Shown: positions 1-64,000 of the stretch, piece after piece
Position numbering within the stretch: position 1 is the first letter of the stretch
Layout of the letters: the number at the start of each line of letters is the position of its first letter
Source: Streptomyces pluripotens
GTDB lineage: Bacteria > Actinomycetota > Actinomycetes > Streptomycetales > Streptomycetaceae
NCBI RefSeq assembly: GCF_000802245.2
Contig: NZ_CP021080.1
Coordinates: forward strand, 4,464,001-4,528,000
Direction: 5' to 3'
DNA length: 64,000 bases
Program-made: the position numbers and the translations under genes
Notes under the pieces: model-generated
Told to the model about the DNA's origin: nothing
The model's database searches: none
What the model saw: the letters and a program-made list of their open reading frames with translations, nothing else

Positions 1-206
1 ACCGGCTCTCGCGCACGGTAGTCCGCATCGGCACGGTCGATGTCCACGTGCCGCTGATTCCGGTCACGGGCGGCTTCCGTAACCCCACGGACACCGTCCT
101 GACCGTGTCTGTACCGGCCGATGTGGAGCCGGGCACGGTGGAAGTACAGGTGGTGACGGCGGCCGGCGTCGCGACCAACCGGTACGCGGTGCACGTGACG
201 GAGTGA
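1..206 (+). CDS. C-terminal end of a protein with an IPT/TIG-like beta domain (partial)
   Basis: An open frame runs from the window edge to the TGA at 204-206 (first complete codon at base 3, about 67 residues visible). The residues are rich in V, T and G with alternating hydrophobic positions, and include a segment reading VPADVEPGTVEVQVVTAAG. That pattern is typical of an immunoglobulin-like IPT/TIG or filamin-type beta sandwich. No catalytic motif is visible. The full function cannot be judged because the N-terminal part lies outside the window. The stop is followed by 358 bases with no convincing gene. Confidence 0.6.
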   Translation, partial: RLSRTVVRIGTVDVHVPLIPVTGGFRNPTDTVLTVSVPADVEPGTVEVQVVTAAGVATNRYAVHVTE

Positions 207-564
207 ACGACGCGGCAAGAGGTGCGGGGACGGGCGGAGAAGGGCAAACAAGGGCGGAGTGCCGGCCGATGCGTGCCGTCGGCGATACCAGCCGAGCCGT
301 ACTGGCGGTCGTGCGCGTTCGCCCGGTTGGAGATCGCCGTCCGGAACCCGCAGCGGTTCCCCCTCACTTCGGGAGGGGCCGACTGCCGCGGGTCGAATCC
401 CCGGGTCACCTCGTGCGGTGGAACCTCGTCCGGATCCGGCCATCCACGGTTCGTGCGAAGAACCGAAATTCGAAGATTCATACGGAGAGGATTGAACGAT
501 CCCTCTTTGTCGTGCGTACCGTCGGGTGAGGGGGCGGCAGGCGGGTGAGAGGCGGCTGGCAGCG
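207..564. other. Intergenic region, no gene seen
   Basis: This 358-base stretch lacks a frame with convincing codon bias; the three overlapping frames here look like chance. A segment around 395-410 resembles a tRNA T-arm, but no matching acceptor, D or anticodon arm can be folded. An AT-richer patch at about 462-500 is a plausible promoter zone for the downstream DoxX-like gene. Confidence 0.5.
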
Positions 565-1095
565 ATGACTTACGGCATGAGGGCGGACACGTACACCACC
601 AGGCCGACCGGCCGCCGCGGCTTGCGGGACGTCGCCGGCCACTACGCTCTGCTGCCGCTGCGCATCTTCCTCGGGGTCACCTTCGTCTACGCCGGCCTGG
701 ACAAGCTCACGAACAGCGCCTTTCTGACGTCCGGGGGCGCCGGCTCGATCGGCGACACCATGCGCGCGGCCCGTGACTCCTCCGCCCTCCCGGCCCTGAT
801 CGACGTGGCCCTCAAGAGCCCAGTGGGTTTTGGCTACGCCATCGCCCTGGGTGAGTTGGCCGTCGGGATCGGCACCCTGCTCGGTCTGTTCGGCCGACTG
901 GCTGCGCTCGGCGGCGCGTTGATCTCACTCAGCCTGTGGCTGACGGTCAGCTGGACCGCCACTCCCTACTACTACGGCAACGATCTCGCCTACCTGATGG
1001 CCTGGCTTCCCCTGGTCCTCGCAGGCACCCCTTTCCTTTCCCTGGACGCGGCCTGGCGGACACGGCGCCGGCAGCGGGCCGGCGGCTACCACTAG
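565..1095 (+). CDS. DoxX family integral membrane protein
   Basis: The 176-residue product has four hydrophobic helices. The first, at about residues 25-50, carries the family signature: ALLPLRIFLGVTFVYAGLDK followed by a region that ends the first helix. A central GELAVGIGTLLGLFGRLAALGG helix pair is typical of DoxX/SURF4-like proteins, which in actinobacteria are linked to redox and thiosulfate-related membrane functions. I chose ATG 565 because a GGC-rich Shine-Dalgarno-like stretch precedes it and because the family begins a short distance before the first helix; a frame-open extension to 526 exists. The TAG stop lies inside CTAG, where repeat copy A begins. The exact role is unknown. Confidence 0.85.
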   Translation: MTYGMRADTYTTRPTGRRGLRDVAGHYALLPLRIFLGVTFVYAGLDKLTNSAFLTSGGAGSIGDTMRAARDSSALPALIDVALKSPVGFGYAIALGELAVGIGTLLGLFGRLAALGGALISLSLWLTVSWTATPYYYGNDLAYLMAWLPLVLAGTPFLSLDAAWRTRRRQRAGGYH

Positions 1096-1262
1096 TACCG
1101 CCGCAGGTGACGTGTGCCCGTAAAGAGCGGTGTCCGGTGCGTGCTCTCGGCGTGCTGGCCGGACATCCTCGTACGGGATGTACGTGGGCCTTCGGTCGGT
1201 GCGGCGAGCGTGCGTGCCGGGCGTCGCGACGGGGCGAACGTTGCCTGCGGCAGCACTGCTAG
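1092..1262. repeat. MITE-like structured repeat, copy A
   Basis: A 171-bp element fills the gap between the stop codons of two convergent genes. Its ends are imperfect inverted repeats: left GCCGCAGGTGACGTGTGCCC and, on the other strand, right GCCGCAGGCAACGTTCGCCC. CTAG occurs at both outer borders. The interior contains nested palindromes (GTCCGG...CCGGAC, and ACATCC with its complement GGATGT). The same core occurs inverted at 63257-63460 at about 90 percent identity by eye. A reduced copy lies at 12932-12985. No coding capacity is evident, so this is a non-autonomous mobile or terminator-like repeat. Confidence 0.8.
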
Positions 1263-1456
1263 CCACCCCCTCTGCGTACCCCACGGGCCAGGGCGGCCGT
1301 GACGCCGGCCAGGAACAGGCCGCCCACCACCAGCGGGACGATCACGAACCACGGCGTCTCCCACAAACCGCCCGCGTCCCCGGCGTAGACGACGCCGGCG
1401 GCGGTGAGGGAAAGCCCGGCGACCAGTTTCCCGGGCTGGAACTCATGACGCAGCAC
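1259..1456 (-). CDS. Small two-helix membrane protein downstream of PspC-domain gene
   Basis: This is a 65-residue product starting at GTG 1456, which overlaps the end of the upstream PspC-domain gene by 14 bases, so the two are translationally coupled. It has two hydrophobic segments (around KLVAGLSLTAAGVVYAG and WFVIVPLVVGGLFLAGV) joined by a short polar linker, and an arginine-rich tail. The arrangement resembles the small LiaI-like membrane proteins that accompany PspC/LiaF-type proteins, but I do not recognise a specific family. The upstream extension of the frame to 1552 is inside the PspC gene and is unlikely. Its TAG stop abuts repeat copy A. Confidence 0.7.
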   Translation of the reverse strand: MLRHEFQPGKLVAGLSLTAAGVVYAGDAGGLWETPWFVIVPLVVGGLFLAGVTAALARGVRRGGG

Positions 1457-2957
1457 GGCTGACCTCCACCCGTCCCACACCCACTTTGAGCGTGAGGTCC
1501 AGCGTGCCAGAGTCCTTGGCACCCTTGACCGGCTCCAGTGCCACGACCTCATGCCGGTCCGGACGCACGTCTACATCCTTCCTGCTGTCTCCGGGCAAGC
1601 GAACGTCGCCCATTCCCACCTCGATGCTCATCCGCACGGTCGCGTCCGCCGGCACGACTGCCACGAGCCGCCCCACCCCCACATGAGCGCTGATCGTGAC
1701 CTTCGTTCCCTGGCCCGGGTGCACCCGGCTCAGGTCCAGCGTGCCCCGCCCGGCGCCGAGGTCGTACGTGGGCCGTACCTGCGAGGCCACGGCCGGCTTC
1801 CAGGACACGTCCCTCCAGTCCGTGGTGATGTCCTTCGGCAGGGCCGCCGCCGCGGCGAGCAGCGCCGCCGTGACGATCGCCAAGAACACCGTCCCTGCGC
1901 CCGTACGCCCCAGGAACGCACTGACCGTGACACCCAGCCCGAAGACCATGAGCGCGCAGGCCAGGCCCGTCTGCAGGCTGGTTCCCAGCGGGTGCGTGTG
2001 CCAGGTCAGCCCGGTGCCCAGGCCACCGGCCAGCAGGGCGAGCAGGAACACCCAGCCGCCGATCCAGCGTGGCCCGCGGGGTCTTTGGGGCATGGTGCGT
2101 GGCGGCTGCGCGGAGCCGGGGTGGATCCAGGGGGTGGCGACGCCGACGTCTACGACCGGGCTGAGGTCCCGCTCGCGGGCGTCACCGGGCCCCCACAGAT
2201 AGCCGGTGCCGCCGATGTGGGTGCCGTCCTTGACGATTGGGTCGCGCCACCAGGACGGGTACGAGGTGACGACCGGCGGCGCCTGGGCTTCCGGCGGGGC
2301 GTCGGCGGCGGCCGACGCGGCGAGCGGGTCGGGACCGGGGGCGCCACGGCGCCGCGACCAGTACCCGGCGCCCGCCAGCAGCAGGGAGAGCACCGCGCCG
2401 AAGGCCAGCACTCCGCCGTTCTTCAGCATGGTCAGGAAGATCCCGCAGCCGACCAGGGCGAACAGCACGGCGGCAAGCGCCTGGCCGTCGACCCGGCCCG
2501 TCAGCAGCTTGCGGAGTTCGTTCTCCTCCTCGTCCGTGTACGGCACCAGGAGCCAGGCGAATCCGTAGAAGATGAGGCCTATGCCGCCGGTCGCCGACAA
2601 CACGGACAGGGTGATTCGGAAGATCACCGGATCCATGTCGGTCTGCCGGCCGAGGCCCGCGCACACACCTGCGATCAGCTTGTGCCGACGGTCGCGCAGG
2701 AACCGGTCGGGGGCCCCGGCGGCATCCGGTTGGTGCGGCACACCGGCGTTGCTGCCGGCGCGGGCACCGGGGCTGTCGCCACTGCGATTGCCCACGCCGG
2801 CTCCACCGCCGGTGCGGGCACTGGCACGGGTGCCCGCACCGGCCGCTTCGGCCCTCCCCGCTGCGGCGGGCGCGGCATCCGTCGGTCCGGTGCCCGGTGC
2901 CGGGCGAGGGCCGGTGCCGGGTCCCGGACCCGTCGCGGCGTGCTCGTGATCCGTCAT
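1443..2957 (-). CDS. PspC domain-containing membrane protein with LiaF-like C-terminus
   Basis: The 504-residue product starts at ATG 2957; the frame extends further upstream into non-coding-like sequence. The N-terminal 90 residues are low complexity (A, G, P, T). A PspC domain follows (FLRDRRHKLIAGVCAGLGRQ, then the two-helix segment ending in WLLVPYTDEEE). Several further membrane helices come next. The C-terminal beta-rich region, with repeated VGVGRL/VGMGDVRLP/VGVGRVEV segments, matches the LiaF/toast-rack type. PspC and LiaF proteins sense envelope stress. The gene is divergent from a PspC-containing sensor kinase 202 bases away, which suggests that both act in one envelope-stress circuit. 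Confidence 0.88.
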   Translation of the reverse strand: MTDHEHAATGPGPGTGPRPAPGTGPTDAAPAAAGRAEAAGAGTRASARTGGGAGVGNRSGDSPGARAGSNAGVPHQPDAAGAPDRFLRDRRHKLIAGVCAGLGRQTDMDPVIFRITLSVLSATGGIGLIFYGFAWLLVPYTDEEENELRKLLTGRVDGQALAAVLFALVGCGIFLTMLKNGGVLAFGAVLSLLLAGAGYWSRRRGAPGPDPLAASAAADAPPEAQAPPVVTSYPSWWRDPIVKDGTHIGGTGYLWGPGDARERDLSPVVDVGVATPWIHPGSAQPPRTMPQRPRGPRWIGGWVFLLALLAGGLGTGLTWHTHPLGTSLQTGLACALMVFGLGVTVSAFLGRTGAGTVFLAIVTAALLAAAAALPKDITTDWRDVSWKPAVASQVRPTYDLGAGRGTLDLSRVHPGQGTKVTISAHVGVGRLVAVVPADATVRMSIEVGMGDVRLPGDSRKDVDVRPDRHEVVALEPVKGAKDSGTLDLTLKVGVGRVEVSRAAS

Positions 2958-3159
2958 GCGTCCATGGTGACGGCCCGCCCACCACGACGGCAGTCGGGAC
3001 GACCCTGGGCGAACCCTGAAATCAGCCCTGAGAGGGCGCGGGGAAGCGTTCGAACGGCACCGGCCGCCCGGAACCGCGCCTGGTTGTCCCCCCACCCGGT
3101 TGCACCGAAGATCAGGGGCCTCTCGGGGCCGACCCTGATGCCCTGTCCTCGCCGGTCGT

Positions 3160-4467
3160 GTGACCATCGATGACATGCCGGAAGCCGCAAGCCTGCCAGT
3201 CGACGCCCCGCGGCCGCCGCGCAAGCTCTACCGCAGTAGCGACGGACGCTGGCTCGGTGGAGTGGCGCGGGGCCTCGCCGGGCATCTGGGGTTGCCCGTG
3301 GTCTGGGTGAGGCTCGTCTTCGCCGGCCTGTTCATGGCCGACGGACTCGGGGCACTGCTGTACGCCGCGTTCTGGTTCTTCGTCCCCCTCGGTGTCGGTG
3401 GCGTCGGCGACCAGAAGCCGCCCTCGCTGGTCGGCGCTGAAACCGCGCCGGACGGCCGCCGCAGACTGGTGGCCCGCAAGCCGGACCGGGGCCAGATCGT
3501 CGCGCTGCTCCTTATGGTCGTCGTGGCCATGGTCTTCGTGGGCAGCGTCAACCTGGGCAGCGCGGCCAAGGCCTACCTGCTGCCCGCCGTGCTCGTTGCG
3601 GCTGGCGTCGCCCTGGTCTGGCGTCAGGCGGACAACGCCCGACGTGCCCGCTGGGCCGAGGTCGGCCGTCGGCGTCACACCCTCACCCTGCTCCGTGCGG
3701 CCGGCGGGGTCCTGCTCGTCACGGCAGGTGTTTCCGCCATCTTCGTCCTGCAGGGTTCGGCCGCCCACCTCGGTGCGGTCCTCCAAGCCGCGCTCGCCGT
3801 CCTCGTCGGCATCACCCTGCTGGCCGGCCCCTACCTGGTCCGCATGACCCAGGACCTGTCCGAGGAACGGCTGATGCGCATCCGTGCACAGGAACGCGCC
3901 GAGGTCGCCGCCCACGTCCACGACTCCGTGCTGCACACCCTCACCCTGATCCAGCGCAACGCCGAGAGCCCGAACGAGGTGCGCCGCCTCGCCCGCGCCC
4001 AGGAACGCGACCTGCGTACCTGGCTGTACAGGCCCGAGGGCACCGGCAAGGACGAGGACGAGGAGCCGGACACGGTCGCGGAGGCGGTGCGGTCCAGTGC
4101 GGCAGAGGTGGAGGACAAGCACGGAGTGCCCATCGAGGTCGTCATCGTCGGTGACTGCCCGCTGGACGAGAAGACCGGTGCGCAGATGCAGGCCGCGCGC
4201 GAGGCGATGGTGAATGCGGCCAAGTACGGTGGCGAGGGCGGTGCCGTACAGGTCTATGCAGAAGTCGAGGGAAGGACGGTCTTCGTGTCCGTGCGGGACC
4301 GCGGCCCGGGCTTCGACCTCGACTCGATACCTGCCGACCGCATGGGCGTCAGAGAATCGATCATCGGCCGCATGGAGCGTAACGGTGGTACGGCCCGACT
4401 GCGGGCGGTGCCGGGCGGTGGCACGGAGGTCGAGCTGGAGATGGAGAGGGCGGAGAAGACGTCATGA
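3160..4467 (+). CDS. PspC-domain sensor histidine kinase
   Basis: A 435-residue membrane histidine kinase. An N-terminal PspC domain (about residues 22-85: KLYRSSDGRWLGGVARGLAG...) replaces the usual extracellular sensor. Further membrane helices follow to about residue 225. A dimerisation/phosphoacceptor segment around residue 250 (AAHVHDSVLHTLTLIQRN) and an HATPase domain with NAAKYGG and DRGPGFD motifs place it in the NarL-partner class. The start is GTG 3160. The response regulator follows with an ATGA overlap, so the two are one operon. Together with the divergent PspC protein this looks like an envelope-stress two-component system; the signal is unknown. Confidence 0.93.
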   Translation: MTIDDMPEAASLPVDAPRPPRKLYRSSDGRWLGGVARGLAGHLGLPVVWVRLVFAGLFMADGLGALLYAAFWFFVPLGVGGVGDQKPPSLVGAETAPDGRRRLVARKPDRGQIVALLLMVVVAMVFVGSVNLGSAAKAYLLPAVLVAAGVALVWRQADNARRARWAEVGRRRHTLTLLRAAGGVLLVTAGVSAIFVLQGSAAHLGAVLQAALAVLVGITLLAGPYLVRMTQDLSEERLMRIRAQERAEVAAHVHDSVLHTLTLIQRNAESPNEVRRLARAQERDLRTWLYRPEGTGKDEDEEPDTVAEAVRSSAAEVEDKHGVPIEVVIVGDCPLDEKTGAQMQAAREAMVNAAKYGGEGGAVQVYAEVEGRTVFVSVRDRGPGFDLDSIPADRMGVRESIIGRMERNGGTARLRAVPGGGTEVELEMERAEKTS

Positions 4468-5210
4468 ACGACGCGACCGAGGCGAATGGCACGGCGGAGG
4501 CGGCAGAGGCGGCCGGGTCAGGCGGGCCTGCCGACCGCGGTGAGGGGGCTCGGCACGTCCGGGTGGTGCTCGTGGACGACCACCGCATGTTCCGCGCCGG
4601 GGTCCAGGCCGAAATCGGGCAGACCGGGACGACCGGCGTCGAAGTGGTCGGTGAGGCCGGGGACGTCGATCAGGCGGTCACCGTCATCACCGCGACCCGG
4701 CCTGAGGTCGTTCTCCTCGACGTCCATCTCCCGGGCGGCGGCGGTGTCGAGGTGTTGCGCCGGTGCGCGGCCTTGACGGCGGACCCGGAACGGCCCGTGC
4801 GCTTCCTCGCACTGTCGGTGTCGGACGCGGCGGAGGACGTGATCGGGGTGATCCGAGGCGGCGCCCGCGGCTATGTCACCAAGACCATCACCGGCACCGA
4901 TCTGGTCGACTCGATCTTCCGGGTTCAGGAAGGCGACGCCGTTTTCTCCCCGCGGTTGGCCGGGTTCGTCCTCGACGCCTTCGCCTCCACCGACGCTCCG
5001 CCGGTGGATGAGGACCTGGATCGACTGACCCAGCGGGAACGCGAGGTACTGCGTCTGATCGCCCGTGGCTATGCCTACAAGGAGATCGCCAAGCAACTGT
5101 TCATCTCGGTGAAGACGGTCGAATCCCATGTCTCGGCGGTGCTGCGCAAGCTCCAGCTTTCCAATCGTCACGAGCTGACCCGTTGGGCGACCGCGCGCAG
5201 GCTGGTCTGA
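4464..5210 (+). CDS. LuxR/NarL-family response regulator
   Basis: A 248-residue cognate regulator of the preceding kinase. After about 33 low-complexity residues comes a receiver domain with the acidic pair in VVLVDDHRMF, the phospho-acceptor aspartate in LLDVHLPGGGG, the conserved threonine/serine region LALSVSD and the lysine in YVTKTITG. The C-terminal LuxR HTH is complete (LTQREREVLRLIARGYAYKE...KTVESHVSAVLRKLQL). The ATG overlaps the kinase stop by four bases. The gene ends 17 bases before the convergent NlpC/P60 gene, leaving almost no room for a separate terminator. Confidence 0.95.
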   Translation: MNDATEANGTAEAAEAAGSGGPADRGEGARHVRVVLVDDHRMFRAGVQAEIGQTGTTGVEVVGEAGDVDQAVTVITATRPEVVLLDVHLPGGGGVEVLRRCAALTADPERPVRFLALSVSDAAEDVIGVIRGGARGYVTKTITGTDLVDSIFRVQEGDAVFSPRLAGFVLDAFASTDAPPVDEDLDRLTQREREVLRLIARGYAYKEIAKQLFISVKTVESHVSAVLRKLQLSNRHELTRWATARRLV

Positions 5211-5227
5211 CCTCTGCGGGGCGGCCC

Positions 5228-6304
5228 TCACGCCACCCTGGTCGCCCCCGCGAACGGCATCTCGTCGATCGGAGCCAGCCGCACGGGTGCCGACGGGTTC
5301 GGCGCGTGGATCATCTGGCCGTTGCCGATGTAGAGGCCGACGTGACTGATCCCGGAGTAGAAGAACACCAGGTCGCCCGGCTGGAGTTCGGAGCGGGAGA
5401 CGCGCCGGCCCGCGTTGATCTGAGCGTAGGTGGTGCGCGGTAGCGAGACACCGGCGGAGCGGTACGCAGCTTGCACCAGCCCAGAGCAGTCGAAGGCGTT
5501 GGGACCCGTCGCGCCCCACACATAGGGGCTGCCGAGCTTGGCGTAGGCATAGGAGATGGCCGCGGCGGCGCGCGCGTCCGGAGCTGTGGCCGACCCGGCA
5601 CGCTCCAGCGTCTTGCGGGCACCCGGGGCCGCCCGGGAAGCGCGCCCGGCCGTAGCGCTGTCGCCGACGACTTCCTTCCGCTCCCGCGGACTGAGCCGGG
5701 CGAGCAGCTTCTGCGCCTCGTCGAGCTTGCTGGTGATGGTCTTCTTCTGCCGTTTCAGCTCCGCCTGCCGTGCCCGCAGCGACTTCAGCTCGACGCGCGC
5801 AGTGCCGCGCAACTGCTCGACCTCTCGCAGTTGTGTGCGCACTCGTGACACTGCGGCGGCCTGTCGGTCGCCGGCCCGCTCCGCGAACGCGGCGCCGTCC
5901 AGGTACCGGTCGGGGTCACTGGACAGGGCCAGCTGCCAGGCCGGGGCGATGCCGCCCTGCCGGTACTGCGCCGCCGCGATCGAGCCCAGTGCCTCGCGGG
6001 TCGAGTTCAGCTTCTGCTGTTTGCGGGCGGCCTCGTCCCGCAGCGTGTTCAGCCGCCGCTGGGCCGTGTCCGCCTTCTCCTTGGCCCCGTCGTACTTCTC
6101 GGTGGCGGCCTCGGCATCCTGGTACAGCTTGTCGACCTTCGCCTTCACCTGCGCCGGCGTCAGCTGTGGTGCGGCGTGCCCCGTTCCTTCGAAGCCCGTT
6201 GCGGTGGCCGCGCCCGCGAGGGCGAGCGTGGCGGCCGTCCGGGCCGTATGGCCGCCCAGCGGGCGTTGCCGGGGCTTGCGGTGCGCTGCCACCTGTACCG
6301 TCAC
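5228..6304 (-). CDS. Secreted NlpC/P60 family peptidoglycan hydrolase
   Basis: The product is 358 residues. An N-terminal signal segment (TLALAGAATATGFEGTGHAA) is followed by a long coiled coil (about residues 50-220, rich in K, E, A, Q) and a C-terminal NlpC/P60 domain. The catalytic cysteine is C273 in AFDCSGL, the histidine lies in GISHVGLYIGNG, and the third polar residue in the MIHAPN segment. Such RipA-like enzymes cleave peptide stems of peptidoglycan, and the coiled coil is thought to gate activity. The start may be GTG 6304 or GTG 6292; the latter gives MAAHRKPRQR, which matches the usual family N-terminus. A 14-bp palindrome lies 33-46 bases upstream. Confidence 0.93.
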   Translation of the reverse strand: MTVQVAAHRKPRQRPLGGHTARTAATLALAGAATATGFEGTGHAAPQLTPAQVKAKVDKLYQDAEAATEKYDGAKEKADTAQRRLNTLRDEAARKQQKLNSTREALGSIAAAQYRQGGIAPAWQLALSSDPDRYLDGAAFAERAGDRQAAAVSRVRTQLREVEQLRGTARVELKSLRARQAELKRQKKTITSKLDEAQKLLARLSPRERKEVVGDSATAGRASRAAPGARKTLERAGSATAPDARAAAAISYAYAKLGSPYVWGATGPNAFDCSGLVQAAYRSAGVSLPRTTYAQINAGRRVSRSELQPGDLVFFYSGISHVGLYIGNGQMIHAPNPSAPVRLAPIDEMPFAGATRVA

Positions 6305-6717
6305 GTCCTTTCACGGGACTGGATGGGACTAGTACGACCGAGCGTTCGGTGTGCCCGGCGGCGCCCCGCACAGGGGGAACGGACCGCCGCCGGGCCCTTC
6401 TCGGCGGTGGTGTCCGACTGCCGCCCCTGGCCCGGGCGGCGATGGGGAGCCGGTCACCTGGAGGAGGACGCTAAGCCGCACTGTGACGAGTGGGTAACGC
6501 GTGTACGGAACTGGCTCTGAAGGATCAGGATGTGACCTTGTGTGACAGCACGAGCCGCCTGGAGGCACCGGCTTCACGCGGTGCGGTGACCGAAATGCGG
6601 AAAGTGGCGAGGTCAGGAGGCGTGGGGTGCTAGGGGCGCATGGATGCAAGATCCATGCCGACGCCGGGCGGGCCCGGTGAAGGGCGGCCCGCGCACCTCT
6701 GGTTAGGCTCCGGCACC
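6305..6717. other. Divergent intergenic region between NlpC gene and small membrane protein
   Basis: These 413 bases contain no convincing gene. A palindrome ACCGAGCGTTCGGT at 6337-6350 sits just upstream of the leftward NlpC gene, the size and shape of a TetR-family operator. Around 6532-6548 GTGAC occurs twice five bases apart. No ydaO riboswitch is visible here, in contrast with the second NlpC gene. Confidence 0.5.
6337..6350. promoter_or_regulatory. Candidate operator palindrome ACCGAGCGTTCGGT
   Basis: ACCGA-GCGT-TCGGT is a perfect 5-bp inverted repeat with a four-base centre, 33 bases upstream of GTG 6304. Short ACCGA/TCGGT palindromes are typical of TetR-family targets. No TetR gene is adjacent, so the regulator is unknown and the site could be coincidental. 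Confidence 0.35.
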
Positions 6718-7071
6718 ATGGACGTACTCATCCATTTCTTCGTCGGCCTGCACATCATCGGCATCGCGGCGCTACTCGGCGGTTTTCTCACCCAGATGAA
6801 GGCGATAGGCCAGGGCACGGCCCGGTTCGTCCCCGGGATGCTCCATGGTGCCCTGACCATGCTCGTCACCGGAGTCGCCCTGGTCGGCCTCCACCAGGCC
6901 CACGGCTATCCGGTCAACACCGTCAAGATTGGTGTGAAGCTGGCGCTGCTGATCGTGATCCTCGGGCTGGTCTATGTGAAGCGCGACGAGGAGCGGATCG
7001 ACAAGGGCCTCTTCGGGCTGGTCGGCCTGCTGACCACGGTGAACATCTTCATCGCCGTCCTGTGGACCTGA
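6718..7071 (+). CDS. Small four-helix integral membrane protein
   Basis: The product is 117 residues. ATG 6718 immediately begins the first helix (MDVLIHFFVGLHIIGIAALLGG). Three more hydrophobic segments follow: the stretch from GMLHGALTMLVTGVALVGLH, then KIGVKLALLIVILGLVYVKR, then LFGLVGLLTTVNIFIAVLWT. Conserved-looking histidines lie near the start of helices 1 and 2. I do not recognise a named family; similar small proteins are common in Streptomyces. An in-frame ATG at 6640 exists but would add a proline- and glycine-rich stretch unlike coding sequence. Confidence 0.8.
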   Translation: MDVLIHFFVGLHIIGIAALLGGFLTQMKAIGQGTARFVPGMLHGALTMLVTGVALVGLHQAHGYPVNTVKIGVKLALLIVILGLVYVKRDEERIDKGLFGLVGLLTTVNIFIAVLWT

Positions 7072-7163
7072 CACTCGACCGCGCACTCCACGGCCGCCCG
7101 CCCGTGCCGTCGAGCCGGCCGCGAGCACCGGATGCGACGCCCCGCGCGCTCGGAGACCCTGCC

Positions 7164-7194
7164 GTACCCGCGCGACGCGCATGGGCGCGGGTAC
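7164..7194. terminator. Bidirectional hairpin terminator
   Basis: A perfect 10-bp stem GTACCCGCGC/GCGCGGGTAC with an 11-base loop lies between the convergent membrane-protein gene (stop 7071) and the second NlpC gene (stop 7210). Its position fits a shared Rho-independent-type terminator without a U-tract, as is usual in Streptomyces. Confidence 0.65.
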
Positions 7195-7209
7195 GTGCAG
7201 ACGGCGGGG

Positions 7210-8205
7210 TCAGGCCGGACGCACCACGTGGTGGACGGTCGACTCGCCACCGTGGTCGAGGGACTCCTCGCAGACGTACGTGCCGGGCTTCGGGGCGTGG
7301 ATCATGCTGCCGTTGCCCGTGCAGAGTCCCACGTGGCTGCAGTCGTCATGAAAGAAGACCAGGTCACCGGCGCGCGCGTCATCGGGGGAGACCGGGGTAC
7401 CCGCGGCGGCCTGCTCTCGGGCGCCACGGGGGAGGGTGACACCGGCGGCCTTCCAGGCGGCCTGGGTGAGGCCGGAACAGTCGTAGGAGCCAGGACCGCT
7501 GGCACCGCTGACGTACGGCTTGCCGATTTGGGCTCGGGCGAAGACGACCGCCCTGTCGGCCCGCGTGGCCTGGGAGACGGAGGAGGCGCGGCCCCGCGGC
7601 GCCGGATCCTCCCGACCGCGCTGTCCGGCCGCGGCCGTCGGTCCGTGCTCCCGGGCCACCAGGCGGCCCAGGAGTTCACGCGCGGTGGCGAGCTTGTGCT
7701 GGACGTCGGCCTTGGCGGTCTTCACGTCGTAGTGCGAAGCCGTCGGCGTCTCCGGGCTCCTGGTGGCCTTGCCCCGATCGGCGGCGTCCCGCACGCGTGA
7801 GGCCAGCCGGTTCATCACCAGGTTCTGGGCGAAGTGATCCTGCGGGTACTCCGCGAGAAGAGCGGTGGCCGAATCCTGGGTGGTCGCGAAGGGCCCCAGC
7901 CCGTCACGGGCCTTGGTGCGCCGGCCCGCGCGCCGGGCGCCTTCCCCGTGCGGTTCGCCGGACCGGGGCCGCTGCAGGGCCGCCGCTTCCCCCTCCGGCG
8001 CCGAGTCGGGCCGGCGGTAGAACTCGTCGATCTTCTTCTCGATCTCCTCCGGGCTGGGCCCGCCGTCACCGGCGGGTGCCGCCGGGGTCGGCTGGGGCAG
8101 TACGGCCACCGACGCGAGGGTGGCGGTGGCGAGAGCGGCGGGAGAGGGGGTGTGCACACCCGCTCCGTGGGTCCCGCCGGGGCGCGTCTTGCGGTGCGAC
8201 GCCAA
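7210..8205 (-). CDS. Secreted NlpC/P60 hydrolase with altered, cysteine-rich active-site loop
   Basis: A 331-residue product starting at TTG 8205, chosen because GGAAGGAG lies nine bases upstream and the family begins MASHRK. A short alanine/leucine-rich export segment is followed by a charged region and a C-terminal NlpC/P60 domain. The nucleophile lies in SYDCSGLTQAAWK and the histidine in DDCSHVGLCTGNG. Two extra cysteines flank the catalytic histidine and another lies in YVCEES, unlike its paralogue 900 bases away. The region before the domain is less coiled-coil-like than usual and rich in arginine and proline. A c-di-AMP riboswitch precedes it, as expected for Streptomyces cell-wall hydrolases. 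Confidence 0.88.
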   Translation of the reverse strand: MASHRKTRPGGTHGAGVHTPSPAALATATLASVAVLPQPTPAAPAGDGGPSPEEIEKKIDEFYRRPDSAPEGEAAALQRPRSGEPHGEGARRAGRRTKARDGLGPFATTQDSATALLAEYPQDHFAQNLVMNRLASRVRDAADRGKATRSPETPTASHYDVKTAKADVQHKLATARELLGRLVAREHGPTAAAGQRGREDPAPRGRASSVSQATRADRAVVFARAQIGKPYVSGASGPGSYDCSGLTQAAWKAAGVTLPRGAREQAAAGTPVSPDDARAGDLVFFHDDCSHVGLCTGNGSMIHAPKPGTYVCEESLDHGGESTVHHVVRPA

Positions 8206-8224
8206 GGGAGGCGACTCCTTCCAA

Positions 8225-8440
8225 TGTGCCGCCTGCCGGGTTAGCTGTCGGGTTCGGGCGGGTGCTTCGGAAGGGTTGCCCTACGGCGTCATCCCAGGTG
8301 GGATTCGGCCGATTCACCCCAGGATCGGTGGGTCCCCGGCTCCGGGCACCCGTGCGGGCGCGCCGGACTCGGCGGAGGCCGTGCGGCCCGGCGACGTTCG
8401 CCGGAAGGGGGTCGTGCGGCCTGACGGCAACTTAGCCAAC
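8225..8440 (-). promoter_or_regulatory. ydaO/yuaA c-di-AMP riboswitch
   Basis: Read on the minus strand, the leader of the NlpC gene shows the hallmark segments in order: TAAGTTGCCG near 8435-8426, GAGCCGGGGACCCACCGA around 8342-8325, GGGGTGAATC around 8320-8311, GTAGGGCAACCCTTCCG around 8287-8271, and GAACCCGACAGCTAACC around 8256-8240. These match the ydaO RNA family (RF00379), which in Streptomyces precedes resuscitation-factor and NlpC/P60 genes and shuts them off when c-di-AMP is high. A GGAAGGAG ribosome site follows directly. The assignment is by motif recognition, not covariance search. Confidence 0.88.
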
Positions 8441-8614
8441 TCGTGTGACTTCTGTGAAGGTTGGTGAGCGGTATGTCCGATACATTTCCGTGACCTGAGG
8501 ATGGTTTCGCGCACGGGTGATCACGTACCTGCGCAGCGTGAAGGGCTGATCGGTGCCCGGGCGGTGAAGATCGACCCATCGGGAATCCGGCCGGGTTCGG
8601 GGGACGGCGACCGG

Positions 8615-8637
8615 TTGTCGGTGCGGCGCCCTAGACT
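8615..8637 (+). promoter_or_regulatory. DNA-damage (RecA-NDp/PafBC-type) promoter of pcrA
   Basis: TTGTCGGTG at 8615-8623, eight bases, then TAGACT at 8632-8637 fits the full RecA-independent DNA-damage promoter consensus TTGTCRGTG-N8-TAnnnT known from mycobacteria and recognised by PafBC with the principal sigma factor. The -10 element ends nine bases before ATG 8647, so the transcript would have almost no leader. It sits at the expected place for a repair helicase. Confidence 0.75.
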
Positions 8638-8646
8638 CGTAGAGCG

Positions 8647-11127
8647 ATGAGCAGCCTCTTTGACGACAGCTTCCTGGCGGACCTCCAGCCCCCGCGCGGG
8701 CACGAGGAGGAACCCCCGCCACCGCCCGAGGGCGATCACGCTCCGGAGCCCCTTCCGGACGATCTGTTCGGCGGGAAGTTCGACGTGCCGCAGGACCGGG
8801 ACGCCCACTACCGCGGCGGAGCCCCGCGCCCCGTGCTCGACCCGGCGGCGCTGCTGCAGGGGCTGAACGAGAACCAGCGTGCCGCAGTCGTGCACGCCGG
8901 CTCGCCACTGCTCATCGTCGCCGGCGCAGGCTCCGGCAAGACCCGCGTGCTCACCCATCGCATCGCCCACCTGCTCGCCGAGCGGAATGTCCACCCGGGC
9001 CAGATCCTCGCGATCACCTTCACCAACAAGGCTGCGGGCGAGATGAAGGAGCGGGTCGAGCGGCTCGTCGGCCCGCGTGCGAGCGCGATGTGGGTGATGA
9101 CCTTCCACAGCGCGTGTGTGCGCATCCTGCGCCGGGAGTCGAAGAAACTCGGATTCACGTCGTCGTTCTCGATCTACGACGCCGCTGACAGCAAGCGCCT
9201 GATGGCCCTGGTCTGCCGCGACCTGGACCTCGATCCCAAGCGCTTTCCGCCCAAGTCCTTCAGCGCCAAGATCAGCAACCTGAAGAACGAGCTGATCGAC
9301 GAGGAGGACTTCGCCGCCCAGGCCAACGACGGCTTCGAGAAGACCCTCGCCCAGGCCTACGCCCTGTACCAGTCGCGGCTGCGCGAGGCGAACGCCCTCG
9401 ACTTCGACGACCTGATCATGACGACGGTCAACCTGCTGCGCGCCTTCCCGGACGTCGCCGAGCATTACCGTCGCCGCTTCCGGCACGTCCTGGTCGATGA
9501 GTACCAGGACACCAACCACGCCCAGTACGCGCTGGTTCGCGAGCTCGTCGGGACCGGCGAGCACGACGAGAGTGCGCCCCCCAGCGAGCACGACCTCCCG
9601 CCCGCCGAGCTCTGCGTGGTGGGCGACGCGGACCAGTCGATCTACGCGTTCCGCGGTGCGACGATCCGCAACATCCTCCAGTTCGAGGAGGACTACCCGA
9701 ACGCGACGACGATCCTGCTGGAGCAGAACTACCGTTCCACGCAGACCATCCTGTCCGCCGCCAACGCGGTCATCGAACGCAACGAGTCCCGCCGCCCGAA
9801 GAACCTGTGGACCAACGCGGGCCAGGGCGCACGGATCACCGGGTACGTCGCCGACACCGAGCACGACGAGGCCCAGTTCGTCGCAGACGAGATAGACCGC
9901 CTGGTCGACGCGGGCGAGGCCCGGGCGGGCGACATCGCCGTCTTCTACCGCACGAATGCACAGTCCCGTGTCTTCGAAGAGGTCTTCATCCGTGTCGGCC
10001 TGCCCTACAAGGTGGTCGGAGGGGTCCGCTTCTACGAGCGCAAGGAGGTCCGGGACGTCCTCGCCTATCTGCGTGTCCTCGCCAACCCCGAGGACTCGGT
10101 GCCACTGCGCCGCATCCTCAACGTGCCCAAACGGGGCATCGGTGAGCGCGCGGAGGCGATGATCGACGCCCTCTCCCAACGCGAGAGGATCAGCTTCCCG
10201 CAGGCGCTCAAGCGTGTGGACGAGGCATATGGCATGGCCGCGCGCTCCACCAACGCGGTCAAGCGGTTCAACACGCTGATGGAGGAACTGCGTACCGTCG
10301 TGGAGTCCGGCGCGGGGCCGGCCACCATCCTGGAGGCGGTCCTCGAACGCACTGGCTACCTGGCTGAGTTGCAGACCTCTACTGATCCGCAGGACGAGAC
10401 CCGCATCGAGAACCTGCAGGAGCTCGCGGCCGTCGCCCTGGAGTTCGAACAGGAGCGCGGGGAAGACCGGGAGAGTACACTCGCCGACTTCCTTGAGCAG
10501 GTCGCCCTGGTCGCCGACTCCGACCAGATTCCGGACGAGGGCGACGGTGACGGCGTCATCACACTGATGACCCTGCACACCGCCAAGGGCCTGGAGTTCC
10601 CGGTCGTCTTCCTGACCGGAATGGAGGACGGCGTCTTCCCGCACATGCGAGCCCTCGGCCAGACCAAGGAACTGGAGGAGGAGCGGCGCCTGGCGTACGT
10701 CGGCATCACGCGGGCACGGGAGCGGCTCTACCTCACGCGCTCGGCGATGCGCAGCGCCTGGGGGCAGCCGTCGTACAACCCGCCCTCACGCTTCCTGGAA
10801 GAGATCCCGGCCGCCCACCTGGTATGGAAGCGGACGGGGGCGGCGGCACCGGTGTCCTCCGGCCCGGCCTCCGGGATCGCGGCCTCGCTGTCCTCGGCCC
10901 GCTCGCGCTCCTCGGCTTCGGGGGCGTCCGGGTTCGCCACACGGCGCGCCACCGAGAAACCGGTGGTCGCGCTGGCCGTCGGGGACCGGGTCACCCACGA
11001 TCAGTTCGGGCTCGGCACGGTCGTCGCGGTGAAGGGCACGGGTGCCAACGCCGAGGCGACGATCGACTTCGGCGACGCCAAGCCGAAGCGGCTGCTGCTC
11101 CGGTACGCCCCGGTGGAGAAGCTGTAG
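8647..11127 (+). CDS. pcrA: ATP-dependent DNA helicase PcrA/UvrD
   Basis: An 826-residue SF1A helicase that unwinds DNA 3' to 5' in repair and replication-restart. The order is complete: a short acidic/proline N-tail, LNENQ (Q motif, 73-77), Walker A GAGSGKT (93-99), Walker B VDEYQDTN, motif III GDADQSIYAFRGA, motif IV QNYRST, motif V TLMTLHTAKGLEFPVVF and motif VI YVGITRARERLYL. The last 50 residues (VGDRVTHDQFGLGTVVAV...) form the C-terminal Tudor-like domain that binds RNA polymerase in PcrA. Length is normal for actinobacteria. It is probably DNA-damage inducible (see the promoter at 8615). Confidence 0.98.
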   Translation: MSSLFDDSFLADLQPPRGHEEEPPPPPEGDHAPEPLPDDLFGGKFDVPQDRDAHYRGGAPRPVLDPAALLQGLNENQRAAVVHAGSPLLIVAGAGSGKTRVLTHRIAHLLAERNVHPGQILAITFTNKAAGEMKERVERLVGPRASAMWVMTFHSACVRILRRESKKLGFTSSFSIYDAADSKRLMALVCRDLDLDPKRFPPKSFSAKISNLKNELIDEEDFAAQANDGFEKTLAQAYALYQSRLREANALDFDDLIMTTVNLLRAFPDVAEHYRRRFRHVLVDEYQDTNHAQYALVRELVGTGEHDESAPPSEHDLPPAELCVVGDADQSIYAFRGATIRNILQFEEDYPNATTILLEQNYRSTQTILSAANAVIERNESRRPKNLWTNAGQGARITGYVADTEHDEAQFVADEIDRLVDAGEARAGDIAVFYRTNAQSRVFEEVFIRVGLPYKVVGGVRFYERKEVRDVLAYLRVLANPEDSVPLRRILNVPKRGIGERAEAMIDALSQRERISFPQALKRVDEAYGMAARSTNAVKRFNTLMEELRTVVESGAGPATILEAVLERTGYLAELQTSTDPQDETRIENLQELAAVALEFEQERGEDRESTLADFLEQVALVADSDQIPDEGDGDGVITLMTLHTAKGLEFPVVFLTGMEDGVFPHMRALGQTKELEEERRLAYVGITRARERLYLTRSAMRSAWGQPSYNPPSRFLEEIPAAHLVWKRTGAAAPVSSGPASGIAASLSSARSRSSASGASGFATRRATEKPVVALAVGDRVTHDQFGLGTVVAVKGTGANAEATIDFGDAKPKRLLLRYAPVEKL

Positions 11128-11189
11128 TCCACCGGCAGGGGCCCTGGACTCCACTGGACGTCTTCCGTGCGGGGCCCCGGGGTGGCGGC

Positions 11190-12674
11190 CTAGGTGGGAT
11201 CGAGTCCGTGGCTCCTCAGCCACGGCAGCGGATCTACGGCGGCTCCGCCGGCCGGCCGCACCTCGAAGTGCAGATGTGGGCCGGTGGAATTGCCGGAGTT
11301 GCCTGAATAGGCGATCGGCTGGCCGGCTTTGACGGTCGCGCCGGAGGCCACGCGGTAATGGGACAGGTGGCAGTACCAGGTCTGCGTGCCGTCCTTCGCC
11401 GTCACGATCATCATATTGCCGTAGGCGCTGTTCCACTTCGTGCTGACAGTGCCGTCGGTGGCAGCCATCACGGTGGTGCCGTAGGAGACGGGGAAGTCGA
11501 TTCCGGTGTGCACCGACATCCAGTTCACGCCCGCCTGGCCGAAGTAGGCGCTGAGCCCCTTCTGGGTGACCGGAAGCGCGAACTTGGGGCGCAGCCGTTC
11601 CCTGAGTGCCGCTTCCGCGGCGGCCTTCTTCTTCTCCAGTGCCTGTTGCGCCTTGAGGTCGATCCGGTCCTGTGTGCGGCTCGCCCGGTCGGCGAAGTCG
11701 TGAGCGCCTGCCGAGAGCGTCTTGAGTTGGCTGTCCAACTCGCTGTTGGCGGCCGACGGCTGTACCGCGTGGGCGTCCGGGGCGGAGGCGGTGGTGTCCT
11801 TGGAGTCGTCGGTCAGCGCGCCGACAGAGGCCGCGGCGATTCCGGTGACCCCCACCACGCAGGCCGAGGGCACGGCAATGGTCAGCAACGCGGAGCGCTT
11901 GGCAGGCGTACGGCGGCGGGATCGCCCCGCGCGGGGCGCTGGGGCGGGGGCGCCCTCCCGGCGGTCCTCCGGCAGGCCGGTCACCGCGGACAGTTCACCG
12001 GTGGCAGCCCTTTCGTCCTCGCCGGGTACCGGTTCACCGAAGGCGGTGTCCTCGTACGGTGCCCGCTCGAAAACGGCGCTCCCCTGCGGATCGCCGTCCT
12101 GTCCGACAGTCGCGGTTGCCTGCTGCCCGAACGGTTCGGCGCTTTGCTCGGGATCCGCCGCATGGAACTGGCTGCCGGAGTTCCACTGCGTGGCGTCGTA
12201 AGCACCTGTGTCGAAGGCCTGTGTGCCCCAATCCCACTGCTGGGTGGGGTCGGTGCCGGCGGGCTGGTCGGGGTGGAGCCAGGTGCCGGCGTCCCACTGG
12301 CCGCTGACGTCGTTTCCGGTGGCCTGTGCAGGGACTGTCCAGGTGGTCGAGGCGTGGGCCCCGACGTCGTAGACGGTGTGCTGCTCGGACCCGTAGGAGT
12401 CGTGGCGCGGGGACTCGGTGCCCGTCGACCACTGCGCGGTGTCGTACGAGCCGGTGGCCAGCCCGCTGTTCGGGAGGCCGCCGAAGAGCGGGTCCGAGTG
12501 GAAGGCCGAGGCGCTCGTGGGGTGGCCCGTAAAACCAGTGGTGTCGTAGCCGCTGCAGGTGGTGGGGTCGCCGTAGGAGGCTTCCTGGGTCCCGTACGGT
12601 GCGTGGTACGCGGTGGAGGCGTCGGAAGCCGGAGCCGGGGTGGTCATGATCCCCGACGGGTGACGATCGTTCAC
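11190..12674 (-). CDS. M23 family membrane-anchored metallopeptidase with QW-repeat N-terminus
   Basis: The product is 494 residues from GTG 12674 (a TTG lies one codon upstream). The first 250 residues are disordered-looking and rich in G, T, S, D, Y, Q, with four loosely repeated QWxxG[TS] units near residues 81, 126, 146 and 163. A basic stretch SRRRTPAKR precedes one membrane helix (LLTIAVPSACVVGVTGIAAA). A coiled coil of about 90 residues follows. The C-terminal LytM/M23 domain has the zinc motifs HTGIDFP and HLHFEV. Topology places the long N-terminus in the cytoplasm and the peptidase outside, where it would cut or regulate peptidoglycan crosslinks. Confidence 0.92.
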   Translation of the reverse strand: MNDRHPSGIMTTPAPASDASTAYHAPYGTQEASYGDPTTCSGYDTTGFTGHPTSASAFHSDPLFGGLPNSGLATGSYDTAQWSTGTESPRHDSYGSEQHTVYDVGAHASTTWTVPAQATGNDVSGQWDAGTWLHPDQPAGTDPTQQWDWGTQAFDTGAYDATQWNSGSQFHAADPEQSAEPFGQQATATVGQDGDPQGSAVFERAPYEDTAFGEPVPGEDERAATGELSAVTGLPEDRREGAPAPAPRAGRSRRRTPAKRSALLTIAVPSACVVGVTGIAAASVGALTDDSKDTTASAPDAHAVQPSAANSELDSQLKTLSAGAHDFADRASRTQDRIDLKAQQALEKKKAAAEAALRERLRPKFALPVTQKGLSAYFGQAGVNWMSVHTGIDFPVSYGTTVMAATDGTVSTKWNSAYGNMMIVTAKDGTQTWYCHLSHYRVASGATVKAGQPIAYSGNSGNSTGPHLHFEVRPAGGAAVDPLPWLRSHGLDPT

Positions 12675-12931
12675 CAACTTCTCTTTCGCCTCGACAACAG
12701 GGCTGCCAGAGCAGTGCGGCGACTGTACCCGGCAGTACGCGGGCGCGACAATCTTCGGCCGGGCACGCGTGGGGCGTAAACGGGCATTCGGCAGGGTTTA
12801 GGGGGCGCCGGACGCGAGTTTGGCTTTGCGTTCGATGAGTGTTCGATATTCGGTGGCGGTGAGTGGCCTGTGTGGCGGCTGTGTCGTGCTCGCCGCCGCC
12901 CTCTGTCTCGGGGTGCTCGGTCTCGTTGCCA

Positions 12932-12985
12932 GTGCCGCGGCGGGCGACGTTTGCCCGGGGCGAACGTCGCCTGCCGCCGCACTTA
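12932..12985. repeat. MITE-like repeat, copy B (ends only)
   Basis: This 54-bp palindrome consists of the two terminal inverted repeats of the element found at 1092 and 63257 with the whole core missing. GGCGACGTTTGCCC and GGGCGAACGTCGCC pair as an almost perfect 14-bp hairpin. It begins immediately after the TAA stop of the leftward lipase gene. It could act as that gene's terminator. Confidence 0.75.
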
Positions 12986-13837
12986 GGCCACCGTCAGGCC
13001 GCCGCTGTCCTGCTCCCGGGAACGCGTGGAATCGAGGGCCTCGCGCACCCCAGCTGCCACGGCGGGGTGTACGGGCAGGGCGAGATGTCCGATGCCGGAC
13101 ACCCGGACGTTCTCCGCATCGAGGTCCGGGTGGTCCAGGGCGGCCGTTTCCAGGGGGACCATCACCGTGTCCAGGTCGCTCCAGAAGCTCACGAACCGGG
13201 TGCGGCAGCCGGGTGCGGGCTGGGTCAGCTCCTCGATGACCTCCGAGCCGGGCCGCATCTGCCGCACGATCGGGTGCGCATTGGCCAGCGGCGCCGCCCG
13301 GGTCCCGCCGTGCGGGGTGCCCAGGGTGACGAGCGTGCGCACGCGTAGATCGCCGCCGAGACACTGCACGTAGTAGCGGGCGATCAGCCCGCCGAGGCTG
13401 TGCCCCACAATGTCGACCTTGCCGCTACCGGTTCGGTCGCAGACCTCCTCGATGTGCCGGTCGAGCAGCTCGGCCGCGGTGCGGATGTCGCAGATGAGCG
13501 GAGAGTAGTTGAGTGATTCCACCCACTGTCTGCCGTGCTGGGCGAGGCTGCGGCGCAACAGTACGAACACCGAACGGTTGTCGATGAAACCATGCAGCAG
13601 CACGACCGGTGGTTCGGGCCGGACGGGCAACTGAGCGGCGCGGTCGTCGCCGGGAAGGGCCGGGTGGGCGCGGCGCTCCTGGGTGAGACCGGTCGGATAC
13701 AGCAGGAGATGGCCGGCCAAGATCGCCGCTTCCAGCGCGGTGGCCTTGAGCAGCGCGACGGAAAGTCCGGCCAGCTTGCCTGGCCACAGACGACGACAGA
13801 GCGGGAGAAAGAGCGGCAATACCCCGGTGACCTTCAT
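12983..13837 (-). CDS. Lipase/esterase of the alpha/beta-hydrolase fold
   Basis: The product is 284 residues. A hydrophobic N-terminal region (about residues 22-50) could be a membrane anchor or uncleaved signal. The oxyanion motif VVLLHGFIDN lies at 78-87, and the nucleophile elbow GHSLGG has S147. An aspartate in SFWSDLDTVM and a histidine in SGIGHLALP complete the likely triad. The pattern HGF...GHSLGG...RYYVQ is that of EstA/PGAP1-like triacylglycerol lipases. The ATG at 13837 is preceded by GGAGGTCGG on the coding strand. Substrate unknown. Confidence 0.9.
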   Translation of the reverse strand: MKVTGVLPLFLPLCRRLWPGKLAGLSVALLKATALEAAILAGHLLLYPTGLTQERRAHPALPGDDRAAQLPVRPEPPVVLLHGFIDNRSVFVLLRRSLAQHGRQWVESLNYSPLICDIRTAAELLDRHIEEVCDRTGSGKVDIVGHSLGGLIARYYVQCLGGDLRVRTLVTLGTPHGGTRAAPLANAHPIVRQMRPGSEVIEELTQPAPGCRTRFVSFWSDLDTVMVPLETAALDHPDLDAENVRVSGIGHLALPVHPAVAAGVREALDSTRSREQDSGGLTVA

Positions 13838-14022
13838 GGCCGACCTCCTGTCGGCACGCCGGAGGACGGCTCGATCCCCCGTGTGCCTTTATGTCCCTCC
13901 GTGTGATTTCCCCCTCGCTGCGCACTGTAAAACTGCCGGTTGCGGGATCCTGGAGATAACGTTCGTTCACTTCGCGACGGGTGGCGGAGCGCACCAAAAG
14001 TGCGGTACTTGTCGTTAGGTGC

Positions 14023-14038
14023 GGAAGCAACCGCTTCC
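14023..14038. promoter_or_regulatory. Palindrome upstream of icmB
   Basis: GGAAGC-AACC-GCTTCC (a 7-bp arm if the flanking C and G are counted) lies 24 bases before ATG 14062. Its size and half-sites resemble LacI-family operators, and it overlaps the expected 5' leader. Alternatively it is a small hairpin affecting translation. Confidence 0.35.
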
Positions 14039-14061
14039 GTGGTCGTGTGATGGAGGAAGTG

Positions 14062-14484
<423 letters not shown>

Positions 14485-14553
14485 GCGGCTCCCCCAGAGG
14501 GCTGGATGCCCGGGGTGGCGGCCTGCTCGGCGTGCGCGACGGCTGGGCGCGGG

Positions 14554-16218
14554 CTACGGTGGCGGGGAGGACGACGTCGCGTCGAGTTCGTCCGCCATCG
14601 CCGCCCGCAACCGCAGCGTCGTGACGAGCCGTTGGAACGCCTCCGCCCAGTACCCCCCGGCACCCGGGGCAGCATCGTCCCGCTCGTCCGGTACCGCCAG
14701 TAGTACCTGCATCCGGGCTGCCTCCGCCGGGTCCAGACAGCGCTCCGCCAGCCCCATCACCCCGCTGAAGCTCCATGGGTAACTGCCTGCGTCCCTGGCG
14801 ATGTCGAGGGCGTCCACGACCGCCCGGCCAAGCGGCGGAGCCCAGGGCACCGCGCACACCCCGAGCAACTGGAACGCCTCCGACAGCCCGTGCGTCGCGA
14901 TGAATCCGGCGACCCACTCGGCCCGGTCGGCCGGGTCCAGTGTGGTCAGCAGCTTCGCCCGTTCAGCCAGGGAGACGGCCCCCGGCCCGCCCGCGTCCGG
15001 TGCCGCCGGCGAACCGAGCAGTGCCCTCGACCATGTGGCGTCCCCCTGGCGCACCGCTGCGCGGCACCAGGCGGCGTGCAGTTCGCCCTGCCAGCCGTCG
15101 GCCACCGGCAGCGCCACTATCTCCCGCGCGCTCCGTCCACCGAGCCGCTCCTCCCATGTGCCGAGTGGCGCCGCCTCCACCAACTGGCCAAGCCACCAGG
15201 ACCGTTCCCCTCTGCCGGCAGGAGGCGTGGCTACCGCTCCGTCCCGCTCCATGGTCAAGTCGCACGCGGACGGCGGCTCCACCGCGATCGCCGGGGAGTT
15301 CCCCGTGCGGTCGAGTGTCACGCACGCCGCGGCCCGTACGGCCATGCGCGTGGCCAGCGCCGAGTCCGGCAGCGCGGAGAGCAGCTCCGCGGCCGTCGCC
15401 CGGACGGTGCGGCTGCGGTCGCCCAACGCCTGTTCCAGGAACGGCTCGTCGTCGGTGGACAGGCCGGTGCGCAGCGAATCCAGGAACACCAGCCGGTCCT
15501 CCGCCCGTTCCGCCGACCAGGTCGACGACAGCAGGTCCCGCCCGAACGCAGGTCTACGGGCCCGCAGCGTGCCGAGCAGAGCCACCCGTTCGGCGAACAG
15601 CCCTTCCTGCCAGAGGCGTCGCACCGCCTCGGCGTCGTCCGGGCCGGGCAGCGCCGTACTGCCGGGGACCACGCGCAGGGCGAAGCGCCAGTCCGGGTTC
15701 AGCCGGGCCAGCCACAGTGCTCGCGGACCCGCGAACGCCAGCGCCGCCGGGCGCAGGTCGGTGCGGCCCCGTGCTGCGTCCAGCAGGGGAGGGAGTGCCT
15801 GCGGCGGTGCGGCGTACCCGTGCGCGTTGGCCGCCGCGAGCCATTGCGGGAGCAGCTCCATGAGGTCTGGGGAACTGCCCCGCCGGCCACTGCCGGAGCC
15901 GCCGGAACGGTCTGCGAGGAGCGTCGCCAATCTGCGGGCCGCCGGGGCAGGCAGCGCCGGGCGCGGGTCCTCGGGGGCCCGTGCCGGCCGTGGTGCCGGC
16001 GGGGCGGGCCGCACTCCTGCCCGCCGCCGTACGGTCGCCACGGCGGCTGCGTCGAGCAGGGCGACGGGGGCTGCACGGCCAGACGCGCCATGGGACAGGG
16101 GGCGCCGGTCGGTGCCCAGCAGGGCGATGGCGACCAGGTCTTCCCAGGCGGTCGTGAGGGGCGTCGGGGACCTTCGCCGGGAGCTTGCGGGAGGCGTCGC
16201 GGCCGGGGTCGCGTTCAA
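14554..16218 (-). CDS. DUF5691 family protein of the SWIM/MoxR/VWA cluster
   Basis: The product is 554 residues. TTG 16218 is the likely start because GGAAGGGACG lies six bases upstream; the frame is open to 16353 without a better site. The hallmark segment AWEDLVAIALLGTDRRPL lies near residue 30. The rest is alpha-helical and rich in A, L, R, with HEAT-like patches (LPQWLAAANAHGYAAPPQ, DRSRTVRATAAELLSALPD). No catalytic motif is visible. It follows the SWIM gene in the same direction with a 175-base gap. DUF5691 proteins occur almost always beside SWIM, MoxR, DUF5682 and VWA genes, so it is probably a scaffold or adaptor of that complex; this is inference. Confidence 0.85.
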   Translation of the reverse strand: MNATPAATPPASSRRRSPTPLTTAWEDLVAIALLGTDRRPLSHGASGRAAPVALLDAAAVATVRRRAGVRPAPPAPRPARAPEDPRPALPAPAARRLATLLADRSGGSGSGRRGSSPDLMELLPQWLAAANAHGYAAPPQALPPLLDAARGRTDLRPAALAFAGPRALWLARLNPDWRFALRVVPGSTALPGPDDAEAVRRLWQEGLFAERVALLGTLRARRPAFGRDLLSSTWSAERAEDRLVFLDSLRTGLSTDDEPFLEQALGDRSRTVRATAAELLSALPDSALATRMAVRAAACVTLDRTGNSPAIAVEPPSACDLTMERDGAVATPPAGRGERSWWLGQLVEAAPLGTWEERLGGRSAREIVALPVADGWQGELHAAWCRAAVRQGDATWSRALLGSPAAPDAGGPGAVSLAERAKLLTTLDPADRAEWVAGFIATHGLSEAFQLLGVCAVPWAPPLGRAVVDALDIARDAGSYPWSFSGVMGLAERCLDPAEAARMQVLLAVPDERDDAAPGAGGYWAEAFQRLVTTLRLRAAMADELDATSSSPPP

Positions 16219-16393
16219 GACCGTCGTCCCTTCCGATGGGTGTGGACGAGTGGTTGTCCGGTGAGCCCGCGGATGCAGTTCGCCGGAGGCCGTCCGGGGC
16301 TGCCGTGGCCCTTCGTGCGCACTTGAGCGTGTGTGCCGATGTCCCCCGCACACGGCCGGGCGCGCCTGCCGAGGTGCTGCATGAGCGGCCGGA

Positions 16394-17749
16394 TCAGCAC
16401 AGCGCCACCGCGTCTCCCGCGCCCTCCGGCCAGGCGGTGAGCGGAGTGAAACCGCGGTGGCCGCATTCGCCGAACACCTTCACGGGGGTGCCGCCGGACA
16501 GGGCGATCAGCTGCCAGAGGCCCGGACGGGAACCGGCGGCCGTGGCCAGCGGCAGGGCCGCGTCCGCCTCGGCGTCGGCCAGTTGCCACAGATCTCCGTC
16601 CGGGACCGGTACCACCCGGTCCAGGGTCACCGGGATCGACTCCAGCCAGGGGTCGTCGCGCAGCGCCTCGCCGTAGCGGGCCGTAGCCCCGGCCGTGGTC
16701 AGTCCCGGCGGGCGGAACCCGGCCGGGGCGGGCGGGGCGAACTGCCCGCCCAGGGCGGCCCGGGACCGGCCGGTCCCCGGATAGTCGGACAGCTCCGCAT
16801 CCAGGGCCAAGCCGACCGGCAGTGCCAGCTCGGGGGCCCGACCGGCCGCGCCGTAGGACAGCAGCAGCCGGGTGCGGCCGGATGCGGCACCGTGCAGCCA
16901 GATTCGGCGCGTCGTCAGTTTCGTGTCCGCCGTGTCGTATTGAGCGAGGACCAGCCACCGGTCGCGTATGGGTGGGCCGTCAGCCGAGCTCGGCAGACCG
17001 AGCCGGGAGCGGACCGTGGCCGCCAGCTCGTCCGGCAACTGGTCACGGTGCAGCCAGCCCTGATCGAGCAGGTGCACCAGTGCACATTCCTCCAGCAATC
17101 GTGTCGGCCAGCCTGGGCCCGACCCCGGAATCGCCCCCAGCTCACGGACCCGGGAGGCCAGGCCGGGTGCCTGCGCGTCGACCATGCGGGCCGCTGTTTC
17201 GTCCCACGGGCCGTAACCCGTCTGCTCGGCCGAGGCCAGGCCGCTGCGCAGCAGGTCCGCCAGTCGGTGCTCCAGCTCCATCGCGCCCGCCGTGATCCGC
17301 GCGGCCCGGCGCTCCGTCCGCCGGCGTGCCGCCTCCGGATCGGCGGGCCCTGCCGCGGAATCCCCCTCGGCCGGCGCCCCTGTGCTCCCGGCACGCTTGC
17401 GTCTGTCCGACAACCACTGTCCGGCCCAGTCCGGAGGCTGTGCGCGAGCCGGTACCGAGGCCTCGCCGCCCGCCCACAACAGAAGCAGACCGAGTGCGTG
17501 CTTGCACGGGAACTTACGGCTCGGGCAACTGCACTTGTACGCCGGCCCGGCCGCACCGGCGAGGTCCACCACGGTCTGGTACGGCCTGCTGCCACTCCCC
17601 TTGCACAGCCCCCACACCACCCCCTCTCCGCTTCCCGCCCCGGACCACGGCCCGGCCGCGCCGAGTCTGCTCCCTGCTGTGCGTGACGTGGCGTCAGGCG
17701 CCAGTGCCAGCACCTGGCCCACGGTCCAGCGCACCCCCTGCTCAGTCAT
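16394..17749 (-). CDS. SWIM zinc-finger protein
   Basis: The product is 451 residues from ATG 17749. The SWIM signature CxCx6CxH is intact (C73, C75, C82, H84 in YKCSCPSRKFPCKH), preceded by the usual beta-strand region that ends in a PYQTVVDL segment. The remainder has no recognised domain beyond predicted helical and beta parts. SWIM domains bind nucleic acid or protein. Its promoter is a full RecA-NDp/PafBC-type match whose -10 element ends seven bases before the ATG, so the mRNA is probably leaderless. It is the first gene of the leftward arm of the divergent cluster. Confidence 0.9.
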   Translation of the reverse strand: MTEQGVRWTVGQVLALAPDATSRTAGSRLGAAGPWSGAGSGEGVVWGLCKGSGSRPYQTVVDLAGAAGPAYKCSCPSRKFPCKHALGLLLLWAGGEASVPARAQPPDWAGQWLSDRRKRAGSTGAPAEGDSAAGPADPEAARRRTERRAARITAGAMELEHRLADLLRSGLASAEQTGYGPWDETAARMVDAQAPGLASRVRELGAIPGSGPGWPTRLLEECALVHLLDQGWLHRDQLPDELAATVRSRLGLPSSADGPPIRDRWLVLAQYDTADTKLTTRRIWLHGAASGRTRLLLSYGAAGRAPELALPVGLALDAELSDYPGTGRSRAALGGQFAPPAPAGFRPPGLTTAGATARYGEALRDDPWLESIPVTLDRVVPVPDGDLWQLADAEADAALPLATAAGSRPGLWQLIALSGGTPVKVFGECGHRGFTPLTAWPEGAGDAVALC

Positions 17750-17756
17750 GTCACCG

Positions 17757-17779
17757 ACGCTAGGTCCCACCACTGACAA
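17757..17779 (-). promoter_or_regulatory. DNA-damage (PafBC-type) promoter of the SWIM gene
   Basis: On the minus strand, TTGTCAGTG (17779-17771), eight bases, then TAGCGT (17762-17757) matches TTGTCRGTG-N8-TAnnnT at every fixed position. The start codon follows seven bases after the -10 element. Confidence 0.78.
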
Positions 17780-17850
17780 TCGGCCCGGCGAGCACCGTCG
17801 GCAGTCCCTCTCGTGCGTGTGTTCATGCAGGTGAGAGCGATTGTCAGTGG
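17770..17850. promoter_or_regulatory. Inverted 13-bp repeats in the divergent SWIM/MoxR promoter
   Basis: CCACTGACAATCG at 17770-17782 and CGATTGTCAGTGG at 17838-17850 are perfect reverse complements 55 bases apart, one for each direction. In both, GGTGACA recurs exactly 14 bases beyond the repeat. The rightward copy gives TTGTCAGTG-N8-CACGGT, one transition away from the TAnnnT consensus. The symmetry implies that both arms of the cluster are controlled by the same activator. Confidence 0.75.
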
Positions 17851-17906
17851 CGTGGTGCACGGTGGGTGACAGATCCGAACCGGCCGAGCTGGAGGGGGCC
17901 TCAGCC

Positions 17907-19037
17907 ATGTCCGTACCCGTGCCACCGACCACCGCCGCACCCGAGCGCGACGACAGGGCGCACGCGTTGCGGCCGCACGCCGAGCATGCCTTCGCCGCCG
18001 AGCTGTCCGCGCTCGCCGTCCAGGACGACCGCCCGCGCCCGGCCCGCTGGAAGCTGTCGCCGTGGGCGGTGGCGACCTATCTGCTCGGCGGCACCCTGCC
18101 GGACGGCACGGTGATCACACCCAAGTACGTGGGCCCGCGCCGGATCGTCGAGGTCGCCGTCACCACCCTCGCCACCGACCGCGCCCTGCTCCTGCTGGGT
18201 GTGCCCGGCACTGCCAAGACCTGGGTCTCTGAGCACCTGGCAGCCGCTGTCAGCGGCGACTCCACCCTGCTGGTGCAGGGCACCGCCGGCACCCCGGAGG
18301 AGGCGATCCGGTACGGCTGGAACTACGCGCAGCTGCTCGCGCAGGGTCCGAGCCGTGGCGCCCTCGTGCCCAGTCCCGTCATGCGGGCCATGGCCGAGGG
18401 CATGACGGCCCGGGTGGAGGAGCTGACCCGTATCCCAGCCGACGTGCAGGACACGCTGATCACGATCCTGTCGGAGAAGACGCTCCCCATCCCGGAGCTG
18501 GGCGAGGAGGTCCAGGCAGTCCGCGGTTTCAATCTGATCGCCACGGCCAATGACAGAGACCGGGGCGTCAACGACCTTTCCAGTGCGCTGCGCCGCCGTT
18601 TCAACACCGTGGTGCTGCCGCTGCCGGAGAGTGCCGACTCCGAGGTCGACATCGTCACGCGTCGGGTCGAGCAGACCGGCCACCTTCTCGATCTGCCGAC
18701 CGCGCCCGACGGCATCGAGGAGATCCGCCGGGTCGTGACCGTCTTCCGGGAACTGCGTGACGGCATCACCGCGGACGGCCGCACCAAGCTGAAGTCGCCC
18801 AGCGGCACGCTGTCCACTGCGGAGGCCATCTCCGTCGTCACCAACGGCCTCGCCCTGGCCACGCACTTCGGCGACGGAGTACTGCGCCCGGGGGACGTCG
18901 CCGCCGGCATCCTCGGCGCCGTCGTCCGTGACCCGGCAGCCGACCGGGTCGTCTGGCAGGAGTATCTGGAGACCGTCGTCCGGGAGCGCGAGGGCTGGAC
19001 GGACTTCTACCGGGCCTGTCGGGAGGTGAGCGCATGA
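17907..19037 (+). CDS. MoxR-type AAA+ ATPase
   Basis: A 376-residue AAA+ protein with Walker A in LLLGVPGTAKTW (about residues 95-106), Walker B/sensor region around IPADVQDTLITILSEK, sensor 1 in FNLIATANDRDRG, and the arginine finger region SSALRRRFN. ATG 17907 has GGAGGGGG nine bases upstream. MoxR ATPases work with VWA proteins as chaperones or remodelers of metal-enzyme or membrane complexes. Here the gene is followed by DUF5682 and VWA genes with four-base overlaps, so the three form one tightly coupled operon. Its degenerate PafBC-type promoter is shared divergently with the SWIM gene. Confidence 0.93.
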   Translation: MSVPVPPTTAAPERDDRAHALRPHAEHAFAAELSALAVQDDRPRPARWKLSPWAVATYLLGGTLPDGTVITPKYVGPRRIVEVAVTTLATDRALLLLGVPGTAKTWVSEHLAAAVSGDSTLLVQGTAGTPEEAIRYGWNYAQLLAQGPSRGALVPSPVMRAMAEGMTARVEELTRIPADVQDTLITILSEKTLPIPELGEEVQAVRGFNLIATANDRDRGVNDLSSALRRRFNTVVLPLPESADSEVDIVTRRVEQTGHLLDLPTAPDGIEEIRRVVTVFRELRDGITADGRTKLKSPSGTLSTAEAISVVTNGLALATHFGDGVLRPGDVAAGILGAVVRDPAADRVVWQEYLETVVREREGWTDFYRACREVSA

Positions 19038-21607
19038 CCGACTCCGGCCGGAGCGCGGCCGGCGGCTCCGAGCCACTGCTGCTCGGTGTGCGCCACCACG
19101 GGCCCGGCTCCGCACGCGCGGTGCGGGCCGCGCTGCAGGCCGCCCGTCCGTGTGCCGTCCTGATCGAGGGCCCGCCCGAGGCCGACGCGCTGATCCCGCT
19201 GGCCGCCGACCCTGGCCTGCGGCCTCCGGTCGCCCTGCTCGCCCACGCCGTGGGCGAGCAGGGCCGCTCGGCCTTCTGGCCCTTCGCCGAGTTCAGCCCC
19301 GAATGGGTGGCGCTCAGCTGGGCCCTGGAGGAAGGCGTCCCGGCCCGCTTCATCGACCTGCCGGCCGCGCACACACTCGCCTGGGAGGAGAAGGACGACG
19401 TTCCCGCCGGGGCCGGGCAGGACACCGGGCCCGGGTCCGGGACGCCCGGCGGGCCCCCCGCCGGGGCCACCCTGGAAGCCGGCGACCGGGTCCGCGTCGA
19501 TCCCCTGGCCGCACTCGCCGGGGTCGCCGGGTACGACGATCCCGAGCGGTGGTGGGAGGACGTCGTGGAGCACCGGGGCCCGGCCGGGCGGGACCCCTTC
19601 GCTCCGTTCGCCGCACTGGCGGAGGCCATGGGAGCACTGCGCGAGCGGTACGACACCGGTGCCCGCTCCCGGGACGCCGTCCGGGAGGCGCACATGCGGC
19701 TCCGACTGCGCGCCGCGCGCAAGGAGTTCGGGGACACGGTGGCCGTGGTGTGCGGGGCCTGGCACGTGCCCGCACTGCGCGAGGAGAGGTCCGTCACCGC
19801 GGACCGGGCGCTGCTCAAGGGGCTGGCCAGGATCCGGGCGGACCTGACCTGGGTGCCATGGACGTACCGCAGGCTGGCCCGGGCCGGCGGGTACGGCGCG
19901 GGCATCGACTCGCCCGGCTGGTACGGGCATCTGTTCCACGCCCCTGACCGCCCCGTGGAGCGGTGGCTGACCACGGTGGCCGGACTGCTGCGCCAGGAGG
20001 ACCGGGTCGTCTCCCCCGCGCACGTGATCGAGGCCGTACGGCTTGCGGAGACCCTGGCGGCGCTGCGCGGCCGTCCGCTGCCCGGGCTCGGCGAGACCAC
20101 CGACGCGGTGCGCGCGGTCATGTGCGAGGGCTCGGACGTGCCGCTCGCGCTGGTGCACGACCGGCTGGTGGTCGGGGACGTCCTGGGCGAGGTCCCCGAG
20201 TCGGCCCCAGCGGTACCGCTGCAGCGTGACCTGGCCCGGCAGCAGCGCTCGCTGCGGCTCAAGCCCGAGGCACGAGAGCGCGAGCTTGAGCTGGATCTGC
20301 GCCGGGACACCGACTCCGGCCGTAGCAGGCTGCTGCACCGGCTGCGTCTGCTCGGCGTCGGCTGGGGCGAACCCGCCGCGTCGCGGGGAAGTGCGGGCAC
20401 CTTCCGGGAGACCTGGCGGCTGTGCTGGGAGCCGGAACTGTCGGTGCGGGTCGCCGAAGCAGGCGGGTGGGGGACGACCGTCCTCGCTGCCGCCCGGGCC
20501 AAGGCCGAGGCGGACGCGACCGCTGCGCGTGCTCTGGCCGACGTCACCGCGCTGGCCGAGCAGTGCCTGCTGGCCGGACTGGCGGACGCGCTGCCCGTGG
20601 TCATGCGGGTGCTCGCCGACCGGGCGGCCCTCGACACGGACGTCGGCCACCTTGCACAGGCTCTGCCCGCCCTGGTCCGCTCGCTGCGCTACGGCGATGT
20701 GCGCGGCACCGATACCAGCGCGCTGACCGGGGTCGCCGTGGGTCTCGCGGAGCGGATCTTCGTGGGTCTCCCCCCGGCCTGCTCCGCGCTCGACCCGGAC
20801 GCGGCGGACGAGATGCGCGGCCACGTGGACGCGGTGCACACGGCCGTGGAACTGCTGGGGGAAGTCCTGGCCGGCGCTCCCGGCGCGCAGGATGCGACCA
20901 GTGCCCCTGTCGTGGCTGATGCCGCAGGTGGTGAAGGAGGAGCTGAAGGAGGTGCGGGGGCCGTGGAGGTTGCCGCCGGGCGGACCACCGGTACCCCCAA
21001 CACCCCAGCGGAGCAGGCGGGTTCGGTCCTCGCCGGGCCCCGGGCCACCGGCCACGGTGACCTGCGTGGTCGCTGGTGTGCCGTGTTGCGGAGCCTGTTC
21101 CTGCGGGACAGTACGCCCGGTGTCATCCGGGGCCGGGCCGTGCGGCTGTTGTTGGACAGGGCCGCGCTGGAGCCCGAAGAGGCGGCAAGGCTGATGGGGC
21201 TCGCGCTCTCCCCGGGCACTTCGCCCGTAGACGCCGCCGCCTGGATCGAGGGTTTCGTCGGCGGCGGGGGCGGTCTGCTCCTGGTGCACGACGAGCGGCT
21301 GCTGGGCCTGGTCGACACCTGGCTGACCGAGGTACCGGCGGAGGCATTCGCGGACGTGCTGCCGTTGTTGCGGCGCACGTTCGCGGCATATGAGCCGGGC
21401 GTGCGCAGAACCCTGGGCGAACTGGCCCGGCGGGGACCGGGGGAGCGGGCGCGACTGGTGGAGCGGCAGGCCGGGCCCCCCGGCTTCGCCGCCGAACCGG
21501 ACACCGGGCGCGCCGATGCCGTGCTGCCCGTGCTGCGACTGCTGCTCGGTTTGGAAGGCGAACACGACACGACCGATGACGACAGCCTCTTGGAGGTGGG
21601 CGCATGA
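19034..21607 (+). CDS. DUF5682 family protein with TraB/TIKI-like GxxH motifs
   Basis: The product is 857 residues, starting at an ATG that overlaps the MoxR stop. The first 250 residues carry LLLGVRHHGPGSARAVRAAL (GxxH at 18-21), then LIEGPPEADALI, and later VVCGAWHVPAL (GxxH at 241-244). Paired GxxH motifs with an intervening glutamate are the metal-site pattern of the TraB/PrgY/TIKI superfamily, so the N-terminal part may be a metallohydrolase; this link is my inference. The middle and C-terminal parts are alpha-helical and Ala/Leu-rich without recognised domains. A low-complexity stretch near residues 615-680 varies in composition. The family is always tied to MoxR and VWA partners. Confidence 0.88.
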   Translation: MTDSGRSAAGGSEPLLLGVRHHGPGSARAVRAALQAARPCAVLIEGPPEADALIPLAADPGLRPPVALLAHAVGEQGRSAFWPFAEFSPEWVALSWALEEGVPARFIDLPAAHTLAWEEKDDVPAGAGQDTGPGSGTPGGPPAGATLEAGDRVRVDPLAALAGVAGYDDPERWWEDVVEHRGPAGRDPFAPFAALAEAMGALRERYDTGARSRDAVREAHMRLRLRAARKEFGDTVAVVCGAWHVPALREERSVTADRALLKGLARIRADLTWVPWTYRRLARAGGYGAGIDSPGWYGHLFHAPDRPVERWLTTVAGLLRQEDRVVSPAHVIEAVRLAETLAALRGRPLPGLGETTDAVRAVMCEGSDVPLALVHDRLVVGDVLGEVPESAPAVPLQRDLARQQRSLRLKPEARERELELDLRRDTDSGRSRLLHRLRLLGVGWGEPAASRGSAGTFRETWRLCWEPELSVRVAEAGGWGTTVLAAARAKAEADATAARALADVTALAEQCLLAGLADALPVVMRVLADRAALDTDVGHLAQALPALVRSLRYGDVRGTDTSALTGVAVGLAERIFVGLPPACSALDPDAADEMRGHVDAVHTAVELLGEVLAGAPGAQDATSAPVVADAAGGEGGAEGGAGAVEVAAGRTTGTPNTPAEQAGSVLAGPRATGHGDLRGRWCAVLRSLFLRDSTPGVIRGRAVRLLLDRAALEPEEAARLMGLALSPGTSPVDAAAWIEGFVGGGGGLLLVHDERLLGLVDTWLTEVPAEAFADVLPLLRRTFAAYEPGVRRTLGELARRGPGERARLVERQAGPPGFAAEPDTGRADAVLPVLRLLLGLEGEHDTTDDDSLLEVGA

Positions 21608-22818
21608 CGACCGGGCCGACGACCGGGGCGACACCCGAGCCGATGACCGTGCCGTCGCCGGTGGACGCGCACGACCCGATCCAGGAGCGGCTGCGCCGCT
21701 GGCGGCTGGTGCTGGGCGGTGATCGGGCCGACGGCACGGGATACGCGCTGTCCGGTCGGGACGCGGCGATGGACGGCACATTGGCCGCGCTCTACGGAAA
21801 GGGGGACCGACCACAGCCGGGCCGGGGCCGCACGGCGGGGCTAGGGGCCTCGGCGCCGGCCATGGCGCGCTGGCTCGGCGACATCCGCACGTACTTCCCG
21901 TCCTCCGTGGTCCAGGTCATGCAGCGCGACGCCATCGACCGGCTCGGGCTCTCCTCTCTACTGCTGGAGCCGGAGATGCTGGAGGCGGTGGAGCCCGACG
22001 TGCATCTGGTCGGCACGCTGCTCTCGCTCAGCAAGGCGATGCCGGAGACGACCAAGGAAACGGCACGCGCGGTCGTACACAAGGTGGTCGAGGACCTGGA
22101 GAAGCGGCTCGCTGCCCGTACCCGGGCCACGCTCACCGGTGCCCTGGACCGCAGCGCACGTGTGAGCCGCCCCCGCCCTCACGATGTCGACTGGAACCGC
22201 ACCATCGTGGCCAACCTGAAGCACTACCTGCCCGAGTACCGCACGGTCGTGCCGGAGCGGCTGATCGGCTACGGGCGCGCCGCGCGGTCGGTGAGGAAGG
22301 AGGTCGTGCTCTGCGTCGACCAGTCCGGTTCGATGGCCGCGTCCGTGGTCTACGCGTCCGTGTTCGGCGCGGTCCTGGCTTCCCTGCGCTCGATCAGCAC
22401 CCGCCTGGTCGTCTTCGACACGACGGTGGTCGACCTCACCGACCAGTTGGACGACCCGGTCGACGTCCTCTTCGGCACCCAGCTCGGGGGCGGCACGGAC
22501 ATCAACCGGGCGCTCGCCTACTGCCAGTCCCGGATCACCCGACCTGCGGAGACCGTGGTGGTATTGATCAGCGACCTCTACGAGGGCGGCATCCGTGCCG
22601 AGATGCTGGGGCGGGTCGCCGCGATGAAGGCGTCCGGGGTGCAGTTCGTGACGCTGCTTGCGCTGTCGGACGAGGGAGCCCCCGCGTACGACCGGGAGCA
22701 CGCGGCGGCGCTCGCCGCGCTCGGCGCACCCGCCTTCGCCTGTACGCCCGATCTGTTTCCCGCGGTGATGGCAGCGGCGCTGGAGAAGCGCCCGTTGCCG
22801 GTGCCGGAGCCCGTGTGA
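21604..22818 (+). CDS. VWA domain protein (CoxE-like), partner of MoxR ATPase
   Basis: The product is 404 residues; the ATG overlaps the preceding stop by four bases. A helical N-terminal half (DIRTYFPSSVVQVMQRDAID...) is followed by a von Willebrand A domain with an intact metal-ion-dependent adhesion site: DQSGSMAAS (DxSxS, about residue 239), the threonine in GGGTDINRAL, and the aspartate in LISDLYEGG. MIDAS-bearing VWA proteins of this type bind the substrates or scaffolds on which MoxR acts. It is the last gene of the rightward operon; a purine-rich tract follows the stop. Confidence 0.93.
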   Translation: MTTGPTTGATPEPMTVPSPVDAHDPIQERLRRWRLVLGGDRADGTGYALSGRDAAMDGTLAALYGKGDRPQPGRGRTAGLGASAPAMARWLGDIRTYFPSSVVQVMQRDAIDRLGLSSLLLEPEMLEAVEPDVHLVGTLLSLSKAMPETTKETARAVVHKVVEDLEKRLAARTRATLTGALDRSARVSRPRPHDVDWNRTIVANLKHYLPEYRTVVPERLIGYGRAARSVRKEVVLCVDQSGSMAASVVYASVFGAVLASLRSISTRLVVFDTTVVDLTDQLDDPVDVLFGTQLGGGTDINRALAYCQSRITRPAETVVVLISDLYEGGIRAEMLGRVAAMKASGVQFVTLLALSDEGAPAYDREHAAALAALGAPAFACTPDLFPAVMAAALEKRPLPVPEPV

Positions 22819-23376
22819 GGAAGGCCCGGAAGAGGAAGGAGAACGAAGTGGGATAAAGGTGAAAAGGAAGGAAGAAATGCGAGGAGGGCCTTGGAAGTTG
22901 GAATAGGGTGACGATACCCATCACCTTCGGTGCCGGTCCTGCGTACGGCACTCGTGACCTGCCGGACAGCCGAACGCCGTCGGCTGGGAGAGGGTGGAGC
23001 CTGGTGGCTGGAGCGGGTAGTGACCTCGGGGGCGGCTGGGCCGGTCGGCCGCCGGCGTCCCGGCGCCCGCCCCGGGGTTGCCCGAGGGGCCCCGCCGGGT
23101 CGCCCCGGTCTGGCAAGGTCTCGCAGATCACCCGTACACCGCCCGGTTCGCGGCACGCCGTGCCAGCAGACCCGGCATCATGTGACAGGTATCACCGCTC
23201 GCGTGTGACCCGCGATTTAGAGGCCCCCCGCAAGCAGCGATAACCTGCGAGGCGGACATGCCGCGCGCTCGGACACCGTGTGCGCTTCCCCTGTGACAGA
23301 GCGGACGTCACGTTGCCCTTCGCGGCACGCCCACGCATCCAACGAACCGCGAGATCACTGATAGGGACGGAAGCGC
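22819..23376. other. Intergenic region with purine-rich tract and sucC promoter zone
   Basis: There are 558 bases without a gene. The first 90 bases are strongly purine-biased on the plus strand and AT-richer than the surroundings; AAGGCCC near 22823 and GGGCCTT near 22885 can pair around this tract. The last 200 bases hold the sucC control region: the Crp-like site at 23181-23196 and an AT-richer segment around 23210-23225. Confidence 0.55.
23181..23196. promoter_or_regulatory. Crp/FNR-type site TGTGACAGGTATCACC upstream of sucC
   Basis: TGTGA-N6-TCACC matches nine of the ten conserved bases of the classical TGTGA-N6-TCACA site. It lies about 180 bases before the sucC start. Streptomyces Crp recognises GTG-N8-CAC-type sites, so control of the succinyl-CoA synthetase operon by Crp is plausible but untested. 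Confidence 0.45.
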
Positions 23377-24555
23377 GTGGACCTGTTCGAGTACCAGGCG
23401 AGGGACCTCTTCGCCAAGCACGATGTACCGGTGCTGGCCGGTGAAGTCATCGACACGCCTGAGGCGGCGCGCGAGATCACCGAGCGTCTCGGCGGCAAGT
23501 CCGTCGTCAAGGCGCAGGTGAAGGTCGGTGGTCGTGGTAAGGCCGGCGGCGTCAAGCTGGCCGCCTCCGCGGACGAGGCAGTCGCCCGGGCGACGGACAT
23601 CCTCGGCATGGACATCAAGGGCCACACGGTCCACAAGGTCATGATTGCCGAGACCGCTCCGGAGATCGTCGAGGAGTACTACGTCTCCTTCCTCCTCGAC
23701 CGTGCCAACCGCACCTTCCTCTCCATCGCCTCCGTTGAGGGCGGCGTGGAGATCGAGGAGGTCGCGGCCACCCGCCCGGAGGCCGTTGCCAAGACCCCGA
23801 TCGACCCGATCGACGGTGTGGACGAGGCGAAGGCCCGCGAGATCGTCGAGGCCGCCAAGTTCCCGGCCGAGGTCGCGGACAAGATCGTCAACGTTCTGGT
23901 CAGGCTGTGGGACACCTTCATCAAGGAGGACGCCCTCCTGGTCGAGGTCAACCCGCTGGCCAAGGTCGCCTCCGGTGACGTCATCGCCCTCGACGGCAAG
24001 GTGTCCCTGGACGACAACGCCGAATTCCGTCACCCGGACTTCGAGGAGCTTCACGACAAGGCCGCTGCCAACCCGCTGGAGGCGGCTGCCAAGGAGAAGA
24101 ACCTCAACTACGTCAAGCTCGACGGCCAGGTCGGCATCATCGGCAACGGCGCCGGCCTCGTCATGAGCACCCTGGACGTCGTCGCGTACGCCGGTGAGAA
24201 GCACGGTGGCGTCAAGCCCGCCAACTTCCTGGACATCGGTGGTGGCGCCTCCGCCCAGGTGATGGCGAACGGCCTGGAGATCATCCTGGGCGACCCGGAC
24301 GTCAAGTCCGTCTTCGTGAACGTCTTCGGTGGCATCACCGCCTGTGACGAGGTCGCCAACGGCATCGTGCAGGCCCTGAAGCTGCTGGAGGACCGCGGCG
24401 AGGAAGTCACCAAGCCGCTCGTCGTCCGTCTCGACGGCAACAACGCCGAGCTGGGCCGCAAGATCCTCACCGACGCCAACCACCCGCTGGTGCAGCGCGT
24501 CGACACCATGGACGGCGCGGCCGACAAGGCCGCCGAGCTGGCCGCCGCCAAGTAA
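23377..24555 (+). CDS. sucC: Succinyl-CoA synthetase beta subunit
   Basis: A 392-residue ATP-grasp subunit of the TCA-cycle enzyme that converts succinyl-CoA to succinate with ATP or GTP formation. The N-terminus [19 protein letters not shown] is the family signature. ATP-grasp motifs ([14 protein letters not shown]), the metal-binding LVEVNPLAK and the C-terminal [18 protein letters not shown] segment are intact. The GTG start is preceded by GGGACGGAAG. sucD follows after 27 bases in one operon. Confidence 0.98.
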
Positions 24556-24582
24556 GTACGAGGACGAGGACACCGACACACC

Positions 24583-25467
24583 ATGGCTATCTGGCTCAAC
24601 AAGGACAGCAAGGTCATCGTCCAGGGCATGACCGGTTCCACCGGCATGAAGCACACCAAGCTCATGCTCGGTGACGGCACCCACGTCGTGGGCGGCGTGA
24701 ACCCGCGCAAGGCGGGCACCACCGTGGACTTCGACGGCACCGAGGTACCCGTCTTCGGCACCGTCAAGGAGGCCGTCGACAAGACCGGTGCCGACGTCTC
24801 CGTCATCTTCGTGCCGGAGAAGTTCACCAAGGACGCGGTCGTCGAGGCCATCGACGCCGAGATCCCGCTGGCCGTCGTGATCACCGAGGGCATCGCCGTG
24901 CACGACACGGCGGCCTTCTGGGCGTACGCCGGCAAGAAGGGCAACAAGACCCGCATCATCGGTCCGAACTGCCCCGGCATCATCACCCCGGGTCAGTCGA
25001 ACGTCGGCATCATCCCGGGCGACATCACCAAGCCGGGCCGCATCGGCCTGGTGTCGAAGTCCGGCACGCTGACGTACCAGATGATGTACGAGCTGCGGGA
25101 CATCGGCTTCTCGACCGCCGTTGGCATCGGCGGTGACCCGATCATCGGCACCACGCACATCGACGCCCTCGCCGCGTTCCAGAACGACCCGGAGACCGAC
25201 CTCATCGTGATGATCGGTGAGATCGGCGGCGACGCGGAGGAGCGTGCCGCGGCCTTCATCAAGGAGAACGTGACCAAGCCGGTGGTCGGCTACGTCGCGG
25301 GCTTCACCGCGCCCGAGGGCAAGACCATGGGCCACGCGGGCGCCATCGTCTCCGGCTCCTCCGGTACCGCACAGGCCAAGAAGGAAGCCCTGGAGGCCGC
25401 GGGCGTCAAGGTCGGCAAGACCCCCACCGAGACGGCGAAGCTCGCGCGCGAGATCCTGAGCGCCTGA
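24583..25467 (+). CDS. sucD: Succinyl-CoA synthetase alpha subunit
   Basis: The 294-residue partner of sucC that binds CoA and carries the phosphohistidine. It shows the Rossmann CoA site ([19 protein letters not shown]), [12 protein letters not shown], and the phospho-acceptor H251 in [18 protein letters not shown]. Length is normal. A strong hairpin terminator follows 60 bases after the stop. Confidence 0.98.
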
Positions 25468-25526
25468 CGGCCTGACGGCCCGTGCGCCTGACGTTTCGGC
25501 GCCCGAGCGTCCCGGTTTCGACCGTG

Positions 25527-25560
25527 GGTGGGCCCGCTCCCCGGCTGGGGCGGGCCCACC
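25527..25560 (+). terminator. Terminator of the sucCD operon
   Basis: GGTGGGCCCGCTCC and its near-complement GGGGCGGGCCCACC form a stable 13-14-bp hairpin with a short loop. It stands between sucD and the convergent regulator gene and may serve both. Confidence 0.8.
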
Positions 25561-25642
25561 GGCGTTTCACGCCTCGTGTGGTGATGGGGGCAGGGACGGC
25601 ACCGCGCGGCGGGCACCAGCCACGGCGGGACCGCCGCAGTGC

Positions 25643-26809
25643 TCACCGTGCCTGCGGAACCAGACGCTCCGGGCCGTTCGCCGTCTCTGCGCGCAGCTTC
25701 GCGCGCAACGCCCGTTCTTCCTCGGAGAGGGGCCCCAGCGCCGCCGGCCGTGGAACCCCCCGTACTGCCTGTGCGGGCGCGACCGGTGCTTCGTAGTGCG
25801 TCGGTGCCGTCCGCAGGGTGAGCGTCGTGGCACCGATGATCGTCACCGTGAAGGTGATGGCGGCCCGCGTCCAGAACACGTTCCGGCGTTCGCCGACCGT
25901 CCGTACCGTCATCGGCTTGGCCGCGCGCAGACGCTCGGCCGAGGCCAGTTCGAGAAGGCGGCGATGGAGTTCGGCAGGATCGGCCAGTTCCGGAATCCGC
26001 GCGGCCAGCGCCTCGCGGGCGTGGGTCAGCCGGTTGGCGGCGGCCGGTGTGGTGGCCTCCGTCTCCGCCGCTGTCTCCGGCAGGTCGAGGCCCACGCCGT
26101 CGTAGAGGACGACCGTGCGTCGGTACGACGTCGGTAGCCTGAGCAGGGCGTTCAGTAGATCGCGGTCGGCCGGGTCCGCGGGTGGGGGCTCCGGGTGTCG
26201 GTAGCGGGGACGGAATCGATGCCACGGGGAGAGCGCACAGTCGTACGCCGTGGACCGTACCCATCCGCCGGGATCCCGGTCCCGGGCCACCTCCGGCCAG
26301 TGCTGCCAGGCGAGTTGGAAGGCCTGCTCCACGGCCTCGCGGGCCAGCTCCCGGCGTCCGGTGAGCAGGTAGGCCTGACGCACCAGCGCCGGGGCGCAGA
26401 ACGCGTACAGGGCGTCGAAGGCCTGAGTGGGCTCCGGCGGCTCAAGCGCGTCCGGCACGTGCGGCCGGGACTCGGGTCCGGGGGCTCCTCCCCCGGAGCT
26501 CACCGTCCCAGAGGACGTCTGTGTGGCCGCGGCCCCGGTCTTCTCCGCCAGGTGAGACCCGGTCTTCTCCGTGGCGGCAGTCTTGGTCCCCTGAGCGCCC
26601 GTCGGTTCGGCAAGGCGGGTCAGCAGCCTGGTGTACGCCTCGCCCTCGCCGCCGTTCGGGGCACGGCGGCCGGACTCCCAGGCACGCACCGTGGCGCGGC
26701 TGACGCCGAGCCGTGCCGCAAGCTGAGTCTGCGTCAGCGAAACGGACTCGCGCAGGCGTCGGCGTTCCTTCGGCGGTGGCAGCGGGCTGGCAGTGGTCTG
26801 CGTCGTCAC
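25643..26809 (-). CDS. HTH-sigma70-membrane fusion regulator
   Basis: The product is 388 residues from GTG 26809, favoured over ATG 26824 because GGAAGGG lies six bases before the GTG. An XRE-type HTH (SVSLTQTQLAARLGVSRATVRAWESGRR, about residues 20-50) is followed by a variable linker. Then come ECF sigma region 2 (FDALYAFCAPALVRQAYLLTG...) and region 4 (LLRLPTSYRRTVVLYDGVGLDLPETAAETE), and finally one membrane helix (AAITFTVTIIGATTLTL) with a basic tail. HTH plus sigma regions plus membrane anchor in one chain is unusual. The product may be a membrane-tethered transcription factor. The targets are unknown; perM is divergent next door. Confidence 0.85.
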   Translation of the reverse strand: MTTQTTASPLPPPKERRRLRESVSLTQTQLAARLGVSRATVRAWESGRRAPNGGEGEAYTRLLTRLAEPTGAQGTKTAATEKTGSHLAEKTGAAATQTSSGTVSSGGGAPGPESRPHVPDALEPPEPTQAFDALYAFCAPALVRQAYLLTGRRELAREAVEQAFQLAWQHWPEVARDRDPGGWVRSTAYDCALSPWHRFRPRYRHPEPPPADPADRDLLNALLRLPTSYRRTVVLYDGVGLDLPETAAETEATTPAAANRLTHAREALAARIPELADPAELHRRLLELASAERLRAAKPMTVRTVGERRNVFWTRAAITFTVTIIGATTLTLRTAPTHYEAPVAPAQAVRGVPRPAALGPLSEEERALRAKLRAETANGPERLVPQAR

Positions 26810-26905
26810 CGTTCGCCCTTCCATGCGGAAAAGAACATAAACGTATATTGAGCGACACATCGGTGGTTCGCCTGTTACGACGGGAAAGCGCGTGTCGTTG
26901 GGAGC
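26810..26905. promoter_or_regulatory. AT-rich divergent promoter region
   Basis: A strongly AT-rich stretch at about 26828-26851 (ATAAACGTATATTG) stands out in this GC-rich sequence, between the fusion regulator and the perM-like gene. It is a good candidate for overlapping -10 elements of one or both genes. Confidence 0.45.
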
Positions 26906-28804
26906 ATGGCCTCCGTGATCCGGATGACCGCTCGCCGACCGTTGTCGTCGCCTCTGCTCGCCCGGCTCCGCGACCGTTCGCCTGGGCTGGCCGCGAGCCT
27001 CCTCTCAGGTGCGGTCGCGGCCGGCCTCGGGCTCGGTTCGCTCGCCGTGCTCGTCCTGGGGATGTGGGTCAGCTCGCCCTACCCCGACAGCGGACCGGGC
27101 GGAGCACTGCACGTCGCCGCCGCACTGTGGCTGCTGGCGCACGGGGTGGAACTGGTCCGCACCGACACCCTCTCCGGCGCGCCCCTGCCGGTGGGGGTGA
27201 CACCGCTGCTGCTGCTCGCGCTGCCCCTGTGGTTGCTGTACCGGGCGGCGCGGGACGCGTCGGACGTGTCCGCCGACCCCGATGGCCCCCCGCCGGTGCC
27301 GGTGCGCACGGCGTGGACGGGTGTGGTCCTCGGCTACCTCGGTGTCGGTGTCGCCACCGCGCTCTACTGCTCCGGCAGCGAACTGCGTCCTTCCTGGGGA
27401 TGGGTGACGGCATGTCTGCCGCTGGTCGCGGTGGGTGCGGCGGGAGTGGGGGCATGGTCGGCGCACGGCCGTCCTCGTGCGCCTGTGCTGAGCGCGCTGG
27501 TGGTACTACCCGGGCCGGTACGGAGGCTGGTGCTGGGAGTGGATGCGCGGGCGCGGCTGGGTGCGGCCGTTCGGGCCGCCGGGGCGGCGACGGCGGTACT
27601 GTTCGGCGGTGGGGCCCTGCTGCTCGGCGTGTCGCTGGTGTGGCACGGAGGGGCCGTGCGGGCGTCCTTCCTCCAACTGACCGAGGGCTGGGCGGGACGC
27701 TTCGCCGTACTGCTGCTCGGCCTCGCGCTCATCCCCAACGCGGCGGTGTGGGCCGCCTCCTACGCCCTCGGACCCGGTTTCGCCCTGGGCACCGGGCACG
27801 TCGTGCACCCGCTCGCCTCCGACCCGGCCCCGATGCTTCCGCCGTTCCCGCTGTTGGCCGCGGTGCCGGACGCCGGCGCCGGGACAGTTCCGGACTGGGC
27901 GGCGGCACTGGTGCCTGTGGCGGCCGGGATCACCGCCGGCTGGTTCGTGGCGAGGGCGGCCGTGAACCGGGCGGAGCCCCGGGAGGCTTCGCGGGCCCCT
28001 TGGTCAGCCGGCCGCACCACCGGGGTGGTCCTACTGACCGCGACGGTCTGCGCGGCAGGCCTCGCGCTGCTCGCCGAGCTGGCGGGCGGCCCGCTGGGCG
28101 TGGCCGCACTGGCCCGCTTCGGGCCGGTGTGGTGGCAGACCGGGGGAGCGGCCGGGATCTGGACGGCGGTGCTCGGGATTCCGGTCGCACTGGGCGTACG
28201 GTCCTGGCGGCTGCGGGGGTACCGGGCCCGGCGCGGCGGGATCCCGGCGCCGGGAGCCGCGGCGGGCCACGCGGTGGGCACGGACTCCGCGACGACGCCA
28301 GGGAAGGGGGAGGGCACCTCGGAGTCGGAGTCGGAGTCGGAGGCGAAGCTGAAACTGAAGTCGAAGGTGAAGTGGAAGTTGCAGGTCAGGTCGGCCAAGT
28401 CGAAGGCCAGGGCGAACCCGAAGGCGGCGGCCGGGGTGAACGCCGGAGGTGCCGGCACAGCCGAGGAGACCGCCAGGCCAACCGAGCCGGCTGGGGCGAA
28501 GCCGGCCATGTCCGCCCGGGTCGGGACCGTGCGCGGCACGAGCGGTGCCGTCGAGGACGAGCTGTACGACTTCGTTCCCGCTGACGACCCGTTCACCCCG
28601 GACTGGCACGATGACCTCGCGCGCGCATCTCGCTGGGCGGCCCTGCGGGACGCCGCCGCCCCGCGCGACGGCACTGCCGGGCCCCAGGCCGGGCAGGGGT
28701 CGAGCACGGACGAGCTTCGTCCGGACCCCGCTGCCACCCGGGGTGCGCCCACCGAGTCCTGTCCCCGGCCCGACGAGACCTGGACGGACACGGCTGAACC
28801 CTGA
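26906..28804 (+). CDS. DUF6350/PerM-like polytopic membrane protein
   Basis: The product is 632 residues with about ten hydrophobic helices in the first 440 residues ([21 protein letters not shown] onward), then a long charged tail. Its position just before purN-purH and after sucCD matches mycobacterial perM (Rv0955), a cell-division-stabilising protein; the family is annotated DUF6350. The tail has a run of alternating S and E from about residue 472, then alternating K and L, encoded by short tandem codon repeats. The last 70 residues include an aromatic-acidic [20 protein letters not shown] segment, a likely conserved docking motif. Function in Streptomyces is inferred only. Confidence 0.85.
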
Positions 28805-28852
28805 GCGGGCCCCGCTGAACCCCGGGCGGGCCCCGCTGAGCCGTGGGCGGGC
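28800..28852. repeat. Short tandem repeat after the perM-like gene
   Basis: A roughly 22-bp unit containing GCGGGCCCCGCTGA occurs twice in tandem with a third degenerate copy, starting within the stop codon region. Each unit has internal dyad symmetry (GCGGGCCCCGC), so the stretch may fold as tandem small hairpins and end transcription. Confidence 0.5.
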
Positions 28853-28999
28853 GCAGCTGCGCTGGGAAGGCCCCGGTGATCGGGCAGACTCCGTGAACGG
28901 GTCCGCACCCCGCTGGACCCCGACAGGCCTCACGGGCCCCGGAGCGCACCCTGCCGATCGGGACCTGAAACGGACACCCGCCGGACCCGCCGGACCCGG

Positions 29000-29833
29000 C
29001 TACCCGTTCTCTGCCCCCAGCACCCCGCGCAGCTCCTGCGGCAGCAGCTTCTCGCAGGACTGCTTGGCCTCGTGGGTGAGGGCGTCGTTGACGCAGGTGT
29101 AGTAGTCGCGGTAGACGAGCTGGACGGTGAAGGCCGAGGCCACCAGGACCAGTGCCAGGGACGCCGTGACCAGGCCGCCGATGGCCGCCGTGGCCTGAGG
29201 CCGGACGCCCCGGCCGTCTGTGGACGCCGGGGTGTCCGACCCCGGGACGCGCGGTTTGGCGCGCAGCGCGCTGATGCCCCAGTACAGGGCCAGCGCGCCC
29301 AGCAGCAGGGCCACGTACTGCCAGCCGAAGAGCACGAAGAAGACCGACCACATGCCCGACAGCAGGGCGTAGCGGGCCCGTCGTTGCGCCGGGTCCGTCG
29401 GGTCCCAGCGCATGCCGCCGGGGCCGCCGGGGCCGGTGGAGCCGCCGGGGCTCTGCGGACCACTGCCGGGCCGCTCGCCGAAGCCGCCGTCGGGGGAACC
29501 GCCGGGCTGACGGTCACTCCACCGGGAACCCGAGGGTGAACCACCTCCGGGGCCGGGAGCGCCTCCGGTGTTGCCGGTCTCAGAGCCGGAACCGGCACCG
29601 GCACTGGATGAGCCCTCGGGGTGGCGGGGTTGCCAGGGGCGGTCGGGGGTGCCCTCCGGCGGCGGAGCGAAGGGGTTGTCGTCCTGCTGCTCACCGCCCC
29701 GGCTGCCGCCGTCCTGTCCGCCTCGGGACGCCTCGGGCGGCGACGCCGGCCGCTCCCGCAGCAGCACGCCACGCTCGCCCCCCTGGGCTGGGCGCGGAGG
29801 GAACGTGAGGAGTCGCGGGCTGCGATCGGGCAT
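29000..29833 (-). CDS. Proline/glycine-rich membrane protein with DUF4190-like helices
   Basis: The product is 277 residues from ATG 29833. The first 135 residues are disordered, rich in G, P, S and R. A DPTDPAQRRARYALL segment leads into two close helices (MWSVFFVLFGWQYVALLLGALALYWG) and a third (AAIGGLVTASLALVLVASAFTVQLV). The C-terminal tail has two cysteines (YTCVNDAL, SCEKLL). The layout is typical of Streptomyces DUF4190-type small integral membrane proteins. The upstream frame to 30643 is antisense to purN and is not real. It is divergent from purN; role unknown. Confidence 0.82.
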   Translation of the reverse strand: MPDRSPRLLTFPPRPAQGGERGVLLRERPASPPEASRGGQDGGSRGGEQQDDNPFAPPPEGTPDRPWQPRHPEGSSSAGAGSGSETGNTGGAPGPGGGSPSGSRWSDRQPGGSPDGGFGERPGSGPQSPGGSTGPGGPGGMRWDPTDPAQRRARYALLSGMWSVFFVLFGWQYVALLLGALALYWGISALRAKPRVPGSDTPASTDGRGVRPQATAAIGGLVTASLALVLVASAFTVQLVYRDYYTCVNDALTHEAKQSCEKLLPQELRGVLGAENG

Positions 29834-30106
29834 CAAAAGAGCGTCTTCCCCTAGGTGAACCACGGCTGTCCGACGTGAGCTTCCACTCCGTGAACGCACT
29901 GCACCACGACCGCGTTCCCGAGCCGGCTCCTTGCGAACGCTACCTTCCGGCCACGCCCCCGTCCCGTGGGGGCCGGTCACAGTGCCGGTATCGTTGCTGA
30001 CGGCCGGCCGCTTCGTAGACTTCCCCGTATCCCGGGGTGTGAAGCATTCGTGCGAACATACGAGCCGCTGGCTGGACACACCGCCACCCCGAGAAAGGGC
30101 CCCACC

Positions 30107-30741
30107 GTGGCCGCCACCTCCGCTGGCCCAGCGGTCAAGCGCCTCGTCGCGCTGGTCTCCGGATCCGGCACCAATCTGCAGGCGCTCCTGGACGAGATCG
30201 AGCGCACCGGAGCCGAGTCGTACGGCGCTCGGATCGTCGCCGTCGGGGCCGACCGTGAAGACATCGAGGGGCTCGCCCGCGCCGAGCGGGCCGGGCTGCC
30301 GGTCTTCGTGCGGAAGGTCAAGGACTTCGGCACCCGGGAGGAGTGGGACGCCGCCCTCGCCGACGCGGTGGCTGCGTACGAGCCCGACCTCGTGGTCTCC
30401 GCCGGTTTCATGAAGATCGTGGGGAAGGAATTCCTCGCGCGCTTCGGCGGGCGGTTCGTGAACACCCACCCGGCCCTCCTCCCCAGTTTTCCGGGGGCCC
30501 ACGGGGTCCGTGACGCGCTCGCGTACGGCGCCAAGGTCACCGGCTGCACCGTCCACTTCGTCGACGACGGCGTCGACACCGGGCCGATCATCGCGCAGGG
30601 CGTGGTCGAGGTCCGGGACGAGGACGACGAGAGCGCGCTGCACGAGCGCATCAAGGAAGTCGAGCGAAGGCTGCTCGTCGAGGTCGTGGGGCGGCTCGCC
30701 CGCAACGGCTATCGCATCGAGGGACGAAAGGTAGTTATCCA

Positions 30742-30745
<4 letters not shown>
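30107..30745 (+). CDS. purN: Phosphoribosylglycinamide formyltransferase
   Basis: A 212-residue GART enzyme that transfers formyl from 10-formyl-THF to GAR in purine synthesis. Motifs are intact: [12 protein letters not shown] at the N-terminus, the catalytic [12 protein letters not shown] loop and the [13 protein letters not shown] segment. GTG 30107 has GAGAAAGGG upstream; the frame extends to 29966 into the leader. It overlaps purH by four bases. Confidence 0.97.
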
Positions 30746-32304
<1,559 letters not shown>

Positions 32305-32368
32305 GCGGCCGCCGCCCTGCGGCGGTCCCGGAAGGGAAAATTCCGTAGCACCGTACGGACACGAGCCG

Positions 32369-32403
32369 TGCCGACAGCCTCCCCACCGGGGAGGCTGTCG
32401 GCA
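32369..32403 (+). terminator. Terminator of purN-purH
   Basis: TGCCGACAGCCTCCCC and GGGGAGGCTGTCGGCA form a perfect 16-bp stem with a three-base loop 65 bases after purH. The 3' arm contains the GGGAGG that would serve as ribosome site for the small ORF starting at 32403, so the hairpin could also control that ORF. Confidence 0.85.
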
Positions 32404-32630
32404 TGTTGGCATGCGGATGCATGAACCCCCTGGACTTCCTGGCCCGGTTGGCCGAACTCGGCTTCCTCGGCGCCGCTGGTCTCGTTGTCGGCTTCTTCTG
32501 TCTGCTCGCCGTCCTGCTCGGCGCGCTCACTGGTCTGGGGCGCCTGGCCGGCCGACGGCGCATCAGCGCTGCACCGGGCGAGGAGCCCGCCACCCTTGCG
32601 TCCTTCCACTGGGAGACCGACGAGGGCTGA
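32403..32630 (+). CDS. Small single-helix membrane protein
   Basis: The product is 75 residues. After [20 protein letters not shown] comes one strong hydrophobic helix ([22 protein letters not shown]) and a basic then acidic tail ending [11 protein letters not shown] 32403 (or 32421) lies directly on the edge of the purH terminator. Codon bias is good, which supports a real gene, but I do not recognise the family. Confidence 0.6.
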
Positions 32631-32976
32631 CGCCCGACCCACGACGAGGGCAGGCTTCCCCACCCGGTCACCGTCGGCCGTCCGGAGGAACGGCCGGGTG
32701 CCTCGGCGGCGGTGGGGGCGGGAAACGCCTGGACGGGGCGCGGAGGTCTTGACGTTCTGGACGACACCGCACGGCAGTTCTCCCCCGGTGGCTCGATGCG
32801 CACGGCGGTGACCGGTGGGGGGGGCAGGAAACGCCTCCAGCACCAGCCGCCCGGTTCCTGACGCGGGGGCTGAACCGGTTGGGGTGCCAGGGGGCGTGGC
32901 CCACTCTCGGGCCGGCCCAGCGGGTGGGCCAGGCGGCCGGCGCGTACAGTGTCCAGCCGGTGGGAAAGGGGACAAC
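32631..32976. other. Intergenic region, no gene seen
   Basis: These 346 bases have no frame with a convincing start and codon bias. Nothing repeat-like or palindromic stands out. TACAGT at about 32944 is a possible -10 element for the next gene, without a clear -35 partner. Confidence 0.4.
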
Positions 32977-33291
32977 ATGCGTGGAGTGTGCGAGCGGCGC
33001 CCCGCTCTGCGGAAGCTGGTGCTCGCGGCCGTCGGTCTGGCCCTGCTCGGGCTCGTGACCTCGGCGGTGAGTGACGTGGTCGGCGCGGAGTTTCCGCAGC
33101 GGCCCGTGTGGGACCTCGGCAGCGCGGGGCCCTGGGTCGCCTCCTACGCACGCGCGGTCGCGGCCGGGTCCTGGATGGCGGCGAGGGCGTGCGTGGTGTT
33201 CGCCGGGCTGCTCCTCCTGCTGGAGTTCGTGTCGCGCGTCCTGGGCGTGGTGCGCGGGGGCGCGCGGCGGCGAGGGCGTCCCGTCGGCTGA
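32977..33291 (+). CDS. Small two-helix membrane protein
   Basis: The product is 104 residues from ATG 32977, with GGGAAAGGGGACA upstream. An arginine-rich N-terminus leads into helix 1 ([22 protein letters not shown]). A loop with aromatic residues ([18 protein letters not shown]) and helix 2 ([22 protein letters not shown]) precede a basic tail, GGARRRGRP. The family is unknown to me. It stands alone between purH and a convergent gene. Confidence 0.7.
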
Positions 33292-33490
33292 GATCCGCAG
33301 GAGGCGCGGGCGGGCCCGGTCGGTCCCGGCCTGCTCCCCGTGGGTGGCCGTGGCGGCGATGACCGCGGGCGTCGCAGGGAGAGCGTCCCCGCTGGTTCCC
33401 CGAGGGGCCGGGTGGCGGCTCAGGGCTGGATGCCGGAGCGCGGAGGCGACGGTGAGTCACCTGTCCGGTTTGCCCGGTCTCTTCGAACGT

Positions 33491-33535
33491 CGAGGGCCGT
33501 GTCCCCCCGATCACGGGATGCGGACACGGCCCTCG
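33491..33535. terminator. Bidirectional terminator
   Basis: CGAGGGCCGTGTCC and GGACACGGCCCTCG form a perfect 14-bp stem with a 17-base loop, just before the stop of the convergent leftward membrane-protein gene (33564). Confidence 0.8.
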
Positions 33536-33563
33536 GCGGGTGTGTGCCGTACGTCCTACGGGC

Positions 33564-34241
33564 TCAGTAGCGCGGGCGGCTGAACCATGCCGCGCCGGAC
33601 GGGGAGATCATCGCCGCCGCCATCACGCCGCCGAAGCCGATCCACAGCAGGGCCCACACGAGTCCGGCGCTGGAGTTGGTGTTCGCCGCCCCGATGAGGA
33701 TCAGGACGCCGAAGAGGGCGCCCAGGATGCCGTAGACCATCGTGGTGATGCGGATGCCCTGGCCGCCGGTGGAGAACTTCACGCCCAGCGTGATCGACAG
33801 CCCGGCAAGCCCGAGGAAGAGCAGGGCGAAGAAGAAGATGAGGCCGGCGCTGGCGTGTCCGATGTCGGACAGGCTGTTGTTGCCGAAGGTGTCCTCACCC
33901 GCGTTGGAGGCGTCGTTGAGCGTCGCGGCGCCGAAGATCGCGAAGACGCCGATGAGGACCTGTACGCCTGCCACGATGTAGAGCAGGACCCGCGCGGTGG
34001 TCGTCAGGCCGGGCATCGTCTGCGGCATCGCGTTCGTGGCGGGGTACCCCGGGTAGGCCTGCTGGGGGTAGCCCGGAGCCTGGGGATAGCCCGGAGCCTG
34101 GGGATAGCCCGGAGCCTGGGGGTAGCCCGGAGGCTGCGGCGGAACGCCGGGCTGTTGGGGGTAGCCGTAGCCGGGGGCGGGGGTGGCCGGCGGCTGCTGG
34201 GGTGGGGGGCCGTAGGGGTTGTTCTGGTCGCCAAAGCTCAT
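33564..34241 (-). CDS. Membrane protein with GYPQAP repeats
   Basis: The product is 225 residues from ATG 34241. The N-terminal 70 residues are P/G/Y/Q-rich and include four near-identical six-residue GYPQAP units encoded by 18-bp tandem repeats at about 34062-34125. Four membrane helices follow (LLYIVAGVQVLIGVFAIFG, GLIFFFALLFLGLAGLSITLG, MVYGILGALFGVLILIGAA, LVWALLWIGFGGVMAAAM). The fold resembles the DUF4064/DUF4190 class of Streptomyces membrane proteins. It is divergent from folD; function unknown. Confidence 0.83.
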   Translation of the reverse strand: MSFGDQNNPYGPPPQQPPATPAPGYGYPQQPGVPPQPPGYPQAPGYPQAPGYPQAPGYPQQAYPGYPATNAMPQTMPGLTTTARVLLYIVAGVQVLIGVFAIFGAATLNDASNAGEDTFGNNSLSDIGHASAGLIFFFALLFLGLAGLSITLGVKFSTGGQGIRITTMVYGILGALFGVLILIGAANTNSSAGLVWALLWIGFGGVMAAAMISPSGAAWFSRPRY

Positions 34242-34521
34242 GGCGCAGTTCCTCCGTTGCTCAAGTGCGGGGACGACGCGCAGCACGGTTCGGAGGAGAT
34301 GTACAGATGCGGTCCGCCCCCCCGGCACTGCCCGCGGCACTGTGCTCTCATCGTTCTTTAACGGGCTCTTACTTGTCCAGCCGGAATCGTCAGGTGTTGT
34401 GCAAGTGCAACATCGCCGATCATCACGTATTACCACCCCGATCATGTGATAACAGGTGTGGCAGGAGCGTCCGGCCACCCCGGATTGGAATCCGGGCCGG
34501 GTCATCCGCGAGGATGGGGCC

Positions 34522-35376
34522 ATGACCGCCCAGATTCTCGATGGCAAGGCCACCGCAGCCGCGATCAAGTCCGACCTGACCGCCCGCGTGGCGGCCCTGA
34601 AGGAGAGGGGCGTCACGCCCGGCCTCGGCACGATCCTGGTCGGGGACGACCCCGGCAGTCAGAAGTACGTCGCCGGCAAGCACCGTGACTGCGCGCAGGT
34701 CGGCATCGCCTCGATCCAGCGCGAGCTGCCGGCCACGGCCACCCAAGAGGAGATCGAGGCGGTCGTCCGGGAGCTGAACGAGGACCCGGCCTGCACCGGC
34801 TACATCGTCCAGTTGCCGCTGCCCAGGGGCATCGACGAGAACCGCATCCTGGAACTGATGGATCCGGCCAAGGACGCGGACGGGCTGCACCCGATGAACC
34901 TCGGTCGGCTGGTGCTGAACGAACCGGCGCCGCTGCCCTGCACCCCCAACGGTGTGCTGACTCTGCTGCGCCGCTACGGCGTCGAGATCAAGGGCGCCGA
35001 GGTCGTGGTCGTCGGTCGCGGTGTCACCATCGGGCGCCCGATGCCGTTGCTGCTCACCCGGCGCAGCGAGAACGCCACCGTGACCCAGTGTCACACCGGA
35101 ACCCGCGACTTGTCCGCGCACCTCAAGCGGGCCGACATCATCATCGCGGCGGCTGGCTCCCCGCATCTGATCCGCGCCGAGGACGTCAAGCCGGGCGCAG
35201 CGGTGCTGGACATCGGCGTCTCGCGCAACGCCGAGGGCAAGATCGTCGGAGACGTCCATCCGGACGTGGCCGGGGTGGCCGGCTGGATCTCCCCGAACCC
35301 CGGCGGCGTCGGCCCGATGACCCGGGCGCAGCTGCTGGTCAACGTGGTCGAGGCGGCGGAGCGCAGTGTCGGCTGA
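34522..35376 (+). CDS. folD: Bifunctional methylene-THF dehydrogenase/cyclohydrolase
   Basis: A 284-residue enzyme interconverting 5,10-methylene-THF and 10-formyl-THF. It shows the catalytic lysine region [13 protein letters not shown], the [12 protein letters not shown] signature, [11 protein letters not shown], the nucleotide-binding [13 protein letters not shown], and [13 protein letters not shown] at the end. ATG 34522 has GAGGATGGGG upstream. It overlaps the DUF3017 gene by 11 bases. Its product supplies the formyl donor for purN and purH. Confidence 0.98.
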
Positions 35377-35851
35377 GGGCACCCGTGGGCACGCGGGATC
35401 AGAACCGGTACCGGCGGTGCGCGACGCGGCGACCGTCCCCGCCCCGGAGGGGCGCCCGCGGCGGACCACTCGCCGTTTCCCGCTGTTGACGAAGGACACC
35501 GCGCGTCCCGAGGGGGGCGGCCGGGCCGCGCCCGGTGACGCCCCGGCGCCCGCACGGCAGTGGCCCGTGCTCGTCGTGCTGTCGGCAGTCGCGCTCGGCC
35601 TGCTGCTGACCGCGCTCGACGCGTTCCGCTACGGCAGCCTGTTGATCGGGGCCGCCCTGCTGACCGGCGCGGCCATGCGCTGGATACTGCCGAGCGTCGG
35701 CATGCTCGCCGTTCGTTCCCGCTTCACGGACATCGTCACCTACGGCATCCTTGGCCTGGCGATCGTCCTGCTGGCTTTGATGGCCCAGCCCAAACCTTGG
35801 TTGCAGATCCCGTTCCTGAAGGACACCCTGCACTTCACGGTCACCAAGTAA
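35366..35851 (+). CDS. DUF3017 family membrane protein
   Basis: A 161-residue protein whose GTG lies inside the end of folD. A proline/arginine-rich N-terminus is followed by helices [44 protein letters not shown] and a third ([18 protein letters not shown]). [10 protein letters not shown]...RWILP...AVRSRFTD pattern is the DUF3017 signature. The family is fused or adjacent to folD across actinobacteria, but its role is not established. A 16-bp terminator stem follows. Confidence 0.88.
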
Positions 35852-35864
35852 CGGCGCCCGTTGG

Positions 35865-35906
35865 ACCGGTGGCCCGCACCTCGCCCGGATGGTGCGGGCC
35901 ACCGGT
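35865..35906 (+). terminator. Terminator of the folD-DUF3017 operon
   Basis: ACCGGTGGCCCGCACC and GGTGCGGGCCACCGGT form a perfect 16-bp stem with a 10-base loop, followed by CTTTC. Confidence 0.85.
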
Positions 35907-36036
35907 CTTTCACCGGGATTCCGCAGGCTGTTCACCGTCCGGACTTCCTTGCCATGAACAAGGCGTTCAGCGCCTGTCCCCGTGCTGTGGCCCGGAGGTG
36001 ACGGTTCCGCTCCGGTGCCGGCCTGCCGACGCAGGT

Positions 36037-36050
36037 GGCACCGTGGTGCC
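36037..36050. promoter_or_regulatory. Palindrome GGCACCGTGGTGCC
   Basis: A perfect 6-bp inverted repeat with a two-base centre about 95 bases upstream of the HTH-DUF2690 gene. It could be an autoregulatory operator; the evidence is symmetry and position only. Confidence 0.3.
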
Positions 36051-36145
36051 GGTACACGGGGCACGCAGGTGTCCATGCGCTCCCACTCCGGGAACTGGGA
36101 TCCTTGGGCAAGAGCCACCGACTGGGGGGGAAGAGGGGGAGGACG

Positions 36146-37414
36146 ATGCCTCGCTGGAAAGCCTTGCCGGAGGATCTGGATCCGCAGATCAGGGAGTTCA
36201 CCAGCCAGCTGCGCCGGCTCGTGGACCGTAGCGGCTTGAGCATCGCGGCGCTGGCCGACCGCACGGGCTACGGCAGGACGTCCTGGGAGCGCTACCTCGG
36301 TGGTCGGCTCCTCGCACCCAAGGGGGCGGTCGTGGCGCTCGCCGAGGTCACCGGCACCAACCCGGTCCATCTGGTCACTCTGTGGGAGTTGGCCGAACGT
36401 GCCTGGAGCCGGGCGGAGATGCGGCACGACAGCACCATGGAGGCGATCCGGATCTCCCAGGCGCGGGCCGCACTGGGGGAGTTGGGGGAACTGGGGGAGG
36501 CGGGCGATTCGGGGGAACCGGGCCGGGAGACAAGCGACTCGGCCGACCGCGGGAGCGGCGACACCGCCGCGCCTCCGGGGTCCGCCGGACCCGCGGACGC
36601 CGTTCCGGCGGTCTTCGCCCAGCCGACGCTTCCCGCCCAGCCGACGGTTCCCGATGCCAGTGTCGATGCCCATGCCGGTGCCCGGGAGGGGGCGGGACAC
36701 GGACCGGCTCATGGCACCGGTGGCCAAGACGTGTCCGGGCCGGCGACCGCCCCCGCGGATGGTGCAGCGTCCGACGGCAACTCGTGGGGGCTGGCCGGCT
36801 ACCAGGGCCCGTCCCGGGCGGGCGCCCACCCCGGGCGGCGTCCGGACGGGCCGGGCACCTCCGGCCCCCACCCGGCAGAGCCGGCGGAGTCGCGTCCGGG
36901 ACCGGCGGCCGACCGGGCCGTGGACCGGCACCGGTTGGCTGCGTTCCTGGCGGGACTCGTCGGCGTGCTCGTCCTCATCGGCGCCGTCTTCTACTTCACC
37001 GGCCAGGGAGGCGGCGGCAAGGAGGGACACCCCGCCACGTCGCCCTCCCCGGTCACCAGTACGCACGTGAGCCTGCCCGCCGGGGTCAAGTGTGCCGGCC
37101 CGGCCTGCAACGGTAAGGACGCCGAGGTCATGCACTGCAGTGGTGACCTGGTGACCACCGCCAAGAGCACCACCGTCGGCGCCATCACCCTGGAGGTCCG
37201 CTACAGCAAGACCTGTGGTGCGGCTTGGGGCCGCATCACCGGTGCGGCACCGGGCGACCGCGTGCAGGTCTCAGCGGGCGGGGAGCGGCAGACGGCGGAC
37301 GCTACGGCTGCTGGGGACACCATCGCCTACACCCCGATGGTCGCCGTGCGGGACGCGACGGAGGCCAGGGCGTGCGTGACCCTGGCATCCGGGCCGACGG
37401 GATGCACGAGATAA
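36146..37414 (+). CDS. HTH domain membrane protein with extracytoplasmic DUF2690 domain
   Basis: The product is 422 residues from ATG 36146 with GGGGGAGGACG upstream. An N-terminal HTH (REFTSQLRRLVDRSGLSIAA...GRTSWERYLGGR) is followed by a long A/G/P-rich linker, including a GELGELGEAGDSGEPG repeat and a four-fold AQPTVP-like segment. One membrane helix (FLAGLVGVLVLIGAVFYF) precedes a C-terminal DUF2690 domain with four cysteines (CAGPACNGKDAEVMHC, KTCGAAW). The layout is that of a membrane-bound regulator able to link the cell surface to DNA binding. Ligand and targets are unknown. Confidence 0.87.
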   Translation: MPRWKALPEDLDPQIREFTSQLRRLVDRSGLSIAALADRTGYGRTSWERYLGGRLLAPKGAVVALAEVTGTNPVHLVTLWELAERAWSRAEMRHDSTMEAIRISQARAALGELGELGEAGDSGEPGRETSDSADRGSGDTAAPPGSAGPADAVPAVFAQPTLPAQPTVPDASVDAHAGAREGAGHGPAHGTGGQDVSGPATAPADGAASDGNSWGLAGYQGPSRAGAHPGRRPDGPGTSGPHPAEPAESRPGPAADRAVDRHRLAAFLAGLVGVLVLIGAVFYFTGQGGGGKEGHPATSPSPVTSTHVSLPAGVKCAGPACNGKDAEVMHCSGDLVTTAKSTTVGAITLEVRYSKTCGAAWGRITGAAPGDRVQVSAGGERQTADATAAGDTIAYTPMVAVRDATEARACVTLASGPTGCTR

Positions 37415-37553
37415 CGGACCCGACGGGGGCACGAGGTGACGGGCGGTCGGGAGGGGGGACGACCCGCGGACGGGGAGGGGACATGACGGGCGGACAGGGT
37501 GTGCGGTGACGACCAGGCTGGGCGACCTGCTCCCCCCGGTGCCCTGCGTTGAC

Positions 37554-37575
37554 CCCTGTGGGGTGAGCCACAGGG
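37554..37575. promoter_or_regulatory. Inverted repeat upstream of mdh
   Basis: CCCTGTGG-GGTGAG-CCACAGGG is a perfect 8-bp dyad. It may end transcription of the DUF2690 gene or be a protein site; TTGACC overlaps its left side. Confidence 0.4.
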
Positions 37576-37608
37576 CCCGGGACGTCTCGCATGCCGGATG
37601 CGCGATAG

Positions 37609-38688
<1,080 letters not shown>

Positions 38689-38710
38689 GCTGGCCTCCCC
38701 GTCGTATCCG

Positions 38711-38753
38711 GCGCGGGCCCGGTTCCGGTTTTCTCCGGCAACCGGGCCCGCGC
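38711..38753. terminator. Bidirectional terminator between mdh and the MFS gene
   Basis: GCGCGGGCCCGGTT and AACCGGGCCCGCGC form a perfect 14-bp stem with a 15-base loop between convergent genes. Confidence 0.85.
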
Positions 38754-38776
38754 TCGTTCGTGCCGCCCCGCGTCGG

Positions 38777-40183
38777 TCAGGGGCGGCTGGAGGGGGTCAG
38801 GTCGCGTTCCCGGCCCGCAGCGACCGTGCGTGATGATCCGGAGCCGGCCCCGTACCCCGTCACCACCAGGACCGTCGCGGCCAGTACCACCAGGGCGACG
38901 GTGCGCAGGGCCGGGCCCATGCCATGGGCGAGGTCGGCGTGCGAGGACAGGACGGTGCCGGTGACCGCGACGCCCAGTGCGGCGCCGGTCTCCCTGGCGG
39001 TGGTGCCCAGGCCGGATCCGAGGCCCGTCTGGTGGGCGGGGAGCGAGGTGACCACACCGAGGGTCAGGGCCGGCATGGACAGCCCGGTGCCGGCCGAGAT
39101 CAGCAGCAGCCAGCCGGCGTACGCCCAGTAGGGGGTGCTCGCGTCGATGCCGGACGCGCCCAGCAGGCCGAGGCCGATCAGGCTCAGACCGGTGCCGACG
39201 ATTGCGCGGGGACGGTCCGCCCAGCGGGCGGCCAGCTTCTGCGCGACCGCCATCCCGACGGGCAGCGGCAGGATCGCCACACCGGTGACGGCCGCGCCGA
39301 AACCCTTGATGTCCTGCAGGTATTGCGAGTTGAGGAAGAAGAGGGAGAACAGGCCGAAGAAACCGGTGGCCGTGCCGAGGGAGGCCGCCCGCAGCCGCGC
39401 GGAGGCGAAGACCCGGGGGTCGAACAACGGGGCCGCCGCGCGCAGGGCGTGCCGGACGAAGCCGCTGATCAGCAGGGCACCGGCGGCGAAGGCGCCGAGG
39501 ATGCGCGCGGACGTCCAGCCGTAGACCGGACCCTCGATGATGCCGAACAGGCCCGCGGCCAGACCCGCGGTGAGCAGCAGGGCGCCGAGCGGGTCGGGGT
39601 TGCTCCGCGCCGAGCGCGCCGTACGCGGGGTGGTGACCGCGACGGCGACGGCGAGGACGGCGGCGAGCGGGACCATCACCGCGAACAGTGCGCGCCAGGT
39701 GAGGAACTGGCCGGCCAGTCCGCCACCCAGGTTGCCCGCCGCGCCACCCAGACCGATCGCCAGGGTCCAGGCGGCCATCGAGCGGGCTCGGTGCCCGGGT
39801 GCGGACAACTGCATCAGGATCGACAGGGTCGCCGGGGTGATCAGGGCGGCTCCGGCGCCGGACAGGCCCCGGCCCGTGATCAGTACGGCGGGAACGGGGG
39901 CGAGTGCGCTGGCGGCGGCACCGGCGGCGAACAGGCCCAATCCGACCAGCAGGGCGCCCTTGCGGCCGTACCGGTCGCCTAGCGCGCCGGCCGGGACGAG
40001 GAGCCCCGCGAAGACGATGACGTAGGCGTCGACCGTCCACAGGATCTCGGTGTGCGAGGGGTGCAGGGCGGACGAACTCAGTTGTGGGATCAGTAGGTTG
40101 ATGGCGGCGACCATGCTCTGGGCGACCAGGACGCAGGCGCACAGCGTGAGCAGGACGGGGCGTTTGAGAGCGTGCGCGGGCAC
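38777..40183 (-). CDS. MFS drug-resistance transporter, DHA2/14-helix type
   Basis: The product is 468 residues with about 14 hydrophobic helices. Signature loops include WTVDAYVIVFAGLLVPAGAL, GDRYGRKGALLVG (motif A) and GRGLSGAGAALITPATLSI (motif C-like). GTG 40183 is chosen because GGGAGGAGC lies directly upstream; the longer frame runs into the LysR gene. Such exporters expel toxic compounds with proton exchange. The divergent LysR regulator and the palindrome between them imply substrate-responsive control. Confidence 0.93.
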   Translation of the reverse strand: MPAHALKRPVLLTLCACVLVAQSMVAAINLLIPQLSSSALHPSHTEILWTVDAYVIVFAGLLVPAGALGDRYGRKGALLVGLGLFAAGAAASALAPVPAVLITGRGLSGAGAALITPATLSILMQLSAPGHRARSMAAWTLAIGLGGAAGNLGGGLAGQFLTWRALFAVMVPLAAVLAVAVAVTTPRTARSARSNPDPLGALLLTAGLAAGLFGIIEGPVYGWTSARILGAFAAGALLISGFVRHALRAAAPLFDPRVFASARLRAASLGTATGFFGLFSLFFLNSQYLQDIKGFGAAVTGVAILPLPVGMAVAQKLAARWADRPRAIVGTGLSLIGLGLLGASGIDASTPYWAYAGWLLLISAGTGLSMPALTLGVVTSLPAHQTGLGSGLGTTARETGAALGVAVTGTVLSSHADLAHGMGPALRTVALVVLAATVLVVTGYGAGSGSSRTVAAGRERDLTPSSRP

Positions 40184-40246
40184 GGCTCCTCCCGGGAGCT
40201 TGGCGGTTGGGGTGGGATGTGCTCTCACCGTAGGCTCGCCATGACC

Positions 40247-40260
40247 TGCACTCCAGTGCA
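40247..40260. promoter_or_regulatory. LysR operator TGCACTCCAGTGCA
   Basis: A perfect palindrome TGCACT-CC-AGTGCA (8-bp arms if the flanking C and G are counted) sits midway in the 94-base gap between the MFS and LysR genes, 18 bases before the LysR start. T-N-A symmetry and location are as expected for a LysR autoregulatory site. Confidence 0.65.
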
Positions 40261-40277
40261 GTCTTTGCAAGGGATGA

Positions 40278-41222
40278 ATGCACATGACGCAATCCACCAG
40301 CCTGGACCTCAATCTGTTGGTCGCGCTGGACGTGCTGCTGGAGGAACAGAGCGTGCAGGGCGCCGCCCGCCGGTTGCACCTGTCCGAGCCCGCGATGAGC
40401 CGTACCCTCGGCCGGATCCGCAAGGCGCTCGGTGATCCCGTCCTGGTGCGCGCCGGCCGTCGGATGGTGCCGACCCCGCACGCACTGGCCGTGCGCGCCG
40501 AGGTGAGCGCGGTGGTGGAGCGGGCGCGGGCCCTGTTCGCGCCGGGCCGGGGTTCCGACCTGCGCACGGTGAGCCGCACCTTCACGCTGCTCGGCCACGA
40601 TGCGATCGCCGCCGCCCATGGTGCGGCCCTCTTCGCCCGCGCCGCCCGCGAGGCGCCCGGCATCCGCCTGCGCTTTCTGTCCGAGAGCCATGTGGACGCT
40701 CCGTTCCTGCGCCAGGGCACCGCCGATCTGGAGGTCGGGGTGATCGACACCACCTCGCCCGAGGTGCATGTGGAGACCGTCGGCGAGGACCGTATGTGCG
40801 GCGTCGTACGGGCCGGCCACCCGCTGCTGGAGGGTGAGGTCACGCCGGAGAGGTTCGCGACGGCCGCCGGGCACCTGATCGTCTCGCGGCGCGGCAGACT
40901 GCACGGGCCGATCGACGAGGCCCTGGCCGAGTCGGGCCTGCAGCGCCGGGTGGTGGGCAGCGTCGGCACCTATCCGGCCTCGTTGTTCGTGCTGCGCGAC
41001 AGTGACTTGATCGGGCTGGTCGGCTCCTGGAGCCTTCCGCTGGCCGCGGCCCTCGGTCTGGTCGCCTTCGACGTCCCCCTACGACTCCCCCCGCTCAGGG
41101 TCGGGCTGGCCTGGCATCCGCGCCACGACGCCGACCCGGCTCACGCCTGGCTGCGCGCCTGCGTGCGCGACCTGATGGGGGCGCGATGGCCCGATTCCGC
41201 CGGTGGTCGTGACCTTCCGTGA
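40278..41222 (+). CDS. LysR family transcriptional regulator
   Basis: The product is 314 residues. The N-terminal winged HTH is clear (LDLNLLVALDVLLEEQSVQGAARRLHLSEPAMSRTLGRIRKALGD), followed by a ligand-binding domain (FTLLGHDAIAAAHG...). Start options are ATG 40278 and ATG 40284 behind AAGGG. It is divergent from the MFS exporter gene and presumably activates it on sensing the exported compound. Confidence 0.94.
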   Translation: MHMTQSTSLDLNLLVALDVLLEEQSVQGAARRLHLSEPAMSRTLGRIRKALGDPVLVRAGRRMVPTPHALAVRAEVSAVVERARALFAPGRGSDLRTVSRTFTLLGHDAIAAAHGAALFARAAREAPGIRLRFLSESHVDAPFLRQGTADLEVGVIDTTSPEVHVETVGEDRMCGVVRAGHPLLEGEVTPERFATAAGHLIVSRRGRLHGPIDEALAESGLQRRVVGSVGTYPASLFVLRDSDLIGLVGSWSLPLAAALGLVAFDVPLRLPPLRVGLAWHPRHDADPAHAWLRACVRDLMGARWPDSAGGRDLP

Positions 41223-41447
41223 CAGTTGTGGACCGGTTTCTGTGTGCCCAGCGGCCGGCACGGAGCGTTCACACCTCACGTATTCGTCCGTTTTGTTTGC
41301 TTTTCTTCCTTGCTTTTAGTGACGCGGCGCACTTTCGGCCACCAATTACGCATGCGATCGGTGAGTCCGGGCAGGCGGTCACGGTCCCCGAGTGGGTCAC
41401 GTGTGTGACTCAGGGGTGCAAAACAGGAACGGAAGGCAATATCGATC
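41223..41447. promoter_or_regulatory. T-rich leader upstream of the betaine operon
   Basis: A 225-base non-coding region with a T- and pyrimidine-rich patch at about 41285-41318, low in GC compared with its surroundings. No riboswitch motif is seen. It presumably contains the promoter of betB and its partners; no dyad stands out. Confidence 0.4.
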
Positions 41448-42968
41448 ATGGCGGACACAAAGGAACGAAAGGTCCAGGCGACCATTCACGTGGGGGGTGA
41501 GTGGCTGGAGGCGGTCTCCGGTGCCACGCGCGAGATCCTCGACCCCGCGGACGCCCGGCCGTTCGCCGTGGTTGCTGAGGGGGACGAGAAGGACGCGGAG
41601 CGTGCGGTGGTCGCCGCTCGGCAGGCGTTCGACCACGGCCCCTGGCCCGGCACCCCGGTCGCCGAACGTGCTGCTCTGCTGCGCCGCGTCGCCGACCTGC
41701 TGGTACGTGACCGCGAGGAGCTCGGCCTGCTGGAGAGCCGGGACGCGGGCAAGACTGCCGAGGAGGGTCGGATCGACATCGACTGCGTCGCCGATGCCTT
41801 CCGGTACTTCGCCGACCTGGTCGCCGCCGAGGCCCCGGGCCGGGTGGTCGACGCGGGTTCCCCTGACGTCCACAGCGTGGTGGTGCACGAGCCGGTCGGC
41901 GTCTGCGCGCTGATCACCCCCTGGAACTACCCGCTCCTGCAGGCCAGCTGGAAGATCGCCCCCGCGCTCGCGGCCGGCAACACCTTCGTGATCAAGCCCA
42001 GCGAGATCACCCCGCTGACCACCGTCGCGCTGATCGAGCTGCTCGCCGAGGCCGGCCTGCCGGACGGTGTCGCCAACATCGTCACCGGACCCGGTCACAG
42101 CGTCGGCGCCCGGCTCGCCGAGCACCCGGACGTGGACCTGGTTTCCTTCACCGGCGGACTGGTCAGCGGCACCAAGGTCGCCCAGGCCGCCGCCCCCACC
42201 GTGAAGAAGGTGGCCCTCGAACTCGGCGGCAAGAACCCCAACGTGGTCTTCGCCGACGCCTGCGCCACCGAGGAGGGCTTCGACACCGCCGTCGACCAGG
42301 CCCTCAACGCCGCCTTCATCCACAGTGGCCAGGTCTGCTCGGCCGGTGGCCGGCTGATCGTCGAGGAGACGGTCCGTGACCGCTTCGTCGCCGAACTCGC
42401 CCGCCGCGCACAGAAGATCAGGCTCGGCCGGGGCACCGAGGACGGCGTGGAGTGCGGCCCGCTCGTCTCCGCGCAGCAGCGCGACAAGACCGAGGCCTAC
42501 GTCGCCTCCGCGCTCGCCGAGGGCGCGGTGCTGCGCTGCGGCGGCAAGCGGCCGGAACCGTCACCGGCGCGGCCCGAGACCGGCTACTTCTACGAGCCGA
42601 CCGTCCTCGACGGCTGCCACCGGGACATGAAGGTGGTGCGTGAGGAGGTCTTCGGCCCGGTCCTCACCGTCGAGACCTTCCGCACCGAGGAGGAGGCCGT
42701 CCTCCTCGCCAACGACACCGAGTACGGCCTCGCCGGCGCCGTCTGGACCGCAGACCCGGGCCGAGCCCGGCGCGTCGCGGCCCGCCTGCGCCACGGCACC
42801 GTCTGGATCAACGACTTCCACCCTTATCTGCCGCAGGCGGAGTGGGGCGGCTTCGGCAAGAGCGGCACCGGCCGCGAGCTGGGGCCTGCAGGGCTCGCCG
42901 AGTACCGGGAGACCAAGCACGTCTACCAGAACCTCGCCCCCAAGCCGGTGCGCTGGTTCGCCGGTTGA
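41448..42968 (+). CDS. betB: Betaine aldehyde dehydrogenase
   Basis: A 506-residue NAD(P)-dependent ALDH that oxidises betaine aldehyde to glycine betaine. Catalytic residues are present: E258 in ALELGGKNPN and C297 in SGQVCSAGGR. Other signatures are PWNYPLLQASWKIAPAL, FTGGLVSGTKV and the C-terminal WINDFHPYLPQAEWGGFGKSGTGRELG. The IND-HPYLPQAEWGG stretch is the BetB-like form of this region. It heads an operon with choline dehydrogenase and a betaine/choline transporter, which supports the substrate. Confidence 0.94.
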   Translation: MADTKERKVQATIHVGGEWLEAVSGATREILDPADARPFAVVAEGDEKDAERAVVAARQAFDHGPWPGTPVAERAALLRRVADLLVRDREELGLLESRDAGKTAEEGRIDIDCVADAFRYFADLVAAEAPGRVVDAGSPDVHSVVVHEPVGVCALITPWNYPLLQASWKIAPALAAGNTFVIKPSEITPLTTVALIELLAEAGLPDGVANIVTGPGHSVGARLAEHPDVDLVSFTGGLVSGTKVAQAAAPTVKKVALELGGKNPNVVFADACATEEGFDTAVDQALNAAFIHSGQVCSAGGRLIVEETVRDRFVAELARRAQKIRLGRGTEDGVECGPLVSAQQRDKTEAYVASALAEGAVLRCGGKRPEPSPARPETGYFYEPTVLDGCHRDMKVVREEVFGPVLTVETFRTEEEAVLLANDTEYGLAGAVWTADPGRARRVAARLRHGTVWINDFHPYLPQAEWGGFGKSGTGRELGPAGLAEYRETKHVYQNLAPKPVRWFAG

Positions 42969-43012
42969 GCCCACCGAACCCCCCTTCCCCCCCGACCTGG
43001 AGTAGTACCCCC

Positions 43013-44563
43013 ATGTCCGAGACCCCCCACGTCTACGACTACGTCGTCATCGGTGGCGGCACGGCCGGTTCCGTCATAGCCTCCCGCCTCACCGAGAACG
43101 CGGACGTCACCGTCGCCGTCATCGAGGGCGGCCCCAGCGACATCGACCGCGACGACGTCCTCACCCTGCGCCGCTGGAAGGGACTGCTCGGTGGCGACCT
43201 CGACTACGAGTACACGAGTGTCGAGCAGCCCCAGGGCAACTCCCACATCCTGCACAGCCGCGCCAAGGTCCTCGGCGGCTGTTCCTCGCACAACACCCTG
43301 ATCTCCTTCAAGCCGCTCCCGGCCGACTGGGACGAGTGGGAGGCGGCCGGAGCCACCGGCTGGGGTGCCGTGCAGATGGAGGCCTACTACGCCCGGCTGC
43401 GCAACAACATCGTCCGGGTCGCCGACAAGGACCAGAACGCCATCGCCAAGGACTGGATCGAGGCGGCCAAGGCGGCCACCGGCGTTCCCGAGGTGACCGG
43501 CTTCAACGCAAAGCCCTTCCACGAGGGCGTCGGTTTCCTCGACCTCGCCTACCACCCGGAGAACAACAAGCGTTCCTCCGCCTCCGTCGCCTACCTCCAC
43601 CCCCACATGGAGGCCGGCGACCGGCCCAACCTGACGCTGCTGCTGGAGACCTGGGCCTACAAGCTGGAGCTGGACGGCAAGCGCGCCACCGGAGTGCGGG
43701 TACGCACCAAGGACGGCACGGAGCAGCTGATCACCGCCCGTCGCGAGGTCGTGGTCAGTGCCGGCGCCGTCGATTCCCCGCGCCTGCTGCTGCTGTCCGG
43801 CATCGGCCCGAAGAAGGACCTCGAAGAGCTGGGCATCCCGGTCGTGCACGACCTGCCGGGTGTCGGCGAGAACCTGCAGGACCACCCGGAGTCGGTGATC
43901 GTCTGGGAGACCAGCCGGCCGCTGCCGGAGAACTCGGCGATGGACTCCGACGCCGCGCTGTTCGTGCGCCGGGACGCCACCCAGGACCTCCCTGACCTGA
44001 TGTTCCACTTCTACCAGGTCCCCTTCACCGACAACCCCGAGCGGCTGGGCTACGAACGTCCCGAGCACGGCGTGTCGATGACGCCGAACATCCCCAAGTC
44101 GCGTGCTCGCGGGCGGATCTACCTCACTTCCGCGGACCCCGACGTCAAGCCCGCCCTCGACTTCCGCTACTTCACTGACGAGGACGGCTACGACGCGCAG
44201 ACCCTCGTCGACGGAGTCCGGGTGGCCCGGCAGATCGCCAAGACCGAGCCGTTCGCCGGCTGGCTGGAGCGGGAAGTCTTCCCCGGCCCCGACGTCACCG
44301 ACGACGAACAGCTCAGCGAACTGCTGCGCAAGGCGCACCACACTGTCTACCACCCGGCGGGCACCTGCAAGATCGGCCCTGCCGACGACGAACTCGCCGT
44401 CGTCGACGCCGAGTTGCGAATCCATGGGCTGGAGGGCATCCGCGTCGTCGACGCGTCCGTCTTCCCGACCCTGCCCGCGGTGAACCCCATGATCGGCGTA
44501 CTGATGGTCGGCGAGAAGGCAGCCGAACTGCTGGCCGGCACCAGCGAAGGGAACCAGGCCTGA
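43013..44563 (+). CDS. betA: GMC-family choline dehydrogenase
   Basis: A 516-residue FAD flavoprotein that oxidises choline to betaine aldehyde. The dinucleotide motif [17 protein letters not shown] opens the chain. GMC signature 1 lies in [13 protein letters not shown] and signature 2 in [18 protein letters not shown]. The catalytic histidine region [13 protein letters not shown] and the C-terminal [18 protein letters not shown] are intact. ATG 43013 was chosen over the open upstream frame, which overlaps betB. The substrate is inferred from the operon. Confidence 0.92.
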
Positions 44564-45672
44564 TGAGCGGCATACCTACCCCAAAGAAGCCCACTCTCGA
44601 CAAGGAGAGCGGTCCCGCGGAAGCGACCGAGGCGCCCCCCGTCTTCGGCGTGCGCAACCTGTGGAAGGTCTTCGGCCCCAAAGCCGACGGTGTTCCCGGC
44701 AACCCGGAGTACTCCGGGCTCTCCCAGTCCGAGCTGCGCGCCCGTACTGGCTGCACCGCGGCCGTCCGGGACGTCTCCTTCGACGTGCGCAAGGGCGAGG
44801 TCTTCGTCGTCATGGGCCTGTCCGGCTCCGGCAAGTCCACCCTGGTGCGTTGCCTGACCCGGCTCATCGAGCCGACCTCCGGCACGCTGGAGATCGACGG
44901 CGAGGACGTCCTCGCCATGGACAAGAACCGGCTGCGCGAGTTGCGCCGCCACCGGGCCGCCATGGTGTTCCAGCACTTCGGCCTGCTGCCCCACCGCTCC
45001 GTCCTGGACAATGTCGCCTACGGCCTGGAGATCCAGGGCATGCCCAAGGCGGAGCGGCGCGAGCGGGCCGCGCAGATGGTCGCCAAGGTCGGCCTGGAGG
45101 GCCTGGAGCAGCGCCGCCCCGGCCAGCTCTCCGGCGGCCAGCAGCAGCGCGTCGGGCTGGCCCGCGCGCTCGCTTCCGACCCCGAGGTGCTGCTCTTCGA
45201 CGAGCCGTTCAGCGCCCTCGACCCGCTGATCCGCCGCGACATGCAGGAGGAGGTCATCCGCCTGCACAGCGAAGAGGGCCGCACCATGGTCTTCATCACC
45301 CACGACCTCAGCGAGGCACTGCGCGTCGGCGACCGCATCGCGCTGATGCGGGACGGCCAGGTCGTGCAGCTCGGCACTCCTGAGGAGATCGTCGGCGCCC
45401 CCGCTGACGACTACGTCCGTGACTTCGTCCGGGACGTGCCGCGCGAGCAGGTCATGACGGTACGCACCGCGATGCACGCCGGGGACTGCGGCGGCCCGGA
45501 GCACCCCGGCGCCCTCACCCCCGACACGGTGGTCGTCAAGGCCATCGAGACCGTCGCCCGCACCGGCCGGGCCGTCTGCGTGGTGCAGGACGGCCACTGC
45601 CTGGGCCAGGTGGACCACGCCGCGCTGCTGCGGGTCGTCGCCGGAATCGACCGCGAGGAGGTGGCCGCCTGA
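44563..45672 (+). CDS. Glycine betaine/choline ABC transporter ATPase
   Basis: The product is 369 residues with Walker A in [15 protein letters not shown], the Q-loop [13 protein letters not shown] signature [15 protein letters not shown], Walker [13 protein letters not shown] and the H-loop ITHDLSEAL. The N-terminal extension (NLWKVFGP...[14 protein letters not shown]) and a C-terminal CBS-like tail are typical of the ProV/OpuAA branch, where the tail senses ionic strength. The start ATG overlaps the betA stop (TGATG). Confidence 0.95.
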
Positions 45673-45724
45673 TGCGGATCGCCACGACAACAGCACCGAT
45701 CGGCCATACCCGGGGGTGGACCGC

Positions 45725-47743
45725 ATGAGCGCCGTCGTCACCCCTGCCTCGCCGCCGACCCCGGCCGAACCGGCCGAGGAGAAGGTCTCCGCCGCGCCCC
45801 GCGCATGGCTGCGCCACCCCGTGGTGCGCCGGCTGTGGCCGTTGGCCGTCGCCGCGGTCGTGCTCGTCCCGCTGGCCGCGTTGCTGTGGGGCAGCGGAGC
45901 CTGGCCGTCCGCGCTGAGCGTCGACGTCAAGACGCCGCTGGACGACACGTACACCTGGATCGTGCGCAACCGGGACACCAACCCGGTCTTCCTCTACGGC
46001 CTGCTGCACCTGAGCAACTGGGCCGACGGCTCGGTGAGCTGGGTGACCGACCTGTTGGAGAGCCTGGGCTGGTCGCCGGTGATCGCGGCCGCCGTGCTGC
46101 TCTCCTGGCGGATCGGAGGCCTGCGCGACCGGCGCGGGCTGAAGCTCGCCGGCATCACGTTCGCCGCCTTCACGGTGTGCGGTCTGCTCGGCATGTGGCA
46201 AGCCACGATGGAGACCCTCGCGCTGATGGCAGTCGCGGTCGCGGTCTCCGCCGTCATCGGCGGGGCGCTCGGGCTGGGTGCCGGTCTGTCGGACCGCTTC
46301 GAGCGCGTGCTGCGACCCGTGCTGGACACCATGCAGATCATGCCGGCGTTCGCCTACCTGCTGCCGCTGGTGCTGCTGTTCGACGTCGGTGTGCCGTCCG
46401 CGCTGATCGCGACCATCATCTACGCCGCCCCGCCGATGGCCCGCCTCACCGCGCTCGGCCTGCGCGGCGCCGACCAGGGTGTCATGGAGGCCGCCGAGTC
46501 GCTGGGCACCAGTCCGGTGCAGCGGCTGCTGACCGCGCGGCTGCCGCTGGCCCGCAAGGAGATCCTGCTCGGCCTGAACCAGACGATCATGATGGCCCTG
46601 TCGATGGTCACCATCGCCTCGGTGATCGGCGCCGGCGGCCTCGGCGAGGAAGTGTTCCACGCACTGTCCATCCTCGACGTGGGCGGCGCGCTCGCCGCGG
46701 GTATCCCGATCGTGCTGCTGGCCGTCTGGCTGGACCGGGTCACCGCTGCCGCGGGCGAGCGATTGGGCGAGGGCGCCGCCCCGTCCGGCTCCTCCTGGCT
46801 GCACGGCTGGCGCGCCTGGCTCCTGGCGGTCGGCTCGGGCACCGTGCTGGGCGCGGTCGGCTGGCAGCTGCTGGTCGCCGACTGGCCCGAGGCCTGGAAC
46901 GTGGATATCGCCTCGCCCGTCCAGAGCGGTGTGGACTGGTTCACCGGCCACCTGGCCGAGGGGGTGCCCGTCCTGGGCGGAACCCGCACCTGGGCCGGCA
47001 ACTTCACCATCTGGGTGCTCGACCCGATCCGGAGCGTCCTGACCGGCACACCGTGGTGGCTGCTGGTCCTGCTGGTCGCGGCCCTCGCCCTGCTCGCGGG
47101 CGGCTGGGGCGCGATGTGCACGGCCGCCCTGGCAATGGCCGGCGTCGGCGTGATCGGGGTGTGGGGCCACGCCCTGGACACCCTGTCCCAGGCGATCGCC
47201 GGTGTCGCCGTCACCCTCGTGCTCGGCTTCATCATCGGCGTGGCCGGGGCCCGTGTGCCCTTGCTGGAACGCATCCTGCGTCCGGTGCTGGACACCCTGC
47301 AGACCCTGCCGCAGTTCATCTACCTGATCCCGGTGGTGGCCCTGTTCAACGTGGGCCGCGCTCCCGCGGTCGCCGCGGCCGTGCTGTACGCGCTGCCCGC
47401 CGTCGTGCGGATCACCATGCAGGGCCTGCGCCAGGTCGACCCGGCCACGCTGGAGGCGGCCCGCTCCATGGGCGCGAGCACCTTCCAGCAGATCCGCCAG
47501 GTGCAGGTGCCACTGGCCCGGCCCGCGCTGATGCTCGCGCTGAACCAGGGCGTGGTGCTGGTGCTCGCCATGGTGATCGTCGGCGGTTTCGTCGGCTCCG
47601 GCGCGCTCGGTTACGACGTCGTCTACGGCCTGCAGAAGAGCCAACTCGGCGTCGGCCTGACCGCCGGTGTCGCCATCGTGCTGCTGGGGCTGGTGCTGGA
47701 CCGCACCACACAGCGCCCGAACAAGGGGAACGGCAGGCACTGA
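45725..47743 (+). CDS. Glycine betaine/choline ABC transporter, fused double permease
   Basis: The product is 672 residues from ATG 45725 (GTG 45716 also possible). It contains two ProW-like permease halves, each with its own coupling helix: AAESLGTSPVQRLLTARLPLARKE in the first and AARSMGASTFQQIRQVQVPLARPA in the second, around residues 255 and 575. About 12-14 membrane helices are visible. Most bacteria encode one half that dimerises; the tandem fusion gives a complete pore in one chain. It works with the preceding ATPase and following binding protein. Confidence 0.93.
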   Translation: MSAVVTPASPPTPAEPAEEKVSAAPRAWLRHPVVRRLWPLAVAAVVLVPLAALLWGSGAWPSALSVDVKTPLDDTYTWIVRNRDTNPVFLYGLLHLSNWADGSVSWVTDLLESLGWSPVIAAAVLLSWRIGGLRDRRGLKLAGITFAAFTVCGLLGMWQATMETLALMAVAVAVSAVIGGALGLGAGLSDRFERVLRPVLDTMQIMPAFAYLLPLVLLFDVGVPSALIATIIYAAPPMARLTALGLRGADQGVMEAAESLGTSPVQRLLTARLPLARKEILLGLNQTIMMALSMVTIASVIGAGGLGEEVFHALSILDVGGALAAGIPIVLLAVWLDRVTAAAGERLGEGAAPSGSSWLHGWRAWLLAVGSGTVLGAVGWQLLVADWPEAWNVDIASPVQSGVDWFTGHLAEGVPVLGGTRTWAGNFTIWVLDPIRSVLTGTPWWLLVLLVAALALLAGGWGAMCTAALAMAGVGVIGVWGHALDTLSQAIAGVAVTLVLGFIIGVAGARVPLLERILRPVLDTLQTLPQFIYLIPVVALFNVGRAPAVAAAVLYALPAVVRITMQGLRQVDPATLEAARSMGASTFQQIRQVQVPLARPALMLALNQGVVLVLAMVIVGGFVGSGALGYDVVYGLQKSQLGVGLTAGVAIVLLGLVLDRTTQRPNKGNGRH

Positions 47744-47911
47744 GCCGACCACCCCGCCCCCCGTCCCGTCCTTGTCCCCAACCCCCGTCCCCGTCCCCGA
47801 CTCCCGCCCACCGCGCTCGGCAGCCCGAATCCGCCCCCATCCGGCCGGATCACCTCCGCTGCCGGCGCCGCAGGACCCACCTGCCTGTTTGAAACGAGAG
47901 ACACCCTTCCC
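47744..47911. other. C-rich linker inside the betaine operon
   Basis: The 168-base gap between permease and binding-protein genes has a cytosine-rich tract at about 47750-47800 with at least five runs of four or more C. The opposite strand therefore has G-quadruplex potential. A ribosome site GAGAGA lies near 47898. No separate promoter is obvious. Confidence 0.45.
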
Positions 47912-48880
47912 ATGATGAACAGAAAGCACCTCCTGCGTGCCGCCACCGCCGCCACCGTCGTCCTCGGCGTCACCGGTCTGAGCGCGTGCAGCGCCGCCAA
48001 GACCTCCTCCTCGTCCGGCTCGTCCGGCGGCTCGGAGGCGGTCACCATCGCCGTGCCGTCCTGGGTCGGTGCCGAGGCCAACGCGGCCGTCGCCAAGTAC
48101 ATCCTGGAGAACGAACTCCACACGAAGGTCAAGCTGACCCAGCTCGACGAGTCGGTCGCCTTCGACGCCCTCAACAGCGGCAAGGCCAACGTCATCCTGG
48201 AGGACTGGGGCGGCGCGCCGAAGAAGGTCAAGCTCTACGTCGACGACAAGAAGTCGATCATCTCGGGCGGTGGCCTGGGCGTCACCGGTCACATCGGCTG
48301 GTACATCCCCAAGTACCTGGCCGACGAGCACCCGGACATCACCGACTACAAGAACCTCAACAAGTACGCGTCCCTCTTCAAGACCGCCGAGAGCGGCAGC
48401 AAGGGCCAGCTGCTGGAGGGCTCGCCGTCGTACACCACCAACGACGACGCGCTCATCAAGAACCTGAAGCTGAACCTCAAGACGGTCTACGCCGGCTCCG
48501 AGGCCGCACAGATCACCCAGATCAAGGAGAGCTACAAGTCCAAGAAGCCGTTCATCAGCTACTGGTGGACGCCGCAGTGGCTCAACTCCCAGCTCGACCT
48601 GGTCGAGGTGAAGCTGCCCGAGTACAAGAAGGGCTGCGACTCCGACCCGAAGAAGGTCGCCTGCGGATACGCCCAGACCCCGCTGCAGAAGTACCTGGGC
48701 GCCGGCTTCGCCAAGAACAACCCGAAGGCGGCCCAGTTCCTGAAGAACTTCAACTGGACCAACGCCCAGCAGAACGAGGTCGCCGCGATGATCGCGGACC
48801 AGAAGATGAGCTCTGACAAGGCCGCCGAGAAGTGGGTCAAGGCCAACCCGGACGTCTGGAAGGCCTGGCTGCCGAAGTAA
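47912..48880 (+). CDS. Glycine betaine/choline-binding lipoprotein
   Basis: A 322-residue extracytoplasmic solute-binding protein. A signal peptide ends in the lipobox LSAC with C26 as the lipidated residue, followed by a serine-rich linker. The OpuAC-type domain shows VTIAVPSWVGAEAN, LEDWGGAPKK and SYWWTPQWLNS, whose tryptophans likely form the aromatic cage for the trimethylammonium group. It is the last gene of the betaine operon before a very strong terminator. Confidence 0.95.
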   Translation: MMNRKHLLRAATAATVVLGVTGLSACSAAKTSSSSGSSGGSEAVTIAVPSWVGAEANAAVAKYILENELHTKVKLTQLDESVAFDALNSGKANVILEDWGGAPKKVKLYVDDKKSIISGGGLGVTGHIGWYIPKYLADEHPDITDYKNLNKYASLFKTAESGSKGQLLEGSPSYTTNDDALIKNLKLNLKTVYAGSEAAQITQIKESYKSKKPFISYWWTPQWLNSQLDLVEVKLPEYKKGCDSDPKKVACGYAQTPLQKYLGAGFAKNNPKAAQFLKNFNWTNAQQNEVAAMIADQKMSSDKAAEKWVKANPDVWKAWLPK

Positions 48881-48900
48881 TCGGCCGACGCAGCAGCCTG

Positions 48901-48945
48901 ACGCTACGGCCCCCACCCGCCCTCGGCGGGTGGGGGCCGTAGCGT
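48901..48945. terminator. Very strong bidirectional terminator
   Basis: A perfect 21-bp stem (from ACGCTACGGCCCCC to GGGGGCCGTAGCGT) closes on a three-base loop. It separates the betaine operon from the convergent PEP-mutase-like gene. Confidence 0.9.
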
Positions 48946-48975
48946 TGCCAGCCGGTCAGCCGGCACGGCGCCTGG

Positions 48976-49701
48976 TCAGCTCCCGAGGCCGGCGGTGATC
49001 TCCCGCAGGGCAGCGACCGCCCGCCGCTGCAACCCCGGCCCGAACGTGACCCGGGTGGCCCCGAGCCGGCCGAGTGCGGTGGGCGAGGGGCCCCCGTCGT
49101 CCAGCAGGGCCAGGGCGTTCAGCGGGCCCTCGACCCCGGCCCGCAGCAGCGGCAGCACGTCCGGCGGGGCGAGGATCGGGTAGACGCAGTCCGCACCCGC
49201 CGCCGTGTACAACGTGGCGCGTTCGACCGCCCGTTCGGGATCGCCGTCGCCATGGACGAAGGTGTCGACACGGGCGTTGACGAACAGCCGGCCGGCGGCG
49301 ACCGAGCAGACCTCGGCGAGGTACTCCGCGTGCTCGTGCTGGTCCTTGAGGATCCCCCCGGGCTGCGAGTCCTCAAGGTTGCAGCCCACGGCGCCCGCCC
49401 CCAGCAGCCGCTCCACCAGCTCCTCCGGCGCCAACCCGTATCCGTCCTCGACGTCCGCCGACACCGGTACGTCCACCGCCCGCGCGATCCGGGCCACCGC
49501 CGCGAACATCAGGTCCGCCCCAGTGGCCCCGTCCGCGTACCCGAGCGAGGCGGCCACGCCCGCGCTCGGCGTGGCCAGCGCCGGGAAACCGGCCTCCGCG
49601 AACACCCGCGCACTGGCCGCGTCCCAGGGCCCGGGCAGGATCAGCGGATCGTCCTCGGCGCGCCGCAGATGCAGGGCGCGGAACTCCTCCACCGTGCTCA
49701 T
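48976..49701 (-). CDS. Isocitrate lyase/PEP mutase superfamily protein
   Basis: The product is 241 residues. The fold signatures are LILPGPWDAASARVFAEAGF at the N-terminus, metal-binding SADVEDGYG, and CNLEDSQPGG. The catalytic KKCGH loop of true isocitrate lyase is absent, as in PEP-mutase/carboxyphosphonate-type members that cleave or rearrange C-C or C-P bonds. The ATG overlaps the preceding AhpD-like gene by four bases. The actual substrate is unknown. Confidence 0.88.
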   Translation of the reverse strand: MSTVEEFRALHLRRAEDDPLILPGPWDAASARVFAEAGFPALATPSAGVAASLGYADGATGADLMFAAVARIARAVDVPVSADVEDGYGLAPEELVERLLGAGAVGCNLEDSQPGGILKDQHEHAEYLAEVCSVAAGRLFVNARVDTFVHGDGDPERAVERATLYTAAGADCVYPILAPPDVLPLLRAGVEGPLNALALLDDGGPSPTALGRLGATRVTFGPGLQRRAVAALREITAGLGS

Positions 49702-50141
49702 GGCTGGTTGCCTCCCGGCGGGACACGGCGGCTGACCATCAGCCGGTTCCAGCTGTTGATAACGGTGATCAGCCCGATGAGATGGGCCAGTTCCCTCCCG
49801 CCGAAGTGCCGGGCCGCAGTGTCGTACACCGCGTCCGGTACGAAGCCGTCGGTGAGGAGGGTGACCGACTCGGTCAGCCTGAGCGCCGCCCGCTCCCGCT
49901 CGCTGTAGAGACCCCCGGTCTCCTCCCAGGCGTCAAGGAGCTGGAGGCGGTCCTCCGACTCGCCGTTCGCCCGGGCCACCCGCAGGTGCATGTCGAGGCA
50001 GAAGGCACAGTGGTTGAGCTGCGAGGCACGGATCATGACCAGCTCAGCGAGAACGGGGTCGCCGAACCCCCTCTTCGCCGCCGCGCTGAGCGCGGTCATC
50101 GCCTGGCCGACCTCCCTGTCCAGCAGCTGCGTACGGCTCAC
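49698..50141 (-). CDS. AhpD-like carboxymuconolactone decarboxylase family protein (second copy)
   Basis: The product is 147 residues from GTG 50141, overlapping the upstream paralogue by four bases. The redox motif is intact in LNHCAFCLDMHLRVAR (CxxCxxxH), followed by LLDAWEETGGLYSERERAALRLTESVTLL and the C-terminal LAHLIGLITVINSWNRLMV helix. Such proteins are thiol peroxidase-like antioxidants. The long upstream frame to 50453 is a shadow of the paralogue. Confidence 0.88.
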   Translation of the reverse strand: MSRTQLLDREVGQAMTALSAAAKRGFGDPVLAELVMIRASQLNHCAFCLDMHLRVARANGESEDRLQLLDAWEETGGLYSERERAALRLTESVTLLTDGFVPDAVYDTAARHFGGRELAHLIGLITVINSWNRLMVSRRVPPGGNQP

Positions 50142-50647
50142 TTGTGCTGTCCCGGCTGGTAGTGCCCCGGTACCGCGCGGGTGGCCACGCCGAACCGGTT
50201 CCACGCGTTGATCACCGTGATGGTGGCGATCAGCTGGGCGAGTTCGGCCTCCTCGAAGTGCTTGGCGGCCCTCTCGTACACCTCGTCCGGTACGAAACCG
50301 TCCGTGAGGACCGTGATCGCCTCGGTCAGCGCGATCGCCGCCAGTTCCCTCTCGGTGTAGAAGTGTTCCGACTCCTCCCACGCACTGAGCTGCACGATGC
50401 GCTGGACGCTCTCCCCGGACGCCAGCGCGTCCTTGGTGTGCATGTCCAGGCACAGCGCACAGCGGTTGAGTGCGGAGGCGCGCAGTCGGACCAGCTCCAC
50501 CAGGGTGGGGTCGAGTCCCCGACCGGCGGCCGTGTTCAGTCGGACCATGGCCTCGTACACCTCTGGGGCCTGCTGGGCCCAGTGCATGCGAGGGGTGCGC
50601 TCGGGCGCGAGCCGGGCGTCGTCGTGTGCGTCGTGGGTCGTGCTCAT
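50138..50647 (-). CDS. AhpD-like carboxymuconolactone decarboxylase family protein (first copy)
   Basis: The product is 169 residues. It shares the whole core with its downstream neighbour (LNRCALCLDMHTKDALASG, SAWEESEHFYTERELAAIALTEAITVL, LIATITVINAWNRFGV) and has the CxxCxxxH redox site. The pair arose by tandem duplication. It is the first gene of the three-gene leftward operon and is divergent from a MocR regulator only 47 bases away. Confidence 0.9.
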   Translation of the reverse strand: MSTTHDAHDDARLAPERTPRMHWAQQAPEVYEAMVRLNTAAGRGLDPTLVELVRLRASALNRCALCLDMHTKDALASGESVQRIVQLSAWEESEHFYTERELAAIALTEAITVLTDGFVPDEVYERAAKHFEEAELAQLIATITVINAWNRFGVATRAVPGHYQPGQHK

Positions 50648-50671
50648 GCCCTTGACCCTAGGGGCGAGGTA

Positions 50672-50689
50672 GTCCAGCGTTATGGTCCA
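50672..50689. promoter_or_regulatory. Direct repeats GTCCA in the MocR/AhpD divergent promoter
   Basis: GTCCA occurs at 50672-50676 and 50685-50689 in the same orientation, 13 bases apart, within the 47-base gap. TATGGT at 50681-50686 is a candidate -10 for a leaderless MocR transcript starting at GTG 50695. MocR regulators typically bind direct repeats at such positions. Confidence 0.45.
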
Positions 50690-50694
50690 ATTTC

Positions 50695-52092
50695 GTGGTG
50701 AAACCCTGGGCCAATCTGGGCATCGACCTGCACCTCGAACCGGTCGGCTCGGCCGGGCTGCGCCGGGGGCTGACCGACGCCCTGCGGGACGCCGTCCGCT
50801 CGGGGCGCCTGGCTCCCGGTACCCGGCTGCCCTCCTCCCGTTCCCTCGCCGCCGACCTCGGCATCGCCCGCAACACCGTCGCCGAGGCCTACACCGACCT
50901 GGTGGCGGAGGGGTGGCTCACCGCCCGGCAGGGCTCGGGCACGCGGGTGGCGGAGCGTGTGGTGGTCCCGCCCTCGGGCAGTGACACGCCACTGCGTCGC
51001 CGGCGCCTCGACCACCCCGCCCACAGCCTCATTCCCGGCGCTCCCGACCTCTCCGCCTTCCCGCGCGCCGAGTGGCTCAAGGCCGCCCGCCGTGCGCTGT
51101 CCGTCGTCCCCTCCCACGCCCTCGGCTACGGGGACCCGCGCGGCCGTACCGAACTGCGCACCGCTCTCGCCGGCTACCTCGCCCGCTCCCGGGGGGTCCG
51201 CGCGGATCCGGAAGCCGTGCTGATCACCGCGGGGTTCGCGCATGCGCTGCGCCTCCTCGGCACGGTGCTGCGGGCGCGCGGGGCGCGGACCGTGGCGGTC
51301 GAGTCGTACGGGGTCGACGCGTACCGGCGGCTGCTGCAGGACTCGGGCCTGTCGACCCCCGCGCTGCCGTACGACGAGCTCGGCACGAACACCCGGGAGC
51401 TGGGCGGGCACGGGGCGGTTCTGCTCACCCCGGCTCACCAGTTCCCCATGGGCGTGCCACTGCGCTCCGACCAGCGGGCCGCCGTCGTCGACTGGGCGCG
51501 GCGCACCGGCGGGCTGGTCCTGGAGGACGACTACGACGGCGAGTTCCGCTACGACCGCCAGCCGGTCGGCGCACTGCAGGGGCTCGACCCCGACCGGGTC
51601 GTCTACCTGGGCACTGCCAGCAAGTCCCTCGCCCCCGGACTGCGGCTCGGCTGGATGGTGTTGCCACCGGCGCTGGTGCAGGAGGTGGCCTCGGCCAAGG
51701 GCACCGTCGACACGGTCGGTGTACTGGAGCAGCTCACCCTGGCCGAGTTCATCGACTCCGGCGCCTACGACCGCCACGTGCGCTCGGCCCGGCTGCGCTA
51801 CCGGCGTCGTCGTGACGCCGTTGCCGAGGCCGTGGCCGACCGCGGCCGTGAAGTCCGGGTGACGGGAATCGCGGCCGGACTGCACGTGGTGCTGCGATTG
51901 CCGCCCGGCACCGAACAACCGGTCATCGAGGCGGCCGGCCGGCAAGGGCTGGCGCTGCACGGCCTGTCCTGGTACCGGCATCCGCGGGCCGTCGCCGAGC
52001 CACGGGACGCCTTGGTCGTGGGGTACGCAAGGCCCTCGGACAGCGCGTGGGCGGGGGCGTTGGAAGCGCTGTGCCGGGTGTTGCCGCGGTAG
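50695..52092 (+). CDS. MocR family regulator (GntR HTH plus PLP aminotransferase-like domain)
   Basis: The product is 465 residues. A GntR HTH (RLAPGTRLPSSRSLAADLGIARNTVAEAYTDLVAEG, about residues 40-75) is joined to a class I aminotransferase-like domain with HQFPMGVPL, LEDDYDGEFRY and the PLP-binding lysine in LGTASKSLAPGLRLGW. Family members such as PdxR and GabR use PLP or an amine adduct as effector. It presumably controls the divergent AhpD/PEP-mutase operon and itself. GTG 50695 or 50698 is the start. Confidence 0.93.
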   Translation: MVKPWANLGIDLHLEPVGSAGLRRGLTDALRDAVRSGRLAPGTRLPSSRSLAADLGIARNTVAEAYTDLVAEGWLTARQGSGTRVAERVVVPPSGSDTPLRRRRLDHPAHSLIPGAPDLSAFPRAEWLKAARRALSVVPSHALGYGDPRGRTELRTALAGYLARSRGVRADPEAVLITAGFAHALRLLGTVLRARGARTVAVESYGVDAYRRLLQDSGLSTPALPYDELGTNTRELGGHGAVLLTPAHQFPMGVPLRSDQRAAVVDWARRTGGLVLEDDYDGEFRYDRQPVGALQGLDPDRVVYLGTASKSLAPGLRLGWMVLPPALVQEVASAKGTVDTVGVLEQLTLAEFIDSGAYDRHVRSARLRYRRRRDAVAEAVADRGREVRVTGIAAGLHVVLRLPPGTEQPVIEAAGRQGLALHGLSWYRHPRAVAEPRDALVVGYARPSDSAWAGALEALCRVLPR

Positions 52093-52105
52093 GCCGCGAC
52101 GGCTG

Positions 52106-52204
52106 TGCCGTCTCGGCACACACGGCCGGCCATCCCGGGTGGCTCGCCGTCGTCGCAGGGTGCCGCCGCGGTGGAACCGCGTCGAGGGTGGCGCCGAGAC
52201 GGCA
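52106..52204. terminator. Long-range inverted repeat with nested hairpin between convergent genes
   Basis: TGCCGTCTCGGC (52106-52117) and GCCGAGACGGCA (52193-52204) are perfect complements 75 bases apart. They enclose a smaller CGCGGT-GGA-ACCGCG hairpin near 52168-52182. The position, between the MocR gene and the convergent transporter gene, suggests a terminator-like structure. Confidence 0.45.
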
Positions 52205-52234
52205 CCGGGCGTCGGGCGTGGGGCGTCCGACAGG

Positions 52235-53074
52235 TCATCCCTCCGTTGCCGGTGCCTCCCCGAACCTCGCCAGCAGCATCGCCCCTGCCACCGCGACCAC
52301 GAAGCCCAGCACCGCCAGCCAGGCCAGTCCCTCCCGCGTCCGGTCGCCGAGCCACACCACCCCGACCCACGCCGGGCCGATCGTCTCGCCGATCACCAGC
52401 CCGGCCGTCGCCGTCGTCACCGAGCCGCGTTGCAGGGCCGAGGTGAGCAGCAGGAACGCGGCCCCGCCGCCGAGCAGCAGGGCGTACGTCGCGGGATTGG
52501 TCAGCAGTCCGGCCGGACGCAGCGAGTTGATCAGCCGTACCGAGACCTCCACCACCCCGAAACCGAAACCCGCGCCGAGCCCCAGCAGCAGCGCACGGGT
52601 CCGCCCGGAAAGGCGCCCGGCGAGACCACCGATCAGCAGCACGCCCACCGCCGCCACCACCATCGCGTACCCCAGCCGGTCCGGCCCGCTGCGGTCGCCT
52701 TCCGCGCCCGAGGCCAGGCCCAGCATGGCCAGACCCGCGCACACCACGCCCACGGCACCCCACTCCGTGGGGCTCAGCCGCACCCGCAGCAGCCGTGCCG
52801 CCACCACGGCCGTCACCGCCAGGCTCGCCGCCAGCGCTGCGCCCACCGCATAGATCGGCACGGACCGCAGCGCCGCGATCTGCAACAGGAAGCCGAGCCC
52901 GTCCAACGCCAGCCCGGCGAGGTAACGCCACTGCCGCAGCGCCCGGAGCAATAGCGCCGCGTCCCCGCCCCCGCTCTCCTCGGCCACCGCCGTCCGTGCG
53001 GCCACCGCCTGCAACACCGTCGCGGTTCCGAAGCAGACCGCTGCGCCGAGGGCGCACACCATTCCGAACAGCAC
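52235..53074 (-). CDS. DMT/EamA-like transporter
   Basis: A 279-residue protein with nine to ten hydrophobic helices and two related halves. The first helix MLFGMVCALGAAVCFGTATVLQAVAAR and the motif SLAVTAVVAARLLRVRLSPTEWGAVGVV are typical of DMT-superfamily permeases of the actinobacterial type annotated as hypothetical DMT transporters. The substrate is unknown. It is not obviously in an operon. Confidence 0.85.
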   Translation of the reverse strand: MLFGMVCALGAAVCFGTATVLQAVAARTAVAEESGGGDAALLLRALRQWRYLAGLALDGLGFLLQIAALRSVPIYAVGAALAASLAVTAVVAARLLRVRLSPTEWGAVGVVCAGLAMLGLASGAEGDRSGPDRLGYAMVVAAVGVLLIGGLAGRLSGRTRALLLGLGAGFGFGVVEVSVRLINSLRPAGLLTNPATYALLLGGGAAFLLLTSALQRGSVTTATAGLVIGETIGPAWVGVVWLGDRTREGLAWLAVLGFVVAVAGAMLLARFGEAPATEG

Positions 53075-53171
53075 GAAGTGACTCTAGCCCGCCGACTCGG
53101 TGGGCTATCGGCTCAGGTGGCGGTTGACGGGGCTGTCCCGGTCCGGTAGCCGGCCGGCGCCGGTTCGCCGT

Positions 53172-53441
53172 TCACGCCGGGCCCTCCCGCCACATCACCC
53201 ACGGGCGTTCGATCACCTCGGCATAGCTGGTGTGCTCGGGATGCTCGCGCAGGTGGCCGAACGCCCATGTCTGCGGTTCGGTCGGGTCCGTGCTCGGCTC
53301 CGATCTCGCCTCGCACTCGGTGTCGTTCCCGGTGAGGGTGAGACACCGGAACGCGTACGTCACTGGTGGGGCGTCGTCGTCACGGTCGGGGCGCAGCGTC
53401 CAGTTCACGAAACGGAACGTGCCACGGGCGGGAGTGCTCAC
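53172..53441 (-). CDS. Small protein of the XRE-DUF397 island (DUF7848-like)
   Basis: The product is 89 residues: FRFVNWTLRPD...YAFRCLTLTGNDTECEARSE...TWAFGHLREHPEHTSYAEVIERPW. The layout of two central cysteines, the W-x-x-H-x8-H stretch and the tryptophan near the end looks like the small-protein family that accompanies XRE-DUF397 gene pairs in Streptomyces (DUF7848 type). It could bind zinc through the cysteines and histidines. Its ATG overlaps the stop of the upstream gene by four bases. Confidence 0.7.
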   Translation of the reverse strand: MSTPARGTFRFVNWTLRPDRDDDAPPVTYAFRCLTLTGNDTECEARSEPSTDPTEPQTWAFGHLREHPEHTSYAEVIERPWVMWREGPA

Positions 53442-53692
53442 AGCAACTCACCCCGGCTCCGCGCGTTGGCGCGGGCGTTCTCGGCCCGGAGACGCTGCGC
53501 GGGACTCGCCGGCCGCACGTCCGCGGGGTGAACGGACCACTCGATACCGCCCGTGACCGGACGCAGATACCAGAATCCGTACGCCTCGCCGCGGAACTCC
53601 CCGACCCGATCGTGTACGTCCACCATGAGCGTGCCAGGGGCCGGAACGTGTGGGGGGTTCTGCCGTTCGGCGGGGTCGTTCTTGCCAGACAC
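53438..53692 (-). CDS. Small conserved protein of the XRE-DUF397 island
   Basis: An 84-residue product starting at GTG 53692 (ribosome site GGAGAGGAG just upstream): VSGKNDPAERQ...PGTLMVDVHDRVGEFRGEAYGFWYLRPVTGGIEWSVHPADVRPASPAQRLRAENARANARSRGEL. I recognise this as a recurrent Streptomyces small protein found beside XRE/DUF397 pairs. Its function is unknown. It forms a two-gene operon with the DUF7848-like gene and is divergent from the XRE regulator. Confidence 0.75.
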   Translation of the reverse strand: MSGKNDPAERQNPPHVPAPGTLMVDVHDRVGEFRGEAYGFWYLRPVTGGIEWSVHPADVRPASPAQRLRAENARANARSRGELL

Positions 53693-53799
53693 GGCCACTC
53701 CTCTCCGTAGTTGGTCCACTACTCGGAGGATTCAGCGTGGCGTAGGGTCCTGGTTGTCTTCAACTTGCGGTGTTTGCACGGAAAGTTGGGTGGTGGCTG

Positions 53800-54627
53800 T
53801 TGAATCGGAAAGAGTTGGACCCCGAGCACTCACCAGGCGCGGCGTTCGGTCAGCGTCTGCGCATGTTGCGGGAGGAGCGGGGCTGGACTCAAGACGACCT
53901 GGCAGAGCGGATGGGTTACTCCGGGACGCACATCTCCGCCGTGGAAACTGGCCGTCGGACTCCAACTCCCCGTTTTTCGCATAGTGCTGACAAGGCCTTC
54001 GGTACCGGCGATCTGTTCGAACGCCAAGGGCGCGCTGTACGGCACACAGCGCTGTTGGAGGGGTTCCCGGACTATGTTGCGCAGGAGGTCCGTGCGACCG
54101 AGATCCGCCTCTTTGAGCTGGGAATCGTTCCGGGGTTGCTCCAGACTCCCGAGTACGCGGCGGCCATCACCACGGGCGCTGTCCGGCGAGGAGCCATTAC
54201 GGAGCAGCAGGCGGAGGAAAGGTTGTCTCTGCTTGCAGCGCGCCAGGCGTCCCTTGAACGCACGCCTGCCCCCATGGTCTACGCGGTTCTGGACGAGAGC
54301 TGCATACGGCGACCAGTAGGCGGTGCCAAGGTCATAGCGGCGCAACTGGACCGGCTCGCCGCGTTCGCCGAACTACCCTCCACTGTCCTTCAGGTGGCTC
54401 CGTACGACCTCGGTGAACGGCGGGCATTCGATCTGCCCGTCACGCTGTTGACTCTCGCTGACCGGAGCCATGTTGCGTACGCCGAGTCTGCGCTACAAGG
54501 ACGACTGGAGCGCGAAACGCGCCTCGTTCAGCCCATGTTGACGGCCTACCATCAACTGCAGGCTGAAGCCCGCTCGCAGACGGACTCTGTGGCCATGATC
54601 AGTCAGTTACGAAAGGGCGCCCCGTGA
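53800..54627 (+). CDS. XRE family regulator with DUF5753 domain
   Basis: The product is 275 residues if started at TTG 53800, giving NRKELDPEHSP as in homologues; a GTG at 53770 would add ten residues. The N-terminal HTH (FGQRLRMLREERGWTQDDLAERMGYSGTHISAVETGRR) is followed by the DUF5753 domain (LEGFPDYVAQEVRATEIRLFELGIVPGLLQTPEYA...). This is the Scr1-type regulator that pairs with a DUF397 partner and acts in stress and development. Its codon usage is less GC-rich than its neighbours. Confidence 0.92.
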   Translation: MNRKELDPEHSPGAAFGQRLRMLREERGWTQDDLAERMGYSGTHISAVETGRRTPTPRFSHSADKAFGTGDLFERQGRAVRHTALLEGFPDYVAQEVRATEIRLFELGIVPGLLQTPEYAAAITTGAVRRGAITEQQAEERLSLLAARQASLERTPAPMVYAVLDESCIRRPVGGAKVIAAQLDRLAAFAELPSTVLQVAPYDLGERRAFDLPVTLLTLADRSHVAYAESALQGRLERETRLVQPMLTAYHQLQAEARSQTDSVAMISQLRKGAP

Positions 54628-54833
54628 CGACCGAAGACCCGCGTTGGTTCACGTCCTCGTACAGCAGCAACGGCGGCCAGTGCATCGAGGTCGCCACCAA
54701 CCTCGTCGCCCCGTGCGGCGTGGTCCCCGTCCGGGACTCGAAGAATCCGAGCGGTCCGGTTCTGGACCTTCCCGCCGAGGCGTTCTCGTCGTTCGTGACG
54801 GGCGTCAAGGCCGGCGGGTTCGCAGTGGTCTGA
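54624..54833 (+). CDS. DUF397 partner protein
   Basis: The product is 69 residues from a GTG overlapping the XRE stop. The signature WFTSSYSSNGGQCIEVAT, then VPVRDSKNPSGPVLDLPAEAFSSFV, is diagnostic for DUF397. These small proteins bind their cognate XRE regulator (Scr2/Scr1-like) and behave as antitoxin-like or anti-regulator partners. Confidence 0.93.
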   Translation: MTTEDPRWFTSSYSSNGGQCIEVATNLVAPCGVVPVRDSKNPSGPVLDLPAEAFSSFVTGVKAGGFAVV

Positions 54834-54862
54834 CCACTCGGCGGGCCGCGAGCAGTGCGCGC

Positions 54863-54895
54863 AGGTGCTCGTCCGGGGTCTCCCGGCGAGCACCT
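54863..54895. terminator. Hairpin after the DUF397 gene
   Basis: AGGTGCTCG and CGAGCACCT form a perfect 9-bp stem with a 15-base loop, 30 bases after the DUF397 stop and before the convergent aminotransferase. Confidence 0.65.
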
Positions 54896-54987
54896 CGCAC
54901 CAGAACCGTGCGGACGGAGGTGCCCGGCAGGTGTGCACACCGGCGCTCGTGACCCCGTTTCGGTGTACCGGGTCGCCGGGTCCCGCC

Positions 54988-56193
54988 TCAGCCGCCCAAC
55001 ACCGCTGTGAGCTGCTCCAGCCCCCAGTCCAGGTCCTCCTCGCCGATCACCAGCGGTGGCGCGATCCGGATGGTGGACCCGTGGGTGTCCTTCACCAGTA
55101 CCCCGCGCTCCACCAGCCGCTCCGACACCTCTCGTCCGGTACCCAGTCCCGGCGCGATGTCCACTCCCGCCCACAGCCCGCGCCCGCGCACCGCCGTCAC
55201 TGCACCCCCGTCGAGCAGCGTTCGCAGTGCGCGGTGCAGACGGGCGCCCAGCTCCGCCGCCCGCGCCTGGTACTCACCGGTCCGCAGCATCGCGATCACC
55301 TCCAGCGCCACCGCACAGGCCAGCGGATTCCCGCCGAACGTCGACCCGTGGTCGCCCGGCCGGAACACCCCGAGCACCGCCTCGCTCGACACCACTGCCG
55401 ACACCGGGACGATCCCGCCGCCGAGCGCCTTGCCCAGCACGTACACGTCCGGCACCACCCCCTCGTGCTCGCACGCGAAGGTCTTTCCGGTCCGGCCCAG
55501 GCCCGACTGGATCTCGTCGGCGACGAAGAGGACGTTCCGCTCGCGCGTCAGCTCCCGCACCCCCGGCAGATAACCGGCCGGTGGCACGATCACCCCGGAC
55601 TCGCCCTGGATCGGCTCCAGAAGCACCGCCACCGTGTTCTCGGTGAGCGCCGACCGCATCGCCGTCAGGTCTCCGTAGGGCACGATCTCGAACCCCGGCG
55701 TGTACGGCCCGAAGTCCGCGCGGGCCTGCGCATCCGTCGAGAAGCTGATCACAGTCGTCGTACGCCCGTGGAAGTTGCCGCCCGCGACCACGATCTTCGC
55801 CATCTCCGCGGGCACCCCCTTCACCCGGTACCCCCACTTCCGAGCCGTCTTCAGCGCGCTCTCCACGGCCTCCACGCCGGTGTTCATCGGCAGCACCATC
55901 TCCATGCCGCACAGCTCGGCCAGCTGGGTGCAGAACGCTGCGAACCGGTCGTGGTGGAAGGCGCGGGAGGTCAGTGTGACCCGTTCCAGCTGTGCCTTCG
56001 CCGCATCGATCAGCCGCCGGTTGCGGTGTCCGAAGTTGAGCGCCGAGTAGCCCGCCAGCCAGTCCAGGTACCGGCGTCCCTCCACATCCGTCATCCATGC
56101 GCCCTCGGCCGTGGCCACCACGACCGGCAGCGGACGGTAGGTGGGCGCACAGTGCGCGCCGGCGGCGGCGATCAGATCCTCGGCAGCGGTCAC
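54988..56193 (-). CDS. rocD: Ornithine--oxo-acid aminotransferase
   Basis: A 401-residue class III PLP aminotransferase that converts ornithine and 2-oxoglutarate to glutamate-semialdehyde. Motifs: NFGHRNRRLIDAAKAQL, MNTGVEAVESALKTARKWGY, the PLP-site aspartate in VLFVADEIQSGLGRTGK, the Schiff-base lysine in VLGKALGGGIVPVSA and GSTFGGNPLACAVALEV. These fit RocD rather than acetylornithine aminotransferase. GTG 56193 has AGGAGAGG upstream. Confidence 0.94.
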   Translation of the reverse strand: MTAAEDLIAAAGAHCAPTYRPLPVVVATAEGAWMTDVEGRRYLDWLAGYSALNFGHRNRRLIDAAKAQLERVTLTSRAFHHDRFAAFCTQLAELCGMEMVLPMNTGVEAVESALKTARKWGYRVKGVPAEMAKIVVAGGNFHGRTTTVISFSTDAQARADFGPYTPGFEIVPYGDLTAMRSALTENTVAVLLEPIQGESGVIVPPAGYLPGVRELTRERNVLFVADEIQSGLGRTGKTFACEHEGVVPDVYVLGKALGGGIVPVSAVVSSEAVLGVFRPGDHGSTFGGNPLACAVALEVIAMLRTGEYQARAAELGARLHRALRTLLDGGAVTAVRGRGLWAGVDIAPGLGTGREVSERLVERGVLVKDTHGSTIRIAPPLVIGEEDLDWGLEQLTAVLGG

Positions 56194-56307
56194 GGCCTCT
56201 CCTGGACACCACGGGGAACGGGGACACGACGATCCCCCCTTCCTACCGTCGCTCGCATGGTGGACGCGGGACCTGCCGTGCCCGGCGCGCCCGGTAGGCT
56301 GGCCAGC

Positions 56308-56388
56308 GGGCCGTGACTGGCGCGCTGGGATGGGACGGACCATCGGGGAGCGGCCCGAGCGCCAAAATCAGTGCCGTGCGCCTGGGCC
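56308..56388 (+). promoter_or_regulatory. ZTP riboswitch (pfl motif) upstream of glyA
   Basis: Conserved segments occur in order: GGGCCGTGACTGGCG at 56308-56322, GGACCATCGGGGAGCG at about 56337-56352, and CCGTGCGCCTGGGC at 56374-56387. These match the ZTP/ZMP-binding pfl RNA, which turns on one-carbon and purine genes, including glyA, when 10-formyl-THF is short. The intervening bases can form the required P1, P2 and P3 helices. Recognition is by eye. It lies 39 bases before the glyA GTG. Confidence 0.88.
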
Positions 56389-56426
56389 GAACGTGAACGC
56401 TGAACGCACACCGTCCGGAGGTCCCC

Positions 56427-59089
<2,663 letters not shown>

Positions 59090-59226
59090 GGCGTACGACC
59101 GCACACACGTCCGTGAGGCAGAGCGCTGCACATCACTTCCGCTGCGCCTGCCCACAGGACCGGCATGGCCGTACAGTCGATACCCGGACGACCGGGCACA
59201 CCACAGGTGCGACGACAGGAGACGAC

Positions 59227-59811
59227 GTGGGGACCGTAACGATCGGCGTGTCGATCGCGGTCCCGGAGCCGCACGGCAGCCTGCTCCAGGAGCGGCGCGC
59301 AGGCTTCGGCGACGCCGCGGCGCACGGTATCCCCACACATGTCACCCTGCTGCCGCCGACCGAGGTGAGCGAGGTGGACCTGCCGGCCGTGGAGGCCCAC
59401 CTCACCGAGGTCGCAGCGGCCGGCCGGCCGTTCCCGATGCGACTCTCCGGAACCGGTACCTTCCGGCCCCTGTCACCGGTGGTCTACGTGCGGGTCGTCC
59501 AGGGCGCGCAGGCCTGCGCCCGGCTGCAGCAGCGGGTCCGAGATGCCTCCGGGCCGGTCGCGCGCGAGCTGCAGTTCCCCTACCACCCGCACGTCACCGT
59601 CGCCCACGGCATCGACGAAGCGGCCATGGACCGGGCCTTTGAGGAACTCGCGGCCTTCGAGGCCGAGTGGCCGTGCAACGGGTTCGCGCTGTACGAGCAG
59701 GGCGCCGACGGGGTGTGGCGCAAGTTGCGGGAGTACACGTTCGGGGGATCCGTGGTGCCGCCGCAGGCCGGCCACGTCGACATCGGGCGCGGGACGATCG
59801 CCAGCCGGTAG
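59227..59811 (+). CDS. 2'-5' RNA ligase family (2H phosphoesterase) protein
   Basis: The product is 194 residues from GTG 59227, with AGGAG five bases upstream. The two HxT motifs of the 2H superfamily are intact: THVTLLPP and PHVTVAHG. Members act as cyclic phosphodiesterases or RNA ligases on 2'-5' or cyclic phosphates. Length is standard. The in vivo substrate is unknown; its place next to trpS is conserved in Streptomyces as far as I recall. Confidence 0.9.
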   Translation: MGTVTIGVSIAVPEPHGSLLQERRAGFGDAAAHGIPTHVTLLPPTEVSEVDLPAVEAHLTEVAAAGRPFPMRLSGTGTFRPLSPVVYVRVVQGAQACARLQQRVRDASGPVARELQFPYHPHVTVAHGIDEAAMDRAFEELAAFEAEWPCNGFALYEQGADGVWRKLREYTFGGSVVPPQAGHVDIGRGTIASR

Positions 59812-59865
59812 CCGCGCGGGTCGTCGCTTCCGCAGTCCCGCCCCGGCCGTCCCACTCGGTGACCG

Positions 59866-60642
59866 TCAGACGGGCAGCCTGCGGAACACCGACCGCGGCA
59901 AGTGCCGCAGGACCGACATGACCAGGCGCAGCGCGCCGGGCACCCACACCGTCTCGGAGCGGCGGCGCAGGCCCAGCTCGATCGCCGCGGCGACCGCCTC
60001 AGGGGTGGTGGCGAACGGGCTCTCCGGCCGGCCGGACGTCATCCTCGTCCTGACGAATCCGGGTCGTACGACCATGACGCGCACGCCGGTGCCGTGCAGG
60101 GCGTCGCCGAGGCCCTGGGCGAAGGCGTCGAGGCCGGCCTTGCTCGAGCCGTAGATGAAGTCGACGCGGCGGGCCCGTTCGCCGGCCACCGAGGAGAGGA
60201 CCACCAGCGAGCCGCGGCCCTGGGACTGCAGGGCACGGGCGCTGACCAGGCCCGCGGAGACGGCCCCGGTGTAGTTGGTCCGGGCGACCTGCACGGCCCG
60301 CACCGGGTCACGCTCGTCGTGGGCCTGGTCGCCCAGGATGCCGAAGGCGAGCAGCACCATGTCGACGCAGCCCTCGGCGAAGACCTTGCCGAGGACGGTC
60401 TCGTGGGACTCGGGGTCGAGGGCGTCGAAGTCGACGGTGCGCACCTCCGCGCCGAGCGCACGCAGGCCGTCCGCGGCCTGCTCCAGAGCGGGTGAGGGGC
60501 GGCCGGCCAGCCACACGGTACGGGTGCGGCGGGTGATCAGCCGGCGGGCGGTGGCCAGCGCGATCTCGGACGTGCCGCCGAGGACGAGCAGTGACCGGGG
60601 GAGACCGAGGGCAGGCAGGTCGGGCGACGTGGCTCCAGGCAT
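59866..60642 (-). CDS. SDR reductase related to decaprenylphosphoryl-ribose epimerase subunit DprE2
   Basis: A 258-residue short-chain dehydrogenase. The nucleotide motif is SLLVLGGTSEIALATARRL, an unusual GGTSEIA form found in DprE2. The catalytic residues lie in VVLSSVAGERARRVDFIYGSSKAGLDAF (S, Y, K). The C-terminal VMVVRPGFVRTRMTSGRPESPFATTPE also fits. DprE2 reduces a keto-sugar polyprenyl phosphate to the arabinose donor in mycobacteria. Streptomyces lack arabinogalactan, so the substrate here is open. ATG 60642; the frame extends to 60687. Confidence 0.82.
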   Translation of the reverse strand: MPGATSPDLPALGLPRSLLVLGGTSEIALATARRLITRRTRTVWLAGRPSPALEQAADGLRALGAEVRTVDFDALDPESHETVLGKVFAEGCVDMVLLAFGILGDQAHDERDPVRAVQVARTNYTGAVSAGLVSARALQSQGRGSLVVLSSVAGERARRVDFIYGSSKAGLDAFAQGLGDALHGTGVRVMVVRPGFVRTRMTSGRPESPFATTPEAVAAAIELGLRRRSETVWVPGALRLVMSVLRHLPRSVFRRLPV

Positions 60643-60837
60643 GTCGTGACCGTATCCGCCGGTCACGGGCTGACCGTGGCGAAACATCGCCGTGCTACCC
60701 GAAGTGGGTGATTAATGGGATGTCGCACCATCCCAGCCGCACGGGACGGCGGCTACCCGGCCACCATGCTGCGGGCCCCGGGACAACGGCACGGTGGTCT
60801 CCCGCTTGGGCTTCCGCGACAAGGGCAGGAACGGATC

Positions 60838-61746
60838 ATGGACTGGCTGCAGAGACTGCCCGGCATCGGGCCGGCCGTCACCTGGCTGACGGCCACGCAC
60901 GCGTGGTACTCCTACGAGCGGCTGGCCCGGGTGAAATGGACACGGCTGGCCGCCGCCATGACGTTCATCAGCTTCGTGGCCCTGTTCCCGCTGCTCACCC
61001 TGATCGCCGCGATCACCGCCGCCACACTGAGCACGGCCACCCAGAAGACCATCGAGGACAAGATCGCCCAACAGGTCCCGGGCATCTCCCAGCAACTGGA
61101 CATCGGCTCCCTGGTGCACAACGCCGGTACCGTCGGGGTCATCGCGGGCGCCGTGCTGCTGCTCGCGGGCATCGGCTGGGTCGGCCAGGTGCGGGACTGC
61201 CTGCGCGCGGTGTGGGAACTGCCGGACCACAAGGAGAACCCCTTCCTCGCCAAGGCCAAGGACGCCGGCGTCCTCGTCGGCTTCGGCGGCGCCCTGCTGG
61301 TCACGTTCGCCGCGTCCACGCTCGCCTCGGCCGCGGTCGGTCGGGTGGCGGGCCTGCTCGGCCTGGCCGAGCACGGCTGGGGCACCGCGCTGTTGCAGCT
61401 CGCCGCGTTCGCCGTTGCCGTGCTCGCCGACTTCCTGGTCCTGCTCTACGTGCTGACCCTGCTGCCCGGGGTGGAGCCGCCGCGCGGCCGTCTGCTGGTG
61501 GCCGCCCTGCTCGGCGCGATCGGCTTCGAACTGCTGAAGCTGCTCCTCAGCGGTTACATCCAGGGGGTCGCCGCGAAGAGCATGTACGGCGCGTTCGGGG
61601 TCCCCGTGGCCCTGCTGCTGTGGATCAACTTCACCGCGAAACTCGTTCTGTTCTGCGCCTCCTGGACGGCGACGCAGGACGACGGAACCGAGCTCAGGAA
61701 GGCGTCCGACGGCGCCTCAGATCCGGCAGCGGCCACCGGCGGTTGA
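60838..61746 (+). CDS. YihY/BrkB family membrane protein
   Basis: A 302-residue polytopic protein with about six helices. It shows YERLARVKWTRLAAAMTFISFVALFPLLTLIAAI, the signature region LAGIGWVGQVRDCLRAVWELPDHKENPFLAKAKD and the C-terminal YGAFGVPVALLLWINFTAKLVLFCASW. The family was once called ribonuclease BN; its true role is unknown, with transport or envelope functions suggested. ATG 60838 with GGCAGGAACGG upstream. Its last 53 bases overlap the 3' end of the convergent D,D-carboxypeptidase gene. Confidence 0.92.
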   Translation: MDWLQRLPGIGPAVTWLTATHAWYSYERLARVKWTRLAAAMTFISFVALFPLLTLIAAITAATLSTATQKTIEDKIAQQVPGISQQLDIGSLVHNAGTVGVIAGAVLLLAGIGWVGQVRDCLRAVWELPDHKENPFLAKAKDAGVLVGFGGALLVTFAASTLASAAVGRVAGLLGLAEHGWGTALLQLAAFAVAVLADFLVLLYVLTLLPGVEPPRGRLLVAALLGAIGFELLKLLLSGYIQGVAAKSMYGAFGVPVALLLWINFTAKLVLFCASWTATQDDGTELRKASDGASDPAAATGG

Positions 61747-62929
61747 CCAGGAACGCCCCGGCCGCGAGCAGCACCAGCAACCCGCCCGTGATGGCCAGGG
61801 CGATGCCCATGCCACTGGAGCGGGACCCGGCGGTGGCGCGCGCCGCCGGCGCCGAGCCCGACCCGCCGGTACCGTAGGCCTGCCCGGCGGCACTGGGACC
61901 CGGCTGTGCGGTGGCGTCCGCCACGGCGCTCCTCGGCGGCACCAGTTCACCCACCGGCTTGACCTTGCCGGCCGCCTGGAAGCCCCAGTCGAACAACGTG
62001 GCGGTCTCCTTGTAGACCTCGTTGTGCTCGTGCTTCCCCGGATTCATCACCGTGACGAGCAGCACCCTGCCGTTGCGCTCGGCGACACCGGTGAAGGTGG
62101 CGCCCGCGTGGGTGGTGTTGCCGTTCTTCACACCTGCGATGCCCCGGTAGACGGGCACGTCGGTGTCGCCGCTCAGCATCCGGTTGGTGTTCTGGATCTC
62201 CCTGGACCCGAATCGCGCCCGCACGGTGGAGCAGTAGTCGCGGAAGTCCTTCTTCTGCAGCCCGGAACGGGCGAACAGGGTCAGGTCGTACGCCGACGAC
62301 ACCTGCCCGGGTTCGTCGTAGCCGTCGGGGGAGACCACGTGCGTGTCCAGCGCCTGCAGGTCGTCGGCGTGCGCCTGCATGTCCTTGACGGTCTGTCCGA
62401 CACCGCCGTTCATCGAGGACAGCACGTGGACGGCGTCGTTGCCCGAGCGCAGGAAGACCCCGAGCCACAGGTCGTGGACGGTGTAGGTGTGCCCCGCCGC
62501 TATGCCGACCACGCTGGAACCGGCGCCCATTCCGGCGAGGTCGGACGGCACCACCTTGTGCCGGGTCCCTCTCGGAAACCGGGGCAGCACGGTGTCGGCG
62601 AACAGCATCTTCAGCGTGCTCGCCGGGGCCAGTCGCCAGTGCGCGTTGTGCGTGGCGAGCACGTCCCCCGACTCGGCGTCGGCGACGATCCAGGAACGGG
62701 CGGTGAGGCCCTTGGGCAGCACCGGGACGCCCGGGGCGAGGTTGACCTGCGTGCCGGGCTGTCCGAGCCGGACCCCGCCGACGGTGGACATGTGGGCCGG
62801 GGGCGTGGTCGACGGGCTCGACGAGGGGGTGGGAGCGGCGAGGGCGGCGGACGTGGCGACGGACAGCGACGACAGCGCGGCGGAGGCGACCAGCAGGGAG
62901 CGCCGGACGGAGTTCTTGGGTGCGGGCAC
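61694..62929 (-). CDS. D-alanyl-D-alanine carboxypeptidase (S11, DacA-like)
   Basis: A 411-residue penicillin-binding protein trimming peptidoglycan stem peptides. It has a signal peptide (about residues 10-32), then SxxK at S104-K107 in PASTLK, SxN at S162-N164 in RSGNDAV, and a KNG triad at 268-270 (VKNGNTTHAG) instead of the usual KTG. A glycine/serine-rich linker and one C-terminal helix (MGIALAITGGLLVLLAAGAFL) with a basic tail anchor it to the membrane. Start GTG 62929. Confidence 0.93.
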   Translation of the reverse strand: MPAPKNSVRRSLLVASAALSSLSVATSAALAAPTPSSSPSTTPPAHMSTVGGVRLGQPGTQVNLAPGVPVLPKGLTARSWIVADAESGDVLATHNAHWRLAPASTLKMLFADTVLPRFPRGTRHKVVPSDLAGMGAGSSVVGIAAGHTYTVHDLWLGVFLRSGNDAVHVLSSMNGGVGQTVKDMQAHADDLQALDTHVVSPDGYDEPGQVSSAYDLTLFARSGLQKKDFRDYCSTVRARFGSREIQNTNRMLSGDTDVPVYRGIAGVKNGNTTHAGATFTGVAERNGRVLLVTVMNPGKHEHNEVYKETATLFDWGFQAAGKVKPVGELVPPRSAVADATAQPGPSAAGQAYGTGGSGSAPAARATAGSRSSGMGIALAITGGLLVLLAAGAFLVNRRWPLPDLRRRRTPS

Positions 62930-63020
62930 GGTCGAGAACGTACCCGGAGCGCGCCGTGAAGTCCCACCGCCGGTGGCACCCCCGGCACGGAACCGGACGG
63001 CAGGCGGCGATACTGGCCCC

Positions 63021-63260
63021 ATGAAACTCAGCCGCCCGGTCTCCTGGTTCCTGCTCGCCTTCGGGGTGTGGAGCTGGGTCATCTGGGTCACTTTCGTGAA
63101 GAACCTGATCAAGGACGGCAGCGGGCTTGCCTTCCACAACGGTCACCCGACCGCGTACTTCTGGGTGCACCTGTTGCTGGCGATCGTCTCCTTCGTACTG
63201 GGGACGGCCATCGGGGTCATCGGGTTGCGCGGGCTGCGCGCACTGCGCCGGACCCCCTAG
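63021..63260 (+). CDS. SCO4848 family membrane protein
   Basis: The product is 79 residues. Two helices (WFLLAFGVWSWVIWVTFVKN and VHLLLAIVSFVLGTAIGVIGLRG) flank a conserved polar loop, DGSGLAFHNGHPTAYFWV. It is recognisable as the small membrane protein family named after SCO4848 in S. coelicolor, where it also lies beside a D,D-carboxypeptidase gene. The function is unknown. The TAG stop lies in CTAG and repeat copy C begins there. Confidence 0.9.
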   Translation: MKLSRPVSWFLLAFGVWSWVIWVTFVKNLIKDGSGLAFHNGHPTAYFWVHLLLAIVSFVLGTAIGVIGLRGLRALRRTP

Positions 63261-63460
63261 TACCGCACCAGCTAGTACCGCACCAGGCGACGTTCGCCCC
63301 GTCGTGACGCCGGCATGCATGCATGCATGCATGCATGCATGCACGCTCGCCGAACCGACCGAAAGCCCACGTACATCCCGTACGAGGATGTCCGGCCAGC
63401 ACGCCGTGAGCACGCACCGGACGCCGCTCCGTGACGGGCACACGTTGCCTGCCGCGGCAC
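63257..63460. repeat. MITE-like structured repeat, copy C, with GCAT microsatellite
   Basis: This copy is inverted relative to copy A at 1092. The first 15 bases CTAGTACCGCACCAG are directly duplicated (63257-63271 and 63272-63286). The ends GGCGACGTTCGCCCC and GGGCACACGTTGCC form the terminal inverted repeat. The core keeps both nested palindromes. At 63313-63340 seven perfect GCAT units replace the two GTGC-like units found at the same place in copy A. Confidence 0.85.
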
Positions 63461-63690
63461 GAGCGGCGCCTCCCCCGGGACAGGCGGTCCCGCAACTGCG
63501 CAGGTGCTGTGCAGTCGGCTGAAAACAACGCCTTAACAACACCTCGGTAAGTTCTTGCTCATCTGGGCAGAAAGCCCTTCCCCCAGGTGAAACACGTGTG
63601 ATTAGGTGAGCCGCGCCACTTTAGGGGAGTGGCCATTTTCGTGCTGGGCCAGGGGTAGGGCCTTGACCGGCCTGGGGAGGCAACACCACC
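63461..63690. other. Upstream region of the peptide-binding protein gene
   Basis: A 230-base intergenic stretch that is AT-richer than average from 63515 on. GGGGAGG lies ten bases before the ATG at 63691. No dyad or riboswitch motif is recognised. Confidence 0.45.
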
Positions 63691-64000
63691 ATGCGATCTC
63701 TTCGCATGCGCATTTTCGTGACGCTGCTCGTACTCGCCGTCGTGGGAATCGGCGGCTGGCAACTGCTGCCATCACAGGAGGACAAGAACAACACCATCAC
63801 CGTCGGCACGACCGACGCGGTCACCGCACTCGATCCGGCCGGTGCGTACGACGCCGGCTCCTGGGCACTGTTCAGCAACGTGTTCCAGTCGTTGTTGACC
63901 TTCGAGCCGGGCGGGGCCGAACCGGTTCCGGACGCCGCGAAGAGCTGCTCGTTCCAGGACACCGGGCTGAAGACGTACCAGTGCACGCTGCGCGACGGGA
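63691..64000 (+). CDS. Peptide ABC transporter substrate-binding protein (partial)
   Basis: 103 residues are visible before the window ends. A signal anchor (RIFVTLLVLAVVGIGGWQLL) is followed by NTITVGTTDAVTALDPAGAYDAGSWALFSNVFQSLLTFEPG. The VGTTD...LDPAGAYD...NVFQSLL pattern is the start of the SBP_bac_5 (DppA/OppA) domain. A cysteine-containing KSCSFQDTGLKTYQCTLRDG segment follows. No lipobox is seen, so it is probably membrane-anchored or secreted. Confidence 0.88.
   Translation, partial: MRSLRMRIFVTLLVLAVVGIGGWQLLPSQEDKNNTITVGTTDAVTALDPAGAYDAGSWALFSNVFQSLLTFEPGGAEPVPDAAKSCSFQDTGLKTYQCTLRDG

Follow-up and report, generated by a model that had tools for sequence, protein, structure and literature searches.

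A compact divergent locus of five genes

Within the window, i.e. the whole 64,000-nucleotide stretch of DNA that was analysed, a SWIM zinc-finger gene and a DUF5691 gene are read leftward, and the genes of a MoxR AAA+ ATPase, a DUF5682 protein and a VWA protein rightward (Table 1). Pfam matches were obtained to all five, and the compact module described in an earlier, sequence-only reading was borne out together with its four-base overlaps in the rightward trio, which lie at 19034-19037 (MoxR/DUF5682) and 21604-21607 (DUF5682/VWA). Two starts were reset, namely that of the SWIM gene to ATG 17749 instead of GTG 17932, and that of MoxR to ATG 17907 instead of TTG 17841, because the latter falls within MoxR's own promoter; the divergent intergenic region between the two starts spans 157 bp (17750-17906). 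The true DUF5691 start probably lies further in than listed, to judge from the orthologous sequences, which mostly align from about residue 60-70 onward. Searching the own genome for the SWIM gene led to the same place as the window gene. The setting is a core genomic one, with uvrD kept in 58, a mutase in 58, sucC in 57 and sucD in 56 of 59 long loci, and DUF5682 is present in 97/101 Streptomyces and 59/59 Nocardia genomes.

Table 1. Genes and predicted promoters of the locus, in window positions
Feature	Position	Strand	Details
DUF5691 gene	14554..16353	-	599 aa as listed, PF18944
SWIM zinc-finger protein gene	16394..17749	-	451 aa, PF04434
SWIM-DUF5691 RecA-NDp (PafBC-type) promoter	17757..17779	-	exact motif match, predicted; TTGTCAGTG-N8-TAGCGT, read 17779-17757
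MoxR-DUF5682-VWA RecA-NDp (PafBC-type) promoter	17841..17863	+	exact match, C at first -10 base, predicted; TTGTCAGTG-N8-CACGGT
MoxR AAA+ ATPase gene, YehL-type	17907..19037	+	376 aa, PF07728
DUF5682 gene	19034..21607	+	857 aa, PF18934
VWA (CoxE-like) gene	21604..22818	+	404 aa, PF05762

Domain features of the five proteins

MoxR-VWA pairs are known remodelling machines. The window MoxR gave an AAA_5 match in Pfam (E 3.8e-37), a bpMoxR match to it stayed below the cut-off, and its profile matched PDB chains of midasin (1.3e-24) and NorQ (1.7e-07). It is 40% identical to Escherichia coli YehL, with Walker A, the Walker B EE and the sensor-1 Asn kept in three sequences, and we take its subfamily to be the YehL type, which combines the AAA+ motifs with a gene neighbourhood of DUF5682, VWA and a SWIM protein. 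The VWA protein matched VWA_CoxE (E 1.2e-61) and has a complete MIDAS, since DxSxS, T298 and D324 are invariant among three sequences, i.e. this protein, E. coli YehP and a Streptomyces class B copy; only VWA-type Pfam matches exceeded the cut-off over its length, with no fused effector domain, and its profile found no PDB chain at 0.01. Among the leftward products, the SWIM match scored 26.3 bits (Pfam cut-off 19.6), with C73, C75, C82 and H84 invariant in 82 sequences, and the DUF5691 match covered residues 72-590 (E 1.2e-169), accompanied by weak HEAT matches below the cut-off.

The DUF5682 protein (Pfam E 1.6e-292) was modelled with a pLDDT of 84.7 and a pTM of 0.83 as an N-terminal alpha/beta domain followed by a C-terminal helical solenoid. 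An HH...E signature was found in the N-domain in 42/44 loci from classes A-D, with no match in L137 and L348, and 33 of those 42 also hold its second, GxxH-type part. The N-domain carries two GxxH motifs and a Glu, and GxxH...E...GxxH is presumably the signature of the TraB/TIKI superfamily, compared with which DUF5682 has an additional HH pair and the fused solenoid. The best PDB alignment was to a chain of Tetrahymena complex IV, apparently the TraB-family subunit reported in that complex (PMC10060162). DUF5682 resembles a hydrolase domain of the TraB/TIKI type joined to a helical solenoid. The suggestion of a possible metallohydrolase drew support from the sequence signature and this one fold match but none from profile comparison, which was not significant against E. 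coli YbaP (TraB). Neither DUF5682 nor DUF5691 was mentioned among the papers listed by the literature search.

Two divergent PafBC-type promoters and their genomic regulon

Damage-type elements had been proposed in both directions of the shared region, and two divergent RecA-NDp (PafBC-type) motifs were indeed found there as exact matches. Under the criterion TTGTCRGTG-N8-TANNNT, the motif before SWIM is exact, and that before MoxR differs by a C instead of T at the first -10 position, a C kept in 78/78 named loci. The SWIM-side promoter ends 7 nt upstream of the SWIM ATG, a gap of 7 nt in 54/60 and of 6 nt in 5/60 Streptomycetaceae loci, and the SWIM-DUF5691 transcript is probably leaderless; the MoxR-side promoter ends 43 nt upstream of the MoxR ATG. 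When the window was scanned for TTGTCAGTG-N8-TANNNT with at most two mismatches, three matches were obtained, compared with a mean of 0.46 in 100 shuffles, none of which reached three; the third match (8615-8637) lies ahead of a UvrD/PcrA-type helicase gene at 8647.

Over the 7.35-Mb genome, the exact pattern TTGTCAGTG-N9-ANNNT yielded 30 sites, two of them at the SWIM/MoxR region, and 0 in the reversed control. Repair or replication domains were found in 12 of 20 scanned genes downstream of the other 28 sites, and a regulator candidate was present in the genome (HTH_PafC, 97 bits, C1:1147588-1147941). The initial search in a 2022 LexA study of S. venezuelae suggested that the mycobacterial PafBC motif was not conserved there (PMC9380542); in contrast, in one Streptomyces genome the motif here picks out a classic repair regulon, and it is near-invariant at the cluster across the genus. 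Other MoxR genes, MoxR1 and MoxR2, were reported 1.6-1.7-fold lower in an M. smegmatis pafBC mutant (PMC5656591).

Conservation of the motifs and paralogous classes

Both motifs were present in 39/39 Streptomycetaceae loci of a first set and in 77/78 of a second, named set of 80 loci, two of which lacked MoxR; the 40- and 80-locus Streptomyces sets overlap (L099/L154, L108/L193), and the loci within each are related. At L208 the SWIM-side motif was not found. Across the 78 named loci, exact matches numbered 148 in 45,344 intergenic bases versus 0 in 1,562,378 other bases. In the alignment of 77-78 loci, for which matches were picked at no more than one mismatch per half, the motif positions were fixed and the spacer bases variable. 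In Nocardia the genes form a co-directional operon, ahead of which a variant motif stands in 21/21 loci.

Absence of the motif at orthologous clusters would have spoken against damage control; this test did not refute it for Streptomyces and Nocardia, where the motif was present, but in the more distantly related actinobacterial loci L132 and L135-L141 there was no match at the operon start. Nor was it found at the cassettes of L149, L323 and L355 or within the DNA examined at L143 and L144, and no damage box was evident by eye at the Rhizobium, Methylosinus, Hymenobacter, Allorhizobium and Iodobacter cassettes. L116 (without MoxR or SWIM) was left out, as were L315, L317, L338 and L358, which stop short of the operon start, the available part of L358 giving no match; L115 was read by hand. 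L127 has no VWA gene downstream of DUF5682, only a fragment on the opposite strand. L307 is a near copy of L148 (92-96%).

Three paralogous MoxR/DUF5682/VWA classes also lie behind the motif (class B, 11/11; C, 7/8; D, 10/11), and the classes are deeply separated in the MoxR tree, which was built without L135 and has L144 and L350 on long branches. The putative targeting genes vary by class and the MoxR-DUF5682-VWA trio is constant; in the Yeh-type class, a WGR-DUF4132 protein and a longer SWIM protein take the place of SWIM and DUF5691, and the class B DUF4132 protein carries WGR. Some relatives are on plasmids, and one adjoins a type I restriction system.

Counterparts in Deinococcus and E. 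coli

The five-part set, described in the earlier reading as having no established function, is not without precedent: the gene order recurs in Deinococcus as ddrTUVWX, and relatives occur in E. coli as yehL/M/P/Q. The ddrTUVWX genes of D. deserti (Deide_18730-18690) belong to the RDR regulon and are radiation-induced in an IrrE-dependent manner (PMC5552922, PMC2669436), and their order, SWIM, conserved, MoxR-like, a fourth gene and VWA/CoxE-like (PMC5552922), is that of the window, by which genes two and four would be DUF5691 and DUF5682. The D. taeanensis cassette reads SWIM, DUF5691, AAA, DUF5682 and VWA, plus a small extra ORF. While ddrTUVWX forms one operon with a DdrO/IrrE repressor site, in Streptomyces the genes fall into two divergent units, each behind its own PafBC-type promoter. 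That one gene set apparently answers to two unrelated damage regulators, in two phyla, argues strongly on genetic grounds for a genuine role in repair or damage tolerance.

The E. coli region yehF-yehI-yehK-yehL-yehM-yehP-yehQ shares MoxR, DUF5682 (27% identity to the window), VWA (36%) and a SWIM protein, YehQ, whose likeness to the window SWIM protein is convincing in the SWIM domain only (22% overall). YehF has WGR and YehI has DUF4132, but the region lacks a DUF5691 match and a PafBC-type system, and the patterns used to look for an SOS box gave none at the start of the operon. The literature searched gave no cellular role for yehLMPQ relatives. The PafBC-type motif points to a family of uncharacterised MoxR-VWA machines related to E. 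coli yehLMPQ, and the role of YehL-type MoxR systems thereby becomes directly testable.

NorQ/NorD, RavA/ViaA and midasin share the AAA+ plus VWA pair but have different partners. The VMAP, iSTAND and FtsH ternary systems likewise combine MoxR, vWA and a third component (PMC7159879, in whose text SWIM and WGR are not mentioned); the third component in the window is DUF5682, and, unlike in those systems, no variable effector is fused to the vWA protein. None of the five window proteins matched PADLOC-DB 2.0.0 at E 0.01, and among six class B and E. coli proteins the sole match was WGR_XIII (E 0.0037) to the WGR-DUF4132 protein.

A candidate damage-inducible remodelling machine

The proposal that the cluster is under DNA-damage control found strong backing in the comparative motif evidence and in the published induction of its Deinococcus counterpart (PMC5552922). 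On sequence comparison, we regard damage induction in PafBC-bearing Actinobacteria as very nearly certain. The five-gene set, which occurs in distantly related bacteria, probably belongs to the bacterial response to broken DNA as a component that has not been studied, and its products likely work as one common machine. As a whole, the reading of a damage-inducible MoxR-VWA remodeller that dismantles or trims protein complexes sitting on damaged DNA stands at about even chances, with DNA-bound proteins as its substrate put slightly lower. Counting against it are the cassettes at which no motif or damage box was found, the non-significant profile comparison with a TraB protein and, in S. coelicolor, the report that SCO4804, which would be the DUF5682 protein, bound DNA only non-specifically and made no contact with TopA (PMC8120823).

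Single-stranded DNA activates PafBC in mycobacteria (PMC11804915), and PafBC so activated would recruit RNA polymerase to both promoters, so that the five proteins would be co-produced with RecA, UvrA, UvrB, PolA and others. From family knowledge, MoxR would assemble into a hexameric AAA+ ring, to which VWA, via its intact MIDAS, may deliver the client and couple ATP hydrolysis to remodelling, by analogy with NorQ/NorD and midasin. DUF5682, the partner that never changes, would contribute a TraB/TIKI-like hydrolase or peptidase domain, probably metal-dependent, carried by a helical scaffold, and SWIM and the HEAT-like DUF5691 would serve as targeting subunits for damaged DNA or proteins stuck there, a role that in the Yeh-type class may fall to WGR-DUF4132 and the longer SWIM protein. 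A bolder version, which we consider rather unlikely, makes the machine a counterpart of p97/SPRTN in function, not descent: the ring would extract DNA-trapped proteins, such as those in crosslinks or in stalled complexes of topoisomerase or polymerase, after SWIM or WGR-DUF4132 modules have located the lesion, and DUF5682 would cut the extracted protein with its TraB/TIKI-like domain. In Streptomyces four parallel versions would be tied to the PafBC-type response; in Deinococcus one would independently be tied to IrrE/DdrO.

The leading alternative, at perhaps one chance in a few, is a maturation chaperone, in which MoxR-VWA inserts metal into, or activates, DUF5682, which itself does the damage-response job by cleaving a peptide or small molecule, with SWIM and DUF5691 as mere scaffold. 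Metal insertion into nitric oxide reductase by NorQ/NorD (PMC9976466, PMC13036017) is a precedent, NorQ and midasin chains are among the matches of the MoxR profile, and DUF5682, present throughout as partner, has an HH...E...GxxH signature that suits metal; however, the exchange of SWIM-DUF5691 for WGR-DUF4132 is then left unexplained.

It is improbable that the set is an anti-phage or abortive-infection system that fires on phage-caused DNA damage with DUF5682 as the toxic effector. MoxR-vWA ternary systems have been proposed as conflict systems in multicellular bacteria (PMC7159879), and the plasmid-borne relatives and the restriction neighbour fit that idea; against it stand the core location with neighbours kept in 56-58 of 59 long loci, the near-universal DUF5682, the PADLOC result for the window proteins and the VWA protein without fused effector.

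Still less probable is a DNA topology regulator, in which topA and gyrase expression is increased by the DUF5682 protein, itself responsive to supercoiling, and damage control is secondary. In S. coelicolor, insertion in sco4804, which by order and size would be the DUF5682 gene, lowered topA promoter activity, its overexpression briefly raised topA and gyrB transcripts, and genes of its region rose about eightfold on TopA depletion (PMC8120823). However, the authors regard the effect as indirect; the reported 103- and 171-bp gaps do not agree with the window's four-base overlaps, except if late starts were annotated, and depleting TopA may in itself damage DNA and thereby work via PafBC.

That the motifs arose by chance or are inherited relics with no regulatory role is barely credible: a motif match alone never proves function and loci within a genus share descent, but the reversed controls gave 0, the motif positions are fixed over 77-78 loci while the spacer varies, and the motif reappears both at four classes that are deeply separated and, with another gene layout, in Nocardia.

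Damage-type promoters of the cluster and their genome-wide regulon

Between a B12-binding subunit gene and sucC/sucD, the DUF5691 and SWIM genes are located on the minus strand and the MoxR, DUF5682 and VWA genes on the plus strand, with four-base overlaps at MoxR/DUF5682 and DUF5682/VWA; the genome around the window is a single contig of 7,346,075 bases. Longer raw ORFs of SWIM and MoxR were rejected because they would read through the promoters. Both promoters were matched to what we take to be the exact RecA-NDp consensus, and a GGAGG site lies between the MoxR-side motif and the MoxR ATG. The cluster with damage-type elements in both directions, as described by the sequence-only reading, was borne out in gene order, overlaps and both motifs.

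Features of the cluster, its flanks and a nearby helicase gene (window coordinates)
Feature	Position	Strand	Description
RecA-NDp-type motif	8615-8637	+	TTGTCGGTG-N8-TAGACT, 9 nt upstream of the helicase gene
UvrD/PcrA-type helicase gene	8647
B12-binding subunit gene	13981-14484		one flank of the cluster
SWIM-side promoter		-	TTGTCAGTG-GTGGGACC-TAGCGT, then 7 nt to the SWIM ATG
SWIM start codon (ATG)	17749	-
MoxR-side promoter		+	TTGTCAGTG-GCGTGGTG-CACGGT, then 43 nt to the MoxR ATG
MoxR start codon (ATG)	17907	+
sucC	23377		other flank; named by reading the sequence, without a domain scan
sucD	24583		other flank; named as sucC

In the consulted parts of the sources, this motif is the one used by mycobacterial PafBC (PMC6789036, PMC8223512), and it was earlier reported upstream of the UV-induced S. 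coelicolor SCO6735 (PMC5087735). The pattern TTGTCAGTG-N9-ANNNT had 30 exact matches in the whole genome, the window pair being two of them, and its reversed control had none. Domain scanning of the genes behind 20 of the 28 remaining sites, with the downstream ORF chosen by script, identified repair or replication domains in 12 (UDG, DinB, RecD2-type HHH, UvrA, UvrB, Ogt, PolA, RadA-like, Pol III delta', Lhr, RecA and a DEAD helicase); the other eight comprised one WGR plus propeller, one ribosomal S6 and six other or domainless genes. A PafC-type gene is encoded in the same genome by profile match. Six exact sites (L012, L013, L014, L017, L022 and L023) lie upstream of HEPN, SUKH-4, DUF4253, FAD-oxidoreductase and isochorismatase genes and one domainless gene, which are possibly new damage genes or chance sites. 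The motif ahead of the UvrD/PcrA-type helicase gene is a second predicted damage promoter of the window.

Conservation in Streptomyces, Nocardia and other Actinobacteria

DUF5682 was found in 97 of 101 Streptomyces genomes. Among 40 loci taken in handle order, 39 were compared (L116 is without MoxR and SWIM), and all 39 carried both motifs with at most one mismatch in either half; the script scored 38 of them, and L115, whose region it had mis-set, was read by hand. In a second, overlapping set of 80 named loci, of which two without MoxR were left out, both motifs were present in 77 of 78; in L208 only the MoxR-side motif, and not the SWIM-side one, was found. Exact motifs numbered 148 in the 45,344 SWIM-MoxR intergenic bases of the named loci and 0 in 1,562,378 other bases, and the reversed pattern had no match in the same intergenic bases. 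Across 60 loci, the distance from the end of the SWIM-side motif to the start codon is 7 nt (54 loci), 6 nt (five) or 34 nt (one), and such short spacing makes a leaderless SWIM-DUF5691 transcript probable. The cluster belongs to the core chromosome and not to an island, because uvrD (58), the mutase gene (58), sucC (57) and sucD (56) are kept nearby in most of the 59 loci longer than 22 kb. In L127 (genome G041), VWA is not behind DUF5682, and only a C-terminal fragment exists on the opposite strand.

In a sample of the phylum, 25 of the 296 genomes, from 11 of the 192 genera, had DUF5682, and it was present in 59/59 Nocardia genomes, where the layout SWIM-DUF5691-MoxR-DUF5682-VWA is co-directional. 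A motif variant, mostly TTGTCGGTG-N8-TAGAAA or TACAAA, occurred upstream of the operon in all 21 Nocardia loci reaching far enough (17 of 20 fetched loci plus L142, L340, L342 and L133, from a set of 22 with L338 cut). The final T of the -10 box is absent from all 21 sites and several have one first-half mismatch; the same loose rule gave 15 further matches elsewhere in the 171,034 bases of the 20 fetched loci. In L133, and apparently also in L340 and L342, the 5' part of SWIM is gone directly behind an intact promoter, with the remaining operon kept. The distant actinobacterial loci L132 and L135-L141 have MoxR, DUF5682, VWA and a SWIM gene, DUF5691 being detected in L132, L139 and L140 only, and the RecA-NDp motif was not found at their operon starts.

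Four paralogous classes

The MoxR tree of 57 rows displayed four supported groups with stem lengths between 1.07 and 2.37 substitutions per site: class A (the window cluster with Deinococcus, Rhizobium, Methylosinus and Hymenobacter), class B (with E. coli YehL, Iodobacter and Allorhizobium) and the separate classes C and D, L144 falling between groups. Streptomyces class B comprises DUF4132 (with WGR in L147), MoxR, DUF5682, VWA and a YehQ-like protein, and the motif stands upstream of DUF4132 in all 11 scored loci, as an exact match in 10 and with a single mismatch in L312; two of the 13 loci end before the operon start. The two class B loci from Nocardia differ: L322 carries a site with a single mismatch, and no motif was found in L323. 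Class C, with VWA before MoxR, has the motif in 7/8 loci: the sites of L318, L319, L321, L150, L324 and L325 are exact, that of L320 has one mismatch, and L149 has no site. The motif is directly upstream of the first ORF of the set in L319 and L324, the two placed gene by gene. Class D, consisting of a DUF4132-type protein, a protein usually >1,600 aa, MoxR, DUF5682 and VWA, shows the motif in 10 of the 11 loci scanned, nine times exactly; the exception, L355, comes from genome G286, as does L149, and a twelfth locus (L358) was too short and left out. By these per-class counts, all four Streptomyces classes are headed by a predicted RecA-NDp promoter. The proposed damage response was strengthened far past a single locus.

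In our own genome (L151 4615-6117; C1, near 102.6-104.1 kb), an exact RecA-NDp motif precedes a gene that joins a WGR domain to a PQQ-type beta-propeller; WGR is also found on the class B DUF4132 protein and in YehF of E. coli. An Iodobacter plasmid (L352 2345-19749) carries a Yeh-type operon (DUF4132, AAA, DUF5682, VWA, SWIM) amid transposases and adjoining type I restriction genes. In Hymenobacter (L350 5183-8212), a 3,030-base gene is annotated as DUF5691 and no separate SWIM gene is annotated before AAA, DUF5682 and VWA; SWIM and DUF5691 may therefore be fused in it, with a putative zinc finger.

The same parts in Deinococcus

The excerpted literature describes a D. deserti operon, ddrTUVWX, of a SWIM zinc finger, a conserved protein, a MoxR-like AAA+, a fourth gene and a VWA/CoxE-like gene, with IrrE-dependent radiation induction of Deide_18730 (SWIM) >10-fold and of 18720, 18710 and 18690 >5-fold; 18700 is absent from its table of most-induced genes (PMC5552922, PMC2669436). 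By the same excerpts, an RDRM site lies upstream of this operon and likewise in D. gobiensis, D. maricopensis and D. peraridilitoris, and the operon is missing from D. radiodurans, D. geothermalis and D. proteolyticus (PMC5552922, PMC2669436). The D. taeanensis cassette reads SWIM, DUF5691, AAA, small ORF, DUF5682, VWA, and a D. deserti SWIM protein shows 49% identity to the SWIM protein of this cassette (P0295). An RDRM-like palindrome, TTACGCCAGAAACATAA (L347 5723-5739), lies 19 nt upstream of D. taeanensis SWIM, the pattern having been picked after the palindrome was seen. Given the Streptomyces motifs and an IrrE-dependent Deinococcus operon of the same parts, the same gene set appears to stand under two unrelated damage regulators in two phyla. 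The part list is already known from ddrTUVWX and yehLMPQ; the link of damage-type promoters across classes and phyla was not found in the literature searched.

A candidate targeted remodeller

Sequence analysis supported predicted damage-type promoters, a regulon shared with repair genes, and intact ATPase, MIDAS, zinc-finger and hydrolase-like signatures. A MoxR ring would be driven by VWA, DUF5682 would be its constant partner and the effector, and targeting would fall to exchangeable sets, either SWIM/DUF5691 or WGR-DUF4132/SWIM; proteins on damaged DNA are the proposed target. We prefer such a targeted remodeller to a plain maturation chaperone, mainly because the targeting modules exchange around a constant MoxR-DUF5682-VWA core.

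Possible relation to supercoiling-induced genes of S. coelicolor

From order and size, and with their numbering presumed, we take sco4803, sco4804 and sco4805 to be MoxR, DUF5682 and VWA. In the available portions of a topA screen report, sco4804 (815 aa) was found in the screen, an insertion in it lowered topA promoter activity, TopA depletion raised the genes about eightfold, and the SCO4804 protein bound DNA non-specifically at 1 uM, which competitor abolished (PMC8120823). The intergenic gaps of 103 and 171 bp given there speak against this identity, unless the starts were annotated late (PMC8120823). Should the identity hold, the reported response to supercoiling may reflect induction through PafBC.
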